This document shows, piece after piece, positions 1 to 64,000 of a DNA stretch of 64,000 nt. The number at the start of each line of letters is the position of its first letter. Position 1 is the stretch's first letter. The notes below the pieces were generated by a model, which saw only the letters and a program-made list of their open reading frames with translations, had not been told where the DNA came from and ran no database searches. Origin of the DNA: Limnohabitans lacus (GTDB taxonomy: Bacteria > Pseudomonadota > Gammaproteobacteria > Burkholderiales > Burkholderiaceae_C); contig NZ_JASGBH010000002.1 in the NCBI RefSeq assembly GCF_030053395.1, positions 34,625 to 98,624 on the forward strand. Reading direction: 5' to 3'. Made by a program: the position numbers and the translations under genes.

Positions 1-609
<609 letters not shown>

Positions 610-779
610 GATCTTGATTTTTTTTCAGTCTTTCGACCAACTCATAAATTGGAATCGACGTGGTCACCATCTCTGATTTCCACATCTTTTTTACTTCATG
701 AGCGTTTGTTAGCTAATTAAAGCTAAGTTCCGAAGAACTTGGCAATCACCATCAAACGCCCACGCTTATCGGCTGTATA

Positions 780-792
780 TTTTTAAAGAACC
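780..792 (-). promoter_or_regulatory. boxA-like antitermination element in the rrn leader
   Basis: On the minus strand the leader reads GTTCTTTAAAAA, close to the bacterial rRNA boxA consensus (TGCTCTTTAACA). It lies between the predicted rrn promoter and the 16S 5' end, the expected place for Nus-factor antitermination signals. The rest of the leader (610-838) shows no gene. Confidence 0.6.
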
Positions 793-845
793 CAGGCAAC
801 TTCTCGCCACCTGCTCTTGCCTCGCTGCGATCAGCGAAGCCTTGA

Positions 846-893
846 ATTATGACACAGTTTTCATCACTGCGTCAAGTTTTTGAAAAATTTTTC
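846..893 (-). promoter_or_regulatory. rRNA operon promoter (P1-like)
   Basis: Minus-strand -35 TTGACG at 875-870, an 18-base spacer, and -10 CATAAT at 851-846. A/T-tracts immediately upstream (876-893) resemble an UP element. Transcription would start near 839 and run through about 230 bases of leader into 16S. Confidence 0.7.
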
Positions 894-960
894 GATCCAA
901 TCGAACACTTCAAAAACCCCTTCGAAACCTTGATTCAGACCCCGTTGCAGGGAATGCGTC

Positions 961-1003
961 GTGAGCAGCGAAGCCCTCGATTATGGCACAGTTTTTTCAT
1001 CAC
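961..1003 (-). repeat. degenerate second copy of the rrn promoter core
   Basis: Bases 961-1003 repeat 828-868 nearly exactly (agcgaagcc, ttatgRcacagtttt, tcatcac). On the minus strand the copy keeps the CATAAT -10 (985-980) but has only a poor -35 (TGTTCG or CTGTTC near 1004-1009). It may be a weaker upstream P-like promoter for the rRNA operon. It also overlaps any start for the divergent gene placed upstream of 1063. Confidence 0.55.
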
Positions 1004-1062
1004 GAACAGGGTTTTTTGAAATTTCACGCAAAGTTGCGAGTGGACACCCGGATAATGGGCCG

Positions 1063-2970
1063 ATGGCTTTACTCACACTCTTGAACGCATCACTGGCTTT
1101 TGGCCACGTTGCACTCCTGGATCACGCAGACTTTTCTCTGGAAACATCCGAACGCATAGGCCTGATTGGCCGCAACGGCACAGGCAAGTCCTCTTTATTG
1201 AAGATCCTGGGTGGCATGGAGAAACCCGACGACGGCTCCTTGCACGTTCAACAAGGCATTCGCATCGCATTTGTCGCTCAAGAGCCCATCCTGAAGCCCG
1301 AACACACCATTTTTGAGTCCGTTCGAGAGGGTTTGGCCGATGTGGTTCAGTGGATTGACGATTACACCCACAGCCGCGGGGACCTTGACACCCTGCAAGG
1401 TCAAATCGAATCCATGGACGGGTGGGGCTGGGAGCAGCGCGTGGACGAGACACTCCAGCGCCTGCAACTCGACCCCAAAGCGATTGTCCAATCTCTGTCT
1501 GGCGGCATGCGCAAGCGTGTCGCCCTGGCCCAAGCGCTGGTCACGCGCCCAGATGTTCTCTTGTTAGACGAGCCCACCAACCACTTGGACCTGAACGCCA
1601 TCACTTGGCTGGAGGATCTGTTGATTGACTTCAAGGGCAGTGTGATTGCCATCACGCACGACCGCGCCTTTCTGGACCGGATTGCCACACGCATTGTGGA
1701 ACTGGACCGTGGCAAATTGCGGCCCTATCCAGGCAACTATGCCCAGTACCAGCTTCAAAAAGAAGAGCAGCTCGCCCAAGAAGCCGTGATCCAGGCCAAG
1801 GCTGACAAGCTGCTGGCCCAAGAAGAAGTGTGGATCCGCAAAGGCGTGGAAGCGCGGCGCACCCGCAGCCAAAGCCGCATCAGCCGGCTGCAGAACCTGC
1901 GCAGTGAACGCGCCGCACGCCGAGAGAAGGTAGGCAACGTGAAGATGGAAGTGGCCTCCGGCGTGCCCAGCGGCAAGCTGGTGGCTGAACTGACCGAGGT
2001 CAGCAAAAGCTTCACCCAGCCCGACGGCTCCGTGCGCACCATCATTCAAAACTTCACCGGGACCTTGCTGCGCGGCGACAAGATCGGTCTGCTGGGTCCC
2101 AACGGCGCTGGGAAAACCACCTTACTCAAACTCATCTTGGGCGAACTCGAAGCCGACAGCGGCGAGGTGCGACGCGGCACCAAGCTCGAAGTCGCCTACT
2201 TTGACCAGATGCGCGACGCGCTGGACCTGGACGCCACGCTGGAAGACTTCATCAGCCCCGGCAGCGAATGGATCGAGATCGGCAACAAGCGCCAGCACGT
2301 CAAGAGCTATCTGGGCGACTTCCTGTTCTCGCCTGCGCGGGCCACATCGCCTGTGCGGTCCTTGTCGGGTGGCGAGCGCAACCGGCTGCTGCTGGCCCGC
2401 TTGTTTGCGCGTCCAGCCAATGTCTTGGTGCTGGACGAACCGACCAACGACCTGGACATCGAAACCTTGGAGCTGCTTGAAGAGCTGCTGCAAACCTATG
2501 AAGGCACCGTGTTCTTGGTCAGCCACGACCGCGCCTTCATGGACAACGTGGTCACCGGCATCATCGCCTGCGAAAGCGCACCCAACCAACCGGGCTTTTG
2601 GCGTGAATATGAAGGCTCGGTGCAAGACTGGCTGACCCAATCACAGCGCGCACAAGCCATCGCTGCGCAGGCCGCGCAAAAGCAAGCGGCGGCCACGCCG
2701 GCGCCAGCCGTGGCTGCTGCTGTTGCCGCACCTGCGCCAGCTGCGGCAGTGCGCAAGCTCAGCTACAAAGAGCAGCGCGAACTGGACAGCCTGCCTGCAC
2801 TGATTGAATCGCTGGAAAAAGAACAGGCCGATGCCCGCGCCCAATTGGCCGACGGCAGCATCTACCAACGGGACGCGGGATTGGCCCAGCAATTGTTCAA
2901 GCGCGATGCCGACATCGACGACTTGCTGATGAACGCACTGGAGCGCTGGGAAATCCTGAGCGCACGATGA
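1063..2970 (+). CDS. uup: ABC-F family ATPase, Uup-like
   Basis: Soluble protein of 635 residues with two ABC ATPase domains and no membrane segments. Two Walker A motifs are visible (GRNGTGKSS near residue 37, GPNGAGKTT near 345), each followed by an LSGG signature (LSGGMRKR, LSGGERNR) and a DEPTNHLDL or DEPTNDLDI Walker B. An Ala/Pro-rich linker leads to a charged C-terminal helical segment typical of Uup. ABC-F proteins act on ribosomes or DNA structures; Uup is linked to transposon excision and ribosome function. A GTG at 961 is in frame, but the 34 extra codons would overlap the rrn promoter repeat. The ATG at 1063 starts at the conserved MALLTLLNASL segment, so I chose it. Confidence 0.93.
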   Translation: MALLTLLNASLAFGHVALLDHADFSLETSERIGLIGRNGTGKSSLLKILGGMEKPDDGSLHVQQGIRIAFVAQEPILKPEHTIFESVREGLADVVQWIDDYTHSRGDLDTLQGQIESMDGWGWEQRVDETLQRLQLDPKAIVQSLSGGMRKRVALAQALVTRPDVLLLDEPTNHLDLNAITWLEDLLIDFKGSVIAITHDRAFLDRIATRIVELDRGKLRPYPGNYAQYQLQKEEQLAQEAVIQAKADKLLAQEEVWIRKGVEARRTRSQSRISRLQNLRSERAARREKVGNVKMEVASGVPSGKLVAELTEVSKSFTQPDGSVRTIIQNFTGTLLRGDKIGLLGPNGAGKTTLLKLILGELEADSGEVRRGTKLEVAYFDQMRDALDLDATLEDFISPGSEWIEIGNKRQHVKSYLGDFLFSPARATSPVRSLSGGERNRLLLARLFARPANVLVLDEPTNDLDIETLELLEELLQTYEGTVFLVSHDRAFMDNVVTGIIACESAPNQPGFWREYEGSVQDWLTQSQRAQAIAAQAAQKQAAATPAPAVAAAVAAPAPAAAVRKLSYKEQRELDSLPALIESLEKEQADARAQLADGSIYQRDAGLAQQLFKRDADIDDLLMNALERWEILSAR

Positions 2971-2989
2971 ACCGGAACCCCTCCAACAC

Positions 2990-3607
2990 ATGACTTCTGC
3001 CGAACTCAGTGCGCTGCTGGTGCTGGCCACCGTGAGCAGCTTCACGCCTGGACCCAACACGGCCTTGTCGACTGCCATGGCCGCGAACCACGGCTTGCGC
3101 GGGGCCATGCGTTTTGTCTGTGCGGTGCCCGTGGGTTGGGGCCTATTGTTCAGCTTGTGCGCCACGGGCTTGGGCGGTTTGGTCGTCGCCTTCCCGCCCA
3201 TGCGCTGGGCCATCGTGTTGCTGGGCACCAGCTATTTGCTGTGGTTGGCCACCCGCCTTTGGCAAACCGGCAGCTTGACGGCTGCAGACCATGCCAAATT
3301 GAACGTGGGCTTCATCCAAGGCGTGGGCCTGCAGTTTGTCAACATCAAGGCCTGGATGCTGGCCTTGGCCATGGTCGGCGGCTGGGTCGCTGGGCGAGAC
3401 GATGCCACGGACCGTGCGCTCACTTTGTTGCCCATCATGGTGGCCTATGGCTTTTTCAGCAACCTCAGCTACGCCCTGGCAGGCGCTTTGCTGCGGCACT
3501 GGCTGGCGCAAGGTCGCCGTTTGCTGATGTTCAACCGCTGCATGGCCACGGCCTTGGTGGGCACAGCCCTGTGGATTTTGCAAGGCATATGGAAGGCTGG
3601 CGCATGA
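2990..3607 (+). CDS. LysE/RhtB family amino-acid exporter
   Basis: Small integral inner-membrane protein of 205 residues with about six hydrophobic segments. The N-terminal SFTPGPNTALS motif (around residues 17-27) is diagnostic of the LysE/RhtB family, which exports amino acids such as lysine, homoserine or threonine. The substrate cannot be read from sequence. It starts 20 bases after uup and its stop overlaps the start of the next gene (ATGA at 3604-3607), so it is cotranscribed with the DMT transporter. Confidence 0.9.
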   Translation: MTSAELSALLVLATVSSFTPGPNTALSTAMAANHGLRGAMRFVCAVPVGWGLLFSLCATGLGGLVVAFPPMRWAIVLLGTSYLLWLATRLWQTGSLTAADHAKLNVGFIQGVGLQFVNIKAWMLALAMVGGWVAGRDDATDRALTLLPIMVAYGFFSNLSYALAGALLRHWLAQGRRLLMFNRCMATALVGTALWILQGIWKAGA

Positions 3608-4503
3608 CAGCCGAAAACAAAGGCTTGTGGCTGGGCTTGCTGGGTGTCTTCATCTTTGCCCTGACACTGCCCATGACCCGCTTGGCCACGGGCACCAGCG
3701 ATGCACCCCAGTTGTCGCCTTGGTTTGTCACTTGGGGGCGGGCAGCGCTGGCCGGTGTCTTGTCAGCTGCGTATTTGTATTTCTCTCGGGCACGTTTGCC
3801 CCAAGCGCAAGAGCGAGGCCCCTTGGTCTTGTCACTGATCGGCAACGTGGTGGGCTACCCGCTGCTGCTGGGCTGGGCGCTGCGCCACGTGAGCGCCAGC
3901 CATGCGGCGGTCATCACCGCCTTGCTGCCCTTGGCCACTGCCGCCGCAGCCGCATGGCTCATGCACCAGCGCGCTCGCTTAGGGTTTTGGGTTTTTGCAG
4001 GCTTGGGCAGTGCCCTGGTGGCGGTGTACAGCCTGCTGCGTGCGCACCAAGCGGGGCACGGTTTTGGGCTCAGCTGGGCCGACGGCTTGCTGATCGGCGC
4101 GGTGGTCGCCGCTTCGCTGGGCTATGTGGCCGGTGCCAAAATCACACCCAGCCTGGGCTCCGAAAAAGTCATCAGCTGGGTGTGTGTGATGGCTTTGCCC
4201 ATCACCTTGCCTGGCACTTGGTTGACATGGCCTTCCCAAGCAATTGCGGCATCATCGTGGCTGGCCCTGCTGTATGTGGGGGTGTTTTCCATGTGGGCAG
4301 GCTTTTTCGCCTGGTTTCGCGGTCTGTCATTGGGCGGACCCTTGCGGGTCAGCCAAACCCAATTGCTGCAACCTTTCATCAGCATCTTGGCCGCCGTGCC
4401 AATGCTGGGAGAATCGCTGGATGCCATGACCTTGGGCTTTGCCGCGCTGGTCGTGATGACGGTTTTCATGGGACGCCGCATGGCCACCCCTACAAGCAAG
4501 TAA
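3604..4503 (+). CDS. EamA/DMT-family transporter
   Basis: Ten-helix drug/metabolite transporter fold of 299 residues with two EamA repeats, starting MTAENKGLWLGLLGVFIFALTLPM. The ATG at 3604 overlaps the preceding exporter stop by four bases, so translational coupling is likely. The open frame extends upstream to 3136, but only as a shadow of the exporter gene. Family members export amino acids or other small metabolites; no specific substrate can be assigned. Confidence 0.9.
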   Translation: MTAENKGLWLGLLGVFIFALTLPMTRLATGTSDAPQLSPWFVTWGRAALAGVLSAAYLYFSRARLPQAQERGPLVLSLIGNVVGYPLLLGWALRHVSASHAAVITALLPLATAAAAAWLMHQRARLGFWVFAGLGSALVAVYSLLRAHQAGHGFGLSWADGLLIGAVVAASLGYVAGAKITPSLGSEKVISWVCVMALPITLPGTWLTWPSQAIAASSWLALLYVGVFSMWAGFFAWFRGLSLGGPLRVSQTQLLQPFISILAAVPMLGESLDAMTLGFAALVVMTVFMGRRMATPTSK

Positions 4504-4529
4504 AAAATTCGATTTCAAGGACCTCTGAC

Positions 4530-5714
4530 ATGAACTGGACCCTGGCCCAACGCGCCCAAAAAATGAACCCTTCGGTGATCCGCGAGATCCTCAAAGTCAC
4601 TGAACAGCCAGGCATCATCAGTTTTGCAGGTGGTCTGCCCTCCCCGCTGACCTTCCCGATCGAGGCCATGCGCGAAGCCAGCGAACGCGTGCTCAAAGAC
4701 GATGGCAAAGCCGCCTTGCAATACGCGGCCAGCGAAGGCTATGCACCTTTGCGCGAATGGGTGGCGCAAGACCTGCTCAAGCAAGGCATGAACGTGAGCC
4801 CCGACCAGGTGCTGATCACCACGGGCAGCCAACAAGGCCTGGACTTGGTGGCCAAGATCCTGATCGACGCGGGCAGCCGCATCTTGGTCGAGACCCCCAC
4901 GTACTTGGGCGCCTTGCAAGCGTTCACGCCCATGGAGCCTGTGGCCGTGAGCGTGGGCAGCGACGAACACGGCGTGAACGCCGAAGACCTGCGCGCCAAA
5001 GTCGGCAGCGGTGCCGACAAAGCCCGCTTTGTGTACCTCTTGCCCAACTTCCAAAACCCCACAGGCCGCACCATGCCTGAAGAACGACGCGCCGCCGTGG
5101 CCCAGGTCGCGATCGACACCGGCTTGCCGATCATCGAAGACAACCCCTACGGCGATCTGTGGTTTGACCAAGCCCCAGCACCCTCGCTGAGTTCGCGCCA
5201 CCCCGAAGGCAGCGTGTACCTGGGCTCGTTTTCCAAAATCCTGGCCCCCGGCTTGCGCTTGGGTTACCTGGTCGCGCCCAAGGCGCTGTACCCCAAACTG
5301 CTGCAGGCCAAGCAAGCGGCTGACCTGCACACCCCCAGCTTCAACCAGCGCGTGGTCGCCGAAGTGCTCAAAGACGGTTTCATCGATCGCCATGTGCCCA
5401 CCATCCGCGCCTTGTACAAGCAGCAATGCGAAGCCATGCTGGCCGCGCTCGACCGCGAAATGGCTGGCCTGGGCCTGAGCTGGAACCGCCCCGTGGGCGG
5501 CATGTTCCTGTGGGTGCAGCTGCCCAAAGGCATGAACGCCGTGGCTTTGCTCGACAAAGCGGTCAAAAAAGGCGTGGCCTTCGTGCCCGGCTTGGCGTTC
5601 TACGCCCAAGACCCGAGCGAAAGCACCCTGCGCCTGTCCTTTGTGACAGCCACCGTGGACCAGATCAACACCGGCATGGCCGCACTGGCCCAAGCCATCC
5701 GCGAATCGCTCTGA
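4530..5714 (+). CDS. PLP-dependent aminotransferase (class I/II, 2-aminoadipate/valine-pyruvate type)
   Basis: 394 residues of fold-type I aminotransferase. Visible landmarks are the N-terminal FAGGLPSP motif, ITTGSQQGLDL, the YLLPNFQNPTG motif that contacts substrate and cofactor, EDNPYGDL, and the cofactor lysine in GSFSKILAPGLRLGY. The family covers 2-aminoadipate, aromatic and branched-chain transamination. It follows the two exporters by 26 bases and precedes the PhzF-like gene, suggesting an amino-acid-related operon. The start MNWTLAQRAQKM is preceded by AAGGA at 4517-4521. Confidence 0.9.
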   Translation: MNWTLAQRAQKMNPSVIREILKVTEQPGIISFAGGLPSPLTFPIEAMREASERVLKDDGKAALQYAASEGYAPLREWVAQDLLKQGMNVSPDQVLITTGSQQGLDLVAKILIDAGSRILVETPTYLGALQAFTPMEPVAVSVGSDEHGVNAEDLRAKVGSGADKARFVYLLPNFQNPTGRTMPEERRAAVAQVAIDTGLPIIEDNPYGDLWFDQAPAPSLSSRHPEGSVYLGSFSKILAPGLRLGYLVAPKALYPKLLQAKQAADLHTPSFNQRVVAEVLKDGFIDRHVPTIRALYKQQCEAMLAALDREMAGLGLSWNRPVGGMFLWVQLPKGMNAVALLDKAVKKGVAFVPGLAFYAQDPSESTLRLSFVTATVDQINTGMAALAQAIRESL

Positions 5715-5737
5715 GCCACGGCGCTCGGGAGTTACCG

Positions 5738-6664
5738 ATGAAAGTCCGCGCCTTCCAACAGGTCGACGTCTTCACCGACACCGCCTTCAGGGGCAACCCC
5801 TTGGCCGTGGTGCTGGACGGCTCGGGGCTGAGCGACACCCAGATGCAAGCCTTTGCGGGCTGGACACAACTGAGCGAAACCACTTTTGTGCTGCCGCCCA
5901 CGCCTGAGGGCGCCGCTGACGGGGCCGACTACCGCGTGCGCATCTTCACGCCTGGCATGGAGCTGCCCTTTGCGGGCCACCCCACGCTGGGCACCGCCCA
6001 TGCTTGGCTGAATGCCGGTGGGCAGCCTCGGCAAAACGGCCAGCTGGTGCAGGAATGCGGCGTGGGCCTGGTGACGCTGAAATCGCTCGAAGGCCGTTGG
6101 GCTTTTGCCGCCCCCCCTTTGCAGCGTGAGACGCCCGATGCGGACCTGCTGGCCGACGTCTTGGCGGCGCTGGGCCTGCAGGCCGACGAAGTGTTGGCCG
6201 CACAGAACCTGAACAATGGGCCGCATTGGCTGGGCTTATGCCTGGCCGATGTCGAGACCGTCTTGGCCTTGCAGCCCGACCATGCCGCACTCAAACGCCT
6301 GAACACCAAAGTCGGGGTGGCCGCACGCAGGGCTGCGCCTGCAACGGGCCTGATCCGCCGCGCCAACCGCGAGGCCCGCGCCTTTGCACAAGAGCGCTCC
6401 AGTTTGGCTCAAGACCCGACCGATTTGGAAGTGCGCGCTTTTGCGGCGCCTGTCGGCATCGCCGAAGACCCCGTCACCGGCAGCCTCAATGCCTCGCTGG
6501 CGCAATGGTTGATGGCCGAAGGCCACATGCCCAACGCCTACAGCGCACGGCAAGGCACAGCGCTGGGCCGCGCCGGACAAGTCTTTTTGTCGCGTGATGC
6601 GCAAGGTCAAGTTTGGGTCGGCGGCGATGTGATCGGCTGCATCAGCGGCCAGGTCATGCTGTAG
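5738..6664 (+). CDS. PhzF family isomerase/epimerase
   Basis: 308 residues. The N-terminal QVDVFTDTAFRGNPLAVVLD, the LSETTFV segment with the presumed catalytic glutamate, a GxPTLGTAHA segment, and C-terminal AEDPVTGS are typical of PhzF proteins (diaminopimelate-epimerase-like fold). PhzF itself isomerises a phenazine precursor, but most members have unknown substrates and no phenazine genes are nearby. It follows the aminotransferase by 23 bases in the same operon. Confidence 0.9.
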   Translation: MKVRAFQQVDVFTDTAFRGNPLAVVLDGSGLSDTQMQAFAGWTQLSETTFVLPPTPEGAADGADYRVRIFTPGMELPFAGHPTLGTAHAWLNAGGQPRQNGQLVQECGVGLVTLKSLEGRWAFAAPPLQRETPDADLLADVLAALGLQADEVLAAQNLNNGPHWLGLCLADVETVLALQPDHAALKRLNTKVGVAARRAAPATGLIRRANREARAFAQERSSLAQDPTDLEVRAFAAPVGIAEDPVTGSLNASLAQWLMAEGHMPNAYSARQGTALGRAGQVFLSRDAQGQVWVGGDVIGCISGQVML

Positions 6665-6719
6665 GCCCAATCACCCCAGCGACAGGGCCGCACCCAGCGA
6701 CTGCGCACAATCGCAGCGC

Positions 6720-7394
6720 ATGGGAACACTCTATTTGGTCCGCCACGGACAAGCCTCATTCGGGGCCGATGATTACGATCAACTCAGCCCGCTGGGACAC
6801 CAACAAGCCCTGCGCTTGGGCCAATACCTGCAAGCCAAACTGCAGGTCCAGCCGGTGGAGGCGGTGCTGATGGGCAGCCTCAAACGCCACCGCCAAACCT
6901 GGGAAGGCATTGCCCAAGGGGCAGGCCTGACGCACACCCCCGAGGTCTGGCCTGGCCTGAACGAGTACGACAGCCACGCGTTGATCGAAGCCATCCATCC
7001 CGAGCCTCTGGCCAAACCCGACACCCCGGAGCTGTACCGCCACCACTTTCGGCTGCTGCGCGACGCCCTGCAAGCTTGGATGGCCGGACGCACACAACCG
7101 CGCGGCATGCCCAGCTACAAAGACTTTGTCGGCGGCATCGAAGCGGCACTGGACCATGTGCGGCAAAACCATTCGGGGGACGTGATGATCGTCTCCAGCG
7201 GCGGCCCCATTTCAACCGCTGTCGGTCAGGTCCTGGGCGCACCCGCTGAAACCACGATCGAGCTGAACCTGCGCATCCGCAACACGGCGCTGACCGAGTT
7301 TGTCTTCAACCCCAAGCGCCACATGCTGCTGACCTACAACACCTTGCCCCATCTGGACTCGGACGCGCACCGCGATTGGGTCACTTACGCCTGA
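6720..7394 (+). CDS. histidine phosphatase family protein (phosphoglycerate-mutase-like)
   Basis: 224 residues beginning MGTLYLVRHGQASFG; the LVRHGQ motif carries the phospho-accepting histidine. A second conserved region (VMIVSSGGPIS) replaces the usual SHGG-type motif with SSGG, so the second histidine is not obvious. Family members hydrolyse small phosphate esters. The specific substrate is unknown. It lies 55 bases after the PhzF-like gene on the same strand. Confidence 0.85.
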   Translation: MGTLYLVRHGQASFGADDYDQLSPLGHQQALRLGQYLQAKLQVQPVEAVLMGSLKRHRQTWEGIAQGAGLTHTPEVWPGLNEYDSHALIEAIHPEPLAKPDTPELYRHHFRLLRDALQAWMAGRTQPRGMPSYKDFVGGIEAALDHVRQNHSGDVMIVSSGGPISTAVGQVLGAPAETTIELNLRIRNTALTEFVFNPKRHMLLTYNTLPHLDSDAHRDWVTYA

Positions 7395-7448
7395 AACATC
7401 TCGTAATTCCCTAGAAAAACCCCCACACTTTGTAGGCAAAATGCCTGC

Positions 7449-8603
7449 ATGAATGCGTATGCCGCACATGCGGCACTTGAGTTGCGAGAGGGTGGCATCC
7501 AACTGCCCTGCGAGCCCGGAACCGATGCCCCGACACAGCGGCAATTGGCTCAGTGGCTTGCGAGCTACCAACTCGAAAACATCGCGCAAACCTTCATCGT
7601 TCCCACCGCTCAGGGCCTGCAATGCGCATTGAGCCTGCGCCAAGAACAGCAAGCGGCCTGGATGCCCCAGCACAACACCTTGTCGCTGCACCAACACCTC
7701 GCGCACGAAGGCCTGTCCAGCGATGTGATGGCCCTGGAGCGCGAAATCGTGGTGGCCTTGCTGGGTTCGCCGCTGCGTTTCAGTTTTGCCAGTTTGGAGG
7801 CTTTGCGCTCGCATGTCCGTGTGCGCCGCCACATGACGCTGGCCGCACGCAAGACAGCGCTGGCCTTCAAAACCGAAGCGGCCGAGCGCCCCGAAGACCT
7901 CTGGCAATACGACGAAGAAAGCGGCTTCACCCTCAAGCCTGGGTGCTGCCTGATCGATGCCTTGATCGCAGCCACGCAGCCCGAAGCCACCGGCAAGCTT
8001 TACGACTTTTCTTGTTACCGTGCGACCGAATATGTGATCTTGCTGGGCATTGCTCAAGAGCTGCGAGCGCACCACCCTGACATGCTGGCCCAATTGCAGG
8101 CCATCAACGAGGTCCACGCCATCCGCTCGGGGCAGTTCCACGACGTGTACCTGGTCGAATACGGCAGCATGGCCCAGCCCCTGCCCGCGCGCTACTACGT
8201 GCCGGGTGACCGCCTGTGGTTTCGCAACCCCGACGAGCGCTCATCGGATGTGATGGGCTACGAAGGCTCCTGGGTGATTTATCTGGGCGGCGGCTTCTTC
8301 AGCAACTTCTGGAAACGCGACCAGCCCTTCACCCTCGAGTCCAAAGCCATCGAGATTTACCATTGGCGCGATGGCGTCCACACCGACGCACAAGGCCAAT
8401 TGCAAATGGATGAAAGCGTGGTCGAGCAACGCGTGGCGCAGACCCTGGCCGACCCGCAAGCGTTGCAACAGGTGCTCAGCCGCATGCTGCGCATGCGAGA
8501 TGCCAAAGGCGTGTATGACGAAGGCGGCTGCCTGGACACCACGCGCGAATGTCCACGCAGCGTCAGCCGCGACCACTGCGAACTGGTCTTGCCCAGCTTC
8601 TGA
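7449..8603 (+). CDS. protein resembling Bacillus-type transglutaminase (Tgl family)
   Basis: 384 residues, no signal peptide or membrane segment. From about residue 100 the order of motifs recalls Bacillus Tgl: LLGSPLRFSFASLEAL, a helix, YDFSCYRATE with a cysteine at 189 in the place of the Tgl catalytic cysteine, GDRLWFRNPD, and YEGSWVIYLGGGFFSN. Bacillus Tgl crosslinks spore-coat proteins through glutamine-lysine isopeptides. The first 100 residues have no counterpart I recognise. Compared with my memory of Tgl, the cysteine is kept, but the glutamate and histidine positions appear to be Ser274 and Asn286, with a glutamate two residues away (Glu272). Crosslinking activity is therefore uncertain. 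Single gene, 54 bases after the phosphatase. Confidence 0.6.
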   Translation: MNAYAAHAALELREGGIQLPCEPGTDAPTQRQLAQWLASYQLENIAQTFIVPTAQGLQCALSLRQEQQAAWMPQHNTLSLHQHLAHEGLSSDVMALEREIVVALLGSPLRFSFASLEALRSHVRVRRHMTLAARKTALAFKTEAAERPEDLWQYDEESGFTLKPGCCLIDALIAATQPEATGKLYDFSCYRATEYVILLGIAQELRAHHPDMLAQLQAINEVHAIRSGQFHDVYLVEYGSMAQPLPARYYVPGDRLWFRNPDERSSDVMGYEGSWVIYLGGGFFSNFWKRDQPFTLESKAIEIYHWRDGVHTDAQGQLQMDESVVEQRVAQTLADPQALQQVLSRMLRMRDAKGVYDEGGCLDTTRECPRSVSRDHCELVLPSF

Positions 8604-8607
8604 AGCT

Positions 8608-9435
8608 TCAGGCCGTGTGCGAGCGCAAGGTGTCGGCCGGCAAGCGATCGATTTCGACCAGCAACTGGGCCAAAGCGCGACCAGAGGCGTCCAGCAAGGC
8701 TTCGCCTTTTTCAGCGGTGGCCGCGGCCGCATTGCCTGCAGCCCCCTGCGCGTTGTAGTCCTGCATTTGCCAGCCCAGCTTGGCACTGCGGCCATTGCCC
8801 AAGATCTCAAAACGCTCGGCGCGGTCTTGTGAAGTGGACCGAAAATCTTGCGCCGCCACCATGCGCACCAAGCCGGGTTTCAAGGCCCGCATCATGGACG
8901 TTTCCACATCGCCGGCATGCACGCCAAAGCGGTGTTCTTGGGGGGTGAACAAGGCGTTCACGTCTTGGCCTTGGTCATCGCGCAAGGGCAGGTTGAACCA
9001 GCTCACGCTGTACACCAGCATGTCCAGGCGGGCGCGTAAATCACGCGCCACCAGATCCATCACGCTGACCTGCCCGCCGTGGGCGTTGAACAGCACCAGC
9101 TTGCGCACACCGCTGGCAGCCACCGATTCGCCAATGTCGGTCCACAAACGGACGATGGTTTCGGACTTGAGCGTCAAGGTGCCTGCAAAGCGGGCGTGTT
9201 CGGGACTGAAGCCCACCGTTTGCGTGGGCAAAAACAAGACCGGCAAATCGGCTGGCAAATGCGGCAAGCTGGCCGACACCACCCCTTGGACCAAATCGGT
9301 GTCAACCGACAAAGGCAGATGCGGACCGTGCTGCTCGGTCGCGGCCACGGGCAAGACGGCGATGGTGCGGTCCAGCGCCAACTCGGCAAAGTCGGTGGTC
9401 GTCAGGTCGGCCCAAAAACGGTGAGGGGTATGCAT
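8608..9435 (-). CDS. creatininase family amidohydrolase
   Basis: 275 residues. The segment VLPVAATEQHGPHLPLSVD and the later VLFNAHGGQ and HAGDVETSMM carry the Glu, His and Asp metal ligands typical of creatinine amidohydrolases and their relatives. Family members open cyclic amides or process small peptides (MftE-like). The substrate here is unknown. It is convergent with the Tgl-like gene (4 bases apart) and divergent from the DsbD-like gene, with a shared 86-base promoter region. Confidence 0.87.
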   Translation of the reverse strand: MHTPHRFWADLTTTDFAELALDRTIAVLPVAATEQHGPHLPLSVDTDLVQGVVSASLPHLPADLPVLFLPTQTVGFSPEHARFAGTLTLKSETIVRLWTDIGESVAASGVRKLVLFNAHGGQVSVMDLVARDLRARLDMLVYSVSWFNLPLRDDQGQDVNALFTPQEHRFGVHAGDVETSMMRALKPGLVRMVAAQDFRSTSQDRAERFEILGNGRSAKLGWQMQDYNAQGAAGNAAAATAEKGEALLDASGRALAQLLVEIDRLPADTLRSHTA

Positions 9436-9521
9436 GCCCGCATCTTAATGGAGCGGGGCACCTCGGTGTACAGTGCCACTTTCCAAGCAAGGCCCTCGTC
9501 CAGAGGGCGCCAGACCGCCTG

Positions 9522-11723
9522 ATGTTGAACCCGATGCTTTTCTTGACTGCTCTGCGCCACGCCTGCACGCGCACAAGTGCCACCTGTGCCATGGCACTTT
9601 TGTGCCTTCTGCCACTGAACAGCCAAGCCCAGGTGCTGAGCGCCACCGTCAAAACCGACCAAGTCCGTGCCGATTTACTGGCCCATGCGCCGCAAGGCAT
9701 TCAAGCCGGGCAAAGCTTCTGGCTGGGCCTGCAAATCCAGCACCAGCCGCATTGGCACACTTACTGGCAAAACCCCGGCGACTCGGGCCTGCCCACACGC
9801 TTGCAGTGGAAATTGCCGGCGGGCCTGCAAGTGGGCGAGATCGCCTGGCCTCTGCCCAAGAAAATCCCCATCGGAACCCTGGCCAACTACGGCTACGAAG
9901 GCACGGTGCTGCTGCCAGTGGCCGTCACAGTAGGCCCCGATTTCAAAGTGCCCGTGGTGGGCCCGGTGAAAATCCAGCTGCAGGCCGAATGGCTGGTCTG
10001 CCGTCAAGAGTGCATCCCGCAAGAAGGCCAGTTTGAGCTGAGCCTGCCGGTGCAAAGCGCCACGGCCCTGCACAGCGGCCTGTTTGACGCCGCCCATAAG
10101 CAAACCCCCCAAGCCCTTCCAGGCGCACACCCGGTCAGCCTCTCGGCCGATGGCCGCAGCCTGTCGCTCCAAATTGACCAGCTGCCCCCCGCTTGGCGTG
10201 GCCAAACCTTGAGCCTGTTCCCCGTCACACCCCATGTGGTGAACAACGCGGCCGTGCAGGGCAAAACCTGGACGCAAAACTGGCAGGGCGATCGGTGGAC
10301 AGCGCAAGTGCCCGTCTCGGACGAGCGCAGCGAAAGCCCCAGCGCTTTGTCGTGGGTCATCGCCCAAGGCCCGGAGACCTCGCCCAAAGCACCCGCTTTG
10401 GAAGTGACCAGCCCCGTCCAAGGCCCATGGCCCGCTTTGGCGCCTGCGGCGGCCGTGTCGCCAGCGCTGGCCAAAGCGCTGCAAGACAACGCCCAAACCA
10501 CGGCGCCCAGCGGCACAGGCAGTCTGGCTCTGGCTTTGTTGGGCGCCTTCATCGGTGGTTTGCTGCTCAACCTCATGCCTTGTGTATTCCCGGTGCTGGC
10601 CATCAAGGTGCTGGGCTTTGCCCAGCCAGGCCAGAGCCGCTCCGAGCACCGCGCTGCGGGCTTGGCCTACACCGCCGGTGTGGTGTTGTCGCTGGTCTTG
10701 CTGGGGGCGGCCTTGTTGACGCTGCGCAGTGCCGGCGAGCAATTGGGCTGGGGCTTTCAATTGCAGACCCCGGCCGTGGTCGCGGCACTGGCGGTGCTCT
10801 TCACCTTGCTGGGTCTGAACCTGGCCGGTTTGTTTGAGTTCGGCCAGATGGTGCCCAGCCGCTTGGCGGGTTGGCAAAGCCGTCACCACACGGTCAACGC
10901 AGCGCTGTCCGGCGTCTTGGCGGTGGCGATCGCTTCACCTTGCACCGCGCCCTTCATGGGGGCATCGCTGGGCTTGGCCATTGCCTTGCCGGCGTGGCAA
11001 GCCCTGAGCGTCTTTGCGGCCATGGGCGTGGGCATGGCATTGCCGTATCTGGCAGCCAGCCTTTGGCCAGCGGTGGCCCGCGCCTTGCCCAGGCCCGGGG
11101 CTTGGATGGTGGTTTTCCGTCAGGCCATGGCTTTTCCGATGTTCGCCACCGTGATTTGGCTGCTGTGGGTGCTGGGCCAGCAAACCGGCATCGACGGGGC
11201 CAGCAGCCTGCTGGCGGTGCTGCTGTGCGTGGCCTTTACTGCTTGGGCTTGGGGCCTGCAAAACCGCGCCCGAGGAGTGCTGAGCGCACTGGCCCTGGCC
11301 ACCTTGGCCTGGCTTTGTGCGGGTGTGCTGCCCGCCGCGCTGCGCGAAACGCCGGGCCCACAAGCGGTCAGCAGCGAGGCCCAGCCCCGCTGGCCAGCCT
11401 GGTCCGAAGCCCGTGTGCAGTCCGAACTGGCCGCTGGTCGCCCCGTGTTTGTGGACTTCACCGCCGCGTGGTGCGTGACCTGCCAGTACAACAAGAAAAC
11501 CACCTTGTCCGATGCGGCCTTGCTGGCCGACTTTGACGCCCGCAAAGTCACGCTTTTGCGGGCCGATTGGACGCGGCGCGACGCGGCCATCACCCAAACC
11601 TTGGCCGCTTTGGGCCGCAACGGCGTGCCGGTCTACGCCCTGTATGTGCCGGGCAAAGCACCGATCATCTTGTCGGAATTGCCCTCGGTGGCCGAAGTGC
11701 AAACGGCACTGCGGGGGCTCTGA
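9522..11723 (+). CDS. dsbD: DsbD/ScsB-type thiol:disulfide interchange protein
   Basis: 733-residue inner-membrane reductase that carries electrons from cytoplasmic thioredoxin to periplasmic partners. An N-terminal signal segment ends near SQAQ. The periplasmic N-domain has a C-x3-C pair (Cys160, Cys164). About eight membrane helices follow with the transmembrane cysteines in LMPCVFPV (Cys354) and ASPCTAPF (Cys474). The C-terminal thioredoxin domain has WCVTC (Cys651, Cys654). The long N-domain with [13 protein letters not shown] is the ScsB-like variant rather than classical E. coli DsbD. It stands 32 bases before hemE and may supply haem- or metal-protein maturation, which is inference. 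Confidence 0.9.
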
Positions 11724-11755
11724 ACCCAGCCCCAAGCACCTGCGACAATCGGGGG

Positions 11756-12898
11756 ATGAGCACAAGTTCCGCATCCCCCTCGAATTCTTCGTTTGCGCCC
11801 CTGGCCAACGACACCTTTTTGCGCGCCTGCCTGCGCCAGGCCACCGACCACACGCCCATCTGGCTGATGCGCCAAGCCGGTCGCTACTTGCCCGAGTACT
11901 GCGCCACCCGCGCCAAGGCCGGCAGCTTCATGGGCCTGGCCACCAATGTGGATTACGCCACCGAAGTGACCTTGCAGCCTTTGGAGCGCTACGCTTTTGA
12001 CGCGGCGATTTTGTTCAGCGACATCCTCACCGTGCCCGACGCCATGGGCCTGGGTCTGTCGTTTGCACAAGGTGAAGGCCCGCGCTTTGCCAAAAACGTG
12101 CGCGACGAAGCCGCCGTGGCCGCGCTGGCCGTGCCCGACATGAACAAGCTGCGCTACGTGTTCGATGCGGTGACTTCGATCCGCAAAGCGCTCAATGGCC
12201 GTGTGCCCTTGATCGGTTTTTCAGGCAGCCCCTGGACGCTGGCTTGCTACATGGTCGAAGGTGCGGGCTCGGACGACTACCGCCAGGTCAAAAGCCTGAT
12301 GTACAGCCGCCCTGACTTGATGCACCGCATTTTGGAGATCAACGCCGATGCCGTGGCCCTGTACCTGAACACCCAGATCGAAGCGGGCGCGCAAGCGGCC
12401 ATGATCTTCGACAGCTGGGGCGGCGTGCTGGCCGATGGCGCGTTCCAAGAATTCAGCCTGGCCTACACCGCACGCGTGCTGAGCCAGCTCAAGACCGAGC
12501 ACAACGGCCAACGCATCCCCAGCATCGTCTTCACCAAAGGCGGGGGGCTGTGGCTGCCCGAGATGGCGGGTCTCAACTGCGACGTGCTGGGCCTGGACTG
12601 GACCATGAACCTGGGCCGTGCGCGTGCTTTGGTGGGCGGTCAGGTGGGTGGCCCGGGCAAAGCCTTGCAAGGCAACATCGACCCGAACGTGCTCTTCGCG
12701 CCTCCCGAGCAGATCGCCAAGGAAGCTTGCCGCGTGCTCGACAGCTTTGGCCAGCCGCACACCGACACCACACAAACCGGGCCCACACACATCTTCAATT
12801 TGGGCCACGGCATCAGCCAGTTCACCTCGCCTGAACATGTGGCGGCCTTGGTGGAAGCGGTGCACCAGCACTCACGGCAATTGCGCACCGTTTCGTGA
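11756..12898 (+). CDS. hemE: uroporphyrinogen decarboxylase
   Basis: 380 residues, cytoplasmic enzyme converting uroporphyrinogen III to coproporphyrinogen III in haem synthesis. The conserved N-terminal [15 protein letters not shown] motif and downstream [29 protein letters not shown] and NLGHGI segments are all present, and the length matches the family. A 20-residue Ser/Ala-rich tail precedes the first conserved segment; the ATG at 11756 is used, with RBS-like GGGGG just upstream. It is followed by a long AT-rich intergenic region before priA. Confidence 0.96.
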
Positions 12899-13273
12899 CG
12901 ATCGTTAGCATAAAAAAGCAGTTTTCAAAAGTTGTTTTATGAAAAATAAACAACTTCCTGCGCTTGACTTATGCACAAAAGTTCAGATTGCACTGCAACA
13001 AAAGCTGGTGCCCTGAATGGCTATACACCGCCGACAGAACTTTTCTAAGTCGTTGATTTAAAAGGGATTTAATTTCTGCACATTGGATGGGCAATTTAAG
13101 GAAACCCTTGATTTTCAAGGCTTCTGAGCATGCCATGGACTGTTTTCCACAAAGTTATCCACAGTTTTTTGGGATGACTTTCAAAGCACTTCAAAATCAA
13201 TGACTTAGAGACGATTTGAAGAATTTTGATAACCTTCAAATCTATCAACACCGACAGAATTACCGAGAAAAAT
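12899..13273. other. AT-rich intergenic region between hemE and priA with DnaA-box matches
   Basis: This 375-base gap is conspicuously A/T-rich against its surroundings and contains no gene. It holds three plus-strand matches to the DnaA-box consensus TTWTNCACA: TTATGCACA at 12969-12977, TTTTCCACA at 13143-13151 and the perfect TTATCCACA at 13155-13163. A one-mismatch site (TTCTGCACA) is at 13074-13082. An AAGTTGTTT/AAACAACTT inverted repeat lies at 12929-12956, just after hemE. Confidence 0.75.
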
Positions 13274-15370
13274 GTGAGCACCCACCCATGGATTGATGTG
13301 GCCGTCCAAACCCCCGCTCACAGCCAGATCGGGGGCTTGTTGAGCTACCGTTGCCCGTTTGCGGTGACACCCGGCCAATTGGTGCGGGTGCCGCTGGGCA
13401 AGCGCGAGGTGTTGGGGGTGGTGTGGGCGGTTTCTGACGCGGCCCCAGCCGACATGCCCGCCTCGGCCGTGCGCGATGCCACCGGCTTGCTGGAAGGCCT
13501 GCCGCCTTTGGATGCAGCCTGGCGCCAATTGGTGCAGTTCTCGGCGCAGTACTACCAACGCTCCCTGGGCGAGGTGGCCCTGTCGGCCCTGCCGCCCCAG
13601 TTGCGCGACCTGAGTTCGGAGCAACTGGCGCGTCGCCTCAAAAAGCAAACCCAAGCCGCCGCCATCGAGGTCCAGGCGGGCCCAGCCCTGTCTGAAGAGC
13701 AACAAACCGTTTTGGCGCAAATGCAGGCCAACCCCGGTCCATTTTTGCTGTTTGGCAGCACCGGCAGCGGCAAGACCGAGGTTTACCTGCAAGCGGTTGA
13801 ACGCGTGCTGCAAGCCGACCCGCAAGCCCAAGCCTTGCTCATGGTGCCCGAAATCAACCTGACCCCCCAGCTTGAAGCGCGGGTGCAGGCCCGCTTTGGC
13901 GTGGATGCAGTGGTGTCCATGCACAGCGGCATGACGCCTGCACAACGCCTGAAAGGCTGGCTGTCTGCCCACGCGGGCCATGCCCGCATCGTGCTGGGCA
14001 CGCGCATGGCCATTTTCGCGTCCATGCCGCATCTCAAGCTCATCGTGGTCGACGAAGAACACGACCCCAGCTACAAGCAACAAGAAGGCGCACGCTATTC
14101 GGCCCGCGACTTGGCCGTTTACCGAGGTCGCTTGCAAAACGCGCAGGTGCTCTTGGCCTCGGCCACGCCCTCGCTGGAAAGCTGGCACCTGAGCCGCCCG
14201 GCAGATGAGGGTGGCCGCTATTTGCGGCTGCACATGCCCTCGCGCATCGGTACTGGCCTGCTGCCCAAGGTGCGCCGGGTGGACATGAACCACCAGGCCA
14301 AAAAAGCCGTGTTGTCCGCGCCCCTGCTGGCCGCCCTGCAAGAACGTGTGGAGCGCGGCGAGCAATGCATGTTGCTGCTCAACCGGCGCGGCTATGCGCC
14401 GGTGCTGCACTGTGCCGACTGCGGCTGGAAAAGCGAATGCAAGCACTGCAGCGCCTTTCGCGTGTTCCACAAAATCGACCGCACGCTGCGCTGCCACCAC
14501 TGTGGCCTGACCGAGCGCGTACCCCGCGCCTGCCCCGAATGCGGCAACGCCGACATCGCGCCCATTGGCCGCGGCACCGAGCAACTCGAGGAGCACTTGG
14601 GCGAATTGCTGGCGCATGTGTTGCGCCCCGACGGCAGCCCGATCCGCATCGCCCGCATCGATGCCGACACCACCCGACTGAAGGGTGCGCTGGAGAGCCA
14701 GCTGGCCTCGGTGCACTCAGGCGAAGTGGACATCTTGGTCGGCACCCAGATGATCGCCAAGGGCCATGATTTCAGGCGCATCACGCTGGTGGCTGCGGTC
14801 AACCCCGACACGGCCTTGTTTTCCAGCGACTTTCGCGCACCCGAGCGCTTGTTTGCCCTGCTGATGCAAGCGGCAGGCCGGGCCGGGCGCGAAGCCAGCC
14901 AAAGCGCCACCAGCGAAATGTGGGTGCAAACCTTTCACCCCACGCACCCGCTGTTTGAGGCGCTCAAAAAACACGACTACCCGGCCTTTGCCGCCAGCGA
15001 ACTGGCCGAGCGCACCGCCGCCGACCTGCCGCCCATCAGCCACCAAGCCCTGCTGCGGGCCGATGCCCGCAGCCAAGACGTGGCGCAAGGCTTGCTGAAT
15101 GCCGCAAGGGAAACCTTGGAAGCGCAATTGAGCGCCGACCCCGCCACCGCAGACCTGGTGCTGCAGGTCAGCGTCTACCCCGCTGTGCCCATGAGCATGC
15201 AGCGCGTGGCCGATGTCGAACGTGCCCAGATGCTGCTGGAAAGCCCCTCACGCATGGCCCTGCAAAAAATGCTGTGGCACCTGCACGGGGTCTTGCACCA
15301 ACTGCGCAGCCAGCCTGAGCACAAGGGCGTGATCCGCTGGCTGGTGGATGTGGACCCGCAAGCGATTTGA
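13274..15370 (+). CDS. priA: primosomal replication protein N' (PriA helicase)
   Basis: 698 residues from the GTG at 13274 (VSTHPWIDVAVQTP). The N-terminal DNA-binding domain is followed by a helicase core with GSTGSGKTEVYL, the VVDEEHDPSYKQ DEEH box, and eight cysteines in CxxC pairs (C-A-D-C, C-K-H-C, C-H-H-C, C-P-E-C) that bind two zinc ions between the helicase halves. PriA restarts stalled replication forks. A TTG at 13226 is in frame but adds 16 non-conserved residues inside the AT-rich region. The gene stands alone downstream of the DnaA-box cluster. Confidence 0.94.
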   Translation: MSTHPWIDVAVQTPAHSQIGGLLSYRCPFAVTPGQLVRVPLGKREVLGVVWAVSDAAPADMPASAVRDATGLLEGLPPLDAAWRQLVQFSAQYYQRSLGEVALSALPPQLRDLSSEQLARRLKKQTQAAAIEVQAGPALSEEQQTVLAQMQANPGPFLLFGSTGSGKTEVYLQAVERVLQADPQAQALLMVPEINLTPQLEARVQARFGVDAVVSMHSGMTPAQRLKGWLSAHAGHARIVLGTRMAIFASMPHLKLIVVDEEHDPSYKQQEGARYSARDLAVYRGRLQNAQVLLASATPSLESWHLSRPADEGGRYLRLHMPSRIGTGLLPKVRRVDMNHQAKKAVLSAPLLAALQERVERGEQCMLLLNRRGYAPVLHCADCGWKSECKHCSAFRVFHKIDRTLRCHHCGLTERVPRACPECGNADIAPIGRGTEQLEEHLGELLAHVLRPDGSPIRIARIDADTTRLKGALESQLASVHSGEVDILVGTQMIAKGHDFRRITLVAAVNPDTALFSSDFRAPERLFALLMQAAGRAGREASQSATSEMWVQTFHPTHPLFEALKKHDYPAFAASELAERTAADLPPISHQALLRADARSQDVAQGLLNAARETLEAQLSADPATADLVLQVSVYPAVPMSMQRVADVERAQMLLESPSRMALQKMLWHLHGVLHQLRSQPEHKGVIRWLVDVDPQAI

Positions 15371-15385
15371 CGCGCCAGGTGACGC

Positions 15386-16354
15386 TCAAGGCTTGAGCAA
15401 AGCCACCGCGCCCGAGAAAGTCAAGAAAGCCACTGCCGTGGTGACCAAGATGATGCGGGCGATGCGCCCGTTGTCGGCGCCCAGGCGCTCGGCCAGCAGC
15501 GACACATTGCTGGCACTGGGCAAAGCGGCCACCAACACCATCACCATCCAGGTGAATCGGTCGATCTTGGCACCCCACTGCACCGCCACCGCCGTGACCA
15601 AGAGCACCAGCACCGGGTGCACCAACAACTTGATCACTGCCACCGGCAAATAGTCGCCCAAGCGCAGCGGGCCGTGCGGCCGCTCATGCGCCAGCATGCG
15701 CGAGCGGGCCAACACCGCGCCAATGGTGAACAGCGCCACCGGCGAGGCCGCATCGCCCAGCAGACCCACGGTTTTGGCCACTGGACCGATCAACTCCAAA
15801 TTCCAATACGAAAACGCAGCGCCCAAAGAAATCGCCCACGGCATGGGGTTGCGCACCACACCGGCCAAGGCCTTGCGGGCCGCCACCGCAGCGCCGTGCT
15901 CGCCTGCCGCGTCCATGCGCGAGAGCGCCACGCACAGCGAGGTGGTGATCACCATGTCCACCACGATGGTCACGATGGCCGGGCCGGCCGCAGCCGAACC
16001 CAACAAGGCCACCAAGAGCGGCACGCCCATGAAACCGGTGTTGGGGAAGGCCGCAACCAAGGCGCCCAAAGAGGCATCGCTCCAGCGAATGCGGGCGTTC
16101 AGGCTGATGGCGATGCTGAACGCCACCATGACCAAGGCGCAAAACAAATAGGTGAAGAACACCCCAGCATTGAGCAGCTGCGCAATCGGCGTGCCGGCCC
16201 CAAAGCGAAACAACATGCAGGGCAGGGCAAAAAACAGCACAAAACCGTTCAGCCCCGGGATGGCTTCGAGCGGCAGCAAGCCTTTGCGTGCGGCCAGATA
16301 ACCGCAAAGGACCAATGCAAAAAACGGAAACGTGACGCGCAGGACTTCAAGCAT
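15386..16354 (-). CDS. AEC family transporter (auxin efflux carrier type)
   Basis: 322 residues with about ten membrane helices, beginning MLEVLRVTFPFFALVLCGY. The AFPNTGFMGVPLL and SNVSLLAERLGAD segments are characteristic of the AEC family, whose bacterial members carry dicarboxylates such as malate or malonate. The open frame extends to 16537, but the ATG at 16354 begins the conserved first helix and the extra sequence would run into the rep promoter. Convergent with priA, divergent from rep. Confidence 0.88.
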   Translation of the reverse strand: MLEVLRVTFPFFALVLCGYLAARKGLLPLEAIPGLNGFVLFFALPCMLFRFGAGTPIAQLLNAGVFFTYLFCALVMVAFSIAISLNARIRWSDASLGALVAAFPNTGFMGVPLLVALLGSAAAGPAIVTIVVDMVITTSLCVALSRMDAAGEHGAAVAARKALAGVVRNPMPWAISLGAAFSYWNLELIGPVAKTVGLLGDAASPVALFTIGAVLARSRMLAHERPHGPLRLGDYLPVAVIKLLVHPVLVLLVTAVAVQWGAKIDRFTWMVMVLVAALPSASNVSLLAERLGADNGRIARIILVTTAVAFLTFSGAVALLKP

Positions 16355-16443
16355 GGGTCTATTGTCGCTCCCGCAGGGTTGTAAGCCGGTCGCAGGGCCG
16401 ACAGTCCCCGCTATGATCGAACGCTTTGCTTGGAAGCCCCTGG

Positions 16444-18531
16444 ATGTCCGCCGGTCTGAATCTTGCCCAACTCGAAGCCGTGAACTATGTTCAAGGCCCC
16501 TGCCTGGTGTTGGCGGGCGCAGGCTCGGGCAAAACACGGGTCATCACGCACAAGATCGGCCGCCTGATCGATGTGGGCCTGGAGCCCAAGCGGATTGCGG
16601 CCATCACCTTCACCAACAAGGCCGCCGCCGAGATGCGCGAGCGCGCCAAAGACCTGATTGGCAAGGCCGCCAAAGATGTGACGGTCTGCACCTTCCACGC
16701 CCTGGGCGTGCGCATCATGCGCGAAGACGGCCATGTGCTGGGTCTTAAGCCCCAGTTCAGCATCATGGACGCAGACGATGTGACCAGCATCCTCAAAGAC
16801 TGCGGCGGCACCACCGATGCGGCCACGGCCCGCCAATGGCAATGGACCATCAGCCTGTGGAAGAACATGGGCCTGAACGCCGAGCAAGCTGCAGCACAAG
16901 CACCCGACGACAACGCCCGCGTGATCGCACGCATCATGGGCCTGTACGAAGAGCGGCTCTCGGCTTACCAAAGCGTGGACTTCGACGACCTGATCGGCAT
17001 GCCCCTGAAATTGTTGGCCGACTACCCCGAGGTGCGCGAGCGCTGGCAAGCCAAGATGGGCCATGTGCTGGTGGACGAATACCAAGACACCAACGCCACC
17101 CAGTACGAGGTGCTCAAGCACCTGGTGGGCGAGCGTGGTCGCTTCACCGCCGTGGGCGACGACGACCAGTCGATCTACGGCTGGCGCGGCGCCACGCTGG
17201 ACAACCTCAAGCGCCTGCCACAAGACTTTCCGAATTTGAAAGTCATCAAGCTGGAGCAAAACTACCGCTCCACCAGCGCCATCTTGCGGGCCGCCAACAA
17301 CGTGATCCAGCCCAACCCCAAGCTGTTTCCTAAAACGCTGTTTTCGGAATTGGGCGAGGGCGAGCCGGTGCGTGTGGTCGATGCGGTGAACGAAGAGCAC
17401 GAGGCCGACCGGGCCATTGCCCGCATCCAGTCGATCCGTGGCGGCCAGGTCAACCCGTCCAAGCACCGCGAATTCAAGGACTTTGCGATCTTGTACCGTG
17501 CCAACCACATGGCCCGGCCGTTTGAGCAAGCCCTGCGCCGCGCCAACATCCCCTACAAGGTCTCGGGCGGGCAGAGCTTTTTTGACAAGACCGAAATCAA
17601 GGACTTGTGCGCCTGGTTTCGCCTGTGGATCAACAACGACGATGACCCGGCGTTTTTGCGTGCCATCACCAGCCCCAAACGCGGCATCGGCCACCAGACG
17701 CTGGGGCAGCTGGGCACCTTTGCCACGCAATACAAGCTGAGCCTGTTTGAAGCGCTGTTTGCAGGCAGCTTGCCCAGCGCGGTGAACACCCGCGCCGTGG
17801 ACGGTCTGCACGAATTTGGCCGCTACATCAACGACCTGGAGCACCGCGCCCGCCACACCCTGGGCAAGGAAGCGGCGCTGGCCTTTTTGCTGGAGTGGCT
17901 CAAAGAAATCGGCTATGAGCAGCACCTGTACGACGGCGAAGACAACGAGAAAGTGGCCTCTGCCCGCTGGACCAATGTGCTGGAGTTTTGCGACTGGATG
18001 GCCGGGCGCTGCGGCGGCGAAATCGAAGACGCCACCGGGACCGACGCTTCCGAGTCCAAAAGCCTGTTGGAGGTGGCGCAGACCATCTCTTTGATTTCGA
18101 CTTTGAGCGAACGCGAGAAAGACCAGAACGTGGTCACGCTGTCCACCTTGCACGCCTCCAAAGGCCTGGAGTGGCCCCACGTGGTGCTGGTGGGCGTGAA
18201 CGAGGGGCTGCTGCCCTTCAAGCTGGGTGACGACGACGAGCACTCTGGCCGCAGCGATGGCCCCATGAGCGAAGGCATCTTGCAACGCCTGCAAGAAGAG
18301 CGCCGCCTGATGTATGTGGGCATCACCCGCGCCCAGCGCAGCCTGGCCGTGAGCTGGACCAAGCGCCGCAAAAAAGGCCGCGACATGGTGGCCGCCCTGC
18401 CCAGCCGCTTCATCGCCGAAATGAAGCTCGATGAAAACACCATCAAAGAAGACCCCCGCGAAAAACTCAGGGCCTTGCGCGCCGAGTTTGCCAAGCGGGC
18501 CGCAGATTCCGCCGCCGAAGCCAAACCATGA
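16444..18531 (+). CDS. rep: UvrD/Rep family ATP-dependent DNA helicase (Rep)
   Basis: 695 residues, superfamily 1A helicase. Motifs in order: Q-motif LNLAQLEAV, Walker A AGAGSGKT, motif Ia ITFTNKAAAEM, DEYQDTN Walker B, GDDDQSIYGWRGA, TLHASKGLEWPHV and YVGITRAQ. Length and an early glycine-rich start match Rep rather than UvrD. Rep moves 3'-5' on single-stranded DNA ahead of or behind replication forks. The ATG at 16444 (MSAGLNLAQ) is chosen over the TTG six codons upstream. The stop overlaps the following lipoprotein start by four bases. Confidence 0.92.
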   Translation: MSAGLNLAQLEAVNYVQGPCLVLAGAGSGKTRVITHKIGRLIDVGLEPKRIAAITFTNKAAAEMRERAKDLIGKAAKDVTVCTFHALGVRIMREDGHVLGLKPQFSIMDADDVTSILKDCGGTTDAATARQWQWTISLWKNMGLNAEQAAAQAPDDNARVIARIMGLYEERLSAYQSVDFDDLIGMPLKLLADYPEVRERWQAKMGHVLVDEYQDTNATQYEVLKHLVGERGRFTAVGDDDQSIYGWRGATLDNLKRLPQDFPNLKVIKLEQNYRSTSAILRAANNVIQPNPKLFPKTLFSELGEGEPVRVVDAVNEEHEADRAIARIQSIRGGQVNPSKHREFKDFAILYRANHMARPFEQALRRANIPYKVSGGQSFFDKTEIKDLCAWFRLWINNDDDPAFLRAITSPKRGIGHQTLGQLGTFATQYKLSLFEALFAGSLPSAVNTRAVDGLHEFGRYINDLEHRARHTLGKEAALAFLLEWLKEIGYEQHLYDGEDNEKVASARWTNVLEFCDWMAGRCGGEIEDATGTDASESKSLLEVAQTISLISTLSEREKDQNVVTLSTLHASKGLEWPHVVLVGVNEGLLPFKLGDDDEHSGRSDGPMSEGILQRLQEERRLMYVGITRAQRSLAVSWTKRRKKGRDMVAALPSRFIAEMKLDENTIKEDPREKLRALRAEFAKRAADSAAEAKP

Positions 18532-18965
18532 ACGTCCTTCGCAACACTTTGAATGGGCTTGCCCTGCTGTGCATCGCAGGCCTGAGCGCTTGCGCCAACC
18601 CAGTCACCCTGGCCACTGCGACCGGTTGCGCCAAACAAGAAATCACGGCCGAACACCTGGTCGGCTCCTGGCGCGTGAGCCTGTCAGGTCAAGCTGGCAC
18701 TTGGACGCTGGTGCTGCGCCCGCACCCTGAGCACGAGGGCAGTTTGCGCGGCGCCTTGATGCAAATCCCGCAGCACTACGCGGTGGCCGCCGACCTGGAG
18801 GATGGCGAATTCACCATGGAGGAATCGCACGACGGCCAACGCATCGCGGCAACTTGGCTGGGCAAAGTGCAGGCGGGCAGCTGCGCCCAAGTCATCACCG
18901 GTACGCGCCAAGAAGGCGCTGGGGCTGAGCAGCGCTTTGAGATGCGCTCAGAGCGCCTTCGTTGA
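18528..18965 (+). CDS. small predicted lipoprotein, unknown function
   Basis: 145 residues with a type II signal peptide: hydrophobic stretch then lipobox LSAC, giving an acylated cysteine at about residue 24. The mature part is a compact domain (HLVGSWRVSLSG..WTLVLRPHPEHEGSLRGAL) with a GSW start and alternating strands suggestive of a lipocalin-like barrel, but I do not recognise a named family. It is translationally coupled to rep (ATGA overlap) and its 3' end overlaps the convergent lacI-type gene by 18 bases. Confidence 0.75.
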   Translation: MNVLRNTLNGLALLCIAGLSACANPVTLATATGCAKQEITAEHLVGSWRVSLSGQAGTWTLVLRPHPEHEGSLRGALMQIPQHYAVAADLEDGEFTMEESHDGQRIAATWLGKVQAGSCAQVITGTRQEGAGAEQRFEMRSERLR

Positions 18966-19982
18966 TTCGCGCACGACCAAGGTCGTGGGCAGCAAATCGG
19001 ATTCTGGCTTTTCGCCGGCCATGATGCGCAGCAAGCAGTCCACCAGATGGGCGCCGGCCAAGTCCAATGGCTGGCGCACCGTGGTCAAAGGCGGAAAACT
19101 GTGGGCCGCTGGCTCCACATCGTCGTAGCCCACCACGCTCACATCGTCGGGAATGCTGTAACCCCGCTCGCGCAACACGCCCAGGGCGCTGATGGCGATC
19201 AAATCACTGGCGGCCACGATGGCGTCAAAGTTCAAACCGTGACGGTCAAGGTGCACGCGCAAGGCCTCTTGCGCGCCCAATGGAGCAAAAGACGATGGGA
19301 TGTAGAGCGCAGGGTCGGTTTTCAAACCGGCTTTGCGCAAAGCCTTTTGGTAACCTGAATAACGTTTTTCAGGTTCGGGCAAAGACTTCTCGCCCATGAA
19401 GGCGATGCGCTTGCGGCCCAAGCCCAGCAGGTGTTCGGTGGCCAGCTGACCGCCGCTGGCGTTGTCGCCACCCACGCTGCAATACAGCTGGTTGGGCAAC
19501 TGCGCGCCCCAGGCCACAAAGGGCAAGCGCTGGCGTGCCAATTCGTTGAGCTGGTCGTGGTGGCCCCACTGACCGATCACGATGATGCCGCCGACACGGC
19601 CCGAGTCGTACAAAGCAGAAATCCGCTCAAGGTGATCGGCATCGACGCGCGAAAGCAGCATGTCGTACTGGCGATCCGTCAGGGCATCGGCCAGGCTACC
19701 GAGCATGCCCAAGAAGAACGGGTCTGAAATGCTTTGACGGCTGGCTGGGTAATACGGGATCACCACACCGATGGTGGTGTTGTCGCCCTTGCGCAGGTTT
19801 TGTGCGCCCAGATTGATGGTGTAGTTGAGTGAACGTGCCAGCTCGATGATGCGCAAACGCGTTTCTTCGTTGATCAACGCACTGCCATTGAGGGCGCGTG
19901 AAACTGTTGCGGTGGATACCCCTGCCAGACGGGCAATGTCCGCCATTTGTATCTTGCGCTTTTCAGGTTCTGCCTTGGCCAT
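18948..19982 (-). CDS. LacI-family transcriptional regulator of the sugar locus
   Basis: 344 residues. The N-terminal helix-turn-helix (MADIARLAGVSTATVSRALNG, residues about 13-33) and hinge are followed by a periplasmic-binding-protein-like sugar domain with conserved GVVIPYY, VVGYDDVE and PLTTVRQP. It lies immediately downstream of the tonB-exbB-exbD-exbD operon, separated by a terminator. It is the obvious candidate to bind the TTGCAATCGATTGCAA-like palindromes at 22611, 22807, 22908, 28336 and 29676, which is inference. In the Xanthomonas sux locus a LacI regulator plays the same role. No operator match is seen before its own start. Confidence 0.92.
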   Translation of the reverse strand: MAKAEPEKRKIQMADIARLAGVSTATVSRALNGSALINEETRLRIIELARSLNYTINLGAQNLRKGDNTTIGVVIPYYPASRQSISDPFFLGMLGSLADALTDRQYDMLLSRVDADHLERISALYDSGRVGGIIVIGQWGHHDQLNELARQRLPFVAWGAQLPNQLYCSVGGDNASGGQLATEHLLGLGRKRIAFMGEKSLPEPEKRYSGYQKALRKAGLKTDPALYIPSSFAPLGAQEALRVHLDRHGLNFDAIVAASDLIAISALGVLRERGYSIPDDVSVVGYDDVEPAAHSFPPLTTVRQPLDLAGAHLVDCLLRIMAGEKPESDLLPTTLVVRESTKAL

Positions 19983-20015
19983 TCACATGTCTCTCTGTTC
20001 AAGCGATGTTAATTC

Positions 20016-20047
20016 AAAAAAACGCCCCCACCCGTGAGGGAGGGGGC
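20016..20047 (-). terminator. rho-independent terminator of the tonB-exbB-exbD-exbD operon
   Basis: On the minus strand GCCCCC and CCC arms pair with GGG and GGGGGC around a short TCAC loop, followed directly by GTTTTTTT. It ends the exbD-side transcript and separates it from the lacI-type gene. Confidence 0.85.
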
Positions 20048-20096
20048 ACAAGGTTTCCTTGGAAGAAACGTACTCAACAACTTGTCGGGATCGGGC

Positions 20097-20525
20097 TCAG
20101 TTCACAAACTGCTCAGAGCCCACGATCCCCAGTTTGGTCAGGCCAATGCGCTGGGCACTGGCCATCACGGCCGCAGCCGCTTCGTATTTCGCCTTCGCGT
20201 GCGAGCGAATGTGCAGCTCTGGCTGCGGCTGCATCGCTGCCGCTTCCCTCAGCTTGGCCTCCATGTCGGCGCGGCTGCCCACGGGCTTGCCGTTCCAGTT
20301 GATCACGCTGCCCGCATCCACATCGATCTTGATCACCACCGGATCGGCCTTTTTGGCCGCGTTGGTGGGCAGCGGCATGTCCAAATTCACCGAATGCAGC
20401 TGCGCCGGGATCGTGATGATCAGCATGATCAAGAGCACCAACATCACGTCAATCAGCGGCGTGGTGTTCATGTCGATCATGACTTCCGGCTCGTCGCTGG
20501 AACTCGTTCCTACGTTCATTCCCAT
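20097..20525 (-). CDS. exbD: ExbD/TolR family biopolymer transport protein (second copy)
   Basis: 142 residues with one N-terminal membrane helix (MLVLLIMLIITIPAQ) preceded by the conserved MNTTPLIDVMLVLL, in which the aspartate is the proton-carrying residue, then a periplasmic domain. ExbD works with ExbB to energise TonB using the proton motive force. It follows another exbD by 11 bases and ends the operon. Differences from its neighbour (an additional SSSDEPEV segment, different periplasmic domain) suggest the two are distinct subunits rather than a recent duplicate. Confidence 0.9.
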   Translation of the reverse strand: MGMNVGTSSSDEPEVMIDMNTTPLIDVMLVLLIMLIITIPAQLHSVNLDMPLPTNAAKKADPVVIKIDVDAGSVINWNGKPVGSRADMEAKLREAAAMQPQPELHIRSHAKAKYEAAAAVMASAQRIGLTKLGIVGSEQFVN

Positions 20526-20536
20526 GCTCTGCTCCT

Positions 20537-20950
20537 TCAGTTGCTGGGCTCGGTGATGAAGCCGACTTTGGTGATGCCTGCGCGTTGCACCGCGTACATC
20601 ACGCGGCCCACCGACTCGAAATCACTCTTGCCGTCGCCCCGGATCTGCACCTCCGGCTGAGGTTTCATCACCGAGAATTTCTTCATGCGCTCGAGCAAGT
20701 CCGTGCTGTTCTTGACCTTGGTGTCGTACAGGTAAATACCGCCTGCACGGTCCACCGAGATGATCACGTTTTCGGGCTTGGTCTCGCGCACCACGTTCTT
20801 TTCTTTCGGCAAGTCCACCTTGATGGAGGTGGTCACCACGGGGATCGTGATCAAAAAGATGATCAAGAGCACCAGCATCACGTCCACCAGGGGCGTGGTG
20901 TTGATGGTGCCGATGATCTCGTCATCGGCTTCGCCTACGTTCATGGCCAT
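20537..20950 (-). CDS. exbD: ExbD/TolR family biopolymer transport protein (first copy)
   Basis: 137 residues with the motif INTTPLVDVMLVLLIIFLITIPV containing the membrane aspartate, then a periplasmic domain. The start MAMNVGEADDE at 20950 is preceded by a strong AGGAGG ribosome-binding site (about 20956-20962). The frame continues upstream, but only through intergenic sequence. It is the second ExbB partner in this operon; tandem exbD genes are common next to TonB systems of betaproteobacteria and xanthomonads. Confidence 0.9.
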   Translation of the reverse strand: MAMNVGEADDEIIGTINTTPLVDVMLVLLIIFLITIPVVTTSIKVDLPKEKNVVRETKPENVIISVDRAGGIYLYDTKVKNSTDLLERMKKFSVMKPQPEVQIRGDGKSDFESVGRVMYAVQRAGITKVGFITEPSN

Positions 20951-21016
20951 GTTGGCTCCTCCTGTGATCGCTTGGGCGGCGCTGCCACCGCTCAAGCGAA
21001 GGGAATGCGAAGGGGT

Positions 21017-21871
21017 TTACTTCTTGGCCGAGCCGAGCAGCACAGCGTGCAGGTCAGAGCCAAAGGCGTTGACTTGTTCCATCACGGCCTTGTTGCGGCG
21101 CACCAGGTAGTTGTAACCCAGCACTGCAGGCACGGCCACAGCCAAGCCGATGGCGGTCATGATCAGGGCTTCACCCACGGGGCCTGCGACCTTGTCGATC
21201 GAGGCTTGGCCGGACATGCCGATCTTGACCAGCGCGTGGTAGATGCCCCACACGGTACCGAACAGACCCACGAACGGTGCAGTAGAGCCCACCGTGGCCA
21301 GCACAGCCAGACCGTCTTGCATGCGGCTTTGCACGTTGCCAATGGCACGCTGGATGCTCATGGTCACCCACTCGTTGAAGTCGACCGCACCCAGCAAACC
21401 GGTGTGCTTGGAAGCGCCTTCCAGGCCTTTTTCTGCGATGAAGCGGAAAGCGGAGCCTTCTTCGAGCGTGTCTTTGCCCTGGGCCACGGTGCTGGCGCTC
21501 CAGAAAGACTCTTGCGCAGCTTTGGCTTGCTTGTTCAGTTTGGCCTGCTCAGCGAACTTGGTGAAGATCACGTACCAAGAGCCCATGCTCATGAGCACCA
21601 AGATCAGCAAGGTGCCTTTGGCCACGGCATCGCCTTGGGCCCACAGGGCGGACAGGCCGTAGGGGTTCTCTTCTTCGGCGGCTGCAGCAGCTGGGGCAGG
21701 CGCTGCGGGTGCGGCCACAGGTGCAGAGGCCACTTCAGCTGGGGCAGGCGCTGCTGCAGCTGCGGGGGCAGGTGCTGCTTCTTTGGGTTTGGCCGCCAGC
21801 ACGTTACCGGCAGACAGGAGACCGGCCAACAGGCCAGCGCAGACGATGAGGGTTTTGAATGGTTTGAACAT
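21017..21871 (-). CDS. exbB: ExbB (MotA/TolQ/ExbB proton channel) with N-terminal extension
   Basis: 284 residues. A signal-like hydrophobic N-terminus (LIVCAGLLAGLLSAGNVLA) and an Ala/Pro-rich segment of about 45 residues precede the channel domain, which begins near ENPYGLSALW and contains three membrane helices (LILVLMSMGSWYVIF; LAVLATVGSTAPFVGLFGTVWGIYHAL; LIMTAIGLAVAVPAVLGYNYLV). The GTVWGIYHAL and AVPAVLGYN segments are ExbB hallmarks. The extended, apparently exported N-terminus is longer than in E. coli ExbB. It lies between tonB and the two exbD genes. Confidence 0.92.
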   Translation of the reverse strand: MFKPFKTLIVCAGLLAGLLSAGNVLAAKPKEAAPAPAAAAAPAPAEVASAPVAAPAAPAPAAAAAEEENPYGLSALWAQGDAVAKGTLLILVLMSMGSWYVIFTKFAEQAKLNKQAKAAQESFWSASTVAQGKDTLEEGSAFRFIAEKGLEGASKHTGLLGAVDFNEWVTMSIQRAIGNVQSRMQDGLAVLATVGSTAPFVGLFGTVWGIYHALVKIGMSGQASIDKVAGPVGEALIMTAIGLAVAVPAVLGYNYLVRRNKAVMEQVNAFGSDLHAVLLGSAKK

Positions 21872-21935
21872 GATGAGGTTCTCCTCTGGGTTCTTTAAAA
21901 ACGTTTGACTGTGACTGTGGATCTGTGCGACCGGA

Positions 21936-22577
21936 TCATTCCAGGCGCCAGGTGTATTTCATGGTGGCCCAGCCTTGCTCAGGCTTGCCGTCCACGGTGG
22001 CGGGCTTGAAGGCGCAGCGCGACAAACCGGCGCGGGCCGCTTCGTCCAGGCGCTTGTAGCCCGAAGACTTCTCGACCTCGGCTTGCACCACCTTGCCATC
22101 GGCTCCCACCAGGAAGCGCAGGCTGACGGTGCCCTCTTCTTCCAAGCGACGCGAGGCGCTGGGGTACTCGGGTTTTTCGCAGTTGGCCGAGTTGACCACG
22201 GCGGCTGTGCGCACAGGCTCTGCTTTGACCACTGGCGGCGCTGGCGGCGCAGGTGGTGCCACCGGCTGGGGCGTGGCCGACACGGCGGCAATGGCATTGG
22301 CAGCTGGCGCTGCGTTGGTCACGGGGACATCCACAGGCGGCACATAGGCCGGAGGGGGCGGCAAGTTCTTGGGTGGTGGTGGCGGAGGCGGCGGTGGGAT
22401 ATCGGGTTTTGCATCTTCGAGCAAAACGGCCTCCACAGGACCTTGGATCTTTTTGACAAACGCGCGGGCCAAGCCCGAGCTGATGGCCCAAAAAAGCAAA
22501 AGGTGCAACACCACCACCAGCCCCAGCCCGATCAGGTGCTTGGTCGGCTTGCGTTGCCGGCTGGCGTAATCGTCCAT
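21936..22577 (-). CDS. tonB: TonB energy transducer
   Basis: 213 residues: a cytoplasmic tail, one membrane anchor (LIGLGLVVVLHLLLFWAI), a periplasmic proline-rich rod with a run of nine prolines and many AP/PP repeats, and a C-terminal TonB domain (EYPSASRRLEEEGTVSLRFLV...LSRCAFKPATVDGKPEQGW). It transmits energy from ExbBD to outer-membrane receptors, here most likely the divergent receptor at 22941. An operator-like palindrome lies 34-49 bases upstream of its start, so it is probably induced with the sugar locus. Confidence 0.93.
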   Translation of the reverse strand: MDDYASRQRKPTKHLIGLGLVVVLHLLLFWAISSGLARAFVKKIQGPVEAVLLEDAKPDIPPPPPPPPPKNLPPPPAYVPPVDVPVTNAAPAANAIAAVSATPQPVAPPAPPAPPVVKAEPVRTAAVVNSANCEKPEYPSASRRLEEEGTVSLRFLVGADGKVVQAEVEKSSGYKRLDEAARAGLSRCAFKPATVDGKPEQGWATMKYTWRLE

Positions 22578-22610
22578 TGTTTCTTTTCTCCTTGTTTCGA
22601 GTTTCGCTCA

Positions 22611-22626
22611 ATGCAATCGTTTGCAT
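22611..22626. promoter_or_regulatory. LacI-type operator upstream of tonB
   Basis: ATGCAATCGTTTGCAT, a near-perfect inverted repeat matching the locus consensus TTGCAATCGATTGCAA with a central CG, as expected for LacI-family operators. It sits 34 bases before the tonB start, in promoter position for the tonB-exbB-exbD-exbD operon. Confidence 0.75.
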
Positions 22627-22653
22627 GATACCTGTGTTTGTTCTTTTTCAACA

Positions 22654-22671
22654 CCTAGGGAAAACACTAGG
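22654..22671. repeat. 18-bp CTAG inverted repeat, copy 1
   Basis: CCTAG-8-CTAGG with the core CTAGGGAAAACACTAGG. The motif recurs 64 bases away as copy 2, in the same spacing and nearly the same core (CTAGGGAAA). Both lie in the divergent tonB/receptor promoter region. It looks like a dimeric-regulator site different from the LacI operator; the protein is unknown. Confidence 0.55.
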
Positions 22672-22717
22672 CCTTGAATTTCGGATGTTTCGCGATGGCC
22701 TGTTGCTGATCATACAC

Positions 22718-22735
22718 ACTAGGGAAAGTCCTAGT
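22718..22735. repeat. 18-bp CTAG inverted repeat, copy 2
   Basis: ACTAG-8-CTAGT, with core ACTAGGGAAAGTCCTAGT. It has the same arm length, spacer length and GGGAAA core as copy 1 at 22654-22671. Confidence 0.55.
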
Positions 22736-22806
22736 TTTTGACGATTTCTCGAGTGAAAAGACACCCCTCACACATCGCCAAAACGTCTTCGATTAAAAAT
22801 CTTTGA

Positions 22807-22822
22807 TTGCAATCGTTTTCAT
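22807..22822. promoter_or_regulatory. LacI-type operator upstream of the TonB-dependent receptor (distal)
   Basis: TTGCAATCGTTTTCAT: the left half and central CG match the consensus exactly and the right half deviates. It lies about 120 bases before the receptor start. Confidence 0.6.
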
Positions 22823-22907
22823 AGATTTGCAAAATACGTTACATCCAAGGTGCGATCACGTCCCGTGACGCTGATGGATCATCATCTGCAACAATCCTTT
22901 CATGGTT

Positions 22908-22923
22908 TTGCAATCGTTTCAAT
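22908..22923. promoter_or_regulatory. LacI-type operator upstream of the TonB-dependent receptor (proximal)
   Basis: TTGCAATCGTTTCAAT, ending 17 bases before the receptor ATG and just ahead of its TTGGAGA ribosome-binding site. Binding here would block transcription elongation or initiation of the receptor gene. Confidence 0.65.
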
Positions 22924-22940
22924 GTTTTGGAGACCCTTCT

Positions 22941-25226
22941 ATGAAGAAGCAAAAATTCGCCACTCCTACCAAAGTGGCAGCCGCCGCTGCTCTGGCAGCA
23001 TTCCAGTTGAGCGTGGCTTACGCTCAATCAAGCAACGACGCCCTCAAGCTCGATGAGGTTGTGGTGACCGGTACAGCCACTGGCGCAAGCAAGATGAAGC
23101 AATCGAGCTCCATATCTACCGTCGGCGCTGAGCAAGTGTTGCAAAGCCAACCCACCAACGCTTCCGACATCTTGCGTTCGATCCCCGGTATTCGTGCAGA
23201 GTCCAGCGGTGGTGGTGGTAATGCCAACGTGACCGTTCGTGGTTTGCCCATCTCTGCTGGCGGCTCACGCTACGTGCAATTCCAAGAAGATGGCCTGCCG
23301 GTCATGCTGTTTGGCGATGTGGCTTTTTCCACACCCGATATGTTCTTGCGTGCCGACAACAGCCTTGAGCGCTTGGAAGTTGTTCGCGGCGGCTCTGCCT
23401 CCACACTGGCCACCAATGCACCTGGCGGCATCATCAACTTCATCAGCAAGACCGGTGACGAGCCCGGCGGTAGCATTGGCGTCACAACAGGCCTGACTTA
23501 CGACCATAAGCGCCTCGATTTTGACTACAGTGGCAAATTGGGTGAGAAGACTCGCTTCTTTATCGGTGGCTACACACACAGCGGCGAAGGCCCTCGCAAC
23601 GCCACAGGCAACAGTAACCAAGGTGGCCAAATCAAGGGCAACATCACACAAGAATTGGACAACGGTTTTGTGCGTTTGAACTTCAAATCGCTGGACGACC
23701 AAAGCCCCTTGTTCATGCCTGTTCCCGTCAAAATCGCCAACGGCAAAGTGAGCGAACTTCCCGGCATTGACCCACGTGTTGCAAGCATGTACTCGCCTTA
23801 TTGGGTCAAGGATTACACGCTGACGAAGAACAACACCATGGTGGGCACTGATGTCAACGATGGTCTGCGCGTCAAACAAAATTCGTTTGGCATCGAGGCA
23901 GAGTTGAAACTTGCCGATGGTTGGAAGTTGAGCGAAAAATTCCGCCACTCCGCAATGACCGGTCGTTTTGTCGGCTTGTTCCCTGCCAATGACGTGACTG
24001 CAGCTCCTGTTGGCACCATTTACGCAACTGGCCCTAAAGCCGGGCAAGCCTACACAGGCAACGCATTCACCAACACCGTGTTCAACACGTCCATGGACGA
24101 CATGGGCAGCACAACAAACGACTTCAAGTTGAGCAAATCATTTGCTCAGGCTGATGGCGCAAAGTTGAACACCACCTTCGGTTTGTTCATGAATGTGCAA
24201 AAAGTGGGCCTGACTTGGAACTTCAACCAGTACCTGATGCAGGCCACGGACAAAAACCCAGCCTTGCTGTCCAATAGCACCACCAACAGCTATGGTGCAA
24301 CGGCACTGGGCACCTCGGTGTGGGGTGGTTGCTGCACACGCGCGATTGACGCCACTTACAACACAACATCACCCTACGCTGTGATCGGCTGGGAAAAGGG
24401 CGCTTGGAGTTTGGACGGTAGCATCCGCCATGACAACCAAGTTGCTACCGGTTCATACACCCAAGCTGTTGATAACAAATTCAACCCAGGCGACGCCAAA
24501 GCCATTAACTACAAGAAGAGTCACAACTCCTACTCTTTCGGTGCCAACTACCAGCTGAACAAAGACATGGCTGTGTTCGCCCGCATCAGCGAAGGCGTCG
24601 CGTTCAATGCAGACCGCATCATGTTCGGATCTGCTGCAGTGCCCATGGCTGGCGGCGCAGGCGTTGTCCCGATCAACACTGTCCAGCAGTATGAGGGCGG
24701 CGTGAAGATGCGCAATGGCAACTTGAGCACTTTTGTGACCTTGTTCCAAGCCAAGACCGATGAGAGCAACTTTGATGCAACCACCCAGAAAAGCACAGCC
24801 AACAAGTACGATGCCAAAGGTATTGAACTGGAAGCTGGCTACAAGATGGGTGCATTCCGCATCAATGGCGGCGTGACACTGACCGATGCAAAAATCGTCA
24901 GCAGCGGCCTGACACCTAATCGTCAAGCGAAAGTTGTTTATCAGTTGAGCCCCACATACACTTCCGGCGCTTACACCGTGGGCGCTGCAATCGTGGGTTC
25001 AAGCAGTGCAAAAGACGCTCAAGGCACTGCATACGAGGCCACTTTGCCCGCTTACACCGTTGTCAATGCATTCGCCAACTATGCCATCAGCAAAGATCTG
25101 ACAGCATCCTTTGGTGTTTACAACTTGACCAACACCATTGGTTACACCGAAATCAACGATGGTCGCATGGCCGCTCGCTCGATCAACGGTCGCTCTGCCA
25201 AGGCTGGTTTGAAGTACAGCTTCTAA
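22941..25226 (+). CDS. TonB-dependent outer-membrane receptor (sugar uptake, SuxA-like)
   Basis: 761 residues. The signal peptide ends near SVAYAQ; a TonB-box-like segment (LDEVVVTGTA) follows, then the plug domain (LQSQPTNASDILRSIPGI, VTVRGLP, LERLEVVRGGSASTLATNAPGGIINFI) and a C-terminal barrel ending in aromatic SAKAGLKYSF. Receptors of this class import ligands across the outer membrane with TonB energy. The context (sucrose phosphorylase, sugar carrier, LacI regulator) points to sucrose or a related sugar, as in the Xanthomonas sux locus; substrate is inference. The ATG at 22941 with GGAGA upstream is used; an in-frame start at 22902 adds 13 residues before the signal peptide. Codon use looks less GC-rich than most neighbours. 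Confidence 0.9.
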   Translation: MKKQKFATPTKVAAAAALAAFQLSVAYAQSSNDALKLDEVVVTGTATGASKMKQSSSISTVGAEQVLQSQPTNASDILRSIPGIRAESSGGGGNANVTVRGLPISAGGSRYVQFQEDGLPVMLFGDVAFSTPDMFLRADNSLERLEVVRGGSASTLATNAPGGIINFISKTGDEPGGSIGVTTGLTYDHKRLDFDYSGKLGEKTRFFIGGYTHSGEGPRNATGNSNQGGQIKGNITQELDNGFVRLNFKSLDDQSPLFMPVPVKIANGKVSELPGIDPRVASMYSPYWVKDYTLTKNNTMVGTDVNDGLRVKQNSFGIEAELKLADGWKLSEKFRHSAMTGRFVGLFPANDVTAAPVGTIYATGPKAGQAYTGNAFTNTVFNTSMDDMGSTTNDFKLSKSFAQADGAKLNTTFGLFMNVQKVGLTWNFNQYLMQATDKNPALLSNSTTNSYGATALGTSVWGGCCTRAIDATYNTTSPYAVIGWEKGAWSLDGSIRHDNQVATGSYTQAVDNKFNPGDAKAINYKKSHNSYSFGANYQLNKDMAVFARISEGVAFNADRIMFGSAAVPMAGGAGVVPINTVQQYEGGVKMRNGNLSTFVTLFQAKTDESNFDATTQKSTANKYDAKGIELEAGYKMGAFRINGGVTLTDAKIVSSGLTPNRQAKVVYQLSPTYTSGAYTVGAAIVGSSSAKDAQGTAYEATLPAYTVVNAFANYAISKDLTASFGVYNLTNTIGYTEINDGRMAARSINGRSAKAGLKYSF

Positions 25227-25235
25227 AGCATAGCG

Positions 25236-25258
25236 AGGCAGCGTTGCTGCCTTTTTTT
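25236..25258 (+). terminator. rho-independent terminator after the receptor gene
   Basis: AGGCAGC-GTT-GCTGCCT stem followed by TTTTTT, ten bases after the receptor stop. Confidence 0.85.
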
Positions 25259-25265
25259 ACCCATC

Positions 25266-25292
25266 AAGATCGCCTTCGGGCGATCTTTTTTT
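25266..25292 (+). terminator. second rho-independent terminator
   Basis: AGATCGCC-TTC-GGGCGATCT stem and a T-run directly behind the first terminator, giving a tandem stop. Confidence 0.8.
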
Positions 25293-25370
25293 GCATTGTC
25301 GAATCAGCCCTTTTTAGATATCAAACCATCTCTAATTCCCAGACCTTTTACCTCAAACAACACAAAAAAA

Positions 25371-25400
25371 GCCAGTCAGATCACACTGACTGGCTTTTTT
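25371..25400. terminator. bidirectional terminator between receptor and sucrose phosphorylase
   Basis: GCCAGTCAG-loop-CTGACTGGC stem flanked by A-run on the left and T-run on the right, so it can end transcripts in both directions. It lies 20 bases after the minus-strand sucrose phosphorylase stop. Confidence 0.85.
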
Positions 25401-25420
25401 TGTTGTGGATGAGCTGGTAC

Positions 25421-26896
25421 TTATCGCAATTCAAACACCACCGCTTCATCCCCAGCGAGGCCGTGGATGATACGACCTGACTTGGTCGACAAATCGACTT
25501 CAAGGCGGGCGTATGCAGCGCCTTGTTGCCAGCTCAGCGTCAGTTGGTTTGCGGCCATTGCTGCGCTGCTGAAAGCGCCGCCAAAGGCTGGATGGCTGTT
25601 ACGCAAACGCATCAGTTCAAGCAGGCGTTTGACGACGGGCTTGTTCAGATCACTCAGCACCTCTTCGCGTGAGTAGTAGTGGCGGTTGATGTCGCGACCG
25701 ACTTTGGTTTTCGCCAACAAGTCCATGTCGTTTTCACCCGCCAGCAAGCCCACGTAATACACCTGTGGAATGCCTGGCACAAAGAACTGAATCGCACGCG
25801 CCACCAGGTAGGCCGACGCGTTGCGACCCAGCGCATCAAAGAAGGTGCAGTTGACCTGGTACAGGTCCAGATTGGATGCTGCGGCACCGGTGGCACGACG
25901 GCTTTGGTTGTTCGAGTTGCGGTGCATGCGCTCCACCAACTCGTCCAGCTCATGGGGTGGCACCAGACCGGGGTGGTTGGCGCGATCTGTCGCATCCGCG
26001 CCGATGTCGATGATGCCGATGCCATCGTGGGTGTCGAGCACCGTCACCGCGTTGTTGGGGCGTTGTGCAATCCAGTCCAGCAATGGACCACTGCGACCAA
26101 ATTCCAGTGCATGCAAAACCAATGGCGGTAAGGCGAAGTCATAGACCCAGTCCACCTGCTGGGCGATTTCCATCTGGCGCTTGTAGTACGAGTGGATTTC
26201 CACCAGCACTTCCAGTCCCAGCTCACGGCCACGCTGCGCAAACGCTTTGATGAAGTCAAAGGTCTCGGGCATCATGAAGCAATTGGCCCCCGCCTTCTTG
26301 ATGGCATACCCCACCGCATCCAGGCGCACCATGGTGACGCCGCTTTGCGAGAGTTTTTGCAAGATCGAGTCCAGATAGGCCTTGCCTGCTGGTGTGTGCA
26401 CATCGATGTCGATCTGCTGGGGCGTGAAGGTGGTCCAGAGCAAACGGCGTTCACCATTGGCCAGCGTGGTCACCGTGAAAGGCATGCCGGGACGTGGGCG
26501 GTACACCGCGAGCAAGTCCTTTTCAGTGGCGCCGTTCGGGAAGACCGATTCCATCGTCAAAAACAGGCCGTCGTATTCAGAGGCACTGCCCTTCTGGGAA
26601 TAGTCCAGGAACTGTGGGGATTCCGAAGACATGTGGTTGACGATCACGTCGGCCATCACACCCATTTGTTCAGACAGGTTGGCAATGTCTTTCCATTCGC
26701 CCAAGCGGTCGTCCACGCGTGTGTGGTCAATCGGATCAAAGCCCGCATCGGCACCGTCGATTTTGTAAAAAAACGGCAGCAAATGAACGCCACCGACTGC
26801 ACCCTTCAATGGACCTGTGATGAGCTCCTGCAGTTGTGGCAAGGTCTGACCGCCAAAGCGGTCGACGTAAGTGATCAATTGAACTTCGTTACGCAT
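25421..26896 (-). CDS. sucrose phosphorylase (GH13 subfamily 18)
   Basis: 491 residues. It closely follows the Bifidobacterium adolescentis enzyme (504 aa): N-terminal VQLITYVDRFGG, LPFFYKIDGADAGFDPIDHT, VNHMSSES, the nucleophile in VRLDAVGY (Asp193), the acid/base in LVEIHSYY (Glu233), LDTHDGIGIIDIG, the RPRPG loop and GRDINRHYY. It splits sucrose with phosphate into glucose-1-phosphate and fructose in the cytoplasm. It lies 44 bases after the MFS carrier in the same operon. A related GH13_18 activity (glucosylglycerol or sucrose-6-phosphate phosphorylase) cannot be excluded, but similarity is strongest to true sucrose phosphorylase. Confidence 0.9.
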   Translation of the reverse strand: MRNEVQLITYVDRFGGQTLPQLQELITGPLKGAVGGVHLLPFFYKIDGADAGFDPIDHTRVDDRLGEWKDIANLSEQMGVMADVIVNHMSSESPQFLDYSQKGSASEYDGLFLTMESVFPNGATEKDLLAVYRPRPGMPFTVTTLANGERRLLWTTFTPQQIDIDVHTPAGKAYLDSILQKLSQSGVTMVRLDAVGYAIKKAGANCFMMPETFDFIKAFAQRGRELGLEVLVEIHSYYKRQMEIAQQVDWVYDFALPPLVLHALEFGRSGPLLDWIAQRPNNAVTVLDTHDGIGIIDIGADATDRANHPGLVPPHELDELVERMHRNSNNQSRRATGAAASNLDLYQVNCTFFDALGRNASAYLVARAIQFFVPGIPQVYYVGLLAGENDMDLLAKTKVGRDINRHYYSREEVLSDLNKPVVKRLLELMRLRNSHPAFGGAFSSAAMAANQLTLSWQQGAAYARLEVDLSTKSGRIIHGLAGDEAVVFELR

Positions 26897-26940
26897 TTTT
26901 CTGAGACATCAATTTCAAACAACAAGTCATGCCATCCACT

Positions 26941-28272
26941 TCAGGCTGAAGTGGATGGGTTTTCAACGGGGACTTTGACCCTCAACGTGGCCATTGCTGC
27001 CAAGCAAAGCAACACACCGGCCAGCACCAAGACGTTGCGAGGATCACCCCCCAAAAGGGGGTGGTAAATCAGGGGCAAGGTCACACCCTGGATGAGCATC
27101 GGAATCACAATGAACATGTTGAAAATGCCCATGTAAACACCTGTTCGCTCCGCCGGGATGCTTCTGGCCAACATCACGTAGGGGTTGCCCATGATGCTGG
27201 CCCAACCCAGACCCACGCCAATCATGGGCAGGAACAAGAGGGCTTGGCTTTGGATGTGAGGAATGGTCATCATGCCCAGTCCCGCAGCGACCAAGCACAA
27301 GGCATGCATCTTTCCGGCGCCCCAGCGGCGCGTGAATGGCACCATGGCCAACGCCGCAACAAAAGCCACCGCGTTGTAGAACCCACCGATTTGTCCGTTG
27401 ACCAAGACCGCGTCGCGAAAGCCCGTGCTGGTCGGATCCGACGTGTCAAACATGTTGCGGGCGATGGCATAGGTGACGTATTGCCAGTAGCACATCATGG
27501 CGTACCACTGGAACAGCTTCATCCACGCCAGTTGCCGCATGGCTTGTGGCATTTCTTTGATCGCTTGTGCAATCTCTTTGAGCGTGCTGAGCCAGCCTTG
27601 CTGCTTGGCCTTCAGTGCGGCCATCTCTTGCGCTGACAAGGGCAGCTCAGGGACCTTCCAGATCGACCATGCAATGGTGGATGCCGACAGCAGGGCACCG
27701 ATGATGAAGGCCACTTGGGTGATTTGAGGGATGTGGTTGCCGCCTACCGCATCCTTGTTCATGCCCATCCACACCATGATGGAGGGCGCGAGGTACGACA
27801 GTGTTTGTGCCAAACCCGTGAAGGCGCTTTGCGTCAGGTAACCCAATGCGTGTTGTTCCTTGGGCAGGCGGTCGCTCACATAGGCGCGATAGGGCTCCAT
27901 GGTGATGTTGTTGGCCGCATCCAAGATCCACAGCAAACTCGCCGCCATCCACAGCGCAGAGCTGTAAGGCATGGCCAACAAAGACAGCGAGCACAACACC
28001 GCACCAATGAAGAAATAGGGTGTGCGTCGACCCCAGCGCGATGTGGTCCTGTCGCTCATGGCGCCCACAATCGGCTGCACCAACAAGCCTGTGACCGGCC
28101 CAGCCAGTGCGAGCAAGGGCAATGCAGCCTCATCCGCGCCCAGGTAGCTGTAGATCGGGCTCATATTGCTTTGCTGCAAACCAAAGCTGAATTGCAAGCC
28201 CAAAAAGCCGATGTTCATTTGCACGATCTGGGAGATCGACAAAGTGGGCGGTGTGGTTCTGATGGAGGTCAT
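26941..28272 (-). CDS. MFS/GPH-type sugar (sucrose) transporter, SuxC/SUT-like
   Basis: 443 residues, twelve membrane helices. The SDRTTSRWGRRTPYFFIGA loop and NITMEPYRAYVSDRLP segment are characteristic of the SUT/SuxC group of disaccharide-proton symporters. The protein starts MTSIRTTPPTLSISQ at 28272; an upstream in-frame start at 28341 would overlap the operator. It likely brings the sugar delivered by the receptor across the inner membrane and is cotranscribed with sucrose phosphorylase. The perfect operator at 28336-28351 lies 64 bases upstream. Confidence 0.88.
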   Translation of the reverse strand: MTSIRTTPPTLSISQIVQMNIGFLGLQFSFGLQQSNMSPIYSYLGADEAALPLLALAGPVTGLLVQPIVGAMSDRTTSRWGRRTPYFFIGAVLCSLSLLAMPYSSALWMAASLLWILDAANNITMEPYRAYVSDRLPKEQHALGYLTQSAFTGLAQTLSYLAPSIMVWMGMNKDAVGGNHIPQITQVAFIIGALLSASTIAWSIWKVPELPLSAQEMAALKAKQQGWLSTLKEIAQAIKEMPQAMRQLAWMKLFQWYAMMCYWQYVTYAIARNMFDTSDPTSTGFRDAVLVNGQIGGFYNAVAFVAALAMVPFTRRWGAGKMHALCLVAAGLGMMTIPHIQSQALLFLPMIGVGLGWASIMGNPYVMLARSIPAERTGVYMGIFNMFIVIPMLIQGVTLPLIYHPLLGGDPRNVLVLAGVLLCLAAMATLRVKVPVENPSTSA

Positions 28273-28335
28273 CGGTCTTAAAGAGAAAGGCACTGCGCGC
28301 AGCAGCAAAAATGCAATGCCCCAATTTATCCGACT

Positions 28336-28351
28336 TTGCAATCGATTGCAA
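28336..28351. promoter_or_regulatory. LacI-type operator, perfect palindrome
   Basis: TTGCAATCGATTGCAA, a perfect 16-bp palindrome with central CG, between the carrier/sucrose phosphorylase operon and the upstream repeat-protein gene. It defines the consensus for the other four sites. Confidence 0.85.
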
Positions 28352-28418
28352 TAGGGTTTGCACTTGTTTTGAATGGCGACGGCTCGCCCCGTACGTCAGC
28401 CTGCTTCCTCGCCCCTGT

Positions 28419-29621
28419 TCAGCGCGCCAGAATCGCCCACAAAGCGGCCAACTCCACAGCCGTGGCATCGCCACTCACCAAAGCCAATTGTTGGCGAGCT
28501 GCGCCCTTTTGGTCGGCTTGAACCAGGCTGATGGCCGCGTGCAAACGCACTTCGTGCTCACGCCGCAGCCCCCCCAATTCGATCGCCTTGGCGTAGGCCG
28601 CGTTCGCAGCCGACCAGTTTTGGCGCGAGAAATGGACATCGCCTACCGCCGCCCATGAAGCGCCGTCCTTGGCCGACTTTTCCAGTTGCGCAAACAAGGC
28701 ATCGTCTTCCTGGACTTTTTTCTGGGCATCCGTGCGCAATTTGGCGTGTGCAGCAGCCTCAGCGCCTTGGCCCAAGACGCCTGCAGCAAAGCCCTTGGTG
28801 ATGACGCGCACAGCCTCTGAAGGCAAGCCCGCCTTCAAAGCCAATGAGGCCATCTCCACGTATTCAGCGGCATCCTCCATGTTGTCCGTTTGCTCCAACA
28901 GACGGTACAGGTCCAATTCCAATCGAGTGTTCAAACCCGCTTGCTGCGACATGCGGCCGAGCACTTCGGCCCAATAGGGCTTGCTGGGGTAGTTCGACAA
29001 CAACAGCTTGAGGGTGTTCATGTAACCGGCATCGTCCTTGAGCTGGCGGTAGCTGAGCGCCAATGTGCGCAGTTCGGGCTCGGGGGTTTTCTTCGCAGTC
29101 GACGCATCCATGCGGATTTTGGCCTGCATCACACCCACCACTTCTGCGTGCTGGCCAGATGCAGCCAAGGCCTGCACCAAGGCCAGATGGACTGCGGGAT
29201 TGGCGCCGCCATCTTGCAGGTATTGCCGCGCCCACTTCACAACGCGTGCATCGTCCTTCAGTTGCAGACTGGCATTGATCAAGGACTCGAGCAAGGGTCG
29301 TTTGTCCGTTTGCGGCACATCGGCTGAAGTCACCAAAGACTCCAAGGCCTCTGTTGCGAGCTTCCATTTTTGAGCGCGCAAAGCCGCCACCGCTTGCGTG
29401 CGCGAGATCATGTTTTTCTCGTTCGCGGTGAGCTGGGGCACCGCCAAAGCGTCACGCAGCAAACCCAAGGCTTGATCGTTTTGGTTGTTCTTGATCGCTT
29501 CTTGCGCCGCCGCCAAAGGCTTGATCACTTCATTGCGCAGGGTGCCCTGCGCCAGGACAGAGCCGGCACAAAGGCCCAAAGCGCCAATCCATAAGCTCAA
29601 CTGCTGCAGATACTTGTTCAT
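28419..29621 (-). CDS. exported TPR-like helical repeat protein, unknown function
   Basis: 400 residues. A signal peptide (LSLWIGALGLCAGSVLAQG) indicates export to the periplasm. The rest is alpha-helical, with repeats of small and large residues spaced as in tetratricopeptide repeats, for example NNQNDQALGLLRDAL, NPAVHLALVQALAASGQHAEV, DGASWAAVGDVHFSRQNWSAANAAYAKAIELGG. The last is a clear TPR. I do not recognise a named family. It has its own operator-like palindrome (29676-29691) 55 bases upstream, linking it to the sugar regulon. TPR proteins are known partners of some TonB systems, so a role next to TonB/ExbBD or the receptor is a plausible guess only. Confidence 0.8.
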   Translation of the reverse strand: MNKYLQQLSLWIGALGLCAGSVLAQGTLRNEVIKPLAAAQEAIKNNQNDQALGLLRDALAVPQLTANEKNMISRTQAVAALRAQKWKLATEALESLVTSADVPQTDKRPLLESLINASLQLKDDARVVKWARQYLQDGGANPAVHLALVQALAASGQHAEVVGVMQAKIRMDASTAKKTPEPELRTLALSYRQLKDDAGYMNTLKLLLSNYPSKPYWAEVLGRMSQQAGLNTRLELDLYRLLEQTDNMEDAAEYVEMASLALKAGLPSEAVRVITKGFAAGVLGQGAEAAAHAKLRTDAQKKVQEDDALFAQLEKSAKDGASWAAVGDVHFSRQNWSAANAAYAKAIELGGLRREHEVRLHAAISLVQADQKGAARQQLALVSGDATAVELAALWAILAR

Positions 29622-29675
29622 GATGTTCCTTGGGTCATGGGCTCAAAAGTCTTGCGATTGTCTTGAATAAAGTCC

Positions 29676-29691
29676 TCAAAATCGATTGCAA
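29676..29691. promoter_or_regulatory. LacI-type operator upstream of the TPR-like gene
   Basis: TCAAAATCGATTGCAA: core ATCGATTGCAA identical to the perfect operator at 28336, left arm degraded. It lies 55 bases before the TPR-like gene start. Confidence 0.65.
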
Positions 29692-29732
29692 AGCCTTCAT
29701 GTAACCAAAATGAATCTTTCAACAGGCCTCCA

Positions 29733-29766
29733 AATAAAGAAAAAAGCCGCTCACGTGAGCGGCTTT
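29733..29766 (-). terminator. rho-independent terminator after the Bug receptor gene
   Basis: AAAGCCGCTCACGTGAGCGGCTTT, a perfect 24-base palindromic stem; on the minus strand it is followed by TTTTCTTTATTT. It ends the minus-strand transcript of the Bug receptor at 29787-30773. Confidence 0.8.
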
Positions 29767-29786
29767 CGTCAGAGCAAACCGAAGGA

Positions 29787-30773
29787 TCAGTCGGCGTACT
29801 TGCCTGCTGCGTCCACCGCGGCTTTGATCTTGATCATCTCGGCAGCCACGAACTTCTTGTGCTCTTCTGGCTCGACGCGCTTGTCGTTGACCACCAGAGC
29901 GCCCAGACCTTCGTTCTTCTTGACGAACTCAGGGTCCTTGAGTGCTTTCTTCAGCGCATCGTTGAGCGTTTTGGTGATGGCCGCTGGTGTGCCTTTGGGC
30001 GCATACAGACCGTGCCAGATGGTCAGGTTAAAGCCTTTGAGGCCCATTTCCTGCAGACTTGGATAGTGCTTGAGCACAGGGTGATTGCTCAATGGCTTGG
30101 CAGTGGTCACAGCAAAAGCTTTGACACGGCCCGACTCGATCTGTTGTGTGGTGTTGGTGGTCTGGTCGCACATGACATCAACCTGGCCGCCAATCAAAGC
30201 AGTCATCGCCGGTGCTGTACCGCCAAATGGGATGGTGGTCATCGCCTCTTTGGACTGCAAATTGGATTGCCAGAGCAAACCACAGATGTGCGATGCAGAA
30301 CCCAAACCCGCGTGGGCAATGTTCAGGTTGCCAGCGTTCGCACGGATGTAGTTTTCAAAGTCACGGTAGGTGTTGGCGGGCAACTGGGGCTTGCCAATCA
30401 AGGTCATGGGGACGTCGTTGACCATGCCCAGGAACTCGAAGTCTTCCAGTGGTTTGTAGGAAATTTTCCGATACAAGGCAGGTGTCGCAGCCATACCGAT
30501 GTGGAACAACAAAAGGGTATGGCCATCTGGTGCCGCCTTGGCGACCTTATTGGCACCAATGGTCCCGCCAGCGCCCGCGGAGTTTTCCACCACGAAATTG
30601 CCGCCGGGTACGAATTTGCGCATGGCTTCCGCCAAATCGCGAGCGACACGGTCGGTCGGGCCACCTGCGGCGAAAGGCACCACGATGGTCACGGGCTTTG
30701 AACCAGGAAATGTCTGAGCTTGTGCGCCCACGACCACTGCGGCCAAAGCCGCCATAGCAAACCATTGCTTCAT
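29787..30773 (-). CDS. Bug-family tripartite tricarboxylate transporter substrate receptor
   Basis: 328 residues. Signal peptide ending at AQAQ, then the conserved KPVTIVVPFAAGGPTDRVAR segment, GAGGTIGANKVAKAAPDGHTLL and C-terminal VKKNEGLGA typical of Bug (TctC) periplasmic receptors. These bind small organic acids and work with TctAB membrane proteins; no TctAB is next to it, which is common in Burkholderiales where Bug receptors are greatly expanded. The gene appears monocistronic with its own terminator. Confidence 0.9.
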   Translation of the reverse strand: MKQWFAMAALAAVVVGAQAQTFPGSKPVTIVVPFAAGGPTDRVARDLAEAMRKFVPGGNFVVENSAGAGGTIGANKVAKAAPDGHTLLLFHIGMAATPALYRKISYKPLEDFEFLGMVNDVPMTLIGKPQLPANTYRDFENYIRANAGNLNIAHAGLGSASHICGLLWQSNLQSKEAMTTIPFGGTAPAMTALIGGQVDVMCDQTTNTTQQIESGRVKAFAVTTAKPLSNHPVLKHYPSLQEMGLKGFNLTIWHGLYAPKGTPAAITKTLNDALKKALKDPEFVKKNEGLGALVVNDKRVEPEEHKKFVAAEMIKIKAAVDAAGKYAD

Positions 30774-30893
30774 ATCAGCACTCCTTATAAGTGCGCTCAG
30801 TGTAAATCCCGACGGGGCGAGCCACCATCGCGGGAATTACTTAGCGGTTTGCCCTAATGACTTGGCCCTACTGGGGGCAGGGCCAAGCAGCAC

Positions 30894-32150
30894 TCACTGG
30901 TAGCTGCGTGCGTCTTCGATGACTTTGCCATCGTTGGCCAAACTGCCCACGGCCACCAACTGCACATCGCCGCGCAGCTTGGTCACGTCGCGCACGGCGT
31001 CTGCAATGCGGGTCTTGAGGGCATCGTCCGCCGTGTTGGCGGTTTCCACGCGCAAGGCCATTTGGTCGTTGGCCATCTCTCCGCTCACCACCAAGCGGGC
31101 TTTGCTGACTTCTGCAAATCGCTTGACGATCTCGGCCACCTGGCCGGGGTGCACAAACATGCCGCGCACTTTGGTGGTTTGGTCGGCGCGGCCCATCCAG
31201 CCTTTGATGCGCTGGTTGGTGCGGCCTGTGGGGCAAGTGCCGGGCAAGATGGCCGACAAGTCACCCGTGCCAAAGCGGATCAGGGGGTAATCGGGGTTGA
31301 GGCTGGTCACGACCAACTCGCCCACTTCGCCTTCAGGCACGGGGTCACCCGTGCCGGGGCGCACGATCTCGACGATCACGCCTTCGTCCAGCACCAGGCC
31401 TTCGCGGGCCGAGGTTTCATAAGCGATCAAGCCCAGGTCGGCCGTGGCGTAGCACTGGTAACCGGCCACGCCGCGCTCGGCCATCCAGTCGCGCAGGCTG
31501 GGCGGAAAAGCTTCACCCGACACCAAGGCCTTGCGCACGCTGGGCAAAGCCACGCCTTGCTCGGCGGCTTTTTCAAGGATGATTTTCAAAAAGCTGGGCG
31601 TGCCGATGTAGCCCGCTGGCTGCAGCTCGGCCATGGCGCCAACTTGTTGTTCGGTCTGGCCCGTGCCACCGGGGAACACGGTGCAGCCCAGGGCGTGTGC
31701 GCCGGTTTCCATCATGGAGCCCGCTGGCGTGAAGTGGTAGCTGAAGCTGTTGTGGATCAGCTCGCCGGGGCGAAAGCCTGCTGCAAACATGGCCCGTGCC
31801 ATGCGCCAGTAGTCGCCACGGGTGCCTTCGGGTTCGTAGATCGTGCCGGGGCTGGCGAAAACGCGGGTCATGCCCTTGCCAAAGCCCAAAGCGCTGAAGC
31901 CACCAAACACGCTGCCACCGGCTGCACGCGAAGCCTTTTGGCGCTCGAGCAATTCGTACTTGCGGATCACCGGCAATTGGGCCAGCGCGGCGCGGCTGTT
32001 GACTTTGGCGGCATCCACACCCTGGAGCAATTGGGCAAATGCAGGGGCGTGGACTTGGGCATGCGCAATCTGTGCAGGCAAAGCGGCCATCAAGGCGGCT
32101 TCACGAACTTGCGGGTCGCGCGTTTCCAAGGCATCAAAGTGCTGGGACAT
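30894..32150 (-). CDS. phenylacetate-CoA ligase family AMP-forming ligase
   Basis: 418 residues, start MSQHFDALETRDPQVREA at 32150. Visible segments PGTIYEPEGTRGDYWRMARAM, FSYHFTPAGSMMETGAHALG, YQCYATADLGLIAYE and FGTGDLSAIL match the PaaK-like branch of the ANL superfamily; the C-terminal domain has GRADQTTKVRGMFVHPGQV. These enzymes activate aryl or short carboxylic acids to acyl-CoA in the cytoplasm. It is the last gene of the liv/CoA-ligase module, 57 bases after livF, and probably activates the imported acid. The substrate is unknown. Confidence 0.87.
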   Translation of the reverse strand: MSQHFDALETRDPQVREAALMAALPAQIAHAQVHAPAFAQLLQGVDAAKVNSRAALAQLPVIRKYELLERQKASRAAGGSVFGGFSALGFGKGMTRVFASPGTIYEPEGTRGDYWRMARAMFAAGFRPGELIHNSFSYHFTPAGSMMETGAHALGCTVFPGGTGQTEQQVGAMAELQPAGYIGTPSFLKIILEKAAEQGVALPSVRKALVSGEAFPPSLRDWMAERGVAGYQCYATADLGLIAYETSAREGLVLDEGVIVEIVRPGTGDPVPEGEVGELVVTSLNPDYPLIRFGTGDLSAILPGTCPTGRTNQRIKGWMGRADQTTKVRGMFVHPGQVAEIVKRFAEVSKARLVVSGEMANDQMALRVETANTADDALKTRIADAVRDVTKLRGDVQLVAVGSLANDGKVIEDARSYQ

Positions 32151-32207
32151 GAAATTCTTTCGGGGGAACTGCTGGGAGAGGGGCGGCAAAAGGGCGCACA
32201 GAAAGCA

Positions 32208-33017
32208 TTAGGCCAACCAGCGCTTGCGGCGCTTGTAGCTCTTCACGTCCTTGAAGCTCTTGCGCTCGCCACCGCCCACGCCCAGGTAGAACTCCTTGAC
32301 GTCTTCGTTGGTGCGCAGGTATTCGGCAGCGCCGTCCATCACCACGCGGCCAGACTCCATGATGTAGCCGTAGTCGGCGTATTTCAGGGCCATGTTGGTG
32401 TTCTGCTCGGCGATCAAGAAGGTGACTTTTTCCTTCTCGTTCAAGTCTTTCACGATGTTGAACACCTCTTCCACGATTTGTGGCGCCAAGCCCATGGAAG
32501 GCTCGTCGAGCAAGACCATGTTGGGGTTGGACATCAGGGCGCGACCGATGGCGCACATTTGCTGCTCACCGCCCGAGGTGTAGGCCGCTTGCGAGGTGCG
32601 GCGGGTCTTCAGACGTGGGAAGTAGTTGTAGACCTTCTCGAGGTTGGCCGCGATCTCGCCCTTGTCGGTGCGGGTGTAGCTGCCGGTCATCAGGTTTTCT
32701 TCAATGCTCAGGTGGGCAAAGCAGTGGCGGCCTTCCATGACCTGCACCACACCGCGGTTGACCAGATCGGCGGGCGAGAGGTTCTCGATGCGCTCACCGC
32801 GCAACTCGATGGAGCCCTTGGTCACTTCACCGCGCTCGCCCTTGAGCAAGTTGGAGATCGCACGCAGTGTGGTGGTTTTGCCGGCGCCGTTGCCGCCGAG
32901 CAATGCCACGATGCCTTGCTCGGGCACTTGCAGGGACACGCCCTTGAGCACCAAGATCACGTGGTTGTAAATGACTTCAATGCCGTTGACGTTCAGAACA
33001 ATGTTTTTTTCGCTCAT
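32208..33017 (-). CDS. livF: branched-chain-type ABC transporter ATP-binding protein LivF
   Basis: 269 residues with Walker A GGNGAGKTT, signature YTSGGEQQM (in place of the canonical LSGGQ), Walker B MVLLDEPSMGLAP and VTFLIAEQ, all typical of LivF-type ATPases. The lysine-rich C-terminus (KSFKDVKSYKRRKRW) is an extension seen in this cluster type. It energises the importer together with LivG, LivH and LivM. In this operon it lies after the substrate-binding protein, separated by a 131-base gap rich in hairpins. Confidence 0.92.
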   Translation of the reverse strand: MSEKNIVLNVNGIEVIYNHVILVLKGVSLQVPEQGIVALLGGNGAGKTTTLRAISNLLKGERGEVTKGSIELRGERIENLSPADLVNRGVVQVMEGRHCFAHLSIEENLMTGSYTRTDKGEIAANLEKVYNYFPRLKTRRTSQAAYTSGGEQQMCAIGRALMSNPNMVLLDEPSMGLAPQIVEEVFNIVKDLNEKEKVTFLIAEQNTNMALKYADYGYIMESGRVVMDGAAEYLRTNEDVKEFYLGVGGGERKSFKDVKSYKRRKRWLA

Positions 33018-33043
33018 GGTCTTTGCCTATTCAACTTTCCAGG

Positions 33044-33147
33044 GTTTGCCCAAATGAAAGCGCCGAAGGAATCTCTCTCGAGGCTTTCATTTGGTGGCTG
33101 CAGCATGCAGCCACCGCCCCACCGCTTGCGCGGCGGGGTCAGATGCC
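33044..33147. repeat. intercistronic hairpins between livK-like and livF
   Basis: Three consecutive inverted repeats: CCAAATGAAAGC/GCTTTCATTTGG (arms 33050-33061 and 33083-33094), GTGGCTGC/GCAGCCAC around 33093-33113, and a GC-rich CCCC-A-CCGC/GCGG-C-GGGG stem at about 33116-33137. They follow the livK-like stop on the minus strand and have no clean T-run, so mRNA stabilisation or attenuation is more likely than full termination. Confidence 0.6.
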
Positions 33148-33148
33148 A

Positions 33149-34486
33149 TCAGGACTGGCAGTCCGCAGCGGTGCGGCGTGTGATTTTCTTTTCAGCAGCG
33201 TACTTGTCAGCAGCGGCCTTGACCATGGGCTTGATGATTTGCTCATCGGCCTGGTACCAGTCGCTGGAGAACTCCCACTTGCTGCCGTTCCATGTGTGGA
33301 TACGGGCCCAGTTGGCGCCCATGTGATCAGCGCAGGAAGTCGACACAGGACGCAGCACGCCCTTGAAGCCCAACGCATCCAGCTTGGGCTGGGTCAGGTT
33401 CAGGTTTTCATAACCCCAACGGGCTTGCTCACCGGTCATGACCTTGCCTTTGCCAAAGCGCTCTTGTGCTTGGCGAACACCTTCCACAGCGAACATGGCG
33501 CTGAACAAGCCGCGCATGTAAAGCACTTCGCCCACTTCATCCTTGGGGCCGGTGCCTTGGCCTTTGGCGTGCAACTTCTCGAGCACTTCCTTGACCACTG
33601 CAGAGCCTTTTTCCACGCCGTGCTGCATGGTGATGGCGTTGTAGCCTTTGGCGCCCATGCCAACGTCTTTGACATCAGGCTCGGCACCAGCCCACCAGAC
33701 GCCATAGATCTTCTCGCGGGGGTAACCGGTAGCTTGTGCTTCCTTGAGCAAGGTGGAGTTCATCACACCCCAGCCCCAGTTGACGACATAGTCGGGACGG
33801 CTCTGGCGGATTTGCAACCAGGTGGATTTCTGCTCCACGCCTGGGTGCGTCACAGGCAGCAAGCTCAGCTTGAAGCCACTCATGGCGGCATGCTCTTGCA
33901 AAATTGGGATGGCTTCTTTGCCGAATGGGCTGTCGTGGTAGACCAAAGCGATGTGCTTGCCCTTGAGCTTGTCAGCGCCGCCGAGTTTCTTGGCGATGTC
34001 TTGCATGATCACGTCGCCAGCCACCCAGTAAGTGCCGGCCAAGGGGAAGTTCCACTTGAACACGCCACCGTCAGCCGACTCGCTGCGGCCATAGCCTGCA
34101 GTGATCAAGGGGATTTTGTCGTTGGGGGCTTTTTCGGTCAGCGCAAAAGTGATGCCGGTGGACAAAGGCTGGAACACGGTCGCGCCGCCGTTCTTGCCTT
34201 TCAGGCGCTCATAGCACTCCACACCACGGTCGGTGGCGTAGCCGGTTTCGCACTCTTCAAAAGAGGCTTTCACGCCGTTGATACCGCCGCGGGCATTGAC
34301 CAGCTTGAGGTAATCGACGTAGCCGTTGGCAAACGGCACGCCATTGGGGGCGTAAGCGCCGGTGCGGTACACCAACACGGGGAAGAACTGCTCTTTGGTT
34401 TGAGCCGTTGCCACAGTGCTGACCAGCGCACTGGCAAGGCCTGCAGCAGCCACCGTGGTGGCGAGGGCGAGTTGACGAAGCTTCAT
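33149..34486 (-). CDS. ABC transporter substrate-binding protein, LivK-like
   Basis: 445 residues, start MKLRQLALATTVAAAG at 34486 with AGGAGACA before it. Signal peptide ending near VATAQ. The periplasmic-binding fold shows VLVYRTGAYAPNGVPFANGYVDYLKL, GINGVKASFEECETGY and LPVTHPGVEQKSTWLQIRQSRPDYV. It is longer than E. coli LivK (about 369), as is usual for binding proteins that serve aromatic or amide substrates rather than leucine; this is inference. It is followed by the hairpin region and then livF. Confidence 0.9.
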   Translation of the reverse strand: MKLRQLALATTVAAAGLASALVSTVATAQTKEQFFPVLVYRTGAYAPNGVPFANGYVDYLKLVNARGGINGVKASFEECETGYATDRGVECYERLKGKNGGATVFQPLSTGITFALTEKAPNDKIPLITAGYGRSESADGGVFKWNFPLAGTYWVAGDVIMQDIAKKLGGADKLKGKHIALVYHDSPFGKEAIPILQEHAAMSGFKLSLLPVTHPGVEQKSTWLQIRQSRPDYVVNWGWGVMNSTLLKEAQATGYPREKIYGVWWAGAEPDVKDVGMGAKGYNAITMQHGVEKGSAVVKEVLEKLHAKGQGTGPKDEVGEVLYMRGLFSAMFAVEGVRQAQERFGKGKVMTGEQARWGYENLNLTQPKLDALGFKGVLRPVSTSCADHMGANWARIHTWNGSKWEFSSDWYQADEQIIKPMVKAAADKYAAEKKITRRTAADCQS

Positions 34487-34538
34487 GGTTTGTCTCCTGT
34501 TAAAAGTAGGTGGAAGCACTTGGGAAAAACACTTGGAA

Positions 34539-35615
34539 TCAATGAGGGAAGGGCCACAGGCGCAATTTTTGTTTGGCCACAGACCACAGTTTGGCCAAGC
34601 CATGCGGCTCGACGATCAAGAACCAGACAATCAAGGCGCCAAAGATCATGTACTCGGTGTGGGACACGGTGGCGGTCGAAATTTCGACACCGAAAACAGC
34701 CCCCAATGCGGGCAGGAACTGGTTCAAGAAGATGGGCAAGATCACAATGAACGCAGCGCCGAAGAAGCTGCCCATGATGGAGCCCATGCCGCCAATGATG
34801 ACCATGAAGAGCAGCTGGAACGAGCGGTCGATCGAAAACGCCGCTGGCTCCCACGAGCCCAGGTGCACAAAGCCCCACAAGGCACCCGCCACGCCCACAA
34901 TGAATGAGCTCACGGCAAACGCACTGAGTTTGGCGTAGACCGGGCGGATGCCGATCACGGCAGCAGCCACGTCCATGTCGCGGATGGCCATCCACTCACG
35001 ACCGATCGCCGAACGCACCAGGTTTTTGGCCAGCAAGCCAAACACGACCAAGAAGCTCAAGCAGAACAAATACTTTTCCAGTGGGGTATCGATGCCCAAG
35101 CCGAACACATTCAAATTGGACACGGACACCGAACCGGAGGCGTTGTTGTTGGTGAACCAACCCACGCGCAAGAATGCCCAGTCGCAAAAGAATTGCGCAG
35201 CCAACGTCGCCACAGCCAGGTACAGCCCTTTGACGCGCAAACTGGGCACACCAAAGAAGATACCCACCAGCGTTGCAAAGAAGCCACCGGACAACAGCGC
35301 CAAGATCAAAGGCATGCCATCAATTCGGATGTAGGTGTTGTAGGCCATGTAGGCCCCCACCGCCATGAAAGCGCCTGAGCCGAGCGAAATCTGACCGCAG
35401 TAACCGACCAGGATGTTCACACCCAGGGCTGCCAAAGACAAAATCAAAAATGGGATCAGGATGGCGCGGTACATGTACTCGTCCACCAGCATCGGCACAC
35501 CGATGAAAGCAAACGCGACGAGTGCCAGGATGGCCCAGCGGTCTTGGGCAATCGCAAAGATCTGCTGGTCTTTGCGGTAGGTGGTTTTGAATTGACCGTT
35601 TTCTCTGTAAAACAT
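34539..35615 (-). CDS. livM: branched-chain-type ABC transporter permease LivM
   Basis: 358 residues, eight or more membrane helices, starting MFYRENGQFKTTYRKDQQIFAI. Segments GYCGQISLGSGAFMAVGAY and IRDMDVAAAVIGI are LivM landmarks; the latter is the cytoplasmic loop that contacts the ATPases. It lies 11 bases after livH and 52 bases before the livK-like gene. Confidence 0.93.
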   Translation of the reverse strand: MFYRENGQFKTTYRKDQQIFAIAQDRWAILALVAFAFIGVPMLVDEYMYRAILIPFLILSLAALGVNILVGYCGQISLGSGAFMAVGAYMAYNTYIRIDGMPLILALLSGGFFATLVGIFFGVPSLRVKGLYLAVATLAAQFFCDWAFLRVGWFTNNNASGSVSVSNLNVFGLGIDTPLEKYLFCLSFLVVFGLLAKNLVRSAIGREWMAIRDMDVAAAVIGIRPVYAKLSAFAVSSFIVGVAGALWGFVHLGSWEPAAFSIDRSFQLLFMVIIGGMGSIMGSFFGAAFIVILPIFLNQFLPALGAVFGVEISTATVSHTEYMIFGALIVWFLIVEPHGLAKLWSVAKQKLRLWPFPH

Positions 35616-35626
35616 GATGAATCTCC

Positions 35627-36556
35627 TTACACGCGGTCAATGATTTTTTCGCCAAACAGGCCTTGCGGACGGAACAGCAAGAACACCAGCGCCAGCACAT
35701 AAGCAAACCAGATTTCAATACCGCCACCGACCATGGGGCCGATGTAAACCTCGGAGAGTTTTTCGCCGACACCGATGATCAGGCCGCCGATGATGGCGCC
35801 GGGCACCGAAGTCAGACCGCCCAAAATGATCACCGGCAAGGCACGCAAAGCCACGGTGGTCAGCGAGAACTGCACCCCCATCTTGGAGCCCCAGATGATG
35901 CCGGCCACCAGCGCGGTGATACCGGCCACAAACCAGACAATGACCCAGATGCGGTTGAGTGGAATACCGATCGACTGCGCTGCCTGGTGGTCATCCGCCA
36001 CAGCGCGCAGAGCACGACCCGTGCTGGTTTTTTGGAAGAACAGGGACAGAACCACCACCAACAATGCGGCGATGCAAGCAGCGTAAACATCTTCCAAGTT
36101 GACCAGAACACCGCCTTCAAAAATCGAATCCAACAAGAAAATCGGATCCTTGGGCATGCCCACATCGATTTTGTAAATGTCGCTGCCAAAGATCGTCTGA
36201 CCCAAACCGTCGAGGAAGTAAGTGATGCCCAAAGTGGCCATCAACAGGGTCACGCCTTCTTGGTTGACCAAATGGCGCAAGACCAGTTTTTCAATCAAAG
36301 AGGCCAACACAAACATCAGCGCAGCGGCACAGATGAAGGCCAGCAAATTGCCCAGGAATTTGTTGTCCAAGCCCAACCAAACCGGGATCCACTCGGCAAA
36401 GCGGGCCATGGCCAATGCGGCAAACAGCACCATGGCGCCTTGCGCAAAGTTGAAAACACCCGAGGCCTTGAAAATCAGCACAAAGCCAAGGGCCACCAAG
36501 GCGTACAGCATGCCCGCCATGAGGCCGCCAAAAAGAGCTTCCAGAAAAAATGCCAT
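35627..36556 (-). CDS. livH: branched-chain-type ABC transporter permease LivH
   Basis: 309 residues, about eight membrane helices. GGLMAGMLYALVALGFVLIFKASGVFNFAQGAM is the family N-terminus; RALRAVADDHQAAQSIGIPLNR is the ATPase-contact loop. With LivM it forms the membrane channel. It starts 12 bases after livG. Confidence 0.93.
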   Translation of the reverse strand: MAFFLEALFGGLMAGMLYALVALGFVLIFKASGVFNFAQGAMVLFAALAMARFAEWIPVWLGLDNKFLGNLLAFICAAALMFVLASLIEKLVLRHLVNQEGVTLLMATLGITYFLDGLGQTIFGSDIYKIDVGMPKDPIFLLDSIFEGGVLVNLEDVYAACIAALLVVVLSLFFQKTSTGRALRAVADDHQAAQSIGIPLNRIWVIVWFVAGITALVAGIIWGSKMGVQFSLTTVALRALPVIILGGLTSVPGAIIGGLIIGVGEKLSEVYIGPMVGGGIEIWFAYVLALVFLLFRPQGLFGEKIIDRV

Positions 36557-36568
36557 GTTCTTGTCTCC

Positions 36569-37351
36569 TCAGTGGCTCGTGCCGAGATAGGCACGGATCA
36601 CGTCTTCGTTGTTGCGCACTTCTTCGGGTTCGCCATCACCGATTTTTTTGCCGTAGTCGAGCACGACCACGCGGTCCGAAATGTCCATCACCACACCCAT
36701 GTCGTGCTCGATCAGCACGATGGTTGTGCCGAACTCGTCGTTCACGTCCAGGATGAAGCGGCACATGTCCTGTTTTTCTTCCAGGTTCATGCCCGCCATG
36801 GGCTCGTCGAGCAGCAACACTTGCGGCTCCATGGCCAGGGCGCGGCCCAAGTCCACGCGCTTTTGCAAGCCGTAGGGCAGCTGGCCCACAGGGGTTTTGC
36901 GGAAAGCTTGAATTTCGAGGAAGTCGATGATGTGCTCGACCTTCTCGCGGTGCGCTTCTTCTTCGCGCTGGGCAGGGCCCACGCGCAAGGCCTGCATCAA
37001 AATATTGCTTTTGATTTGCAGGTTGCGGCCGGTCATGATGTTGTCGATCACGCTCATGCCCTTGAACAAAGCCAGGTTCTGGAAGGTCCGGGCAATGCCC
37101 ATCTCAGCGACCTGACGGCTGTTCATGTGGTCAAACTGTTGGCCACGGAAAGTGATCGAGCCTTCTTGCGGCGTGTACACGCCGTTGATGCAGTTGAGCA
37201 TCGAGCTCTTGCCGGCCCCGTTGGGGCCAATGATCGAGCGGATCTCGTGCTCTTTGACGTTGAATGAAATATCGGTCAGCGCCTTGACGCCACCGAATCT
37301 CAGGCTGATGTTCTGGACGTCGAGGATGACGTCACCAATGACCTTGCTCAT
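36569..37351 (-). CDS. livG: branched-chain-type ABC transporter ATP-binding protein LivG
   Basis: 260 residues. Walker A GPNGAGKSSMLN, then LPYGLQKRVDLGRALAMEPQVLLLDEPMAGMN (signature plus Walker B) and VLIEHDMGVVMDISDRVVVLDYG typical of LivG. The start overlaps the stop of the upstream CoA-ligase gene by four bases, so the ligase and transporter are translationally coupled. Confidence 0.93.
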   Translation of the reverse strand: MSKVIGDVILDVQNISLRFGGVKALTDISFNVKEHEIRSIIGPNGAGKSSMLNCINGVYTPQEGSITFRGQQFDHMNSRQVAEMGIARTFQNLALFKGMSVIDNIMTGRNLQIKSNILMQALRVGPAQREEEAHREKVEHIIDFLEIQAFRKTPVGQLPYGLQKRVDLGRALAMEPQVLLLDEPMAGMNLEEKQDMCRFILDVNDEFGTTIVLIEHDMGVVMDISDRVVVLDYGKKIGDGEPEEVRNNEDVIRAYLGTSH

Positions 37352-39294
37352 GCTGCTGCCTTCACAGGGGTGAATGTCTTCGCATCGGAAATCTTGAGCG
37401 TGGCGCTCACGCTGCCGGTGCGACCGTCTTCAAACTTGACGACGGTTTCAATGAACTGCTCGGTTTTGCCTTCATACAGGCCATCGACCAGCGGTTTGTA
37501 TTTGTCGGCAATGAAGCCGCGACGGACCTTGTTGGTGCGGGTCAACTCGCCATCGTCTGCATCCAGCTCTTTGTGCAAGACCAAGAATCGGCTGACTTGG
37601 CTGCCCGCCAACAAAGCGTCTTCGGCCAGATCGGCGTTGACCTTCTCAACGCAATCCTTGATCAACTCATACACCTCGGGCTTTTGGGCCAAGTCGGTGT
37701 AGCCGGCATACGGCAGGTTGCGGCGCTCGGCCCAGTTGCCCACGGCGTCGAAGTCGATGTTGACCATCACGCAAGCTTTCTCGCGTTGATCGCCATACGC
37801 CACCACTTCCTTGATGAAGGGGAAGAACTTGAGTTTGTTCTCGACGTACTTGGGGGCGAACATCGCGCCGTCGTTGGCACCACCTTGGAGGCGGCCCACG
37901 TCTTTGACGCGGTCAATGATCTTCAAGTGGCCGTGGCTGTCGATGAAGCCGGCATCGCTGGTGTGGTACCAGCCATCGGCGGTCAACACTTCTGCGGTGG
38001 CTTCGGGGTTTTTGTAATAGCCTTTGAGCAAGCCGGGCGACCTGACCAAGATCTCGCCGTTGTCGGCCACTTTGATTTCCACACCCTTGCATGGCACACC
38101 CACGGTGTCGGCACGCGCTTCGTTGTCGGGCTGCAGGCACACGAACACAGCGGTCTCGGTCGAGCCGTACAGCTGCTTGATGTTCACACCGATGGAGCGA
38201 TAGAAGGTGAACAGGTCAGGGCCAATGGCTTCACCCGCGGTGTAGGCCACGCGCACGCGGCTGAAACCCAGGTTGTTGCGCAGCGGGCCGTACACCATCA
38301 GGTTGCCGATGGCGTATTTGATGCGGTCCACCAAACCGACCGATTGGCCGTCCATCAAAGCGGGTCCCACTTTCTTGGCCACGTTCATGAAGGCGTGGAA
38401 CATCTTGCGCTTGAACGAGCCTGCATCTTCCATGCGGATCATCACGCTGGTGAGCATGCCTTCAAACACCCGGGGGGGTGCGAAGTAGTAGGTCGGGCCG
38501 ATTTCTTTCAGGTCGATGGTCACTGTGGCGGACGACTCAGGGCAGTTGACCACGTAACCACACACCAACCACTGCGCGTAGCTGAAGATGTTCTGACCGA
38601 TCCAGGCCGGCGGCATGTAAGCCAGCACGTCTTCGGCGCTGGTCAGCTTGTCGAACTCGGCGCCCGCGTCGGCACGGTCGATCAAGGTGCTGTGCGTGTG
38701 CACCACGCCCTTGGGGTTGCCGGTGGTGCCCGAGGTGAAGAACATCGCGGCCACATCGTCGCCCACGCCCTTTTCCACTTCGAGGTGGAAAAACTGGGGA
38801 TGCTGCGCCATGAACACCTGACCGGCGGCAATCAACTCGTCCACCGAGCCCAGGCCGTCCTCGACGTAGTTGCGCAGGCCGCGTGGATCGTCATAAAAGA
38901 TGTGACCCAGCTGCGGGCATTGCTCGCGCACTTCCAGCATCTTGTCGACTTGTTCTTGGTCTTCCACCACGCAAAAACGCACTTCGGCGTTGTTGATCGG
39001 GAACACGCACTCAGGGGCTGCGGCGTCCTGGTACAGGTTGACGGGAATGGCGCCCAGCGACTGCGCGGCCAACATGGTGGCCGACAAGCGGGGGCGGTTG
39101 GAGCCCACGATGACCATGTGCTCGCCACGCTGCAAGCCAGCTTGGTGCAAGCCGCAGGCGATGGCCTCGACCATTTTGGCCAAGTCCGCCCAAGGGGTGG
39201 TCTGCCAAATGCCATATTCTTTTTCACGCAAGGCCGGCGCGCTGGGGCGCTCGGCAGCATGCTTGAGCATCAATCGGGGAAACGTTGTTTGCAT
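37348..39294 (-). CDS. AMP-forming acyl-CoA synthetase (long-chain-type)
   Basis: 648 residues. P-loop-like FFTSGTTGNPKGVVHTH, AYTAGEAIGP, YGSTETAVFV, GWYHTSDAGFIDSHGHLKIIDRVKD are the ANL-family motifs in order; the adenylate-forming and C-terminal lysine regions are intact (TNKVRRGFIADKYKPL). It converts a carboxylic acid, ATP and CoA to acyl-CoA. It begins the liv operon and overlaps livG, unlike ordinary fatty-acid ligases that stand alone. Start chosen at ATG 39294 (MQTTFPRLML); GTG 39297 or TTG 39312 are alternatives, with GGAG at about 39306-39309. Confidence 0.88.
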   Translation of the reverse strand: MQTTFPRLMLKHAAERPSAPALREKEYGIWQTTPWADLAKMVEAIACGLHQAGLQRGEHMVIVGSNRPRLSATMLAAQSLGAIPVNLYQDAAAPECVFPINNAEVRFCVVEDQEQVDKMLEVREQCPQLGHIFYDDPRGLRNYVEDGLGSVDELIAAGQVFMAQHPQFFHLEVEKGVGDDVAAMFFTSGTTGNPKGVVHTHSTLIDRADAGAEFDKLTSAEDVLAYMPPAWIGQNIFSYAQWLVCGYVVNCPESSATVTIDLKEIGPTYYFAPPRVFEGMLTSVMIRMEDAGSFKRKMFHAFMNVAKKVGPALMDGQSVGLVDRIKYAIGNLMVYGPLRNNLGFSRVRVAYTAGEAIGPDLFTFYRSIGVNIKQLYGSTETAVFVCLQPDNEARADTVGVPCKGVEIKVADNGEILVRSPGLLKGYYKNPEATAEVLTADGWYHTSDAGFIDSHGHLKIIDRVKDVGRLQGGANDGAMFAPKYVENKLKFFPFIKEVVAYGDQREKACVMVNIDFDAVGNWAERRNLPYAGYTDLAQKPEVYELIKDCVEKVNADLAEDALLAGSQVSRFLVLHKELDADDGELTRTNKVRRGFIADKYKPLVDGLYEGKTEQFIETVVKFEDGRTGSVSATLKISDAKTFTPVKAAA

Positions 39295-39378
39295 CACGTA
39301 GCCTGTCTCCAAAAGCGCTGCAGCAAAAGTGGCTGCAGCTGAACTGGGACGGATCGTAGGAGGTCATTTGACGTTATG

Positions 39379-39396
39379 TTGTCGTTTCAACGACAA
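39379..39396. promoter_or_regulatory. 18-bp palindromic operator between the CoA-ligase/liv operon and the Crp/Fnr regulator
   Basis: TTGTCGTTTCAACGACAA is a perfect inverted repeat (8-base arms, 2-base centre) midway in the 147-base divergent promoter region. TTGT and ACAA outer ends with this spacing resemble Crp/Fnr-type sites. It is the natural target of the adjacent regulator; binding is inference. Confidence 0.7.
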
Positions 39397-39441
39397 TTCA
39401 GGGAAGACCCCTAGCACAACTGACCTGAGTCTGACACCGCC

Positions 39442-40152
39442 ATGGCCACCACCCCCAGCGTTCACCAACGCCGCCGCAGCCCGACAACCGATGAATTGGC
39501 CAGCATTCCCTGGCTGGCTTTGCTGACCCCCAGCGAACGCCAACAGATCGAGTCCGAGTTGGTCGTCAGCGACCCGCAGCCGGGCGACTATGTGTGCCGT
39601 GTGGGGCGTCCTGCCACCTATTGGTTTGGCGTGGTCTCAGGCCTGCTCAAGATGAGCAGCGACAACGAAAGCGGCCAGACCATGACCTTCACCGGCGTGC
39701 CGCCCGGCGGCTGGTTTGGCGAGGGCACCGCCCTCAAGCGGGAGGTCTACCGCTACAACATCCAGCCCCTGCGGGCCAGCGTGGTGGCGGGCTTGCCGGT
39801 GGAGACTTTCCATTGGCTGATCGACCACTCGCTGGGCTTTAACCGCTTCATCATGAACCAGCTCAACGAGCGTTTGGGCCAATTCATTGCCGCCCGCGAG
39901 CTTGACCGCATGAACAACCCCGAGCTGCGCCTGGCGCGCAACCTGGCCACGCTGTTCAACCCGGTGCTGTTTTCGGGTGTGGGCGAGGTGTTGCGCATCA
40001 CCCAGCAAGAGCTCGCCTACCTGGTGGGCCTGTCTCGCCAGCGGGTCAATGAAGCGCTCAAAGTGCTCGAAGAGCGTCAGCTCATCCGGGTGGAATACGG
40101 CGGGCTGCGGATTTTGGATTTGCAGGGCCTGCGTACAGCCCAGTTCTTGTGA
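39442..40152 (+). CDS. Crp/Fnr family transcriptional regulator
   Basis: 236 residues. An N-terminal effector domain of cyclic-nucleotide-binding type (PGDYVCRVGRPATYWFGVVSGLLKM, PPGGWFGEGTALK) is followed by a winged helix-turn-helix (ITQQELAYLVGLSRQRVNEALKVLEERQLIRVEYGG). No CxxC-type iron-sulfur cysteine cluster is present, so it is not an oxygen-sensing Fnr. It is divergent from the CoA-ligase/liv operon and likely controls it through the palindrome at 39379. Confidence 0.9.
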   Translation: MATTPSVHQRRRSPTTDELASIPWLALLTPSERQQIESELVVSDPQPGDYVCRVGRPATYWFGVVSGLLKMSSDNESGQTMTFTGVPPGGWFGEGTALKREVYRYNIQPLRASVVAGLPVETFHWLIDHSLGFNRFIMNQLNERLGQFIAARELDRMNNPELRLARNLATLFNPVLFSGVGEVLRITQQELAYLVGLSRQRVNEALKVLEERQLIRVEYGGLRILDLQGLRTAQFL

Positions 40153-40176
40153 AACGCTTGCGAGCCACAAACACAT

Positions 40177-40239
40177 GTCGGCGCTGAAGCTGCCGACCTA
40201 CAGAAACAGTATTTGCAGGGCGGCAGCTTCAGCCCCGAC
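40177..40239. repeat. REP-type inverted pair (REPIN-like), copy 1
   Basis: Left arm GTCGGCGCTGAAGCTGCC followed by GACCTAC, spacer, then a right arm ending GGCAGCTTCAGCCCCGAC, nearly the reverse complement. Here the right inner end has decayed (GCAG instead of GTAG). It belongs to the same family as 41282, 58141 and 63702. It lies between the Crp/Fnr gene and rluF. Confidence 0.85.
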
Positions 40240-40341
40240 GAATGCCTGCAAACCATGACCCCCTATTTTGTGCAGGGACCTGCAAACTGCACCCACTCAA
40301 AACAGCGGACAATCGCTCAACTTCTTTTTCCCTGCCACGAC

Positions 40342-41250
40342 ATGACCCAGCCCCCGGTTTTCAAACGCGCCCCTCGACCCGAAGGCAAAGGCGAAGCGGC
40401 CGCACCCAGCGGCACCTCGCGCCTGAACAAACGCATGGCCGAGCTGCGCATGTGCTCGCGCCGCGAGGCCGATGCCTGGATCGAGCAAGGCTGGGTTTTC
40501 GTCAACGGCCAAGTGGCCAGCATGGGCCAGCAGGTCTCGCTGTCGGACCGCATCACGGTGGACAAAGCGGCCGAGCTGCAACAAGAGCGACAGGTGACCA
40601 TCCTCTTGCACAAGCCCATGGGCTATGTGAGCGGCCAGGCCGAAGACGGACACCAGCCCGCCATCACCCTGATCAACCCGCGCAGCCACTGGATGGGCGA
40701 CCCGTCCAAGATGCGCTTCACGCCGCCCCATCTGCGCAACTTGGCGCCTGCTGGGCGACTGGACATCGACTCCACCGGCCTGTTGGTGCTGACGCAAGAC
40801 GGCCGCGTGGCACGTCAGTTGATCGGCGAAGACTCCGAGATGGAGAAAGAGTATTTGGTGCGCGTGGCCTACACCGGCCACGAGAACACCGCCGCCGCAT
40901 CGGCCGCATCCGCCACCTATGGCGGCAAGGCCACGCAACTGAGCAGCATCGAGGACAACGACCGCGTGACCAGCAATGTGCAAGCGGTCTTTCCCAAAGC
41001 ACAACTGGAGCGCCTGCGCCATGGCCTGAGCCTGGACGGCAAGCCGCTCAAGCCCGCCAAGGTGGAGTGGCAAAACCCCGAGCAGCTGCGCTTTGTGCTG
41101 ACCGAAGGCAAGAAGCGCCAGATTCGCCGCATGTGCGAGCAAGTCGGCCTGAAGGTGGTCGGCCTCAAGCGCATCCGCATGGGCGGTGTGCAGCTGGGAC
41201 AAATGCCAGCCGGCACATGGCGGTATTTGGGGCCGAACGAATCGTTTTGA
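40342..41250 (+). CDS. rluF: rRNA pseudouridine synthase (RluF/RluB-type)
   Basis: 302 residues. An N-terminal S4 RNA-binding domain (RLNKRMAELRMCSRREADAWIEQGWVFVNG) precedes the pseudouridine synthase core with catalytic GRLDIDSTGLLVLT and the C-terminal EGKKRQIRRMCEQVG typical of the RsuA/RluB/RluF group. These convert uridines to pseudouridine in 16S or 23S rRNA. The ATG at 40342 is used: the frame extends upstream to 40213, but only into the REP element. RluF is more likely than RluB by length and start, but the exact target site is not certain. Confidence 0.85.
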   Translation: MTQPPVFKRAPRPEGKGEAAAPSGTSRLNKRMAELRMCSRREADAWIEQGWVFVNGQVASMGQQVSLSDRITVDKAAELQQERQVTILLHKPMGYVSGQAEDGHQPAITLINPRSHWMGDPSKMRFTPPHLRNLAPAGRLDIDSTGLLVLTQDGRVARQLIGEDSEMEKEYLVRVAYTGHENTAAASAASATYGGKATQLSSIEDNDRVTSNVQAVFPKAQLERLRHGLSLDGKPLKPAKVEWQNPEQLRFVLTEGKKRQIRRMCEQVGLKVVGLKRIRMGGVQLGQMPAGTWRYLGPNESF

Positions 41251-41281
41251 TGGTGCTTGGATGCCTGTCGAAGAACACCAT

Positions 41282-41353
41282 GTCGGCGCTGAAGCTGCCG
41301 ACCTGCAAATACGCCGAAGCAATGAGCCGTAGGTCGGTGGCTTTAGCCCCGAC
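41282..41353. repeat. REP-type inverted pair (REPIN-like), copy 2
   Basis: Left arm GTCGGCGCTGAAGCTGCCGA with CCTGC end, then right arm GTAGGTCGGTGGCTTTAGCC and CCGAC. Same architecture as the other copies: two imperfect hairpins, inner GTAG adjacent to the right hairpin. It lies between rluF and the binding-protein gene. Confidence 0.9.
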
Positions 41354-41384
41354 AAAGCTCACCCACACATTCTGGAGACGCGCC

Positions 41385-42410
41385 ATGTCCTTGAAGTTCA
41401 CAGCCGCCTTGTTCACCTGCGCCGCTCTGTACGTCGGTACGGCATCCGCCCAAACCGGCAGCCTCAACGCGATTTGCAGCACCGACCAGACTTGGTGCGA
41501 AATGGCCGCCAAGGAATTCACCAAGGCCACCGGCATCACCGTCAACCAAACCCGCAAAGCCACCGGCGAAGCCCTGGCGCAATTGCGCGCCGAAGCGGCC
41601 AACCCCAAGACCGACCTCTGGTGGGGCGGCACGGGCGATCCGTTTTTGCAAGCCGCAGAAATCGGCCTGCTGGCGCCCTACCGGCCCGACTACCTGAACG
41701 ACCTGCACGGCTGGAGCGTGCGCCAATACGCCATGACGCAAAACATGGTGGGCGGCTTCTACACCAGCGCGATTGGCTTTGGCTGGAACACCGAACTGCT
41801 CAAGAAAAAGAAGCTGCCTGAGCCCAAGTGCTGGTCAGATGTGATCAAGCCGATCTACAAAGGCGAGGTGGAAATTTCACACCCCGCATCCAGCGGCACG
41901 GCCTACACCATCCTGGCCGGCTTGGTGCAGCTGATGGGTGAAGACGCGGCTTTTGAGTACATGAAGGCCCTGCATAAAAACGTGACCCAATACACCCGCA
42001 GCGGCACCGCCCAAGCGCCCAGCGTGGCCAAAGGCGAAGTGGCAGTGGGCATCAGCTTCATCTTTGGTTTTGACGGCTGGCGCTTCAACAAATACCCCGT
42101 GGCCACCACCGCCCCCTGCGAAGGCACCAGCTACGAAATCGGTGGCATCGCCATGGTCAAAGGCGCACGCAACGCGGCCAACGCCAAACGCTATTACGAC
42201 TGGCTCATGAGCCCCGCAGGCCAAAGCATCGGCGCCAAAGCCGACAGCTTGCAAAGCCCGGCCAACAAAACCTTCAAACCTGACCCGCGCATCCCGTCCA
42301 TGGACAGCGTGCGCCTGATCAAGTACGACTTTGAAAAATACGGCAAATCCGCCGAGCGTCGCCGCCTGCTGGAGCGCTGGAACAAGGAAGTGGGCAGCTT
42401 GTCCAAATAA
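41385..42410 (+). CDS. ABC transporter substrate-binding protein, iron/FutA-AfuA type
   Basis: 341 residues, signal peptide ending at GTASAQ. The fold is family 1 extracellular solute-binding (FTKATGITVNQTRKATGEALAQLRAEAANPKTDLWWGGTGDPFLQA; YTSAIGFGWNTELLKKKKLPEPKCWSDV). Members bind Fe3+ or phosphonate-like ligands; the tyrosine ligand pattern cannot be confirmed here. No permease or ATPase genes are next to it. Start MSLKF has GGAG 7-11 bases upstream. Confidence 0.83.
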   Translation: MSLKFTAALFTCAALYVGTASAQTGSLNAICSTDQTWCEMAAKEFTKATGITVNQTRKATGEALAQLRAEAANPKTDLWWGGTGDPFLQAAEIGLLAPYRPDYLNDLHGWSVRQYAMTQNMVGGFYTSAIGFGWNTELLKKKKLPEPKCWSDVIKPIYKGEVEISHPASSGTAYTILAGLVQLMGEDAAFEYMKALHKNVTQYTRSGTAQAPSVAKGEVAVGISFIFGFDGWRFNKYPVATTAPCEGTSYEIGGIAMVKGARNAANAKRYYDWLMSPAGQSIGAKADSLQSPANKTFKPDPRIPSMDSVRLIKYDFEKYGKSAERRRLLERWNKEVGSLSK

Positions 42411-42416
42411 ACCCCT

Positions 42417-42442
42417 CTTGAAACCCCGCCAGACGCCCCCAA
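42417..42442 (+). promoter_or_regulatory. heat-shock (sigma-32-type) promoter for htpG
   Basis: CTTGAAA at 42417-42423, a 13-base spacer, and CCCCAA at 42437-42442, matching the sigma-32 consensus CTTGAAA-N(11-16)-CCCCAT. It is 50 bases before the htpG start. The -10 element lies in the left arm of the terminator-like hairpin at 42432. Confidence 0.7.
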
Positions 42443-42462
42443 CTGCGGGGCGTTTTGGTTTT
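42432..42462 (+). terminator. terminator-like hairpin before htpG
   Basis: ACGCCCCC-AACTGC-GGGGCGT stem followed by T-rich sequence (TTTTGGTTTTTTGATC and T8). It ends the upstream binding-protein gene and overlaps the htpG promoter. Confidence 0.65.
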
Positions 42463-42492
42463 TTGATCTTTTTTTTTACCTTTTGAATCGAT

Positions 42493-44460
42493 ATGAGCAA
42501 GCAAACCCATGCCTTTCAGGCCGAAGTCGCACAACTGCTGCACCTGGTCACCCACTCGCTGTATTCCAACCAAGAGATTTTTCTGCGCGAGCTGATCTCG
42601 AATGCCTCGGACGCCTGCGACAAGCTGCGCTTTGAAGCGCTCAACAACAACGGCCTGTACGAAGACGCACCTGACTTGCAAGTGCGCCTGTCCTTCGACA
42701 AAGCCGCCAAGACGCTCACCATCACCGACAACGGCATCGGCATGACGGCGCAAGAAGCCATTGACCACCTGGGCACGATCGCCAAGAGCGGCACCAAGGA
42801 CTTCATGAGCAAGTTGAGCGGCGATCAAAAGTCGGATGCGCAGCTGATCGGCCAGTTCGGTGTGGGCTTTTATTCGGGCTTCATCGTCGCGGAAAAAATC
42901 ACCGTCGAAACCCGCCGTGCAGGCGCAGCAGCGGCCGAAGGCGTGCGCTGGATCAGCGGTGGCACGGGCGACTTCGAGGTCGAGACCATCACCCGTGCTG
43001 AGCGCGGCACCAGCGTGATCTTGCACCTGCGCGAAGAAGCGCTGGAGTACGCCAACACCTGGAAGCTCAAGGAAATCGTCGGCAAATACTCCGACCACAT
43101 CAGCCTGCCCATCTTGATGGAAAAGGAAGAGTGGCAAGACGGCGAGCTGATCGACCCGAACGACGAAAACGGTGGCCGCAAACCCGGCGGCATGGTCAAG
43201 ACCGGCGAGTGGGAAACCATCAACAAAGCCAGCGCCTTGTGGACCCGCCCCAAGAAAGACATCACCGACGAGCAATACGCCGACTTCTACAAACAGATCA
43301 GCCGCGACTTTGAAGCCCCGCTGACCTGGACCCACAACCGCGTGGAAGGCAGCACCGAGTACACCCAGCTGCTGTACATCCCATCCAAGGCCCCGCAAGA
43401 CCTGTGGAACCGCGACAAGAAGGCCGGCATCAAGCTGTATGTGAAACGCGTGTTCATCATGGACGAAGCCGAAGCGCTGATGCCCAGCTACCTGCGCTTT
43501 GTGAAAGGCGTGGTGGACTCCGCCGACCTGCCCCTGAACGTGAGCCGAGAGCTGCTGCAAGAAAGCCGCGACGTGAAAGCCATCCGCGAAGGCTGCACCA
43601 AACGCGTGTTGTCGATGCTGGAAGACTTGGCCAAACACGACAAGGCCCCTGAGGCGAGTGCTGAAGTCACCGACGTTCTGAGTGAAGAGGACAAAGCCAA
43701 ACTCGGTCAGTACACCAAGTTCTACGCCGAGTTCGGCGCGGTGCTCAAAGAAGGCTTGGGCGAAGACTTCGGCAACAAAGACCGCTTGTCCAAGCTGCTG
43801 CGCTTTGCATCGACCACCAGCGACACCGTGAGTGTGAGCTTTGCCGACTACAAAGCCCGCATGAAAGAAGGCCAAGACGCCATCTACTACATCACCGCTG
43901 ACACGCTGGCGGCAGCCAAGAACAGCCCACAGCTCGAAGTCTTCAAGAAAAAAGGCATCGAAGTGCTGCTCATGACCGACCGCGTGGACGAATGGGCGCT
44001 CAACTTTGTGCACGAGTTCGATGGCACCCCGCTGCAAAGCGTGGCCAAAGGCGCGTTTGACCTGGGCAAGCTGCAAGACGAAGAAGAAAAGAAAGCCGCC
44101 GAAGACGCCGCCGAAACCTTCAAGCCCGTGCTGGCCAAGCTCAAGGAAGCACTCAAAGACAAAGCCGAAGACGTGCGCGTGACCAGCCGCCTGGTGGACA
44201 GCCCTGCCTGCTTGGTGGTGACCGACGACGGCATGAGCATGCAACTGGCCCGCATGCTCAAGCAAGCCGGCCAACAAGCCCCTGAAGTCAAGCCCGTGCT
44301 CGAAGTCAACCCCGAGCATGCGCTGGTCAAGAAGCTCGACGGCTCGGTCCACTTCCACGACTTGGCCCACATCCTGTTTGACCAAGCCCTGCTGGCCGAA
44401 GGCGGCTTGCCCGCAGACCCTGCGGCTTATGTGAAGCGGGTGAATGCGCTGCTGAGCTGA
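42493..44460 (+). CDS. htpG: chaperone HtpG (Hsp90)
   Basis: 655 residues. The Hsp90 ATPase N-domain is clear: [54 protein letters not shown]; the middle domain has [14 protein letters not shown], and the C-terminal dimerisation domain follows. It is a cytosolic chaperone for stress-denatured proteins. A sigma-32-like promoter lies 50 bases upstream and a terminator follows. Confidence 0.97.
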
Positions 44461-44482
44461 TTTTCTTCAGCCAATGACTCAG

Positions 44483-44512
44483 AAGGGCCGGCCATGCTGG
44501 CCCTTTTTTTTG
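44483..44512 (+). terminator. rho-independent terminator after htpG
   Basis: AAGGGCC-loop-GGCCCTT stem followed by TTTTTTT, 22 bases after the htpG stop. Confidence 0.85.
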
Positions 44513-44569
44513 CCAGTCCAGTAACGCACAAGACAACACCCACCCCCACTCATCGGCTAAATTGACCCG

Positions 44570-45793
44570 ATGAACACCCTGCCCGCCGACCCGTCCCTCA
44601 TCGATTCCCGCCAAGCCGCGTGGCGCTTGCTTGTCACGCTGGGGCTGGTGGTGCTGGGCAACAGCAGCATGTACATCGTCTCGGTGGTGCTGCCGGTGGT
44701 GCAGGCCGAGTTTGGGGTGGGCCGGGCCGATGCGTCGCTGCCCTACACCTTGATGATGATCAGTCTGGGCCTGGGCGGTTTGCTCACGGGCCGCATGGCC
44801 GACCGGCACGGCCTGATGCCGGTGCTGTGGGTGGGCGCTTTGGCGGTCTGTTGTGGCTTCGTGTGGGCGGGCCTGTCGGGCAGCATCTGGGCTTTTGGCC
44901 TGGCGCATGCGCTGATGGGTTTTGTGGGCAGTTCGTCCACCTTTGCGCCCTTGATGGCCGACACCGCTTTGTGGTGGAACCGCCGACGCGGCATTGCGGT
45001 GGCCATTTGCGCCAGTGGCAATTACATCGCGGGCACGATCTGGCCGCCGCTGGTGCAGCGCGGCATCGAAACTTTGGGTTGGCGCCAGACCTACATCCTG
45101 CTGGGCATCTTCTGTGGCGTGGGCATGTTTTTGCTGGCCACACGCATGCGCCAGCGCCCGCCGCTGGTGACCCTCACACCGACCAGTGCCAACGCCCCGG
45201 TGCTGGACCGCAGCCGCCCGTTTGGCCTCAAGCCTTCTGTGGCGCAGGGCTTGCTGTGCGTGGCGGGTGTGGCGTGTTGCGTGGCCATGTCCATGCCGCA
45301 GGTGCACATCGTGGCCTACTGCACCGACTTAGGGTTTGGCGCAGCGCGTGGGGCCGAGATGCTCTCGCTCATGCTGGCCAGCGGCATCGTCAGCCGCCTC
45401 GTGTTTGGCGTGATCAGCGACCGCATCGGCGGCATCCGCACTTTGCTGCTGGGCTCCATGCTGCAGGGCGTCGCGCTGCTGATGTTCTTACCGTTTGATG
45501 GCTTGGTGCCGCTGTACCTGGTGTCGGCCATGTTTGGGCTTTTTCAGGGCGGCATCGTGCCGGCCTACGCGATCATCATCCGCGAACACTTTGACCCCAA
45601 AGAAGCCGGCGCCCGGGTGGGCGCCGTCATCATGGCCACGCTGCTGGGCATGGCCTTGGGGGGCTGGATGTCAGGCTGGGTGTTTGACCTGACGGGCAGT
45701 TACCACGCGGCCTTTTTGAATGGCATCGCGTGGAACCTGCTCAACCTGTGCATCGCCAGCTGGCTGTTTTGGCGGGTGCGTCAGGCAGGCTGA
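44570..45793 (+). CDS. MFS transporter (oxalate/formate-antiporter-like)
   Basis: 407 residues, twelve membrane helices, with the MFS loop-2 motif GRMADRHGLMPVL and a GVISDRIGGIRTLLLGSMLQ half-repeat. Sequence most resembles carriers of small carboxylates, but the substrate cannot be assigned. Its 3' end overlaps the convergent dadA-like gene by 13 bases. Confidence 0.86.
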   Translation: MNTLPADPSLIDSRQAAWRLLVTLGLVVLGNSSMYIVSVVLPVVQAEFGVGRADASLPYTLMMISLGLGGLLTGRMADRHGLMPVLWVGALAVCCGFVWAGLSGSIWAFGLAHALMGFVGSSSTFAPLMADTALWWNRRRGIAVAICASGNYIAGTIWPPLVQRGIETLGWRQTYILLGIFCGVGMFLLATRMRQRPPLVTLTPTSANAPVLDRSRPFGLKPSVAQGLLCVAGVACCVAMSMPQVHIVAYCTDLGFGAARGAEMLSLMLASGIVSRLVFGVISDRIGGIRTLLLGSMLQGVALLMFLPFDGLVPLYLVSAMFGLFQGGIVPAYAIIIREHFDPKEAGARVGAVIMATLLGMALGGWMSGWVFDLTGSYHAAFLNGIAWNLLNLCIASWLFWRVRQAG

Positions 45794-47034
45794 AACATCC
45801 CAGCCAGCTGCACAGAGCGGCTGGCTTCTTGCACCACATTGCCCACCATGTCGGCGGTCACCGCCGACAGCGTCCAGCCCAGGTGGCCGTGGCCAGTGTT
45901 GTAGAACACATTGGCTTTGCTGCCACGGCCCACGCGGGGCATCATGTTGGGCATCATGGGGCGCAGCCCAGCCCACGGCACCACCGAGCGGGTGTTGATT
46001 TGGGGGAAGCACTGCTCCACCCATTCGATCAAGGGGCGGATGCGGTCGGCGCGGATGTCGCGGTCGACACCGTTGAACTCGGCCGTGCCCGCCACGCGGA
46101 AACGGTTCAGGCCCAAACGGCTGGTGACCAGTTTGGTCTCGTCGTCGAGCAAGCTCACGTTGGGGGCCCCGGCCTGGCTTTGTTCGTCGTTCAGGTTGAC
46201 GGTGATCGAATAACCTTTGACGGGGTAGATGTTGACGCGGTCACCCAGTTGCGACGCGAAGTCGCGGCTGGCCACCCCCGCACACACCACCATGCCGTCG
46301 AAGGTGTGCACCACGCTGCCTTCGTCGCCAGACACCGTGATGACGGCTTGTTGGCCGTCACTGCGCACCGATTGCACATCTTGTCCGTACAAGGTCTTCA
46401 CGCCCAAGCGCTCGGCCGCTGCGGCCAGGCCGTTGGTGAACTTGTGGATGTCACCGGTGGAATCGCTTTCGGTGAAGTAGCCGCCGTAATAGTTGCCCGC
46501 CAAGGTGGGCTCGATCGCTTTCATTTCTTCGGGCGTCACGGCGCGGCGTGGCAAGCCGCCTTTGGCCAGCATTTGCGAGACGCGACCGGCGTGGTCAAAG
46601 CCCTTCTTGTCACGGTAGATGTGCATGATGCCTTCTTTTTTCAGGTCGAAGTCGATGCCTTCTTCTTGCGCCCAGGCAAACAGGTGCTGGCGTGCAGCCA
46701 CGGCCAGGCGGGCGGTCTCGACGGTGTTGCGCTCGTAATGGGGCATGGCCGCGATGAACTCGGCAAACCACGACAGCTTGTGCCAGGTCGGTGCGGGGTT
46801 GACCAACAAAGGCGCATCGCTTTTGAGCATCCACTTGATGCCCTTGAGGATGGTGGACCAGTGGGTCCAGACCTCGGCATTGGAGGCCGAGAGCTGGCCG
46901 CCGTTGGCAAAAGAGGTTTCCATCGCGGCGTAGCGATGGCGTTCGAACAAGGTGACGGCAAAGCCGCGTTTGGCCAGGGAATAGGCGGTGGTGACACCGG
47001 TGATGCCGCCGCCAATGACTGCGATGGTTTTCAT
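45781..47034 (-). CDS. dadA: D-amino acid dehydrogenase, small subunit (DadA-like)
   Basis: 417 residues. N-terminal FAD-binding dinucleotide fold (IAVIGGGITGVTTAYSLAKRGFAVTLFERH), YAAMETSFANGGQLS, and C-terminal VVPWAGLRPMMPNMMPRVG, GHGHLGWTLSAVTADMV are DadA landmarks. It deaminates D-amino acids, passing electrons to the respiratory chain. It is preceded by a tandem glycine riboswitch, so glycine rather than D-alanine may be the physiological inducer; glycine oxidation by this homologue is possible but unproven. Confidence 0.9.
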   Translation of the reverse strand: MKTIAVIGGGITGVTTAYSLAKRGFAVTLFERHRYAAMETSFANGGQLSASNAEVWTHWSTILKGIKWMLKSDAPLLVNPAPTWHKLSWFAEFIAAMPHYERNTVETARLAVAARQHLFAWAQEEGIDFDLKKEGIMHIYRDKKGFDHAGRVSQMLAKGGLPRRAVTPEEMKAIEPTLAGNYYGGYFTESDSTGDIHKFTNGLAAAAERLGVKTLYGQDVQSVRSDGQQAVITVSGDEGSVVHTFDGMVVCAGVASRDFASQLGDRVNIYPVKGYSITVNLNDEQSQAGAPNVSLLDDETKLVTSRLGLNRFRVAGTAEFNGVDRDIRADRIRPLIEWVEQCFPQINTRSVVPWAGLRPMMPNMMPRVGRGSKANVFYNTGHGHLGWTLSAVTADMVGNVVQEASRSVQLAGMFQPA

Positions 47035-47068
47035 GGGTATGAGCTTTCCAATACGTCAAAGGATGGGG

Positions 47069-47097
47069 CCACCGCATGCAAGCCGCATGCCGGTGGC
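47069..47097 (-). other. stem-loop between glycine riboswitch and dadA (expression platform candidate)
   Basis: GCCACC-GCATGC with GCATGC-GGTGGC arms around a short loop. It lies between the second glycine aptamer and the dadA start, with no T-run directly after it on the minus strand. Alternative pairing with the aptamer could control ribosome access or termination. Confidence 0.5.
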
Positions 47098-47100
47098 GCC

Positions 47101-47292
47101 CCCTCTGTATCAGGACCTGAGAGATTCACGACACGCACAGCGGCGAGTCGCTTGCTCCTTCGGTGCACTGGCGGACGAAACGCCAGCAGCTCTTCAGAGA
47201 ATTGGCATGTGACCGGTCCTTTGGCCTGAGAGTTTCCGGGGCGGTTGCTCCTTCGGCGCTGCCTGCCGCAAGCGGTGGCAGTCTCTCCCGAT
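47101..47292 (-). ncRNA. tandem glycine riboswitch
   Basis: On the minus strand two aptamers occur in order. Aptamer 1 begins GGGAGAGACTGCC, has GCCGAAGGAGCAA and ends ACTCTCAGGCCAAAGGACC. Aptamer 2 begins GAAGAGCTGCTGGCG, has CCGAAGGAGCAA and ends TCTCTCAGGTCCTGATACAG. The repeated CGAAGGAGCAA and CTCTCAGG cores with a short linker are diagnostic of the gcvT-type double glycine riboswitch. It lies upstream of dadA (start 47034) and is normally an ON switch in response to glycine. Confidence 0.95.
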
Positions 47293-47328
47293 CACATGTC
47301 GACACAAGGTCGATGGTTTTCAATCATT

Positions 47329-48504
47329 TTATACGGCGAGGTATGCCCTCACCAGTGCGATCCAGTACGCGCTGCCCGTGGCGATGTTCTCATCGTTGAA
47401 GTCATACGCTGGGTTGTGCACCATGCACGCGCCTGCCGAATCACCGTCGCCATTGCCGATCAGCAAATAGCTGCCCGGCACTTTTTCCAGCATGAAGGCA
47501 AAGTCTTCGCTGCCCGTCAGTTGCGGCCCGTTCAGGGTGACGCGCTCTGGCCCCACCAAATCGAGCGCCACTTGGCGGGCAAAGTCCGTCTGTGCCTGGT
47601 GGTTGACCAGCACGCAATAACCTTGTCGCCATTCCACCTCGGCACGCACGTCAAAGCTTTCGGCTTGCGCGGTCACCAGCGCCTTGATGCGCTGCGCCAG
47701 CAACAGGCGCACCTGTGGGTCCAGCGCGCGCACGCTCAGCTCCAAGGTGGCCAGGGCCGGGATCACGTTGTTGGCCTGGCCTGCATGCAAAGCCCCCACG
47801 GTGACCACCGCGGTGTGCAGCGGGTCCACATTGCGCGAGACGATGGTTTGCAAGGCCATGACGATGGAAGAGGCCGCCACCAATGGGTCGGCCGCTCGGT
47901 GTGGCATGGCGCCATGGCCACCGGTGCCGTGGATGCGGATGGTGGCGTAATCGCTCGAGGCCATGGCCGCGCCATCGCGAAACACCAAATGCCCCACCGG
48001 CATGCCCGGCATGTTGTGCATGGCAAACACCGCGTCACAAGGGTGGTGCTCGAACAAGCCGTCGTCCATCATGCGCACCGCGCCGCCACCGCCTTCTTCG
48101 GCCGGCTGAAAAATCAGGTTCAGCGTGCCGTCAAATTCAGGCGCTTGCGCGATGGCTTTGGCTGCGGCCAGCAGCATGGCGGTGTGGCCGTCGTGGCCAC
48201 AGGCATGCATCAGGCCTTGGCGGGTGCTGGCCCATTCAGCGCCGGTGGCTTCCTGAATGGGCAAAGCGTCCATGTCGGCGCGGATGCCCAGCTTGCGCTC
48301 GCTGCTGCCGCGCTGCAAGGTGCCCACCACGCCAGTGCCGCCCAGACCCCGGTGCACTTGGTAGCCCCAGCTTTGCAGCTTGGCCGCCACCAGATCCGAG
48401 GTGCGGTGTTCTTCGAACGCCAACTCAGGGTGGCGGTGGATGTCGCGCCGCAACTGGATGAATTCACCCACCCGCTCGGTGAGCGCATCGCGCAAATACG
48501 TCAT
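47329..48504 (-). CDS. M20 family amidohydrolase (hippurate/indoleacetyl-amino-acid hydrolase type)
   Basis: 391 residues. Metal-binding and catalytic segments RRDIHRHPELAFEE, RADMDALPIQE, MHACGHDGHTAMLL, FQPAEEGGGGA and HGAMPHRAADPLVAA are typical of M20D amidohydrolases that release an amino acid from acyl-amino-acid conjugates. The start MTYLRDALTERVG at 48504 is one base after the stop of the upstream Bug receptor gene, so the two are cotranscribed; the longer frame to 48633 is only receptor-gene shadow. It probably hydrolyses the acid delivered by that receptor. Confidence 0.9.
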   Translation of the reverse strand: MTYLRDALTERVGEFIQLRRDIHRHPELAFEEHRTSDLVAAKLQSWGYQVHRGLGGTGVVGTLQRGSSERKLGIRADMDALPIQEATGAEWASTRQGLMHACGHDGHTAMLLAAAKAIAQAPEFDGTLNLIFQPAEEGGGGAVRMMDDGLFEHHPCDAVFAMHNMPGMPVGHLVFRDGAAMASSDYATIRIHGTGGHGAMPHRAADPLVAASSIVMALQTIVSRNVDPLHTAVVTVGALHAGQANNVIPALATLELSVRALDPQVRLLLAQRIKALVTAQAESFDVRAEVEWRQGYCVLVNHQAQTDFARQVALDLVGPERVTLNGPQLTGSEDFAFMLEKVPGSYLLIGNGDGDSAGACMVHNPAYDFNDENIATGSAYWIALVRAYLAV

Positions 48505-48505
48505 G

Positions 48506-49492
48506 TCACTGAGGCTGCAAGTTGATCGACTTGGCGATCGCGCGGAACTGCGCCGTGCCATCGGCATAGGCTTTGCCCACGGCTTGCAGCGACAACGGCT
48601 TGGCCACCAGCTGGCTGTTGGCCTCCAACCCACCCCGCACAGCCGAGTCGGTCAATGAGTCGGTGATCGCCTTGTGGATGACTTGCACGATCGGCTCTGG
48701 GGTGTCCTTCCTCACGAAATAACCGGTCCAGATGTTGAAGGTGAAGTTCTTGAGCGACTTGCTCTCGGTGATGGCGGGGTAGTCCTTGACCGAGTCCAGG
48801 CGTTCGCTGTTGAGCATGGCCAGCACTTTGAGCTTGCCCTGCTTTTGCAATTCTTCAGAAGCCTTGCCAAACGGTGCCAAAAAGATGTCGACCTGACCGC
48901 CCAGCAGATCCTGGTTGGCAGGCGCCATGCCTTTGTAGGGCACATGGGTCATCGGGATGTTGGTGGTCTTGGACAGGTGCTCACCCAGCAGGTGATAGAA
49001 AGAGCCTGGGCCCACGCTGGCGTAGGTGATGGGGCGGCCTTGCGCGGCCTCTTTGCGGGCGTAGTCCAAGAACTCGTCCACGTTGCGCACAGGCAAGTCC
49101 TTGCGGGCCAAAAAGGCGATCTGCGCGGTGGCGATCATTTGCACCAAGCGGAAGTCTTCGCTCTTGAACTTGACGGCCGAGATGGCCAAAGGCGCCAAGA
49201 TCAGCTCATTGGGCGAGCCCTGAAAAATGATCTGACCATCGGCCGGTGCATTCAGCACTTTTTGCGCCGCGATCGAGCCACTGGCACCGCCCAAGTTGTC
49301 CACGATCACGGGCTGACCCATGTTTTTGGACAAGGTGTTGTTCACGGTGCGGGCGATCACGTCAGACAAACCGCCAGCGGGATACGGCACCAACAAGGTG
49401 ACGGGTTTACTGGGGTAGGTTTGGGCGCTCACGGCGCCGGCCAGCAGCAGACCGCTCAGCAAGGCGGCCACGCGACGAAGGGTTGGGTTCAT
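48506..49492 (-). CDS. Bug-family tripartite tricarboxylate transporter substrate receptor
   Basis: 328 residues, start MNPTLRRVAALLSGLL at 49492, signal peptide ending at AVSAQ. KPVTLLVPYPAGGLSDVIART, NLGGASGSIAAQKVLNAPADGQ and GGQVDIFLAPFGKAS are Bug/TctC hallmarks. It pairs with the M20 hydrolase downstream and is divergent from a LysR regulator, the standard layout of a Burkholderiales catabolic unit. No TctAB genes are present. Confidence 0.9.
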   Translation of the reverse strand: MNPTLRRVAALLSGLLLAGAVSAQTYPSKPVTLLVPYPAGGLSDVIARTVNNTLSKNMGQPVIVDNLGGASGSIAAQKVLNAPADGQIIFQGSPNELILAPLAISAVKFKSEDFRLVQMIATAQIAFLARKDLPVRNVDEFLDYARKEAAQGRPITYASVGPGSFYHLLGEHLSKTTNIPMTHVPYKGMAPANQDLLGGQVDIFLAPFGKASEELQKQGKLKVLAMLNSERLDSVKDYPAITESKSLKNFTFNIWTGYFVRKDTPEPIVQVIHKAITDSLTDSAVRGGLEANSQLVAKPLSLQAVGKAYADGTAQFRAIAKSINLQPQ

Positions 49493-49555
49493 GTCTCGAC
49501 TCCAATAATTGGTTGATGTGAGGCCATCGTAAAAACCCGTTCCTATAATGTCCAA

Positions 49556-49569
49556 TGCATTTTTATGCA
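49556..49569. promoter_or_regulatory. inverted repeat in the LysR/Bug divergent promoter region
   Basis: TGCAT-TTTT-ATGCA, 31 bases before the LysR start. A 14-base dyad in this 107-base divergent gap is a candidate LysR-type binding site; TATAAT at 49544-49549 lies next to it. Confidence 0.45.
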
Positions 49570-49599
49570 AGTTAGCATGATTTTCAGTTATGGATTGGA

Positions 49600-50493
49600 A
49601 TGCCCATGACCCTGGTTCAACTCAAGCACTTGATCGAGCTGGCCACCAGCGGCTCCTTCAGTCAATCGGCCCTGAAGCTGCACCTGACGCAACCGGCGCT
49701 CAGTCGCAGCATCAAGGCGCTGGAAGACGAACTGGGCCAGGCCCTGTTTGACCGCATCGGTCGCAAAAATGAGCTGACGCCTTTTGGCCAGCATGTGGTG
49801 CAGCGGGCCCGCGTGCTGGTGGACGAAGCCAAGGAGTTGCGCCTGACCAGCTTGCAACTGCGAAAAGGCGAGATCGGCCAATTCCGCGTGGGCATGGGCT
49901 CGGGGCCGGGGGCGATGCTGATGACGCCACTCTTGATGCTGATGGCCAAAGAACACCCGCAGGCGCAGATCGACATCTCACGCGGCAGCACGGCGCTCTT
50001 GGTGCAGGCCCTGCGTGAACGCACGCTGGACGCCTTGATCTTGGACATCCGTTCCCTGCAACCGGCCACCGACCTGAAGGTCGAAGCCATGCAGGAAATG
50101 AAAGGCACCTTCATGTGCCGGCGACAGCACCCGCTGGCCAAAAAACGCAGCGTGCCTTTTGAGATGCTGCTCAACTACCCGATCGCATCGACCCCTCTGA
50201 GCGATGAGGTGGCGCGCATCCTGATCGAACGCTTTGGCCCGCAAGGCCACCCCGACAAGCTGGTGAACCTGCGTTGCGAAGAAGTCTCAAGCTTGCTGGA
50301 GGTGGTGCGCCACAGCGACGCCATCGTGCTGGCCATCCGCGAATCCGCGCCCGACCTGGTGGAGCTGCCGGTCACGCCCGCGCTGAACGCCAAGGCCCGC
50401 TTTGGGCTGGTGACCATCGAAGGGCGCACCGAAGCGCCCTTCATGTCCAAGGTGCGGACGCTGATGGACCGGGTGATGCGCGACCGGGCCTGA
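49600..50493 (+). CDS. LysR-family transcriptional regulator
   Basis: 297 residues. N-terminal winged helix (LKHLIELATSGSFSQSALKLHLTQPALSRSIKALEDELGQALFDR) and a C-terminal periplasmic-binding-like effector domain. ATGs at 49600 and 49606 are both in frame; the first is used. It is divergent from the Bug receptor/M20 amidohydrolase operon and probably activates it. Confidence 0.92.
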   Translation: MPMTLVQLKHLIELATSGSFSQSALKLHLTQPALSRSIKALEDELGQALFDRIGRKNELTPFGQHVVQRARVLVDEAKELRLTSLQLRKGEIGQFRVGMGSGPGAMLMTPLLMLMAKEHPQAQIDISRGSTALLVQALRERTLDALILDIRSLQPATDLKVEAMQEMKGTFMCRRQHPLAKKRSVPFEMLLNYPIASTPLSDEVARILIERFGPQGHPDKLVNLRCEEVSSLLEVVRHSDAIVLAIRESAPDLVELPVTPALNAKARFGLVTIEGRTEAPFMSKVRTLMDRVMRDRA

Positions 50494-50526
50494 GGCCCAC
50501 GAGCGCCACCTGGGCGCGAAGCGCCT

Positions 50527-51594
50527 TCAGCCCACGCGTGCACCGCTGGCGCGGTCAAACAGGTGCGATGCGTCGGCGGACCAATGCAGGTGCACCGCAT
50601 CGCCCACGCTCGCTTGCAAGACACCGGGCACGCGGGCCGTGATTTGGCCTGCGGCGGTGTCCACCGTGGCATAGGTTTCGGGGCCGGTGGGCTCGATCAT
50701 GCTGAGCTTGCCGGGCAAACCTTGCGCCGCAAAACTGATGCTCTCAGGGCGCAGGCCATAAACCAGTTCAGCGTTGCCGTGCGCTTGCACTGCTGTGCGT
50801 TGGGCATCGGTGATGGGCAGTTCCACACCATGCGCTGTCAATGCTGTGCCCACGCGCTGTGCATCCACCATGTTCATGGCCGGTGAACCGATGAATTCGG
50901 CCACAAAACGGTTGGCCGGACGGTTGTAAATCTGGGCGGGCGTGCCGAACTGTTGCACCCAACCGTCTTTCATCACGGCGATGCGGTCACCCAGGGTCAT
51001 GGCTTCGACCTGGTCGTGCGTCACATACACGGTGGTGGTTTTCGTGCGCTGGTGCAGCAGTTTGATTTCGGCGCGCATTTCCACGCGCAGCTTGGCGTCC
51101 AGGTTGGACAGTGGTTCGTCAAACAGAAACAACTTGGGGTCACGCGCCAGGGCACGGCCCATGGCCACGCGTTGGCGCTGGCCGCCCGACAGTTGCCCGG
51201 GCTTGCGGTCCAGCAGATGGCCGATTTGCAGCATGGCCGACACACGGTCCACCGCGGCTTTGCGCTCGGCCTTGGGCACTTTGCGGATCTCCAAGCCAAA
51301 GGCGATGTTTTGCGCCACCGTCATGTTGGGGTAGAGCGCGTAGCTCTGGAACACCATGGCGATGTCGCGGTCCTTGCTGGGCAGGTGGGTCACATCGCGC
51401 TCGCCGATGTGGATGCTGCCGCTGGTGGGGTGGTCCAGGCCTGCGATCATCGACAGCAAGGTCGATTTGCCGCAGCCAGAAGGGCCGACCAAGATCAAAA
51501 ATTCACCGGCATCGATTTCGAGGTCAATGCCTTTGAGGATGTGGACCGTGTCGTTGTAGGTCTTGTGGATGTTGCGAATGGCGAGTGCGCCCAT
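50527..51594 (-). CDS. sugar ABC transporter ATP-binding protein (MalK/UgpC type)
   Basis: 355 residues. Walker A GPSGCGKSTLL, signature LSGGQRQRVAMGRALARDP, Walker B LFLFDEPLSNLDAKLR, H-loop VYVTHDQVEAM, then an OB-fold TOBE domain (GLRPESISFA). It powers the permeases at 51607 and 52458. In Pseudomonas the equivalent is GtsD/MalK of the glucose importer. It is last in its operon. Confidence 0.92.
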   Translation of the reverse strand: MGALAIRNIHKTYNDTVHILKGIDLEIDAGEFLILVGPSGCGKSTLLSMIAGLDHPTSGSIHIGERDVTHLPSKDRDIAMVFQSYALYPNMTVAQNIAFGLEIRKVPKAERKAAVDRVSAMLQIGHLLDRKPGQLSGGQRQRVAMGRALARDPKLFLFDEPLSNLDAKLRVEMRAEIKLLHQRTKTTTVYVTHDQVEAMTLGDRIAVMKDGWVQQFGTPAQIYNRPANRFVAEFIGSPAMNMVDAQRVGTALTAHGVELPITDAQRTAVQAHGNAELVYGLRPESISFAAQGLPGKLSMIEPTGPETYATVDTAAGQITARVPGVLQASVGDAVHLHWSADASHLFDRASGARVG

Positions 51595-51606
51595 GGTGTT
51601 TTCCCT

Positions 51607-52461
51607 TTAGCCCTTGACGGCGCCAGCGGTGAGGCCGCGCACAAAATATTTACCGGCCACCACGTACACAAACAGGGTGGGCAATGCCGCGATCAGCGCA
51701 GCGGCCATGTCGACGTTGTATTCCTTGACGGCACTCGAGGTGTTGGCCAAGTTGTTCAGGCCCACGGTGATGGGTTTGCTGTCTGCACCCGAGAACACCA
51801 CGCCGTACAAAAAGTCGTTCCAAATGTTGGTGAATTGCCAAATCAGCGTGACCACCAAAATGGGCAGCGACAGCGGCAACACGATGCGGCGAAAGATCAT
51901 CCAAAAGCCTGCGCCGTCGAGCTGAGCGGCCTTGATCAACTCGTCCGGCAAGCCGATGTAGTAATTGCGAAAGAACAGCGTGGTGGACGGAATGCCCGCC
52001 ACGATGTGCACCAGCATCAAGCCCCAGATGGAGCTGGCCACACCGAGCCAGCCGAGCACCTGGCTCATGGGCAACAGCACCACCTGCATGGGCATGAACA
52101 CGCCAAACAACATGAAGGCAAACAGGGTCTCGCTGCCACGGAACTTCCACTTGGACAGCACATAGCCATTAAGCGAGCCGATCAAGGTGGACAACAAAAC
52201 CGCTGGGACCACCATCAGCACCGAGTTCCAGAAAAAGGGCTTGAGGCCTTCGCACTGCACGCCGGTGCAAGCGGTGTCCCAGGCTTTGAACCACGCGTCC
52301 AGCGTGGGCGCCGTGGGCAGACTCAGCAAATTGCCTGCACGCAATTGCTCAGCGTCTTTGAGCGAGGTGGTCAGCATCACATACAGCGGCACCAAAAACC
52401 AGGCCGCGAACAGCAGCAGCATGGACCACAGGATGAAGCGATGAAAGTTCAGGCGGTTCAT
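51607..52461 (-). CDS. sugar ABC transporter permease (MalG/GtsC type)
   Basis: 284 residues, six membrane helices. The start MNRLNFHRFILWSMLLLF and the C-terminal EAA-like loop (YYIGLPDELIKAAQLDGAGFWMIFRRIVLPLSLPIL) mark it as a MalG-type permease. Its start overlaps the stop of the partner permease by four bases. Confidence 0.9.
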   Translation of the reverse strand: MNRLNFHRFILWSMLLLFAAWFLVPLYVMLTTSLKDAEQLRAGNLLSLPTAPTLDAWFKAWDTACTGVQCEGLKPFFWNSVLMVVPAVLLSTLIGSLNGYVLSKWKFRGSETLFAFMLFGVFMPMQVVLLPMSQVLGWLGVASSIWGLMLVHIVAGIPSTTLFFRNYYIGLPDELIKAAQLDGAGFWMIFRRIVLPLSLPILVVTLIWQFTNIWNDFLYGVVFSGADSKPITVGLNNLANTSSAVKEYNVDMAAALIAALPTLFVYVVAGKYFVRGLTAGAVKG

Positions 52462-53336
52462 CGTTTGCTCCGCAATTCCGAATACAGGTAAGGCACCACA
52501 ATGGCGGCCACCGTGGCCAGCATCACGGTGGCGCTGGCCGCGCCCACGCCGATCTGCCCGCGTGTGAAAGCGGTGGCATACATGAAGGTGGCAGGCAAGT
52601 CGGTGGCGTAACCGGGACCGCCTGCCGTCAGCGCCATCACCAAGTCAAAACTCTTGATCGCCAAGTGCGAGACCACCATCAAGGTGCTGAAAAACACTGG
52701 GCCCAGGCTGGGCAAAATGATGCGCCAGTAAATGCGTGGCAAGCTCGCGCCATCGACCTGGGCGGCCTTGATGATCGAATCGTCGATGCCGCGCAGCGCC
52801 GCCAAAAACAGCGCCATGACAAAGCCCGCGCTTTGCCACACACCGGCAATGACCACGCAGTAAATGGCCATGTCCTGATCGACCAGCCATTCAAATTTGA
52901 AATCGGTGTAGCCCCAGCTGTGCATCAGGTGCTGCAAGCCCAGGCCGGGGTTCAAGATCCATTTCCAGGCGGTGCCGGTCACGATGAACGAGATCGCCAT
53001 GGGGTACAGGTAAATCGTGCGCAAGACGCCCTCGCCGCGCACCTTCTGGTCGAGCAAGATGGCCAGCAACACGCCCAGGGCCATCGCACCAGCGATGAAG
53101 CAAAAGCCAAACACGGCCATGTTCGTCATGGCCACGCGAAAGCGGTCACTGTCCAGCAAGGCGCCGTAGTGCTGCAAGCCCACAAACTCGTAGTTGGGCA
53201 AGATCCGCGAGGCGGACAGGGACAGGTAGCCGTTCCAGGCCATCAGGCCATAGATGAACAGCAGCGACAGCACAAAGCTGGGCGCAATCACCAGCTTGGG
53301 CAGCCACGCGGCTTGTTGGGGGGATGATGCAGACAT
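52458..53336 (-). CDS. sugar ABC transporter permease (MalF/GtsB type)
   Basis: 292 residues, start MSASSPQQAAWLPKLVIAP at 53336. Six membrane helices; the EAA-like loop is ALRGIDDSIIKAAQVDGASLPRIYWRIILPSLGPVF. The open frame extends upstream but only into the intercistronic hairpin region. Partner of the MalG-type permease. Confidence 0.9.
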   Translation of the reverse strand: MSASSPQQAAWLPKLVIAPSFVLSLLFIYGLMAWNGYLSLSASRILPNYEFVGLQHYGALLDSDRFRVAMTNMAVFGFCFIAGAMALGVLLAILLDQKVRGEGVLRTIYLYPMAISFIVTGTAWKWILNPGLGLQHLMHSWGYTDFKFEWLVDQDMAIYCVVIAGVWQSAGFVMALFLAALRGIDDSIIKAAQVDGASLPRIYWRIILPSLGPVFFSTLMVVSHLAIKSFDLVMALTAGGPGYATDLPATFMYATAFTRGQIGVGAASATVMLATVAAIVVPYLYSELRSKR

Positions 53337-53360
53337 GGGTGATCCAATCGAGACCGGCTC

Positions 53361-53446
53361 GGGCTGCAAGCTCGTGACCTGCAGCCCGGCGGCTAAAGAA
53401 AGCACAAGCCCGACGGGCTTGTGCGAGCCGACCGCACGGCCGGCTC
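53361..53446 (-). repeat. three intercistronic hairpins after the sugar-binding-protein gene
   Basis: GGGCTGCA/TGCAGCCC at about 53361-53387, a perfect GCACAAGCCC-GAC-GGGCTTGTGC at 53402-53424, and GAGCCG/CGGCTC at 53425-53446. They lie between the binding protein (ends 53453) and the first permease (starts 53336). No T-run follows, so they are better read as 3' mRNA stabilisers that raise the binding-protein level over the permeases, as malE-malF repeats do. Confidence 0.65.
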
Positions 53447-53452
53447 AAAGAC

Positions 53453-54706
53453 TCACTTGACCTTGGCGGCCGAAGCGATCTTGGCTTGAGCGTCTTTGGT
53501 GCTCATCTTGTCGTCGTTCCAGAACTGGCTGACCGCGTCTTGGATCGCGCCAGAAGTGGCCGAGCCAATGGCCATGCCGTGGGCCACCGAAGGCACCAGG
53601 CCGCCGCTCTTGGCGGTCGACACGAAGTCGTTGGAGCTGAGTTTGGCGCAGTCGTCAAACTTGGCCAGGTTCATGTTCAGGCGCACAGGGATGGAGCCCT
53701 TGTTCAGGTTGAACACTTCTTGGAAGTCGGTCGACATGATGGCCGAGGCCAGGTCTTTTTGGGCCTGGGTGTTGGCATCGTTTTTCAGCTTGAACATGGC
53801 AAACGAGTCCACGTTGAAGGTGAAGGACTTGGCGGTGCCAGGGGCAGCCACGCAAGAGAAGTCAGCGCCGGGCTTTTTGCCAGCCGCGACAAATTCGCCT
53901 TTGGCCCAGTCACCCATCAGCTGCATGCCCGCCTCGCCCTTGATGACCATGGCGGTCGCCAGGTTCCAGTCGCGGCCAGGTGCGTTTTTGTCGGTGTAGC
54001 CCTTGACCTTCTTGAAGGTGTCGAGCACCTTGGTCATGGTCGCGCCGGTCAAAGCGGTTTGATCCAACTGCACCAAAGCCTTTTTGTAGAAATCGGCCCC
54101 GCCCACACCCAGCGCCACGCTCTCGAAGGTGGTGAAGTCTTGCCAGTTTTGGCCACCGTGCGCGACGGGGATGATGCCGGCCTTTTTCAGGGCTTCAGCC
54201 GCGACAAAGAACTCGTCCCAGTTGGTGGGCACTTTGGCGCCGGCTTTTTTGAACGCGGCGTTGCTGGCCCACAGCCAGTTCACGCGGTGCACGTTCACGG
54301 GGGCGGCAATGTAGTTGCCCTTGTATTTCATGACGTTGGCGACCACGGGAGGCAGCAAGGTGTCCCACTTCTCGGCCTTGGCCACGTCGTCGATGTTGGC
54401 CAACACGCCTTCAGCGGCCCACTCTTGCAAAGCGGGGCCTTTGATCTGGGCAGCTGCCGGGGCATTGCCCGACACCACGCGCGATTTGAGCACGGTCATG
54501 GCGTTGTCACCGCCGCCGCCGGCCACGGCGAAATCTTTCCAGGTATGGCCCTTGCCTTGCAAAGTGGCCTTCAGGGCTGCGGCCGATTTGGCTTCGCCGC
54601 CGCTGGTCCAGTAGTGCAGGACTTCGACTTCACCGGCATGGGCTGCCAAAGTCACCACGGCTGCCGTGGCCAACAGGGTGCGCTGGAACATTTTCAAAGT
54701 TTTCAA
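53453..54706 (-). CDS. sugar (probably glucose) ABC transporter substrate-binding protein
   Basis: 417 residues, signal peptide ending at AAHAGE. Family 1 sugar-binding fold: EVLHYWTSGGEAKSAAALKATLQGKG, NVHRVNWLWASNAAFKKAGAK, FSCVAAPGTAKSFTFNVDSFAMFKL. This matches the glucose/mannose binding proteins of the GtsA group. It is the first gene of the operon and is followed by hairpins, two permeases and the ATPase; glucokinase at 57136 and the adjacent two-component system fit glucose as substrate. Confidence 0.88.
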   Translation of the reverse strand: MKTLKMFQRTLLATAAVVTLAAHAGEVEVLHYWTSGGEAKSAAALKATLQGKGHTWKDFAVAGGGGDNAMTVLKSRVVSGNAPAAAQIKGPALQEWAAEGVLANIDDVAKAEKWDTLLPPVVANVMKYKGNYIAAPVNVHRVNWLWASNAAFKKAGAKVPTNWDEFFVAAEALKKAGIIPVAHGGQNWQDFTTFESVALGVGGADFYKKALVQLDQTALTGATMTKVLDTFKKVKGYTDKNAPGRDWNLATAMVIKGEAGMQLMGDWAKGEFVAAGKKPGADFSCVAAPGTAKSFTFNVDSFAMFKLKNDANTQAQKDLASAIMSTDFQEVFNLNKGSIPVRLNMNLAKFDDCAKLSSNDFVSTAKSGGLVPSVAHGMAIGSATSGAIQDAVSQFWNDDKMSTKDAQAKIASAAKVK

Positions 54707-54790
54707 GGGTGTCTCCTGGTGTGGGGGCCTTGCCCCGGGGTTGATGTTCGAGGCGGTTTTTGAGCTTTTCAGAACCTCGACCGCCGAATA

Positions 54791-54805
54791 TTAATGTTTC
54801 ATTAA
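54791..54805. promoter_or_regulatory. palindrome in the divergent sugar-importer/response-regulator region
   Basis: TTAATG-TTT-CATTAA, a perfect dyad in an A/T-rich stretch of the 180-base gap. It lies 81 bases before the response regulator start and 84 bases before the binding-protein start. It is a candidate site for the OmpR-type regulator. Confidence 0.5.
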
Positions 54806-54886
54806 TTTATTAACACTAGTTTAAACCCTGAGGCCCAATTCACCAAAATCAAGGCTTCAGTCTGAACAATCCATTAAGCTTCGGGC

Positions 54887-55555
54887 ATGAAACTGCTGCT
54901 TGCCGAAGACGATGCGATGCTGGCCGATGCCCTCACCACCCAGTTGGGGGGCGCCGGTTTTGAGGTGGAACACGCGCCCAACGGGGCCGTGGCCGACTAT
55001 TTGCTGGGCAAGCAAAGCTTTGACATCGCGGTGCTCGACATCGGTCTGCCCATGCTGGACGGGCTGTCGGTGCTCAAGCATGTGCGCCAGACCCAACCGG
55101 CTTTGCCCGTGTTGCTCTTGACGGCCCGCGACGCGCTGGACGACCGCGTGGCCGGTCTGCAAGCCGGGGCCGACGACTACGTGACCAAGCCCTTTGATTT
55201 CCCAGAGCTGGTGGCGCGCTTGCAGGCCTTGCTGCGGCGCAGCCAACCGGCCAGCGCCTCGGCCCTGCTGGGGCGGCTGAGCCTGGATGCGGCCTCGCGC
55301 CGGGCCTTGGTGGCCGGCGATGCGCTGGATCTGAGCGGCCGTGAATGGACGCTGCTGGAACTGCTGGTCAGCCAGCAAGGCAAGGTGGTCACCAAAGAAC
55401 AAATCACCCAGGCCTGGAGTGCCGAAGGCGGCGAGACCGGTGGCGGCAACTCGATCGAGGTCTACATCCACCGCCTGCGCCGCAAGCTCGAAGACGCAGG
55501 CTTGGTCATCCGCACCGTGCGCGGCTTGGGCTACCTGATGGAAGCCGAGGCCTGA
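54887..55555 (+). CDS. OmpR/PhoB-family response regulator (GltR-like)
   Basis: 222 residues. Receiver domain with acidic EDD, phospho-acceptor Asp51 in AVLDIGLPMLDG, TARDALDDR and conserved KPFD; winged-helix DNA-binding domain follows (LSGREWTLLELLVSQQGKVVTKEQI, VYIHRLRRKLEDAGLVIRTVRGLGYLM). It is adjacent to the sensor kinase and divergent from the sugar importer, as GltR is in Pseudomonas. TctD/QseB-type is the alternative name by sequence alone. Confidence 0.9.
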   Translation: MKLLLAEDDAMLADALTTQLGGAGFEVEHAPNGAVADYLLGKQSFDIAVLDIGLPMLDGLSVLKHVRQTQPALPVLLLTARDALDDRVAGLQAGADDYVTKPFDFPELVARLQALLRRSQPASASALLGRLSLDAASRRALVAGDALDLSGREWTLLELLVSQQGKVVTKEQITQAWSAEGGETGGGNSIEVYIHRLRRKLEDAGLVIRTVRGLGYLMEAEA

Positions 55556-55562
55556 GCCCTTC

Positions 55563-57062
55563 ATGTCACAGGCGTTCCCCCCCACAAGCCCTGGGCAAGC
55601 CGGTGTCTCGCTGGCCCGGCAACTGCTGCTGTGGGTCTTGCTGCCGCAAATGGTTTTGTGGGTGGCCGGCGGTGTGGGCAGCTACAAGTTTGCGGCCGGC
55701 TACGCCAACCAGGCGGTGGACGACAGTTTGCTGCAGGCCAGCCGCTCGTTGGCGCGACAGCTCAAGCCCATTGGCAATGGCTTGCTGATTGACTTTCCAC
55801 GCGCCGCGCAAGACGTGCTCGAAGCCGACCCCTCAGACCGCCAGCTCTACATGGTCAGCTCGCCCCCCGGACAGTTCATTTTGGGCAACCAGGCATTGCC
55901 GCCGCCGCCGGCTTTTTCAGGGGCAGGGGCCAAGGCCGAGCCGCAGCTGAACAAGCCTTACTTTTACGACGGCACCATGCCCGAGCATGACCGGGGGGCG
56001 CGGCACGCGGCCTCGGGCCAGCCGCTGCGCCTGGTAGCCTTGTACCTGCGCTTTGGCGAAGACGGCGCCACGCCCCAAACCATGCTGGTGCAAGTGGCCC
56101 GCAGCAGCGCCAACCGCGAAGAGCTGGCGCAGCGCATTTTGGTGGACATGCTGCTGCCCATGTCGATTTTGATTTTGCTGTTGACGGTGATCGTGTGGCT
56201 GGGCATCCGCGCGGGCCTGTCGCCGCTGGCACGGCTGCGCCAGCAGGTGGAAGGCCGTGCGCCGACCGATCTGGCCCCTTTGCAGCTGGCCTCAGCCCCG
56301 CGCGAGCTGTGGTCGCTGGCCACCGCCATCAACACCTTGCTGTCAGCGGTGCAAAACACGGTGGCCACCCAAAAGCGCTTCATTGGCGATGCGGCCCACC
56401 AACTGCGCACGCCCTTGGCGGGCCTGAAAAGCCAAACCGAGATCGCGCTGCAATCGACCACCGACCCCGAGCTGCGTGCCCGCTTGCAACGCGTGCACGA
56501 GAGCGCCACGCGCAGCGCCCATTTGGTCAACCAACTGTTGACGCTGGCACGCGCCGAGCCCGAATCGGTCATGGCGCAAGACCGCCAGCGCTTTGACCTG
56601 CACCGCATGGCCCAGACCCTGACGGCCGAATGGGTGCCCCGCGCTTTGAAGGCCCAGATCGATCTGGGCATGGACGAGCAGAGCACCCCAGCGGTCTGGG
56701 TGCATGCCAATGAGCTGTTGATCCGCGAAGCACTGACGAATTTGATCGACAACGCCTTGCACTACGCGGGCGCAGGCAGCCAAGTCACGGTGCGTGTGCT
56801 GCCCGCGCCGCTGACGCCGCCAAACTTGAACCCAACCATGGCCTTGCTGGAAGTGATCGACAACGGCCCGGGCATCCCACCGACAGACCAAGCGCGCGTG
56901 TTCGAGCGTTTTGTGCGGGCCACCGACGCCGGCCATGGCTGCGGCTTGGGCCTGGCCATCGTCAAAGAGATCGTGGAGCGCCACGCGGGCCAGGTGGAAC
57001 TGGCCGATGCGCACCCAGGCCTGTGCGTGCGCGTGCGCTTGCCCATGGCGGGCAAACGCTGA
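55563..57062 (+). CDS. sensor histidine kinase (TctE/GtrS-like)
   Basis: 499 residues. Two membrane helices flank a periplasmic sensor domain of about 140 residues. The second helix (LLPMSILILLLTVIVWLGIRAGL) leads through a HAMP-like linker to the phosphorylation motif DAAHQLRTPLAGL with His279, then N, G1 (DNGPGIP) and G2 (GCGLGLAIVKEIV) boxes. It begins seven bases after the response regulator and forms a two-component pair. The sensed ligand is unknown; a glucose metabolite or carboxylate is likely by context. Confidence 0.9.
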   Translation: MSQAFPPTSPGQAGVSLARQLLLWVLLPQMVLWVAGGVGSYKFAAGYANQAVDDSLLQASRSLARQLKPIGNGLLIDFPRAAQDVLEADPSDRQLYMVSSPPGQFILGNQALPPPPAFSGAGAKAEPQLNKPYFYDGTMPEHDRGARHAASGQPLRLVALYLRFGEDGATPQTMLVQVARSSANREELAQRILVDMLLPMSILILLLTVIVWLGIRAGLSPLARLRQQVEGRAPTDLAPLQLASAPRELWSLATAINTLLSAVQNTVATQKRFIGDAAHQLRTPLAGLKSQTEIALQSTTDPELRARLQRVHESATRSAHLVNQLLTLARAEPESVMAQDRQRFDLHRMAQTLTAEWVPRALKAQIDLGMDEQSTPAVWVHANELLIREALTNLIDNALHYAGAGSQVTVRVLPAPLTPPNLNPTMALLEVIDNGPGIPPTDQARVFERFVRATDAGHGCGLGLAIVKEIVERHAGQVELADAHPGLCVRVRLPMAGKR

Positions 57063-57135
57063 ACTCGAAACACATTGGTAACTTTCCGGAGCGCGCTGCG
57101 CCTTTTCGCCTGATACCCTAGCCGCCAACACACAC

Positions 57136-58131
57136 ATGGCCCACATGAACCACAACACCCCAGCCAACGCCCCACGCCTTTTGGGCGACATTGGCGGCAC
57201 CAACGCCCGCTTTGCCTTGGTGCATGGCGATGGCACGCCCATCACGCAAGAAATCACCCTGCCCACCGGCCAATACCCAGACCTGGCCGCAGCAGCCCAC
57301 GCCTATTTGAGCCAAGCCGGTCAACCCGCTGTGCGTGAGGCCTGCATAGCGATCGCCAACCCCATCGACGGCGATCTGCTGAAGATGACCAACAACCATT
57401 GGCAGTTCTCCATCGAAGCCACACGCCAGCAGCTGGGCCTGAGCAGCCTGCTGATGCTCAACGACTGGGAGGCCATGGCCATGGCCGCACCGGCCTTGAG
57501 CGACAGCGACCTCGCGCAAATCGGCTCGGGCGAGCCCGTGCCGAATGCGCCCAAAGGTTTGATCGGCCCCGGCACCGGACTTGGCGTGTCCTCGCTGGTG
57601 CGCTCACGCCGTGGCGACTGGGTGCCGATTGCGGGCGAAGGTGGCCACGTGAGCTTGGCCCCCACCTGCGAGCGCGAAGCGGACATCTTGCGCATTTTGT
57701 GGCGCAGCTTTGCCCACGTGTCGGCCGAGCGCGCTGTCTCGGGCATGGGCCTCGAAAACTTGTACCGCGCCATCTGCGAACTCAATGGCACCGCCGCCGA
57801 ACCGCTGACGGCCGCGCAAGTGTCCGAGCGCGGCTTGGCGGCCAGCGATGTGGCCTGCGAAGAAGCCCTGGAACGCATGTGCCGCCTGCTGGGCAATGCC
57901 GCCGCCAACCTGGCCGTGACGCTGGGCGCACGCGGCGGCATCTACATCGGCGGCGGCGTGATTGGCCGCTTGGGCGACTACTTTGCACAATCGGGTTTTC
58001 GCGCCGCGTTTGAAGCCAAAGGCCGCTTTGAAAATTACATGAAGCGCATCCCGACGTATGTGATCCGCGCCGAGCAACCGGCGCTGATCGGCTGCGCCAT
58101 GGGCCTGGGCATCCACCCGGGCCGCAGCTGA
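57136..58131 (+). CDS. glk: glucokinase
   Basis: 331 residues. ROK-unrelated Glk family: LLGDIGGTNARFALV (ATP-phosphate loop), LNDWEAMA with catalytic Asp, GPGTGLGVS, EGGHVSLAP, and RGGIYIGGGVI. It phosphorylates glucose to glucose-6-phosphate in the cytoplasm. It follows the two-component system by 73 bases; with the importer upstream it completes a glucose uptake unit. Confidence 0.93.
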   Translation: MAHMNHNTPANAPRLLGDIGGTNARFALVHGDGTPITQEITLPTGQYPDLAAAAHAYLSQAGQPAVREACIAIANPIDGDLLKMTNNHWQFSIEATRQQLGLSSLLMLNDWEAMAMAAPALSDSDLAQIGSGEPVPNAPKGLIGPGTGLGVSSLVRSRRGDWVPIAGEGGHVSLAPTCEREADILRILWRSFAHVSAERAVSGMGLENLYRAICELNGTAAEPLTAAQVSERGLAASDVACEEALERMCRLLGNAAANLAVTLGARGGIYIGGGVIGRLGDYFAQSGFRAAFEAKGRFENYMKRIPTYVIRAEQPALIGCAMGLGIHPGRS

Positions 58132-58140
58132 GGTCGACAC

Positions 58141-58200
58141 GTCGGACCTGAAGGTACCGACCTACAACTCCCCCCGTAGGTCGGCGGCTTCAGCCCCGAC
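58141..58200. repeat. REP-type inverted pair (REPIN-like), copy 3
   Basis: Left arm GTCGGACCTGAAGGTACCGA with CCTAC end, right arm GTAGGTCGGCGGCTTCAGCC and CCGAC. The left hairpin has a compensated base change (GACC...GGTACC versus GCGC...GC), so the hairpin is conserved although its sequence has changed. It lies between glk and srkA. Confidence 0.9.
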
Positions 58201-58219
58201 ATCTCACCCTCACAGCACC

Positions 58220-59242
58220 TCAAACGAACAACGGCTCTTCCTGCATTTGCTCGATCTGCTCTTGCAGCATTTGCACCTGCCCACGCCAATAATCTGGCGT
58301 TCCGAACCACGGGAAGTTGACCGGGAAAATCGGGTCTTCCCAGCGACGCGCCAGCCAAGCGCTGTAGTGGATCAAGCGCAAGGTGCGCAGCGGCTCGATC
58401 AGGTGCAACTCTGAGCGCTCAAAGTCGCGCACCTGTTCGTAGCCATCCACCAAAGCCGACAACTGCGCCGTGCGCTGGCGGCGATCACCCGACAAGAGCA
58501 TCCACAAGTCCTGCACCGCCGGACCCATTCGGGCATCGTCCAAATCCACAAAATGCGGGCCACCGCCGGGCAAGTCGGTGGGGGTCCACAAGATGTTGCC
58601 GGGGTGGCAGTCGCCGTGCAGGCGCAGCAGTTGACGGTCTGTTGCGCCCTGCGCCATCTTGTCCTGAATCAGCGTCACGGCCTGTGCCAACGTGGTCTGC
58701 CATTCGCGCTCAACTTCAAGCGGGATCATCTGATGGGTTTGCAGCCACTCGGCGGGCTCCCGTGCAAAGGTCTGCACGTCCAGCGTGGGGCGGTGCGCAA
58801 ATGGCTGCGCCGCACCCACGGTGTGGATGCGTGCCAGAAAACGGCCGATCCACTCCAGCACTTCAAAGTCGTCCAGCTCGGGCGTGCGCCCGCCGCGCAA
58901 GGGGCTGACCGAAAAATCAAAACCCGCGCTGTGGTGCAGGGTCTGGCCACCGATGACCAAGGGCGCGACCACCGGCACCTCGCCCGCCACCAATTGGGCG
59001 GCTAAGTCGTGTTCTTCCTGAATCTGCGCACGGCTCCAGCGGCCCGGGCGGTAGAACTTGAGCACCACCGCCTGATGCCCCTGCTCGGGCTCGTCCAGGT
59101 GTACGCGGTAGACGCGGTTTTCGTAAGAGCTCAGCGCCAGCAAACGGCCATCGGGCCACATCCCCAGCTCGGACAAGGCGTCCATCACCCGGTCGGGGGT
59201 GAGTTCGGCATAAGGGTGTTCAACGGTCGGTGTTTCGCGCAT
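58220..59242 (-). CDS. srkA: stress response kinase A (SrkA/YihE-like Ser/Thr kinase)
   Basis: 340 residues, start MRETPTVEHPYAELTPDRVMDALSELG at 59242. Aminoglycoside-phosphotransferase-like fold with SYENRVYRVHL, VLKFYRPGRWS, catalytic LRLHGDCHPGNILW and DLDDARMGPAVQDLWMLLSG. The family protects E. coli from stress-triggered death. The upstream frame extension overlaps the K+ channel promoter and is not used. Divergent from the channel gene. Confidence 0.91.
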   Translation of the reverse strand: MRETPTVEHPYAELTPDRVMDALSELGMWPDGRLLALSSYENRVYRVHLDEPEQGHQAVVLKFYRPGRWSRAQIQEEHDLAAQLVAGEVPVVAPLVIGGQTLHHSAGFDFSVSPLRGGRTPELDDFEVLEWIGRFLARIHTVGAAQPFAHRPTLDVQTFAREPAEWLQTHQMIPLEVEREWQTTLAQAVTLIQDKMAQGATDRQLLRLHGDCHPGNILWTPTDLPGGGPHFVDLDDARMGPAVQDLWMLLSGDRRQRTAQLSALVDGYEQVRDFERSELHLIEPLRTLRLIHYSAWLARRWEDPIFPVNFPWFGTPDYWRGQVQMLQEQIEQMQEEPLFV

Positions 59243-59343
59243 GCGTCGATTGTGGCGCAGTGGCTGCGCCTTCCAGAGCGTCACCGCACAAAACACGGCG
59301 CGACAACAGGCCCCCTCGGTTTCAAATGGGCGAAAATCCTTTG

Positions 59344-59763
59344 ATGCGCAAACACCCTCGCCGGTTCAGCCGGATCATCCAGCAAGGCCTGATTTACTCA
59401 TTGCTTTTGGCCATGACCATTTTGGGTTTGGGTGGCGTCGGCTTTTGGGTGATCGACCCGCAAATCCAGACCCTGTCAGATGGTTTGTGGCTGGCCTTCA
59501 CCACGGCGGCCACCGTGGGCTTTGGCGACTTGGTGCCATCCACCCACGCATCGCGGGCTTTCTCGGTGGTGGTGGTGCTTTTGGGCTTGGCTGTGCTGTC
59601 GCTGGTCACAGCCTCGCTGTCGGCGATTTTTGTCGAAAAAGAAGTCGAAGCCGAAGACCGTCAGATTGAGAAAGACCTGATGCACGAGATCCGCCAGTTG
59701 CGCCGCGAAGTGGCCGATCTGCGCCAAGAGATCAAAGCGCGAGACAGCCAAACGCCTCACTGA
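59344..59763 (+). CDS. small two-helix potassium channel family protein
   Basis: 139 residues. One helix (QGLIYSLLLAMTILGLGGVGFWVI), a pore loop with selectivity filter TVGFGD, a second helix (VVVVLLGLAVLSLVTASLSAIF), then a C-terminal coiled coil (EKEVEAEDRQIEKDLMHEIRQLRREVADLRQE) instead of a RCK regulatory domain. Four copies would form a channel. Start ATG at 59344 (MRKHPRRF); the ATG at 59326 is an alternative. Its 3' end overlaps the convergent enoyl-CoA hydratase by seven bases. Confidence 0.87.
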   Translation: MRKHPRRFSRIIQQGLIYSLLLAMTILGLGGVGFWVIDPQIQTLSDGLWLAFTTAATVGFGDLVPSTHASRAFSVVVVLLGLAVLSLVTASLSAIFVEKEVEAEDRQIEKDLMHEIRQLRREVADLRQEIKARDSQTPH

Positions 59764-60563
59764 CCTGTGAAGCGAGCCGCGCGTTTTTCCACAAACGAGC
59801 GCACACCTTCGGCCGCATCGTCCGAACGCGACAAACGCTGCTGCACGCTGATGAAGTCATGCATGGCCACCAGCGGACCGTGCTCGACACCCTTGAGCAC
59901 GTTTTGCCGCGTGGCCACCACGGCCAGCGGCGCTTGCGCGGCAATTTGCTCGGCAATGCGCATGGCCTCGGCCAGCAAGCCAGCGGCGGGCACCACCTTT
60001 TGCACAAAGTTCAGGCGCAGAGCTTCGGCGCTGTCAAACACATCGGCCGTGAGCAAGTGCAAGAGCGCATTGCCCATGCCCGCCCGCTCGGCCATGCGCA
60101 GCGTGGCGCCGCCCGTGGCCATGATGCCGCGCTGCACCTCCAGCTGCGAAAACCGGCAGTCATCGGCCGCGACCACAATGTCGGCGGCCAGCATCAGCTC
60201 AATGCCCAACGTGTAGGTGATGCCCTGCACCGCCGCCACAATGGGTTTGACGCGGCGACGATACCCTTCCATGCCCAAGTTGAGCGGGTCCACCAGACCC
60301 AGCGGCACCGACTTTTCGCCGCGCTTCATCAGCGGCGCAATGGTGGGCAAATCCAGCCCGGCGGTGAAATGGTCCCCCGCCGCACACAACACGCCCACGC
60401 GCAGAGCGGGCTCGTCGTCGAGCCGGGTGTAGGCCTCGCCCAACTCGCGGAACATCTTGGGCGTGAAGCCGTTGCGCTTGGCGGGGCGGTTGATGGCAAT
60501 CTGAAGGACCGCACCATGCACGGTGCAATCGATCTGGCCTTCGGGGTGGGGCGTGGTGTTCAT
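59757..60563 (-). CDS. enoyl-CoA hydratase/isomerase family protein
   Basis: 268 residues of the crotonase fold: INRPAKRNGFTPKMFRELGEAY, AAGDHFTAGLDLPTI (oxyanion hole region), AVQGITYTLGIELMLAADIV, and RMAERAGMGNALLHLL. The usual catalytic glutamates are not evident at both sites, so it may be an isomerase or a variant of beta-oxidation hydratase. Upstream it faces a 341-base gap; the dehydrogenase on the far side is on the same strand. Confidence 0.87.
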   Translation of the reverse strand: MNTTPHPEGQIDCTVHGAVLQIAINRPAKRNGFTPKMFRELGEAYTRLDDEPALRVGVLCAAGDHFTAGLDLPTIAPLMKRGEKSVPLGLVDPLNLGMEGYRRRVKPIVAAVQGITYTLGIELMLAADIVVAADDCRFSQLEVQRGIMATGGATLRMAERAGMGNALLHLLTADVFDSAEALRLNFVQKVVPAAGLLAEAMRIAEQIAAQAPLAVVATRQNVLKGVEHGPLVAMHDFISVQQRLSRSDDAAEGVRSFVEKRAARFTGQ

Positions 60564-60609
60564 GGCGCCATGGTAGAGGCCAGCATGACGATGTTTCGTT
60601 CACGAAAGT

Positions 60610-60870
60610 GACAACGCGCCGAATTCCTTGCCGTTATGAGTCGGCGAGTAGCGCAGGGTTGAACGGATCAGGGGCGACGCGTGCTTGAGCGAAGCGAGTT
60701 TGCGGCTCACCCCGTTCAGACCGAGCAACGCAGCGTGCCCGGAGCGCCAGCGGAGGGACGGCGAATCCGGCTCGCCTTCTCTTTGCTTACTTTCTCTTGG
60801 CGAAGCAAGAGAAAGTAAGTCGCCCGCCGGGGCGAGACCCGGCTTGATCATGAATGGCGCACAAGATCGA
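60610..60870. repeat. structured intergenic element with a perfect 14-bp hairpin
   Basis: This part of the 341-base gap between the hydratase and dehydrogenase genes has no convincing gene. It contains a perfect CTTACTTTCTCTTG/CAAGAGAAAGTAAG stem (60786-60799 and 60806-60819, loop GCGAAG) followed by a GC-rich CGCCCGCCGGGGCG segment. Flanking sequence (TTGAGCGAAGCGAG, CCCGGAGCGCC) resembles a repeated intergenic element found in Comamonadaceae and xanthomonads from general recollection. Open frames inside it contain the ACPERQRR-type peptide seen in spurious annotations. Confidence 0.6.
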
Positions 60871-60904
60871 TGGACGGCCATCCAACGATCTTGCAACAAG
60901 CACT

Positions 60905-61753
60905 TCAGTACTTGTAAACACCCTGCCCGGTCTTGCGACCCAAGCGACCCGCCGCCACCATTTCTTTGAGCAAGGGGCTGGGGCGGTATTTGCTGTCGCC
61001 AAACTCCTTGAGGTAAACCTCCATCACGGCCAAGCACACGTCCAGACCGATCATGTCGGCCAGCGCCAGCGGGCCAATGGGCTGGTTGCAGCCGAGCTTC
61101 ATGCCCGCGTCAATGGCTTCGGCTTCGGCCAAGCCTTCGCCCAGCACGAAAAAGGCTTCGTTGATCATGGGGACCAAGATGCGGTTGACCACAAAGCCGG
61201 GGGCGTTCTTGACGGTGATGGGCGTCTTGCCCAGCGCCAGCGCCATGTCGTGCACCGCGTCATGGGTGGCGTCGCTGGTTTGCAGGCCACGGATGATTTC
61301 CACCAGCGCCATCATAGGCACGGGGTTGAAAAAGTGCATGCCGATGAAGCGGTCCGCACGTTGCGTGGCGGCGGCCAGTTGTGTGATCGAGATCGACGAG
61401 GTGTTCGACGCGATGATCACGTGGGGGGCCAGCATGCCATCGAGCTGCTTCAAGATCTTGACCTTGAGTTCGTGGTTTTCGGTGGCGGCTTCGATGACCA
61501 GCTGAGCACCCTTGAGGTCGTCGTAGCTTGAGCTGCCTTTGATGCGGCCCAGCGCAGCGGCCTTGTCGGCTTCGCTGATTTTTTCTTTCTTGACCAGACG
61601 GTCTAGGCTATTGGACACGTTGGCCACGCCTTTGGCCACGGCCGCATCCGAAATGTCGACCATCACCACTTGGATGCCCGAAACAGCGCACGCCTGTGCA
61701 ATGCCATTGCCCATGGTGCCTGCGCCAATGATGCCTACGGTCTGGATGCTCAT
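60905..61753 (-). CDS. 3-hydroxybutyryl-CoA dehydrogenase
   Basis: 282 residues, start MSIQTVGIIGAGTMGNGIAQAC at 61753 (a TTG two codons upstream is less likely). N-terminal Rossmann fold GAGTMGNGIA, catalytic SNTSSISITQLA and FIGMHFFNPVPMM with histidine, and PGFVVNRILVPMINEA dimer domain. It oxidises 3-hydroxyacyl-CoA with NAD in butanoate/PHB-type metabolism. It ends 341 bases from the enoyl-CoA hydratase gene, same strand. Confidence 0.94.
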   Translation of the reverse strand: MSIQTVGIIGAGTMGNGIAQACAVSGIQVVMVDISDAAVAKGVANVSNSLDRLVKKEKISEADKAAALGRIKGSSSYDDLKGAQLVIEAATENHELKVKILKQLDGMLAPHVIIASNTSSISITQLAAATQRADRFIGMHFFNPVPMMALVEIIRGLQTSDATHDAVHDMALALGKTPITVKNAPGFVVNRILVPMINEAFFVLGEGLAEAEAIDAGMKLGCNQPIGPLALADMIGLDVCLAVMEVYLKEFGDSKYRPSPLLKEMVAAGRLGRKTGQGVYKY

Positions 61754-61935
61754 GCTCAATCCTTGAAAGTGTGTATGGGAAACAAAGGGACGATCTTAGC
61801 GGGTGGATGGGGGCGGATTGCTGACACCTTTGCTGTGCTGACGGTCAGTTTTGACGCAGGTTGGCGCTTGAGCGTCAACCTGCTTTCAAACCTGACGAGG
61901 TGAAGCCACCCACCTGTTCCTGCATTTTTGCGACT

Positions 61936-62742
61936 TCAACTCCTGAACCGCTTGCGGGTCAACGCTAGCGCAATCCAGAACGCCACCACGGCGAACACCG
62001 CCAACACCAGCACATGGCGCAGGGCTTGGTCTGGCCAGCGGTCCAAAAACAGCGGGCGCACCAAGTCCACAGCCACCGACAGCGGCAGCCATTCGGCGAT
62101 GGCGCGGACGATGGGTGGCAGCTGCTCACGCGGAAAGAAGATGCCCGAGAGGAACATCATGGGCGTGAGGAACAGCGTGAAGTAGTAGGTGAAGAAGTCG
62201 TAGCCTTTGGCCAGCGCATTGAAGATCAGCGCCATGCAGCTGAAGGTGATGCCCACGCCCAGCAGCACGGGCCAGGCCACCAGCAGCTTCCAGCTGTGGC
62301 TGATGCCCAGGGCCAGCATCACGCCCAAAATGGCCGTGACGGTGAACAGCGATTTGAACGCGGCCCAGAGCATTTCGGCCAGCACCACATCGTCCAGGCG
62401 CACCGGGGCGTTCATGATGCCGTCCCAGGTTTTTTGCACATGCATGCGCGAGAAAGCCGAGTACAGCGCCTCAAAGGTGGCCGCGTTCATGGCGCTCATG
62501 CAAATGCTGCCGCTGGCCAAGAACAGGATGTAGGGCACTTTCTCGCCGCCCAGCTCGATTTGGCCGACCAGCGAACCCAAGCCGTAGCCAAAAGCCACCA
62601 ACCACATCAGCGGCTCGGCGATGTTGCCCACCAGGCTGGGGATGGCCAGTTTTTTCCAGACCAGCCAGTTGCGCAAGAACACCGGCCACCAGCGCATGGA
62701 CAAGCGGGGCGCGGCCCAGATGTTGTTTTGGATTTGACTCAT
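61936..62742 (-). CDS. nodJ: ABC-2 type permease, NodJ-like
   Basis: 268 residues, six membrane helices. SLVGNIAEPLMWLVAFGYGLG, FLASGSICMSAMNAATFEALYSAF and LTPMMFLSGIFFPREQLPP are the DRA/ABC-2 landmarks of NodJ proteins. With the ATPase at 62746 it makes a NodIJ-type exporter. In rhizobia NodIJ exports nodulation factor; chromosomal pairs in betaproteobacteria are thought to be its relatives and have other, mostly unknown, substrates. It is downstream of the ATPase by three bases. Confidence 0.87.
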   Translation of the reverse strand: MSQIQNNIWAAPRLSMRWWPVFLRNWLVWKKLAIPSLVGNIAEPLMWLVAFGYGLGSLVGQIELGGEKVPYILFLASGSICMSAMNAATFEALYSAFSRMHVQKTWDGIMNAPVRLDDVVLAEMLWAAFKSLFTVTAILGVMLALGISHSWKLLVAWPVLLGVGITFSCMALIFNALAKGYDFFTYYFTLFLTPMMFLSGIFFPREQLPPIVRAIAEWLPLSVAVDLVRPLFLDRWPDQALRHVLVLAVFAVVAFWIALALTRKRFRS

Positions 62743-62745
62743 GGC

Positions 62746-63675
62746 TTAACCCTCTTCCCGAATCTGGCGTCCGGTCAATTTCAGGAACAGGTCTTCCAAG
62801 TTGGAAGGGCGGTGCAGCGTGCGCAAGTTGGGCCAAGACTCCAGCGCGTGCATCAGTGCGCGGCTGTCATGGGTATAAAAGAACACGGTTTCGCCGCTGA
62901 CCTCGACCCGACCGGCCAGGGCTTTCAAGCTGGCTTCTTGCGCCAGCGCCACGGCCCCATGACCAAACACCTCGACCACCTCGGGCTCCAGGTGCTCGGC
63001 GATCAAATCGCGGGGTTTGCCTTCGGCGATCTTGCGGCCTTGGTCCAACACCAAAAGGCGCGAGCACAAGCGCTCGGCCTCGTCCATGAAGTGGGTGGTC
63101 AGCAAGATGGATTTGCCTTCTTGCAGCAGCACTTGCAGGCGCTCCCACATCAGGTGGCGCGCTTGCGGGTCCAGGCCGGTGGTGGGCTCGTCCAGCATCA
63201 AGAGGCGCGGCTCGTTGATCAGGGCGCGGGCCAGGCTCAAGCGGCGCTTCATGCCACCCGACAGCTCGCCGGGTTTGGCTTTGCCTTTGTGGCTCAGCGC
63301 CGCAAACTCCAGCAGTTTGGGGATGCGCTCGCGGATGGTGGCGGTGGGCAGGCCAAAGTAACGCCCAAACACCATCAGGTTTTCTTCCGCCGTGAAGTCG
63401 GGGTCCAGCGTGTCCAACTGCGCGACCACGCCCAGCTGGCCTTTGATGGCCAAGGCATCACCAGGCATTTGCAGGTGGTCGAAATAGCGGATGTCGCCAG
63501 CGTCGGGCACCGACAGGCCCAGGCACATGCGCAAGGTGGTGGTTTTGCCCGCACCGTTGGGGCCAATCACGCCCAGGCATTCGCCCGGCTCGATGTGGAA
63601 AGACAGGTCATTGACCACCGTGGCATCGCCGTAGCGCTTGACCAGGTGATCGACCGAAAGCAAAGGGGAGTTCAT
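62746..63675 (-). CDS. nodI: ABC transporter ATP-binding protein, NodI-like
   Basis: 309 residues, start MNSPLLSVDHLVKRYGDATVVNDLS at 63675. Walker A GPNGAGKTTTLRM, signature LSGGMKRRLSLARALINEP, Walker B LLMLDEPTTGLDPQ and H-loop LLTTHFMDEAE. Its C-terminal domain (GRVEVSGETVFFYTHDSRALMHALE...NLEDLFLKLTGRQ) is the DRA/NodI-specific part. No nod genes are nearby, so nodulation is not implied. Confidence 0.88.
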   Translation of the reverse strand: MNSPLLSVDHLVKRYGDATVVNDLSFHIEPGECLGVIGPNGAGKTTTLRMCLGLSVPDAGDIRYFDHLQMPGDALAIKGQLGVVAQLDTLDPDFTAEENLMVFGRYFGLPTATIRERIPKLLEFAALSHKGKAKPGELSGGMKRRLSLARALINEPRLLMLDEPTTGLDPQARHLMWERLQVLLQEGKSILLTTHFMDEAERLCSRLLVLDQGRKIAEGKPRDLIAEHLEPEVVEVFGHGAVALAQEASLKALAGRVEVSGETVFFYTHDSRALMHALESWPNLRTLHRPSNLEDLFLKLTGRQIREEG

Positions 63676-63701
63676 GCTGCCATTGTGCCTGTGCAGGCAA
63701 G

Positions 63702-63775
63702 GTCGGCGCTGAAGCTGCCGACCTACGGGACAGCACCGTTGCAGCCTGCGGTAGGTCGGCGGCTTCTGCCCCGAC
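63702..63775. repeat. REP-type inverted pair (REPIN-like), copy 4
   Basis: Left arm GTCGGCGCTGAAGCTGCCGA with CCTAC end, a 24-base spacer, then GTAGGTCGGCGGCTTCTGCC and CCGAC. It lies between the nodI-like gene and psd. Confidence 0.9.
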
Positions 63776-63853
63776 AGGGCGCCTGCGCCAGAGCCCATCG
63801 GGCGGGCCGATAAAATCGAGGCATTGTCTTGATCCGCCCTTGGCGGCCCCCTC

Positions 63854-64000
63854 ATGTCTTCTTCCTTTTCTGACCGCCTGGCGGTCTTGCCGCAGTACCT
63901 GATCCCCAAACAAGCCCTGACCGCTTTTGCGGGCTGGGTGGCGGGCAGCCAGTGGGGCGGCGTGACCACCGGCATCATCGACCGCTTTGTGCGCCGATAC
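63854..64000 (+). CDS. psd: phosphatidylserine decarboxylase, N-terminal part (cut by window edge)
   Basis: The first 49 codons are present: MSSSFSDRLAVLPQYLIPKQ, then ALTAFAGWVAGSQWGGVTTG and IIDRFVRRY. The DRLAVLPQYLxPKQALTxFAG start is characteristic of the Psd proenzyme of Burkholderiales, which decarboxylates phosphatidylserine to phosphatidylethanolamine at the inner membrane. The catalytic LGST-type cleavage site lies outside the window. Confidence 0.88.
   Translation, partial: MSSSFSDRLAVLPQYLIPKQALTAFAGWVAGSQWGGVTTGIIDRFVRRY

Follow-up and report, generated by a model that had tools for sequence, protein, structure and literature searches.

The sugar locus in the 64,000-nucleotide stretch of Limnohabitans lacus DNA analysed here (the window) is in all likelihood a local SuxR-type sucrose regulon, in which a LacI-family protein would repress the receptor gene, the genes for carrier and phosphorylase, and the operon tonB-exbB-exbD1-exbD2-lacI. 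In the proposed mechanism, the regulator would sit as a dimer on operators of the type TTGCAAWCGWTTGCAA and would also repress itself, since its gene is the last of the tonB operon. The tonB operator immediately follows a TATCAT box, a putative −10 element, and would therefore block transcription initiation. Upon entry of sucrose or a related sugar the repressor would be released, and the receptor, the carrier, the phosphorylase and the TonB motor driving the receptor would then be produced together. TonB is usually regarded as a shared, often iron-regulated motor; the comparisons of sequence presented below indicate that the motor itself may be a member of a sugar regulon.

Table 1. Operators and genes of the sugar locus (positions counted from the first nucleotide of the window)
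Feature	Position	Strand	Sequence	Location or model match	Remark
LacI-family regulator (SuxR-like)	18948..19982	-		last gene of tonB operon	
exbD2	20097..20525	-		Pfam ExbD 87.5 bits	
exbD1	20537..20995	-		Pfam ExbD 96.4 bits	start codon uncertain
exbB	21017..21871	-		Pfam MotA_ExbB 111.6 bits	
tonB	21936..22577	-		Pfam TonB_C 65.9 bits	
operator O1	22611..22626		ATGCAATCGTTTGCAT	centre 41 bp 5′ of tonB start codon	matrix rank 2
operator O2	22807..22822		TTGCAATCGTTTTCAT	upstream of receptor gene	matrix rank 3, kept in relatives
operator O3	22908..22923		TTGCAATCGTTTCAAT	just 5′ of receptor start codon	matrix rank 5, weak
TonB-dependent receptor	22941..25226	+		Pfam Plug 61.9 bits, barrel 96.2 bits	
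sucrose phosphorylase (predicted)	25421..26896	-		NCBIfam TIGR03852 448.4 bits	cut-off 334.4
inner-membrane sugar carrier (MFS/GPH-like)	26941..28272	-		Pfam MFS_1 84.7 bits	
operator O4	28336..28351		TTGCAATCGATTGCAA	upstream of carrier-phosphorylase pair	matrix rank 1, perfect palindrome, conserved
exported TPR protein	28419..29621	-		Pfam TPR_14 26.2 bits	
candidate operator O5	29676..29691		TCAAAATCGATTGCAA	before TPR gene	matrix rank 4, weak, little conserved

The regulator combines the N-terminal LacI helix-turn-helix (Pfam LacI, 55.7 bits, cut-off 27) and the periplasmic-binding-like effector domain (Peripla_BP_3, 119.4 bits, cut-off 26.5) of the LacI family, and a search with it as query found three LacI-type proteins in the genome, itself included. 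The genes tonB, exbB and exbD, each with the domains of a TonB-ExbB-ExbD system, form a single operon, and the NCBIfam ExbB/ExbD equivalog cut-offs were not reached by the window proteins. As in loci of the SuxR type, a LacI regulator, a sucrose-type TonB-dependent receptor, an inner-membrane carrier and a sucrose-cleaving enzyme stand together, the enzyme being assigned as a sucrose phosphorylase by its match to the TIGR03852 model. The carrier gave 88.6 bits against TIGR01301 GPH_sucrose, below the cut-off of 511. Sucrose is suggested as the sugar of the locus by the phosphorylase match and by synteny, and the probable substrate of the receptor, homologues of which were found in 40 of the 299 family genomes, is sucrose or a sugar containing it. 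For the receptor, the most likely start is 22941, preceded by GGAG, while the carrier most probably begins with the ATG at 28272, so that the site at 28336 falls upstream of the carrier and not within the open reading frame listed from 28341.

The initial annotation had described five palindromic operators, and all five were found in the window sequence at its coordinates, each with the ATCG core. A position weight matrix trained on 66 sites from outside the genus, with no Limnohabitans sequence among them, placed these five as the best of all 16-mers in the 64-kb window, with scores of 32.2 (O4), 24.4 (O1), 19.8 (O2), 11.9 (O5) and 10.2 (O3), the next-best 16-mer reaching 6.2. In 40 dinucleotide shuffles of 64 kb, the expected numbers of equal or higher scores were 0 for O4, 0.025 for both O1 and O2, 0.23 for O5 and 0.53 for O3; thus, O1, O2 and O4 were significant by score alone, and O3 and O5 were not. 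Four window matches were found with up to three mismatches to the O4 site, vs. 0.49 expected, O3 having more than three. The position of O1, with TATCAT directly before it, was matched in relatives, and O3 appeared at the same position in seven of them (L053, L125, L126, L127, L130, L131 and L133). O5 was intact in the near-identical locus L126 and half preserved in L127; no such site was detected in L053, L122, L125, L131 or L133, while L176 and L178 carried a different sequence, TTGCAATCGATTGTTT, ~240 bp before the same gene. O5, being weak and little conserved, is the least secure member of the annotated set. Two CTAGGG-N6-CTAG repeats (22655..22670 and 22719..22734) were also observed in the tonB-receptor intergenic region.

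In the 3.15-Mb genome, searched by pattern matching with mismatches rather than by matrix scoring, only three places matched the 14-bp core TGCAATCGWTTGCA with at most one mismatch, all of them in the present locus. With up to three mismatches, there were 249 forward matches genome-wide vs. 52 for the reversed control, a pattern so unselective that weak sites cannot be called across the genome. When the motif was not assumed beforehand and 70 regions upstream of the receptor, all from outside the genus, were searched for perfect 14-bp palindromes, TGCAATCGATTGCA was the most frequent, present in 58 regions, followed by one found in only 4, and a control stretch of the receptor genes had no perfect palindrome in common. 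This palindrome matches the form known for LacI-family operators (16-20 bp with a central CG). Moreover, using the exact motif, motif and regulator occurred together in 22 of 90 Limnohabitans-group genomes; 3 genomes had just the motif, 6 just the regulator, and 59 neither. Across Burkholderiales, the LacI protein recurs with the receptor, the carrier and sucrose phosphorylase or an amylosucrase-like gene.

An operator before tonB (matrix score ≥15 bits) was found in 16 of 20 tonB operons linked to the locus and in none of 33 unlinked operons, a contrast whose Fisher values ignore kinship; a kinship-aware pairs test had 6 pairs and a median p of 0.0625. Linkage and operator went in the same direction in 4.5 of the 6 independent pairs, all on well-supported branches, and in opposite directions in 0. 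The linked operons lacking the operator were L196, L202, L244 and L085. In L202 (genome G310), the regulator lies behind an operator-free tonB, which was counted against the regulon reading, and a wrong join is possible there because the contig starts inside an operator-bearing copy. Three operons with cut-off upstream DNA (L269, L215 and L210) were left out of the count, together with copies cut by contig ends and without an above-threshold exbB match. Among these cut copies, those inspected with the upstream region available had the operator in L123, L175, L176, L178, L179 and L180, and none in L177. Furthermore, TATCAT or TATGAT stood directly 5′ of the operator in 14 of the 16 Limnohabitans-group loci listed, while a sigma-70 scan from 22550 to 22960 returned no promoter by its own rules. 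Both this linkage and the co-occurrence of motif and regulator lend comparative support to the original proposal that one LacI-family regulator ties together the sugar locus, tonB included.

As tonB and the receptor have a common 363-bp intergenic region holding three sites, the site closest to tonB might influence the receptor gene. O1 might then be a distant auxiliary looping operator serving the divergent receptor promoter only, the sugar genes being a LacI regulon and tonB being made regardless. Such an arrangement is unlikely given the position of O1, 41 bp before tonB and behind the conserved TATCAT/TATGAT. Besides, G344, L132/L205 and L231 keep the tonB-adjacent operator although the divergent gene is not, or is only distantly, this receptor, and in L054/L216 tonB and the receptor have the same orientation, each with its own site. 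The sites could also be bound by one of two other LacI-family proteins that the cell encodes (C23:104390 and C2:139218), as these paralogues are 34% and 30% identical and have similar recognition helices, but this is most improbable, considering that the motif tracks the adjacent regulator across genomes and that the gene of this regulator lies amid the genome's three best sites.

Iron control through Fur is usual for tonB in many bacteria, and the operon could really be controlled in this way, with the LacI site being secondary. Fur control of tonB is stated in the relevant passages of PMC10734418. For the window, this is very unlikely, since the best Fur-consensus match between tonB and the receptor was 11/19, compared with a shuffled mean of 11.4, and no Fur-box-like site above chance was found there with the E. 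coli form of the consensus. In this respect, tonB promoters with the operator and those without it showed no difference in kind.

A single origin of the operator-bearing tonB operons, which do not form one clade, was rejected by an AU test (p = 2.5e−6) run once the tree had been seen, with the operator itself defining the group tested. Relatives have a second tonB copy that bears no operator and that the initial annotation had missed. On the tonB tree, at least 5 changes of operator state were forced by well-supported branches and the fewest possible were 8; these sequences suggest that the coupling of the TonB operon to the sugar repressor may have been gained or lost several times. In G307, G310 and G316, the two tonB copies are alike in coding sequence as far as the start codon and differ in their promoters, and the promoter breakpoint lies no more than ~16 bp from the tonB start codon; a breakpoint equally close was found when the window was compared with operator-free copies. 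Hence, a tonB operon of the genus's own type is proposed to have been annexed through changed DNA just upstream of the start codon.

Another LacI protein may offer a similar case. In G312, the 16-mer ATGTTAACGTTAACAT is present exactly twice in the genome, once ahead of a copy of tonB and once ahead of a receptor gene that neighbours a second LacI gene and a GH3 gene; the sugar of this LacI is perhaps a beta-glucoside. A search of 399 family genomes gave relatives of this second LacI (E ≤ 1e−70) in 2 of them (42% and 44% identical), and the palindrome was near the gene in neither, so that the case rests on one genome, in which the contig carrying this copy of tonB may be wrongly joined because the tonB operon is repeated. 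A wider and doubtful reading, offered tentatively, is that TonB operons are a module annexed by sugar regulators; in this genus the operon would have been duplicated beside sugar islands, and every copy would have acquired the operator of the LacI repressor next to it. The window genome has no tonB-exbB-exbD cluster detected other than the present one, besides Tol; its strain would have lost the operator-free copy, so that the one complete TonB motor detected, shared by 8 receptors, would be under the sucrose repressor. If so, uptake via its other receptors would depend on sugar.

What the initial annotation described as an exported repeat protein belongs, by Pfam TPR_14, to the TPR proteins, and that description had missed its likely role as a TonB-system accessory protein. 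Of the 31 loci holding exbD2, 20 had a homologue that followed this gene within 700 bp (15 of 26 once five loci fetched twice were removed). In relatives the TPR protein is thus encoded with tonB-exbB-exbD, while in the window its gene stands apart; it would be part of the TonB machine. Relatives without the sugar locus, or with an operator-free second tonB copy, provide natural controls, and near-identical loci are present in the cultured Limnohabitans strains T6-5 and Jir72. In this cultivable freshwater group one could study if sugar uptake is limited by the supply of TonB, and if the repressor of one nutrient can gate the uptake of others, e.g. iron or vitamin B12.

Comparable elements are found in known systems, each compared here with the pertinent parts of the articles cited. 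A TPR protein of ~400 aa, TtpD2, is encoded with tonB-exbB-exbD in the Vibrio TonB2 system and needed for its work (PMC6957404); the likeness to the window protein is by description, and that system is iron-induced. In Azospirillum brasilense, the TonB, ExbB and ExbD proteins increase on fructose, thus with a sugar, and those parts of PMC11837500 give no regulator or site for tonB. The Caulobacter SucR/sucABCD system (PMC11897816) has, like the window, a LacI-type repressor of a sucrose receptor operon, tonB not being named as a target in the parts concerned. Similarly, the ScrR-II regulon of Shewanella (PMC2996990) involves a LacI regulator, a TonB-dependent receptor, a carrier, sucrose phosphorylase and common predicted sites; these are given there before scrP, scrT and omp-scrK, with no tonB/exb gene among them. 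Within the portions retrieved by a search of open-licence PMC articles, no description of a LacI operator before tonB was found. In the sux locus of Xanthomonas campestris (SuxR, the receptor SuxA, the carrier SuxC and the amylosucrase SuxB), according to the sections of PMC1790865 on this locus, a LacI-family repressor likewise adjoins a sucrose TonB-dependent receptor, a carrier and a sucrose enzyme, and induction by sucrose was shown. The tonB serving that locus was left open in the same sections, eight tonB mutants having no significant loss. In contrast to sux, and as far as the two can be likened by description, the operators of the window are common to tonB-exbB-exbD, the regulator and the sugar genes, and its enzyme is a predicted sucrose phosphorylase.

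The regulator, ExbB, two ExbD proteins, TonB, the receptor and the MFS carrier were identified in the window with Pfam and NCBIfam, and the sucrose phosphorylase by a match to TIGR03852 over the cut-off (NCBIfam). Moreover, the sequence contains all five palindromes that the initial annotation had placed before tonB, the receptor, the gene pair for carrier and phosphorylase, and the gene of an exported repeat protein, and had proposed as operators of the adjacent LacI-family regulator. For an independent test, a total of 70 distinct regions upstream of homologous receptors were taken from loci outside the genus that lack a tonB-type exbB. Among perfect 14-bp palindromes, TGCAATCGATTGCA was by far the most frequent (58 of 70 regions), the runner-up appearing in only 4, and no such palindrome was found when the receptor genes themselves were examined over their first 450 bp as a control. 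A matrix built without the window, from the 66 regions having a site with up to two mismatches, ranked the five sites 1 to 5 when the window was scanned (10.2 for the lowest of them vs. 6.2 for the sixth-ranked). By score alone, 22611, 22807 and 28336 were individually significant and 22908 and 29676 were not; the same three were the only places in the 3.15-Mb genome with at most one mismatch to TGCAATCGWTTGCA.

Coordinates of the regulator, sites and repeats in the window
Feature	Position	Strand	Location
LacI-family regulator gene	18948-19982	-	last gene of the tonB-exbB-exbD1-exbD2-lacI operon
Palindromic site	22611		tonB/receptor intergenic
CTAGGG-N6-CTAG repeat	22655-22670		tonB/receptor intergenic
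CTAGGG-N6-CTAG repeat	22719-22734		tonB/receptor intergenic
Palindromic site	22807		tonB/receptor intergenic
Palindromic site	22908		tonB/receptor intergenic
Palindromic site	28336		before carrier/phosphorylase
Exported TPR protein gene	28419-29621	-
Palindromic site	29676		before the TPR gene

Receptor homologues appeared in 40 of 299 family genomes, and the proposed motif recurred with them: a site with up to two mismatches lay within 450 bp upstream of the receptor in 36 of the 38 loci inspected, all except L084 and L089. Among the best 80 of 337 named loci, Limnohabitans was nearest to the window locus, and receptor, carrier, regulator and operator recurred in Massilia, Duganella, Janthinobacterium, Undibacterium and others, in most cases with just a weak phosphorylase-like match, which was read as a putative amylosucrase-like gene. 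Within the genus, 22 genomes had both the regulator and the exact 16-bp motif and 59 had neither, while the motif only was found in 3 (G354, G368 and G373) and the regulator only in 6; the reversed control motif matched in three genomes.

The membership of tonB in the sugar regulon was assessed in 53 tonB operons with sufficient upstream DNA, taking at least 15 bits as an operator and linkage as that to regulator or receptor. Operators preceded 16 of 20 linked vs. 0 of 33 unlinked operons (highest score 6.9, in L147), which argues for such membership. Those linked but lacking it were L202, L244, L085 and L196, the last having another perfect palindrome. On a tree of 52 tonB operons the operator required at least eight changes, and a single clade of operator-bearing operons was rejected (p-AU 2.5e−6). 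In independent pairs on the tonB tree, linkage and operator changed in the same direction in 4.5 of 6 and oppositely in 0 (P = 0.0625, with few pairs).

Limnohabitans-group genomes without the sugar locus often had tonB-exbB-exbD1-exbD2, with neither regulator nor operator, flanked on one side by a gene for a UvrD-type helicase and on the other by a TctC-type gene; in the window, these two genes enclose the entire sugar locus. Furthermore, three relatives (G307, G310 and G316) carried two tonB copies, one with the operator and one without, whose coding DNA was 97%, 95% and 90% identical, respectively, over the compared stretch; similarity began within ~16 bp of the start codon, with no alignment upstream. 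The same break was observed between the window tonB and the operator-free copies of G312 and G316. Several contigs terminate inside the tonB operon, as would be expected of a repeat. From these comparisons, we infer that the operon was duplicated around the sugar island and that the lineage of the window later lost its operator-free copy, this order of events being putative. Pairs of near-identical tonB copies with unrelated promoters also flanked sugar islands of up to ~40 kb in L176/L177, L178/L138 and L124/L125.

TATCAT or TATGAT directly preceded the tonB operator in 14 of 16 printed loci (TACAAT in L180, neither in L231). It is suggested as a putative tonB promoter only, since a consensus scan reported none upstream of tonB in the window; the operator behind it would overlie the transcription start. 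In 27 of the 31 loci holding exbD2 (five of the 31 being counted twice), the regulator gene came after exbD2 in the same orientation, and for this reason it is proposed that the regulator would control its own expression. Two imperfect inverted CTAGGG-N6-CTAG repeats, 64 bp apart, are possibly an activator site; they were the only exact matches in the genome (13 for the reversed control pattern) and were intact or nearly so in L195, L209, L133, L125 and L199.

In 20 of 31 loci, or 15 of 26 once repeated loci are removed, a TPR homologue lay no more than 700 bp downstream of exbD2, and the TonB2 system of Vibrio vulnificus requires a 425-aa TPR protein, TtpD2, according to excerpts of PMC6957404. 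Together these give a reason why such a gene would be drawn into the regulon in the window, though its own site there is weak. In L223, L225 and L243, ATGTAAACGATTGCAC lay upstream of a TPR gene with the regulator gene behind it, and no exbD was found ahead of them.

Other operators and sugars were found in relatives. In G312 (L128:11889, L174:7407), a differing palindrome, ATGTTAACGTTAACAT, with just two exact genomic copies, preceded a second tonB copy and a receptor that has a GH3 gene and a further LacI gene as neighbours. In G344 and G356 (L123, L182, L132), the operator-bearing tonB promoter faced a galactose cluster, which in L182 included alpha-galactosidase and galactokinase (Pfam) and suggests raffinose-type sugars. 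In G356 (L181:11849-15904), a distant receptor and a GH32 enzyme had the operator TTGCAATCGATTGCAA in common, which may point to a regulon that also covers fructosides.

The genome had 8 Plug-domain receptors, four TonB_C matches (three over cut-off) and five ExbD matches. One TonB_C/ExbD pair belonged to the Tol system (TolQ, TolA and YbgC above cut-offs, TolR slightly below) and the other two TonB-like genes had no adjoining ExbD; thus, the window cluster is the only tonB-exbB-exbD cluster found apart from Tol. The two leftover ExbB/ExbD pairs and two lone TonB-like proteins could serve other receptors.

LacI-type sucrose regulators with a TonB-dependent receptor are already known, as described in excerpts on SuxR of Xanthomonas (PMC1790865), ScrR-II of Shewanella (PMC2996990) and SucR of Caulobacter (PMC11897816). 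The excerpts of a LacI regulon survey (PMC4052901) give 11 groups of sucrose regulators and do not contain the word TonB, and no report of tonB-exbBD as a target of such a regulator was found in the literature searched. What differs here is the annexed TonB operon: unlike in the reports found on SuxR, ScrR-II and SucR, the regulon of the window would, judging from its operators, take in tonB.
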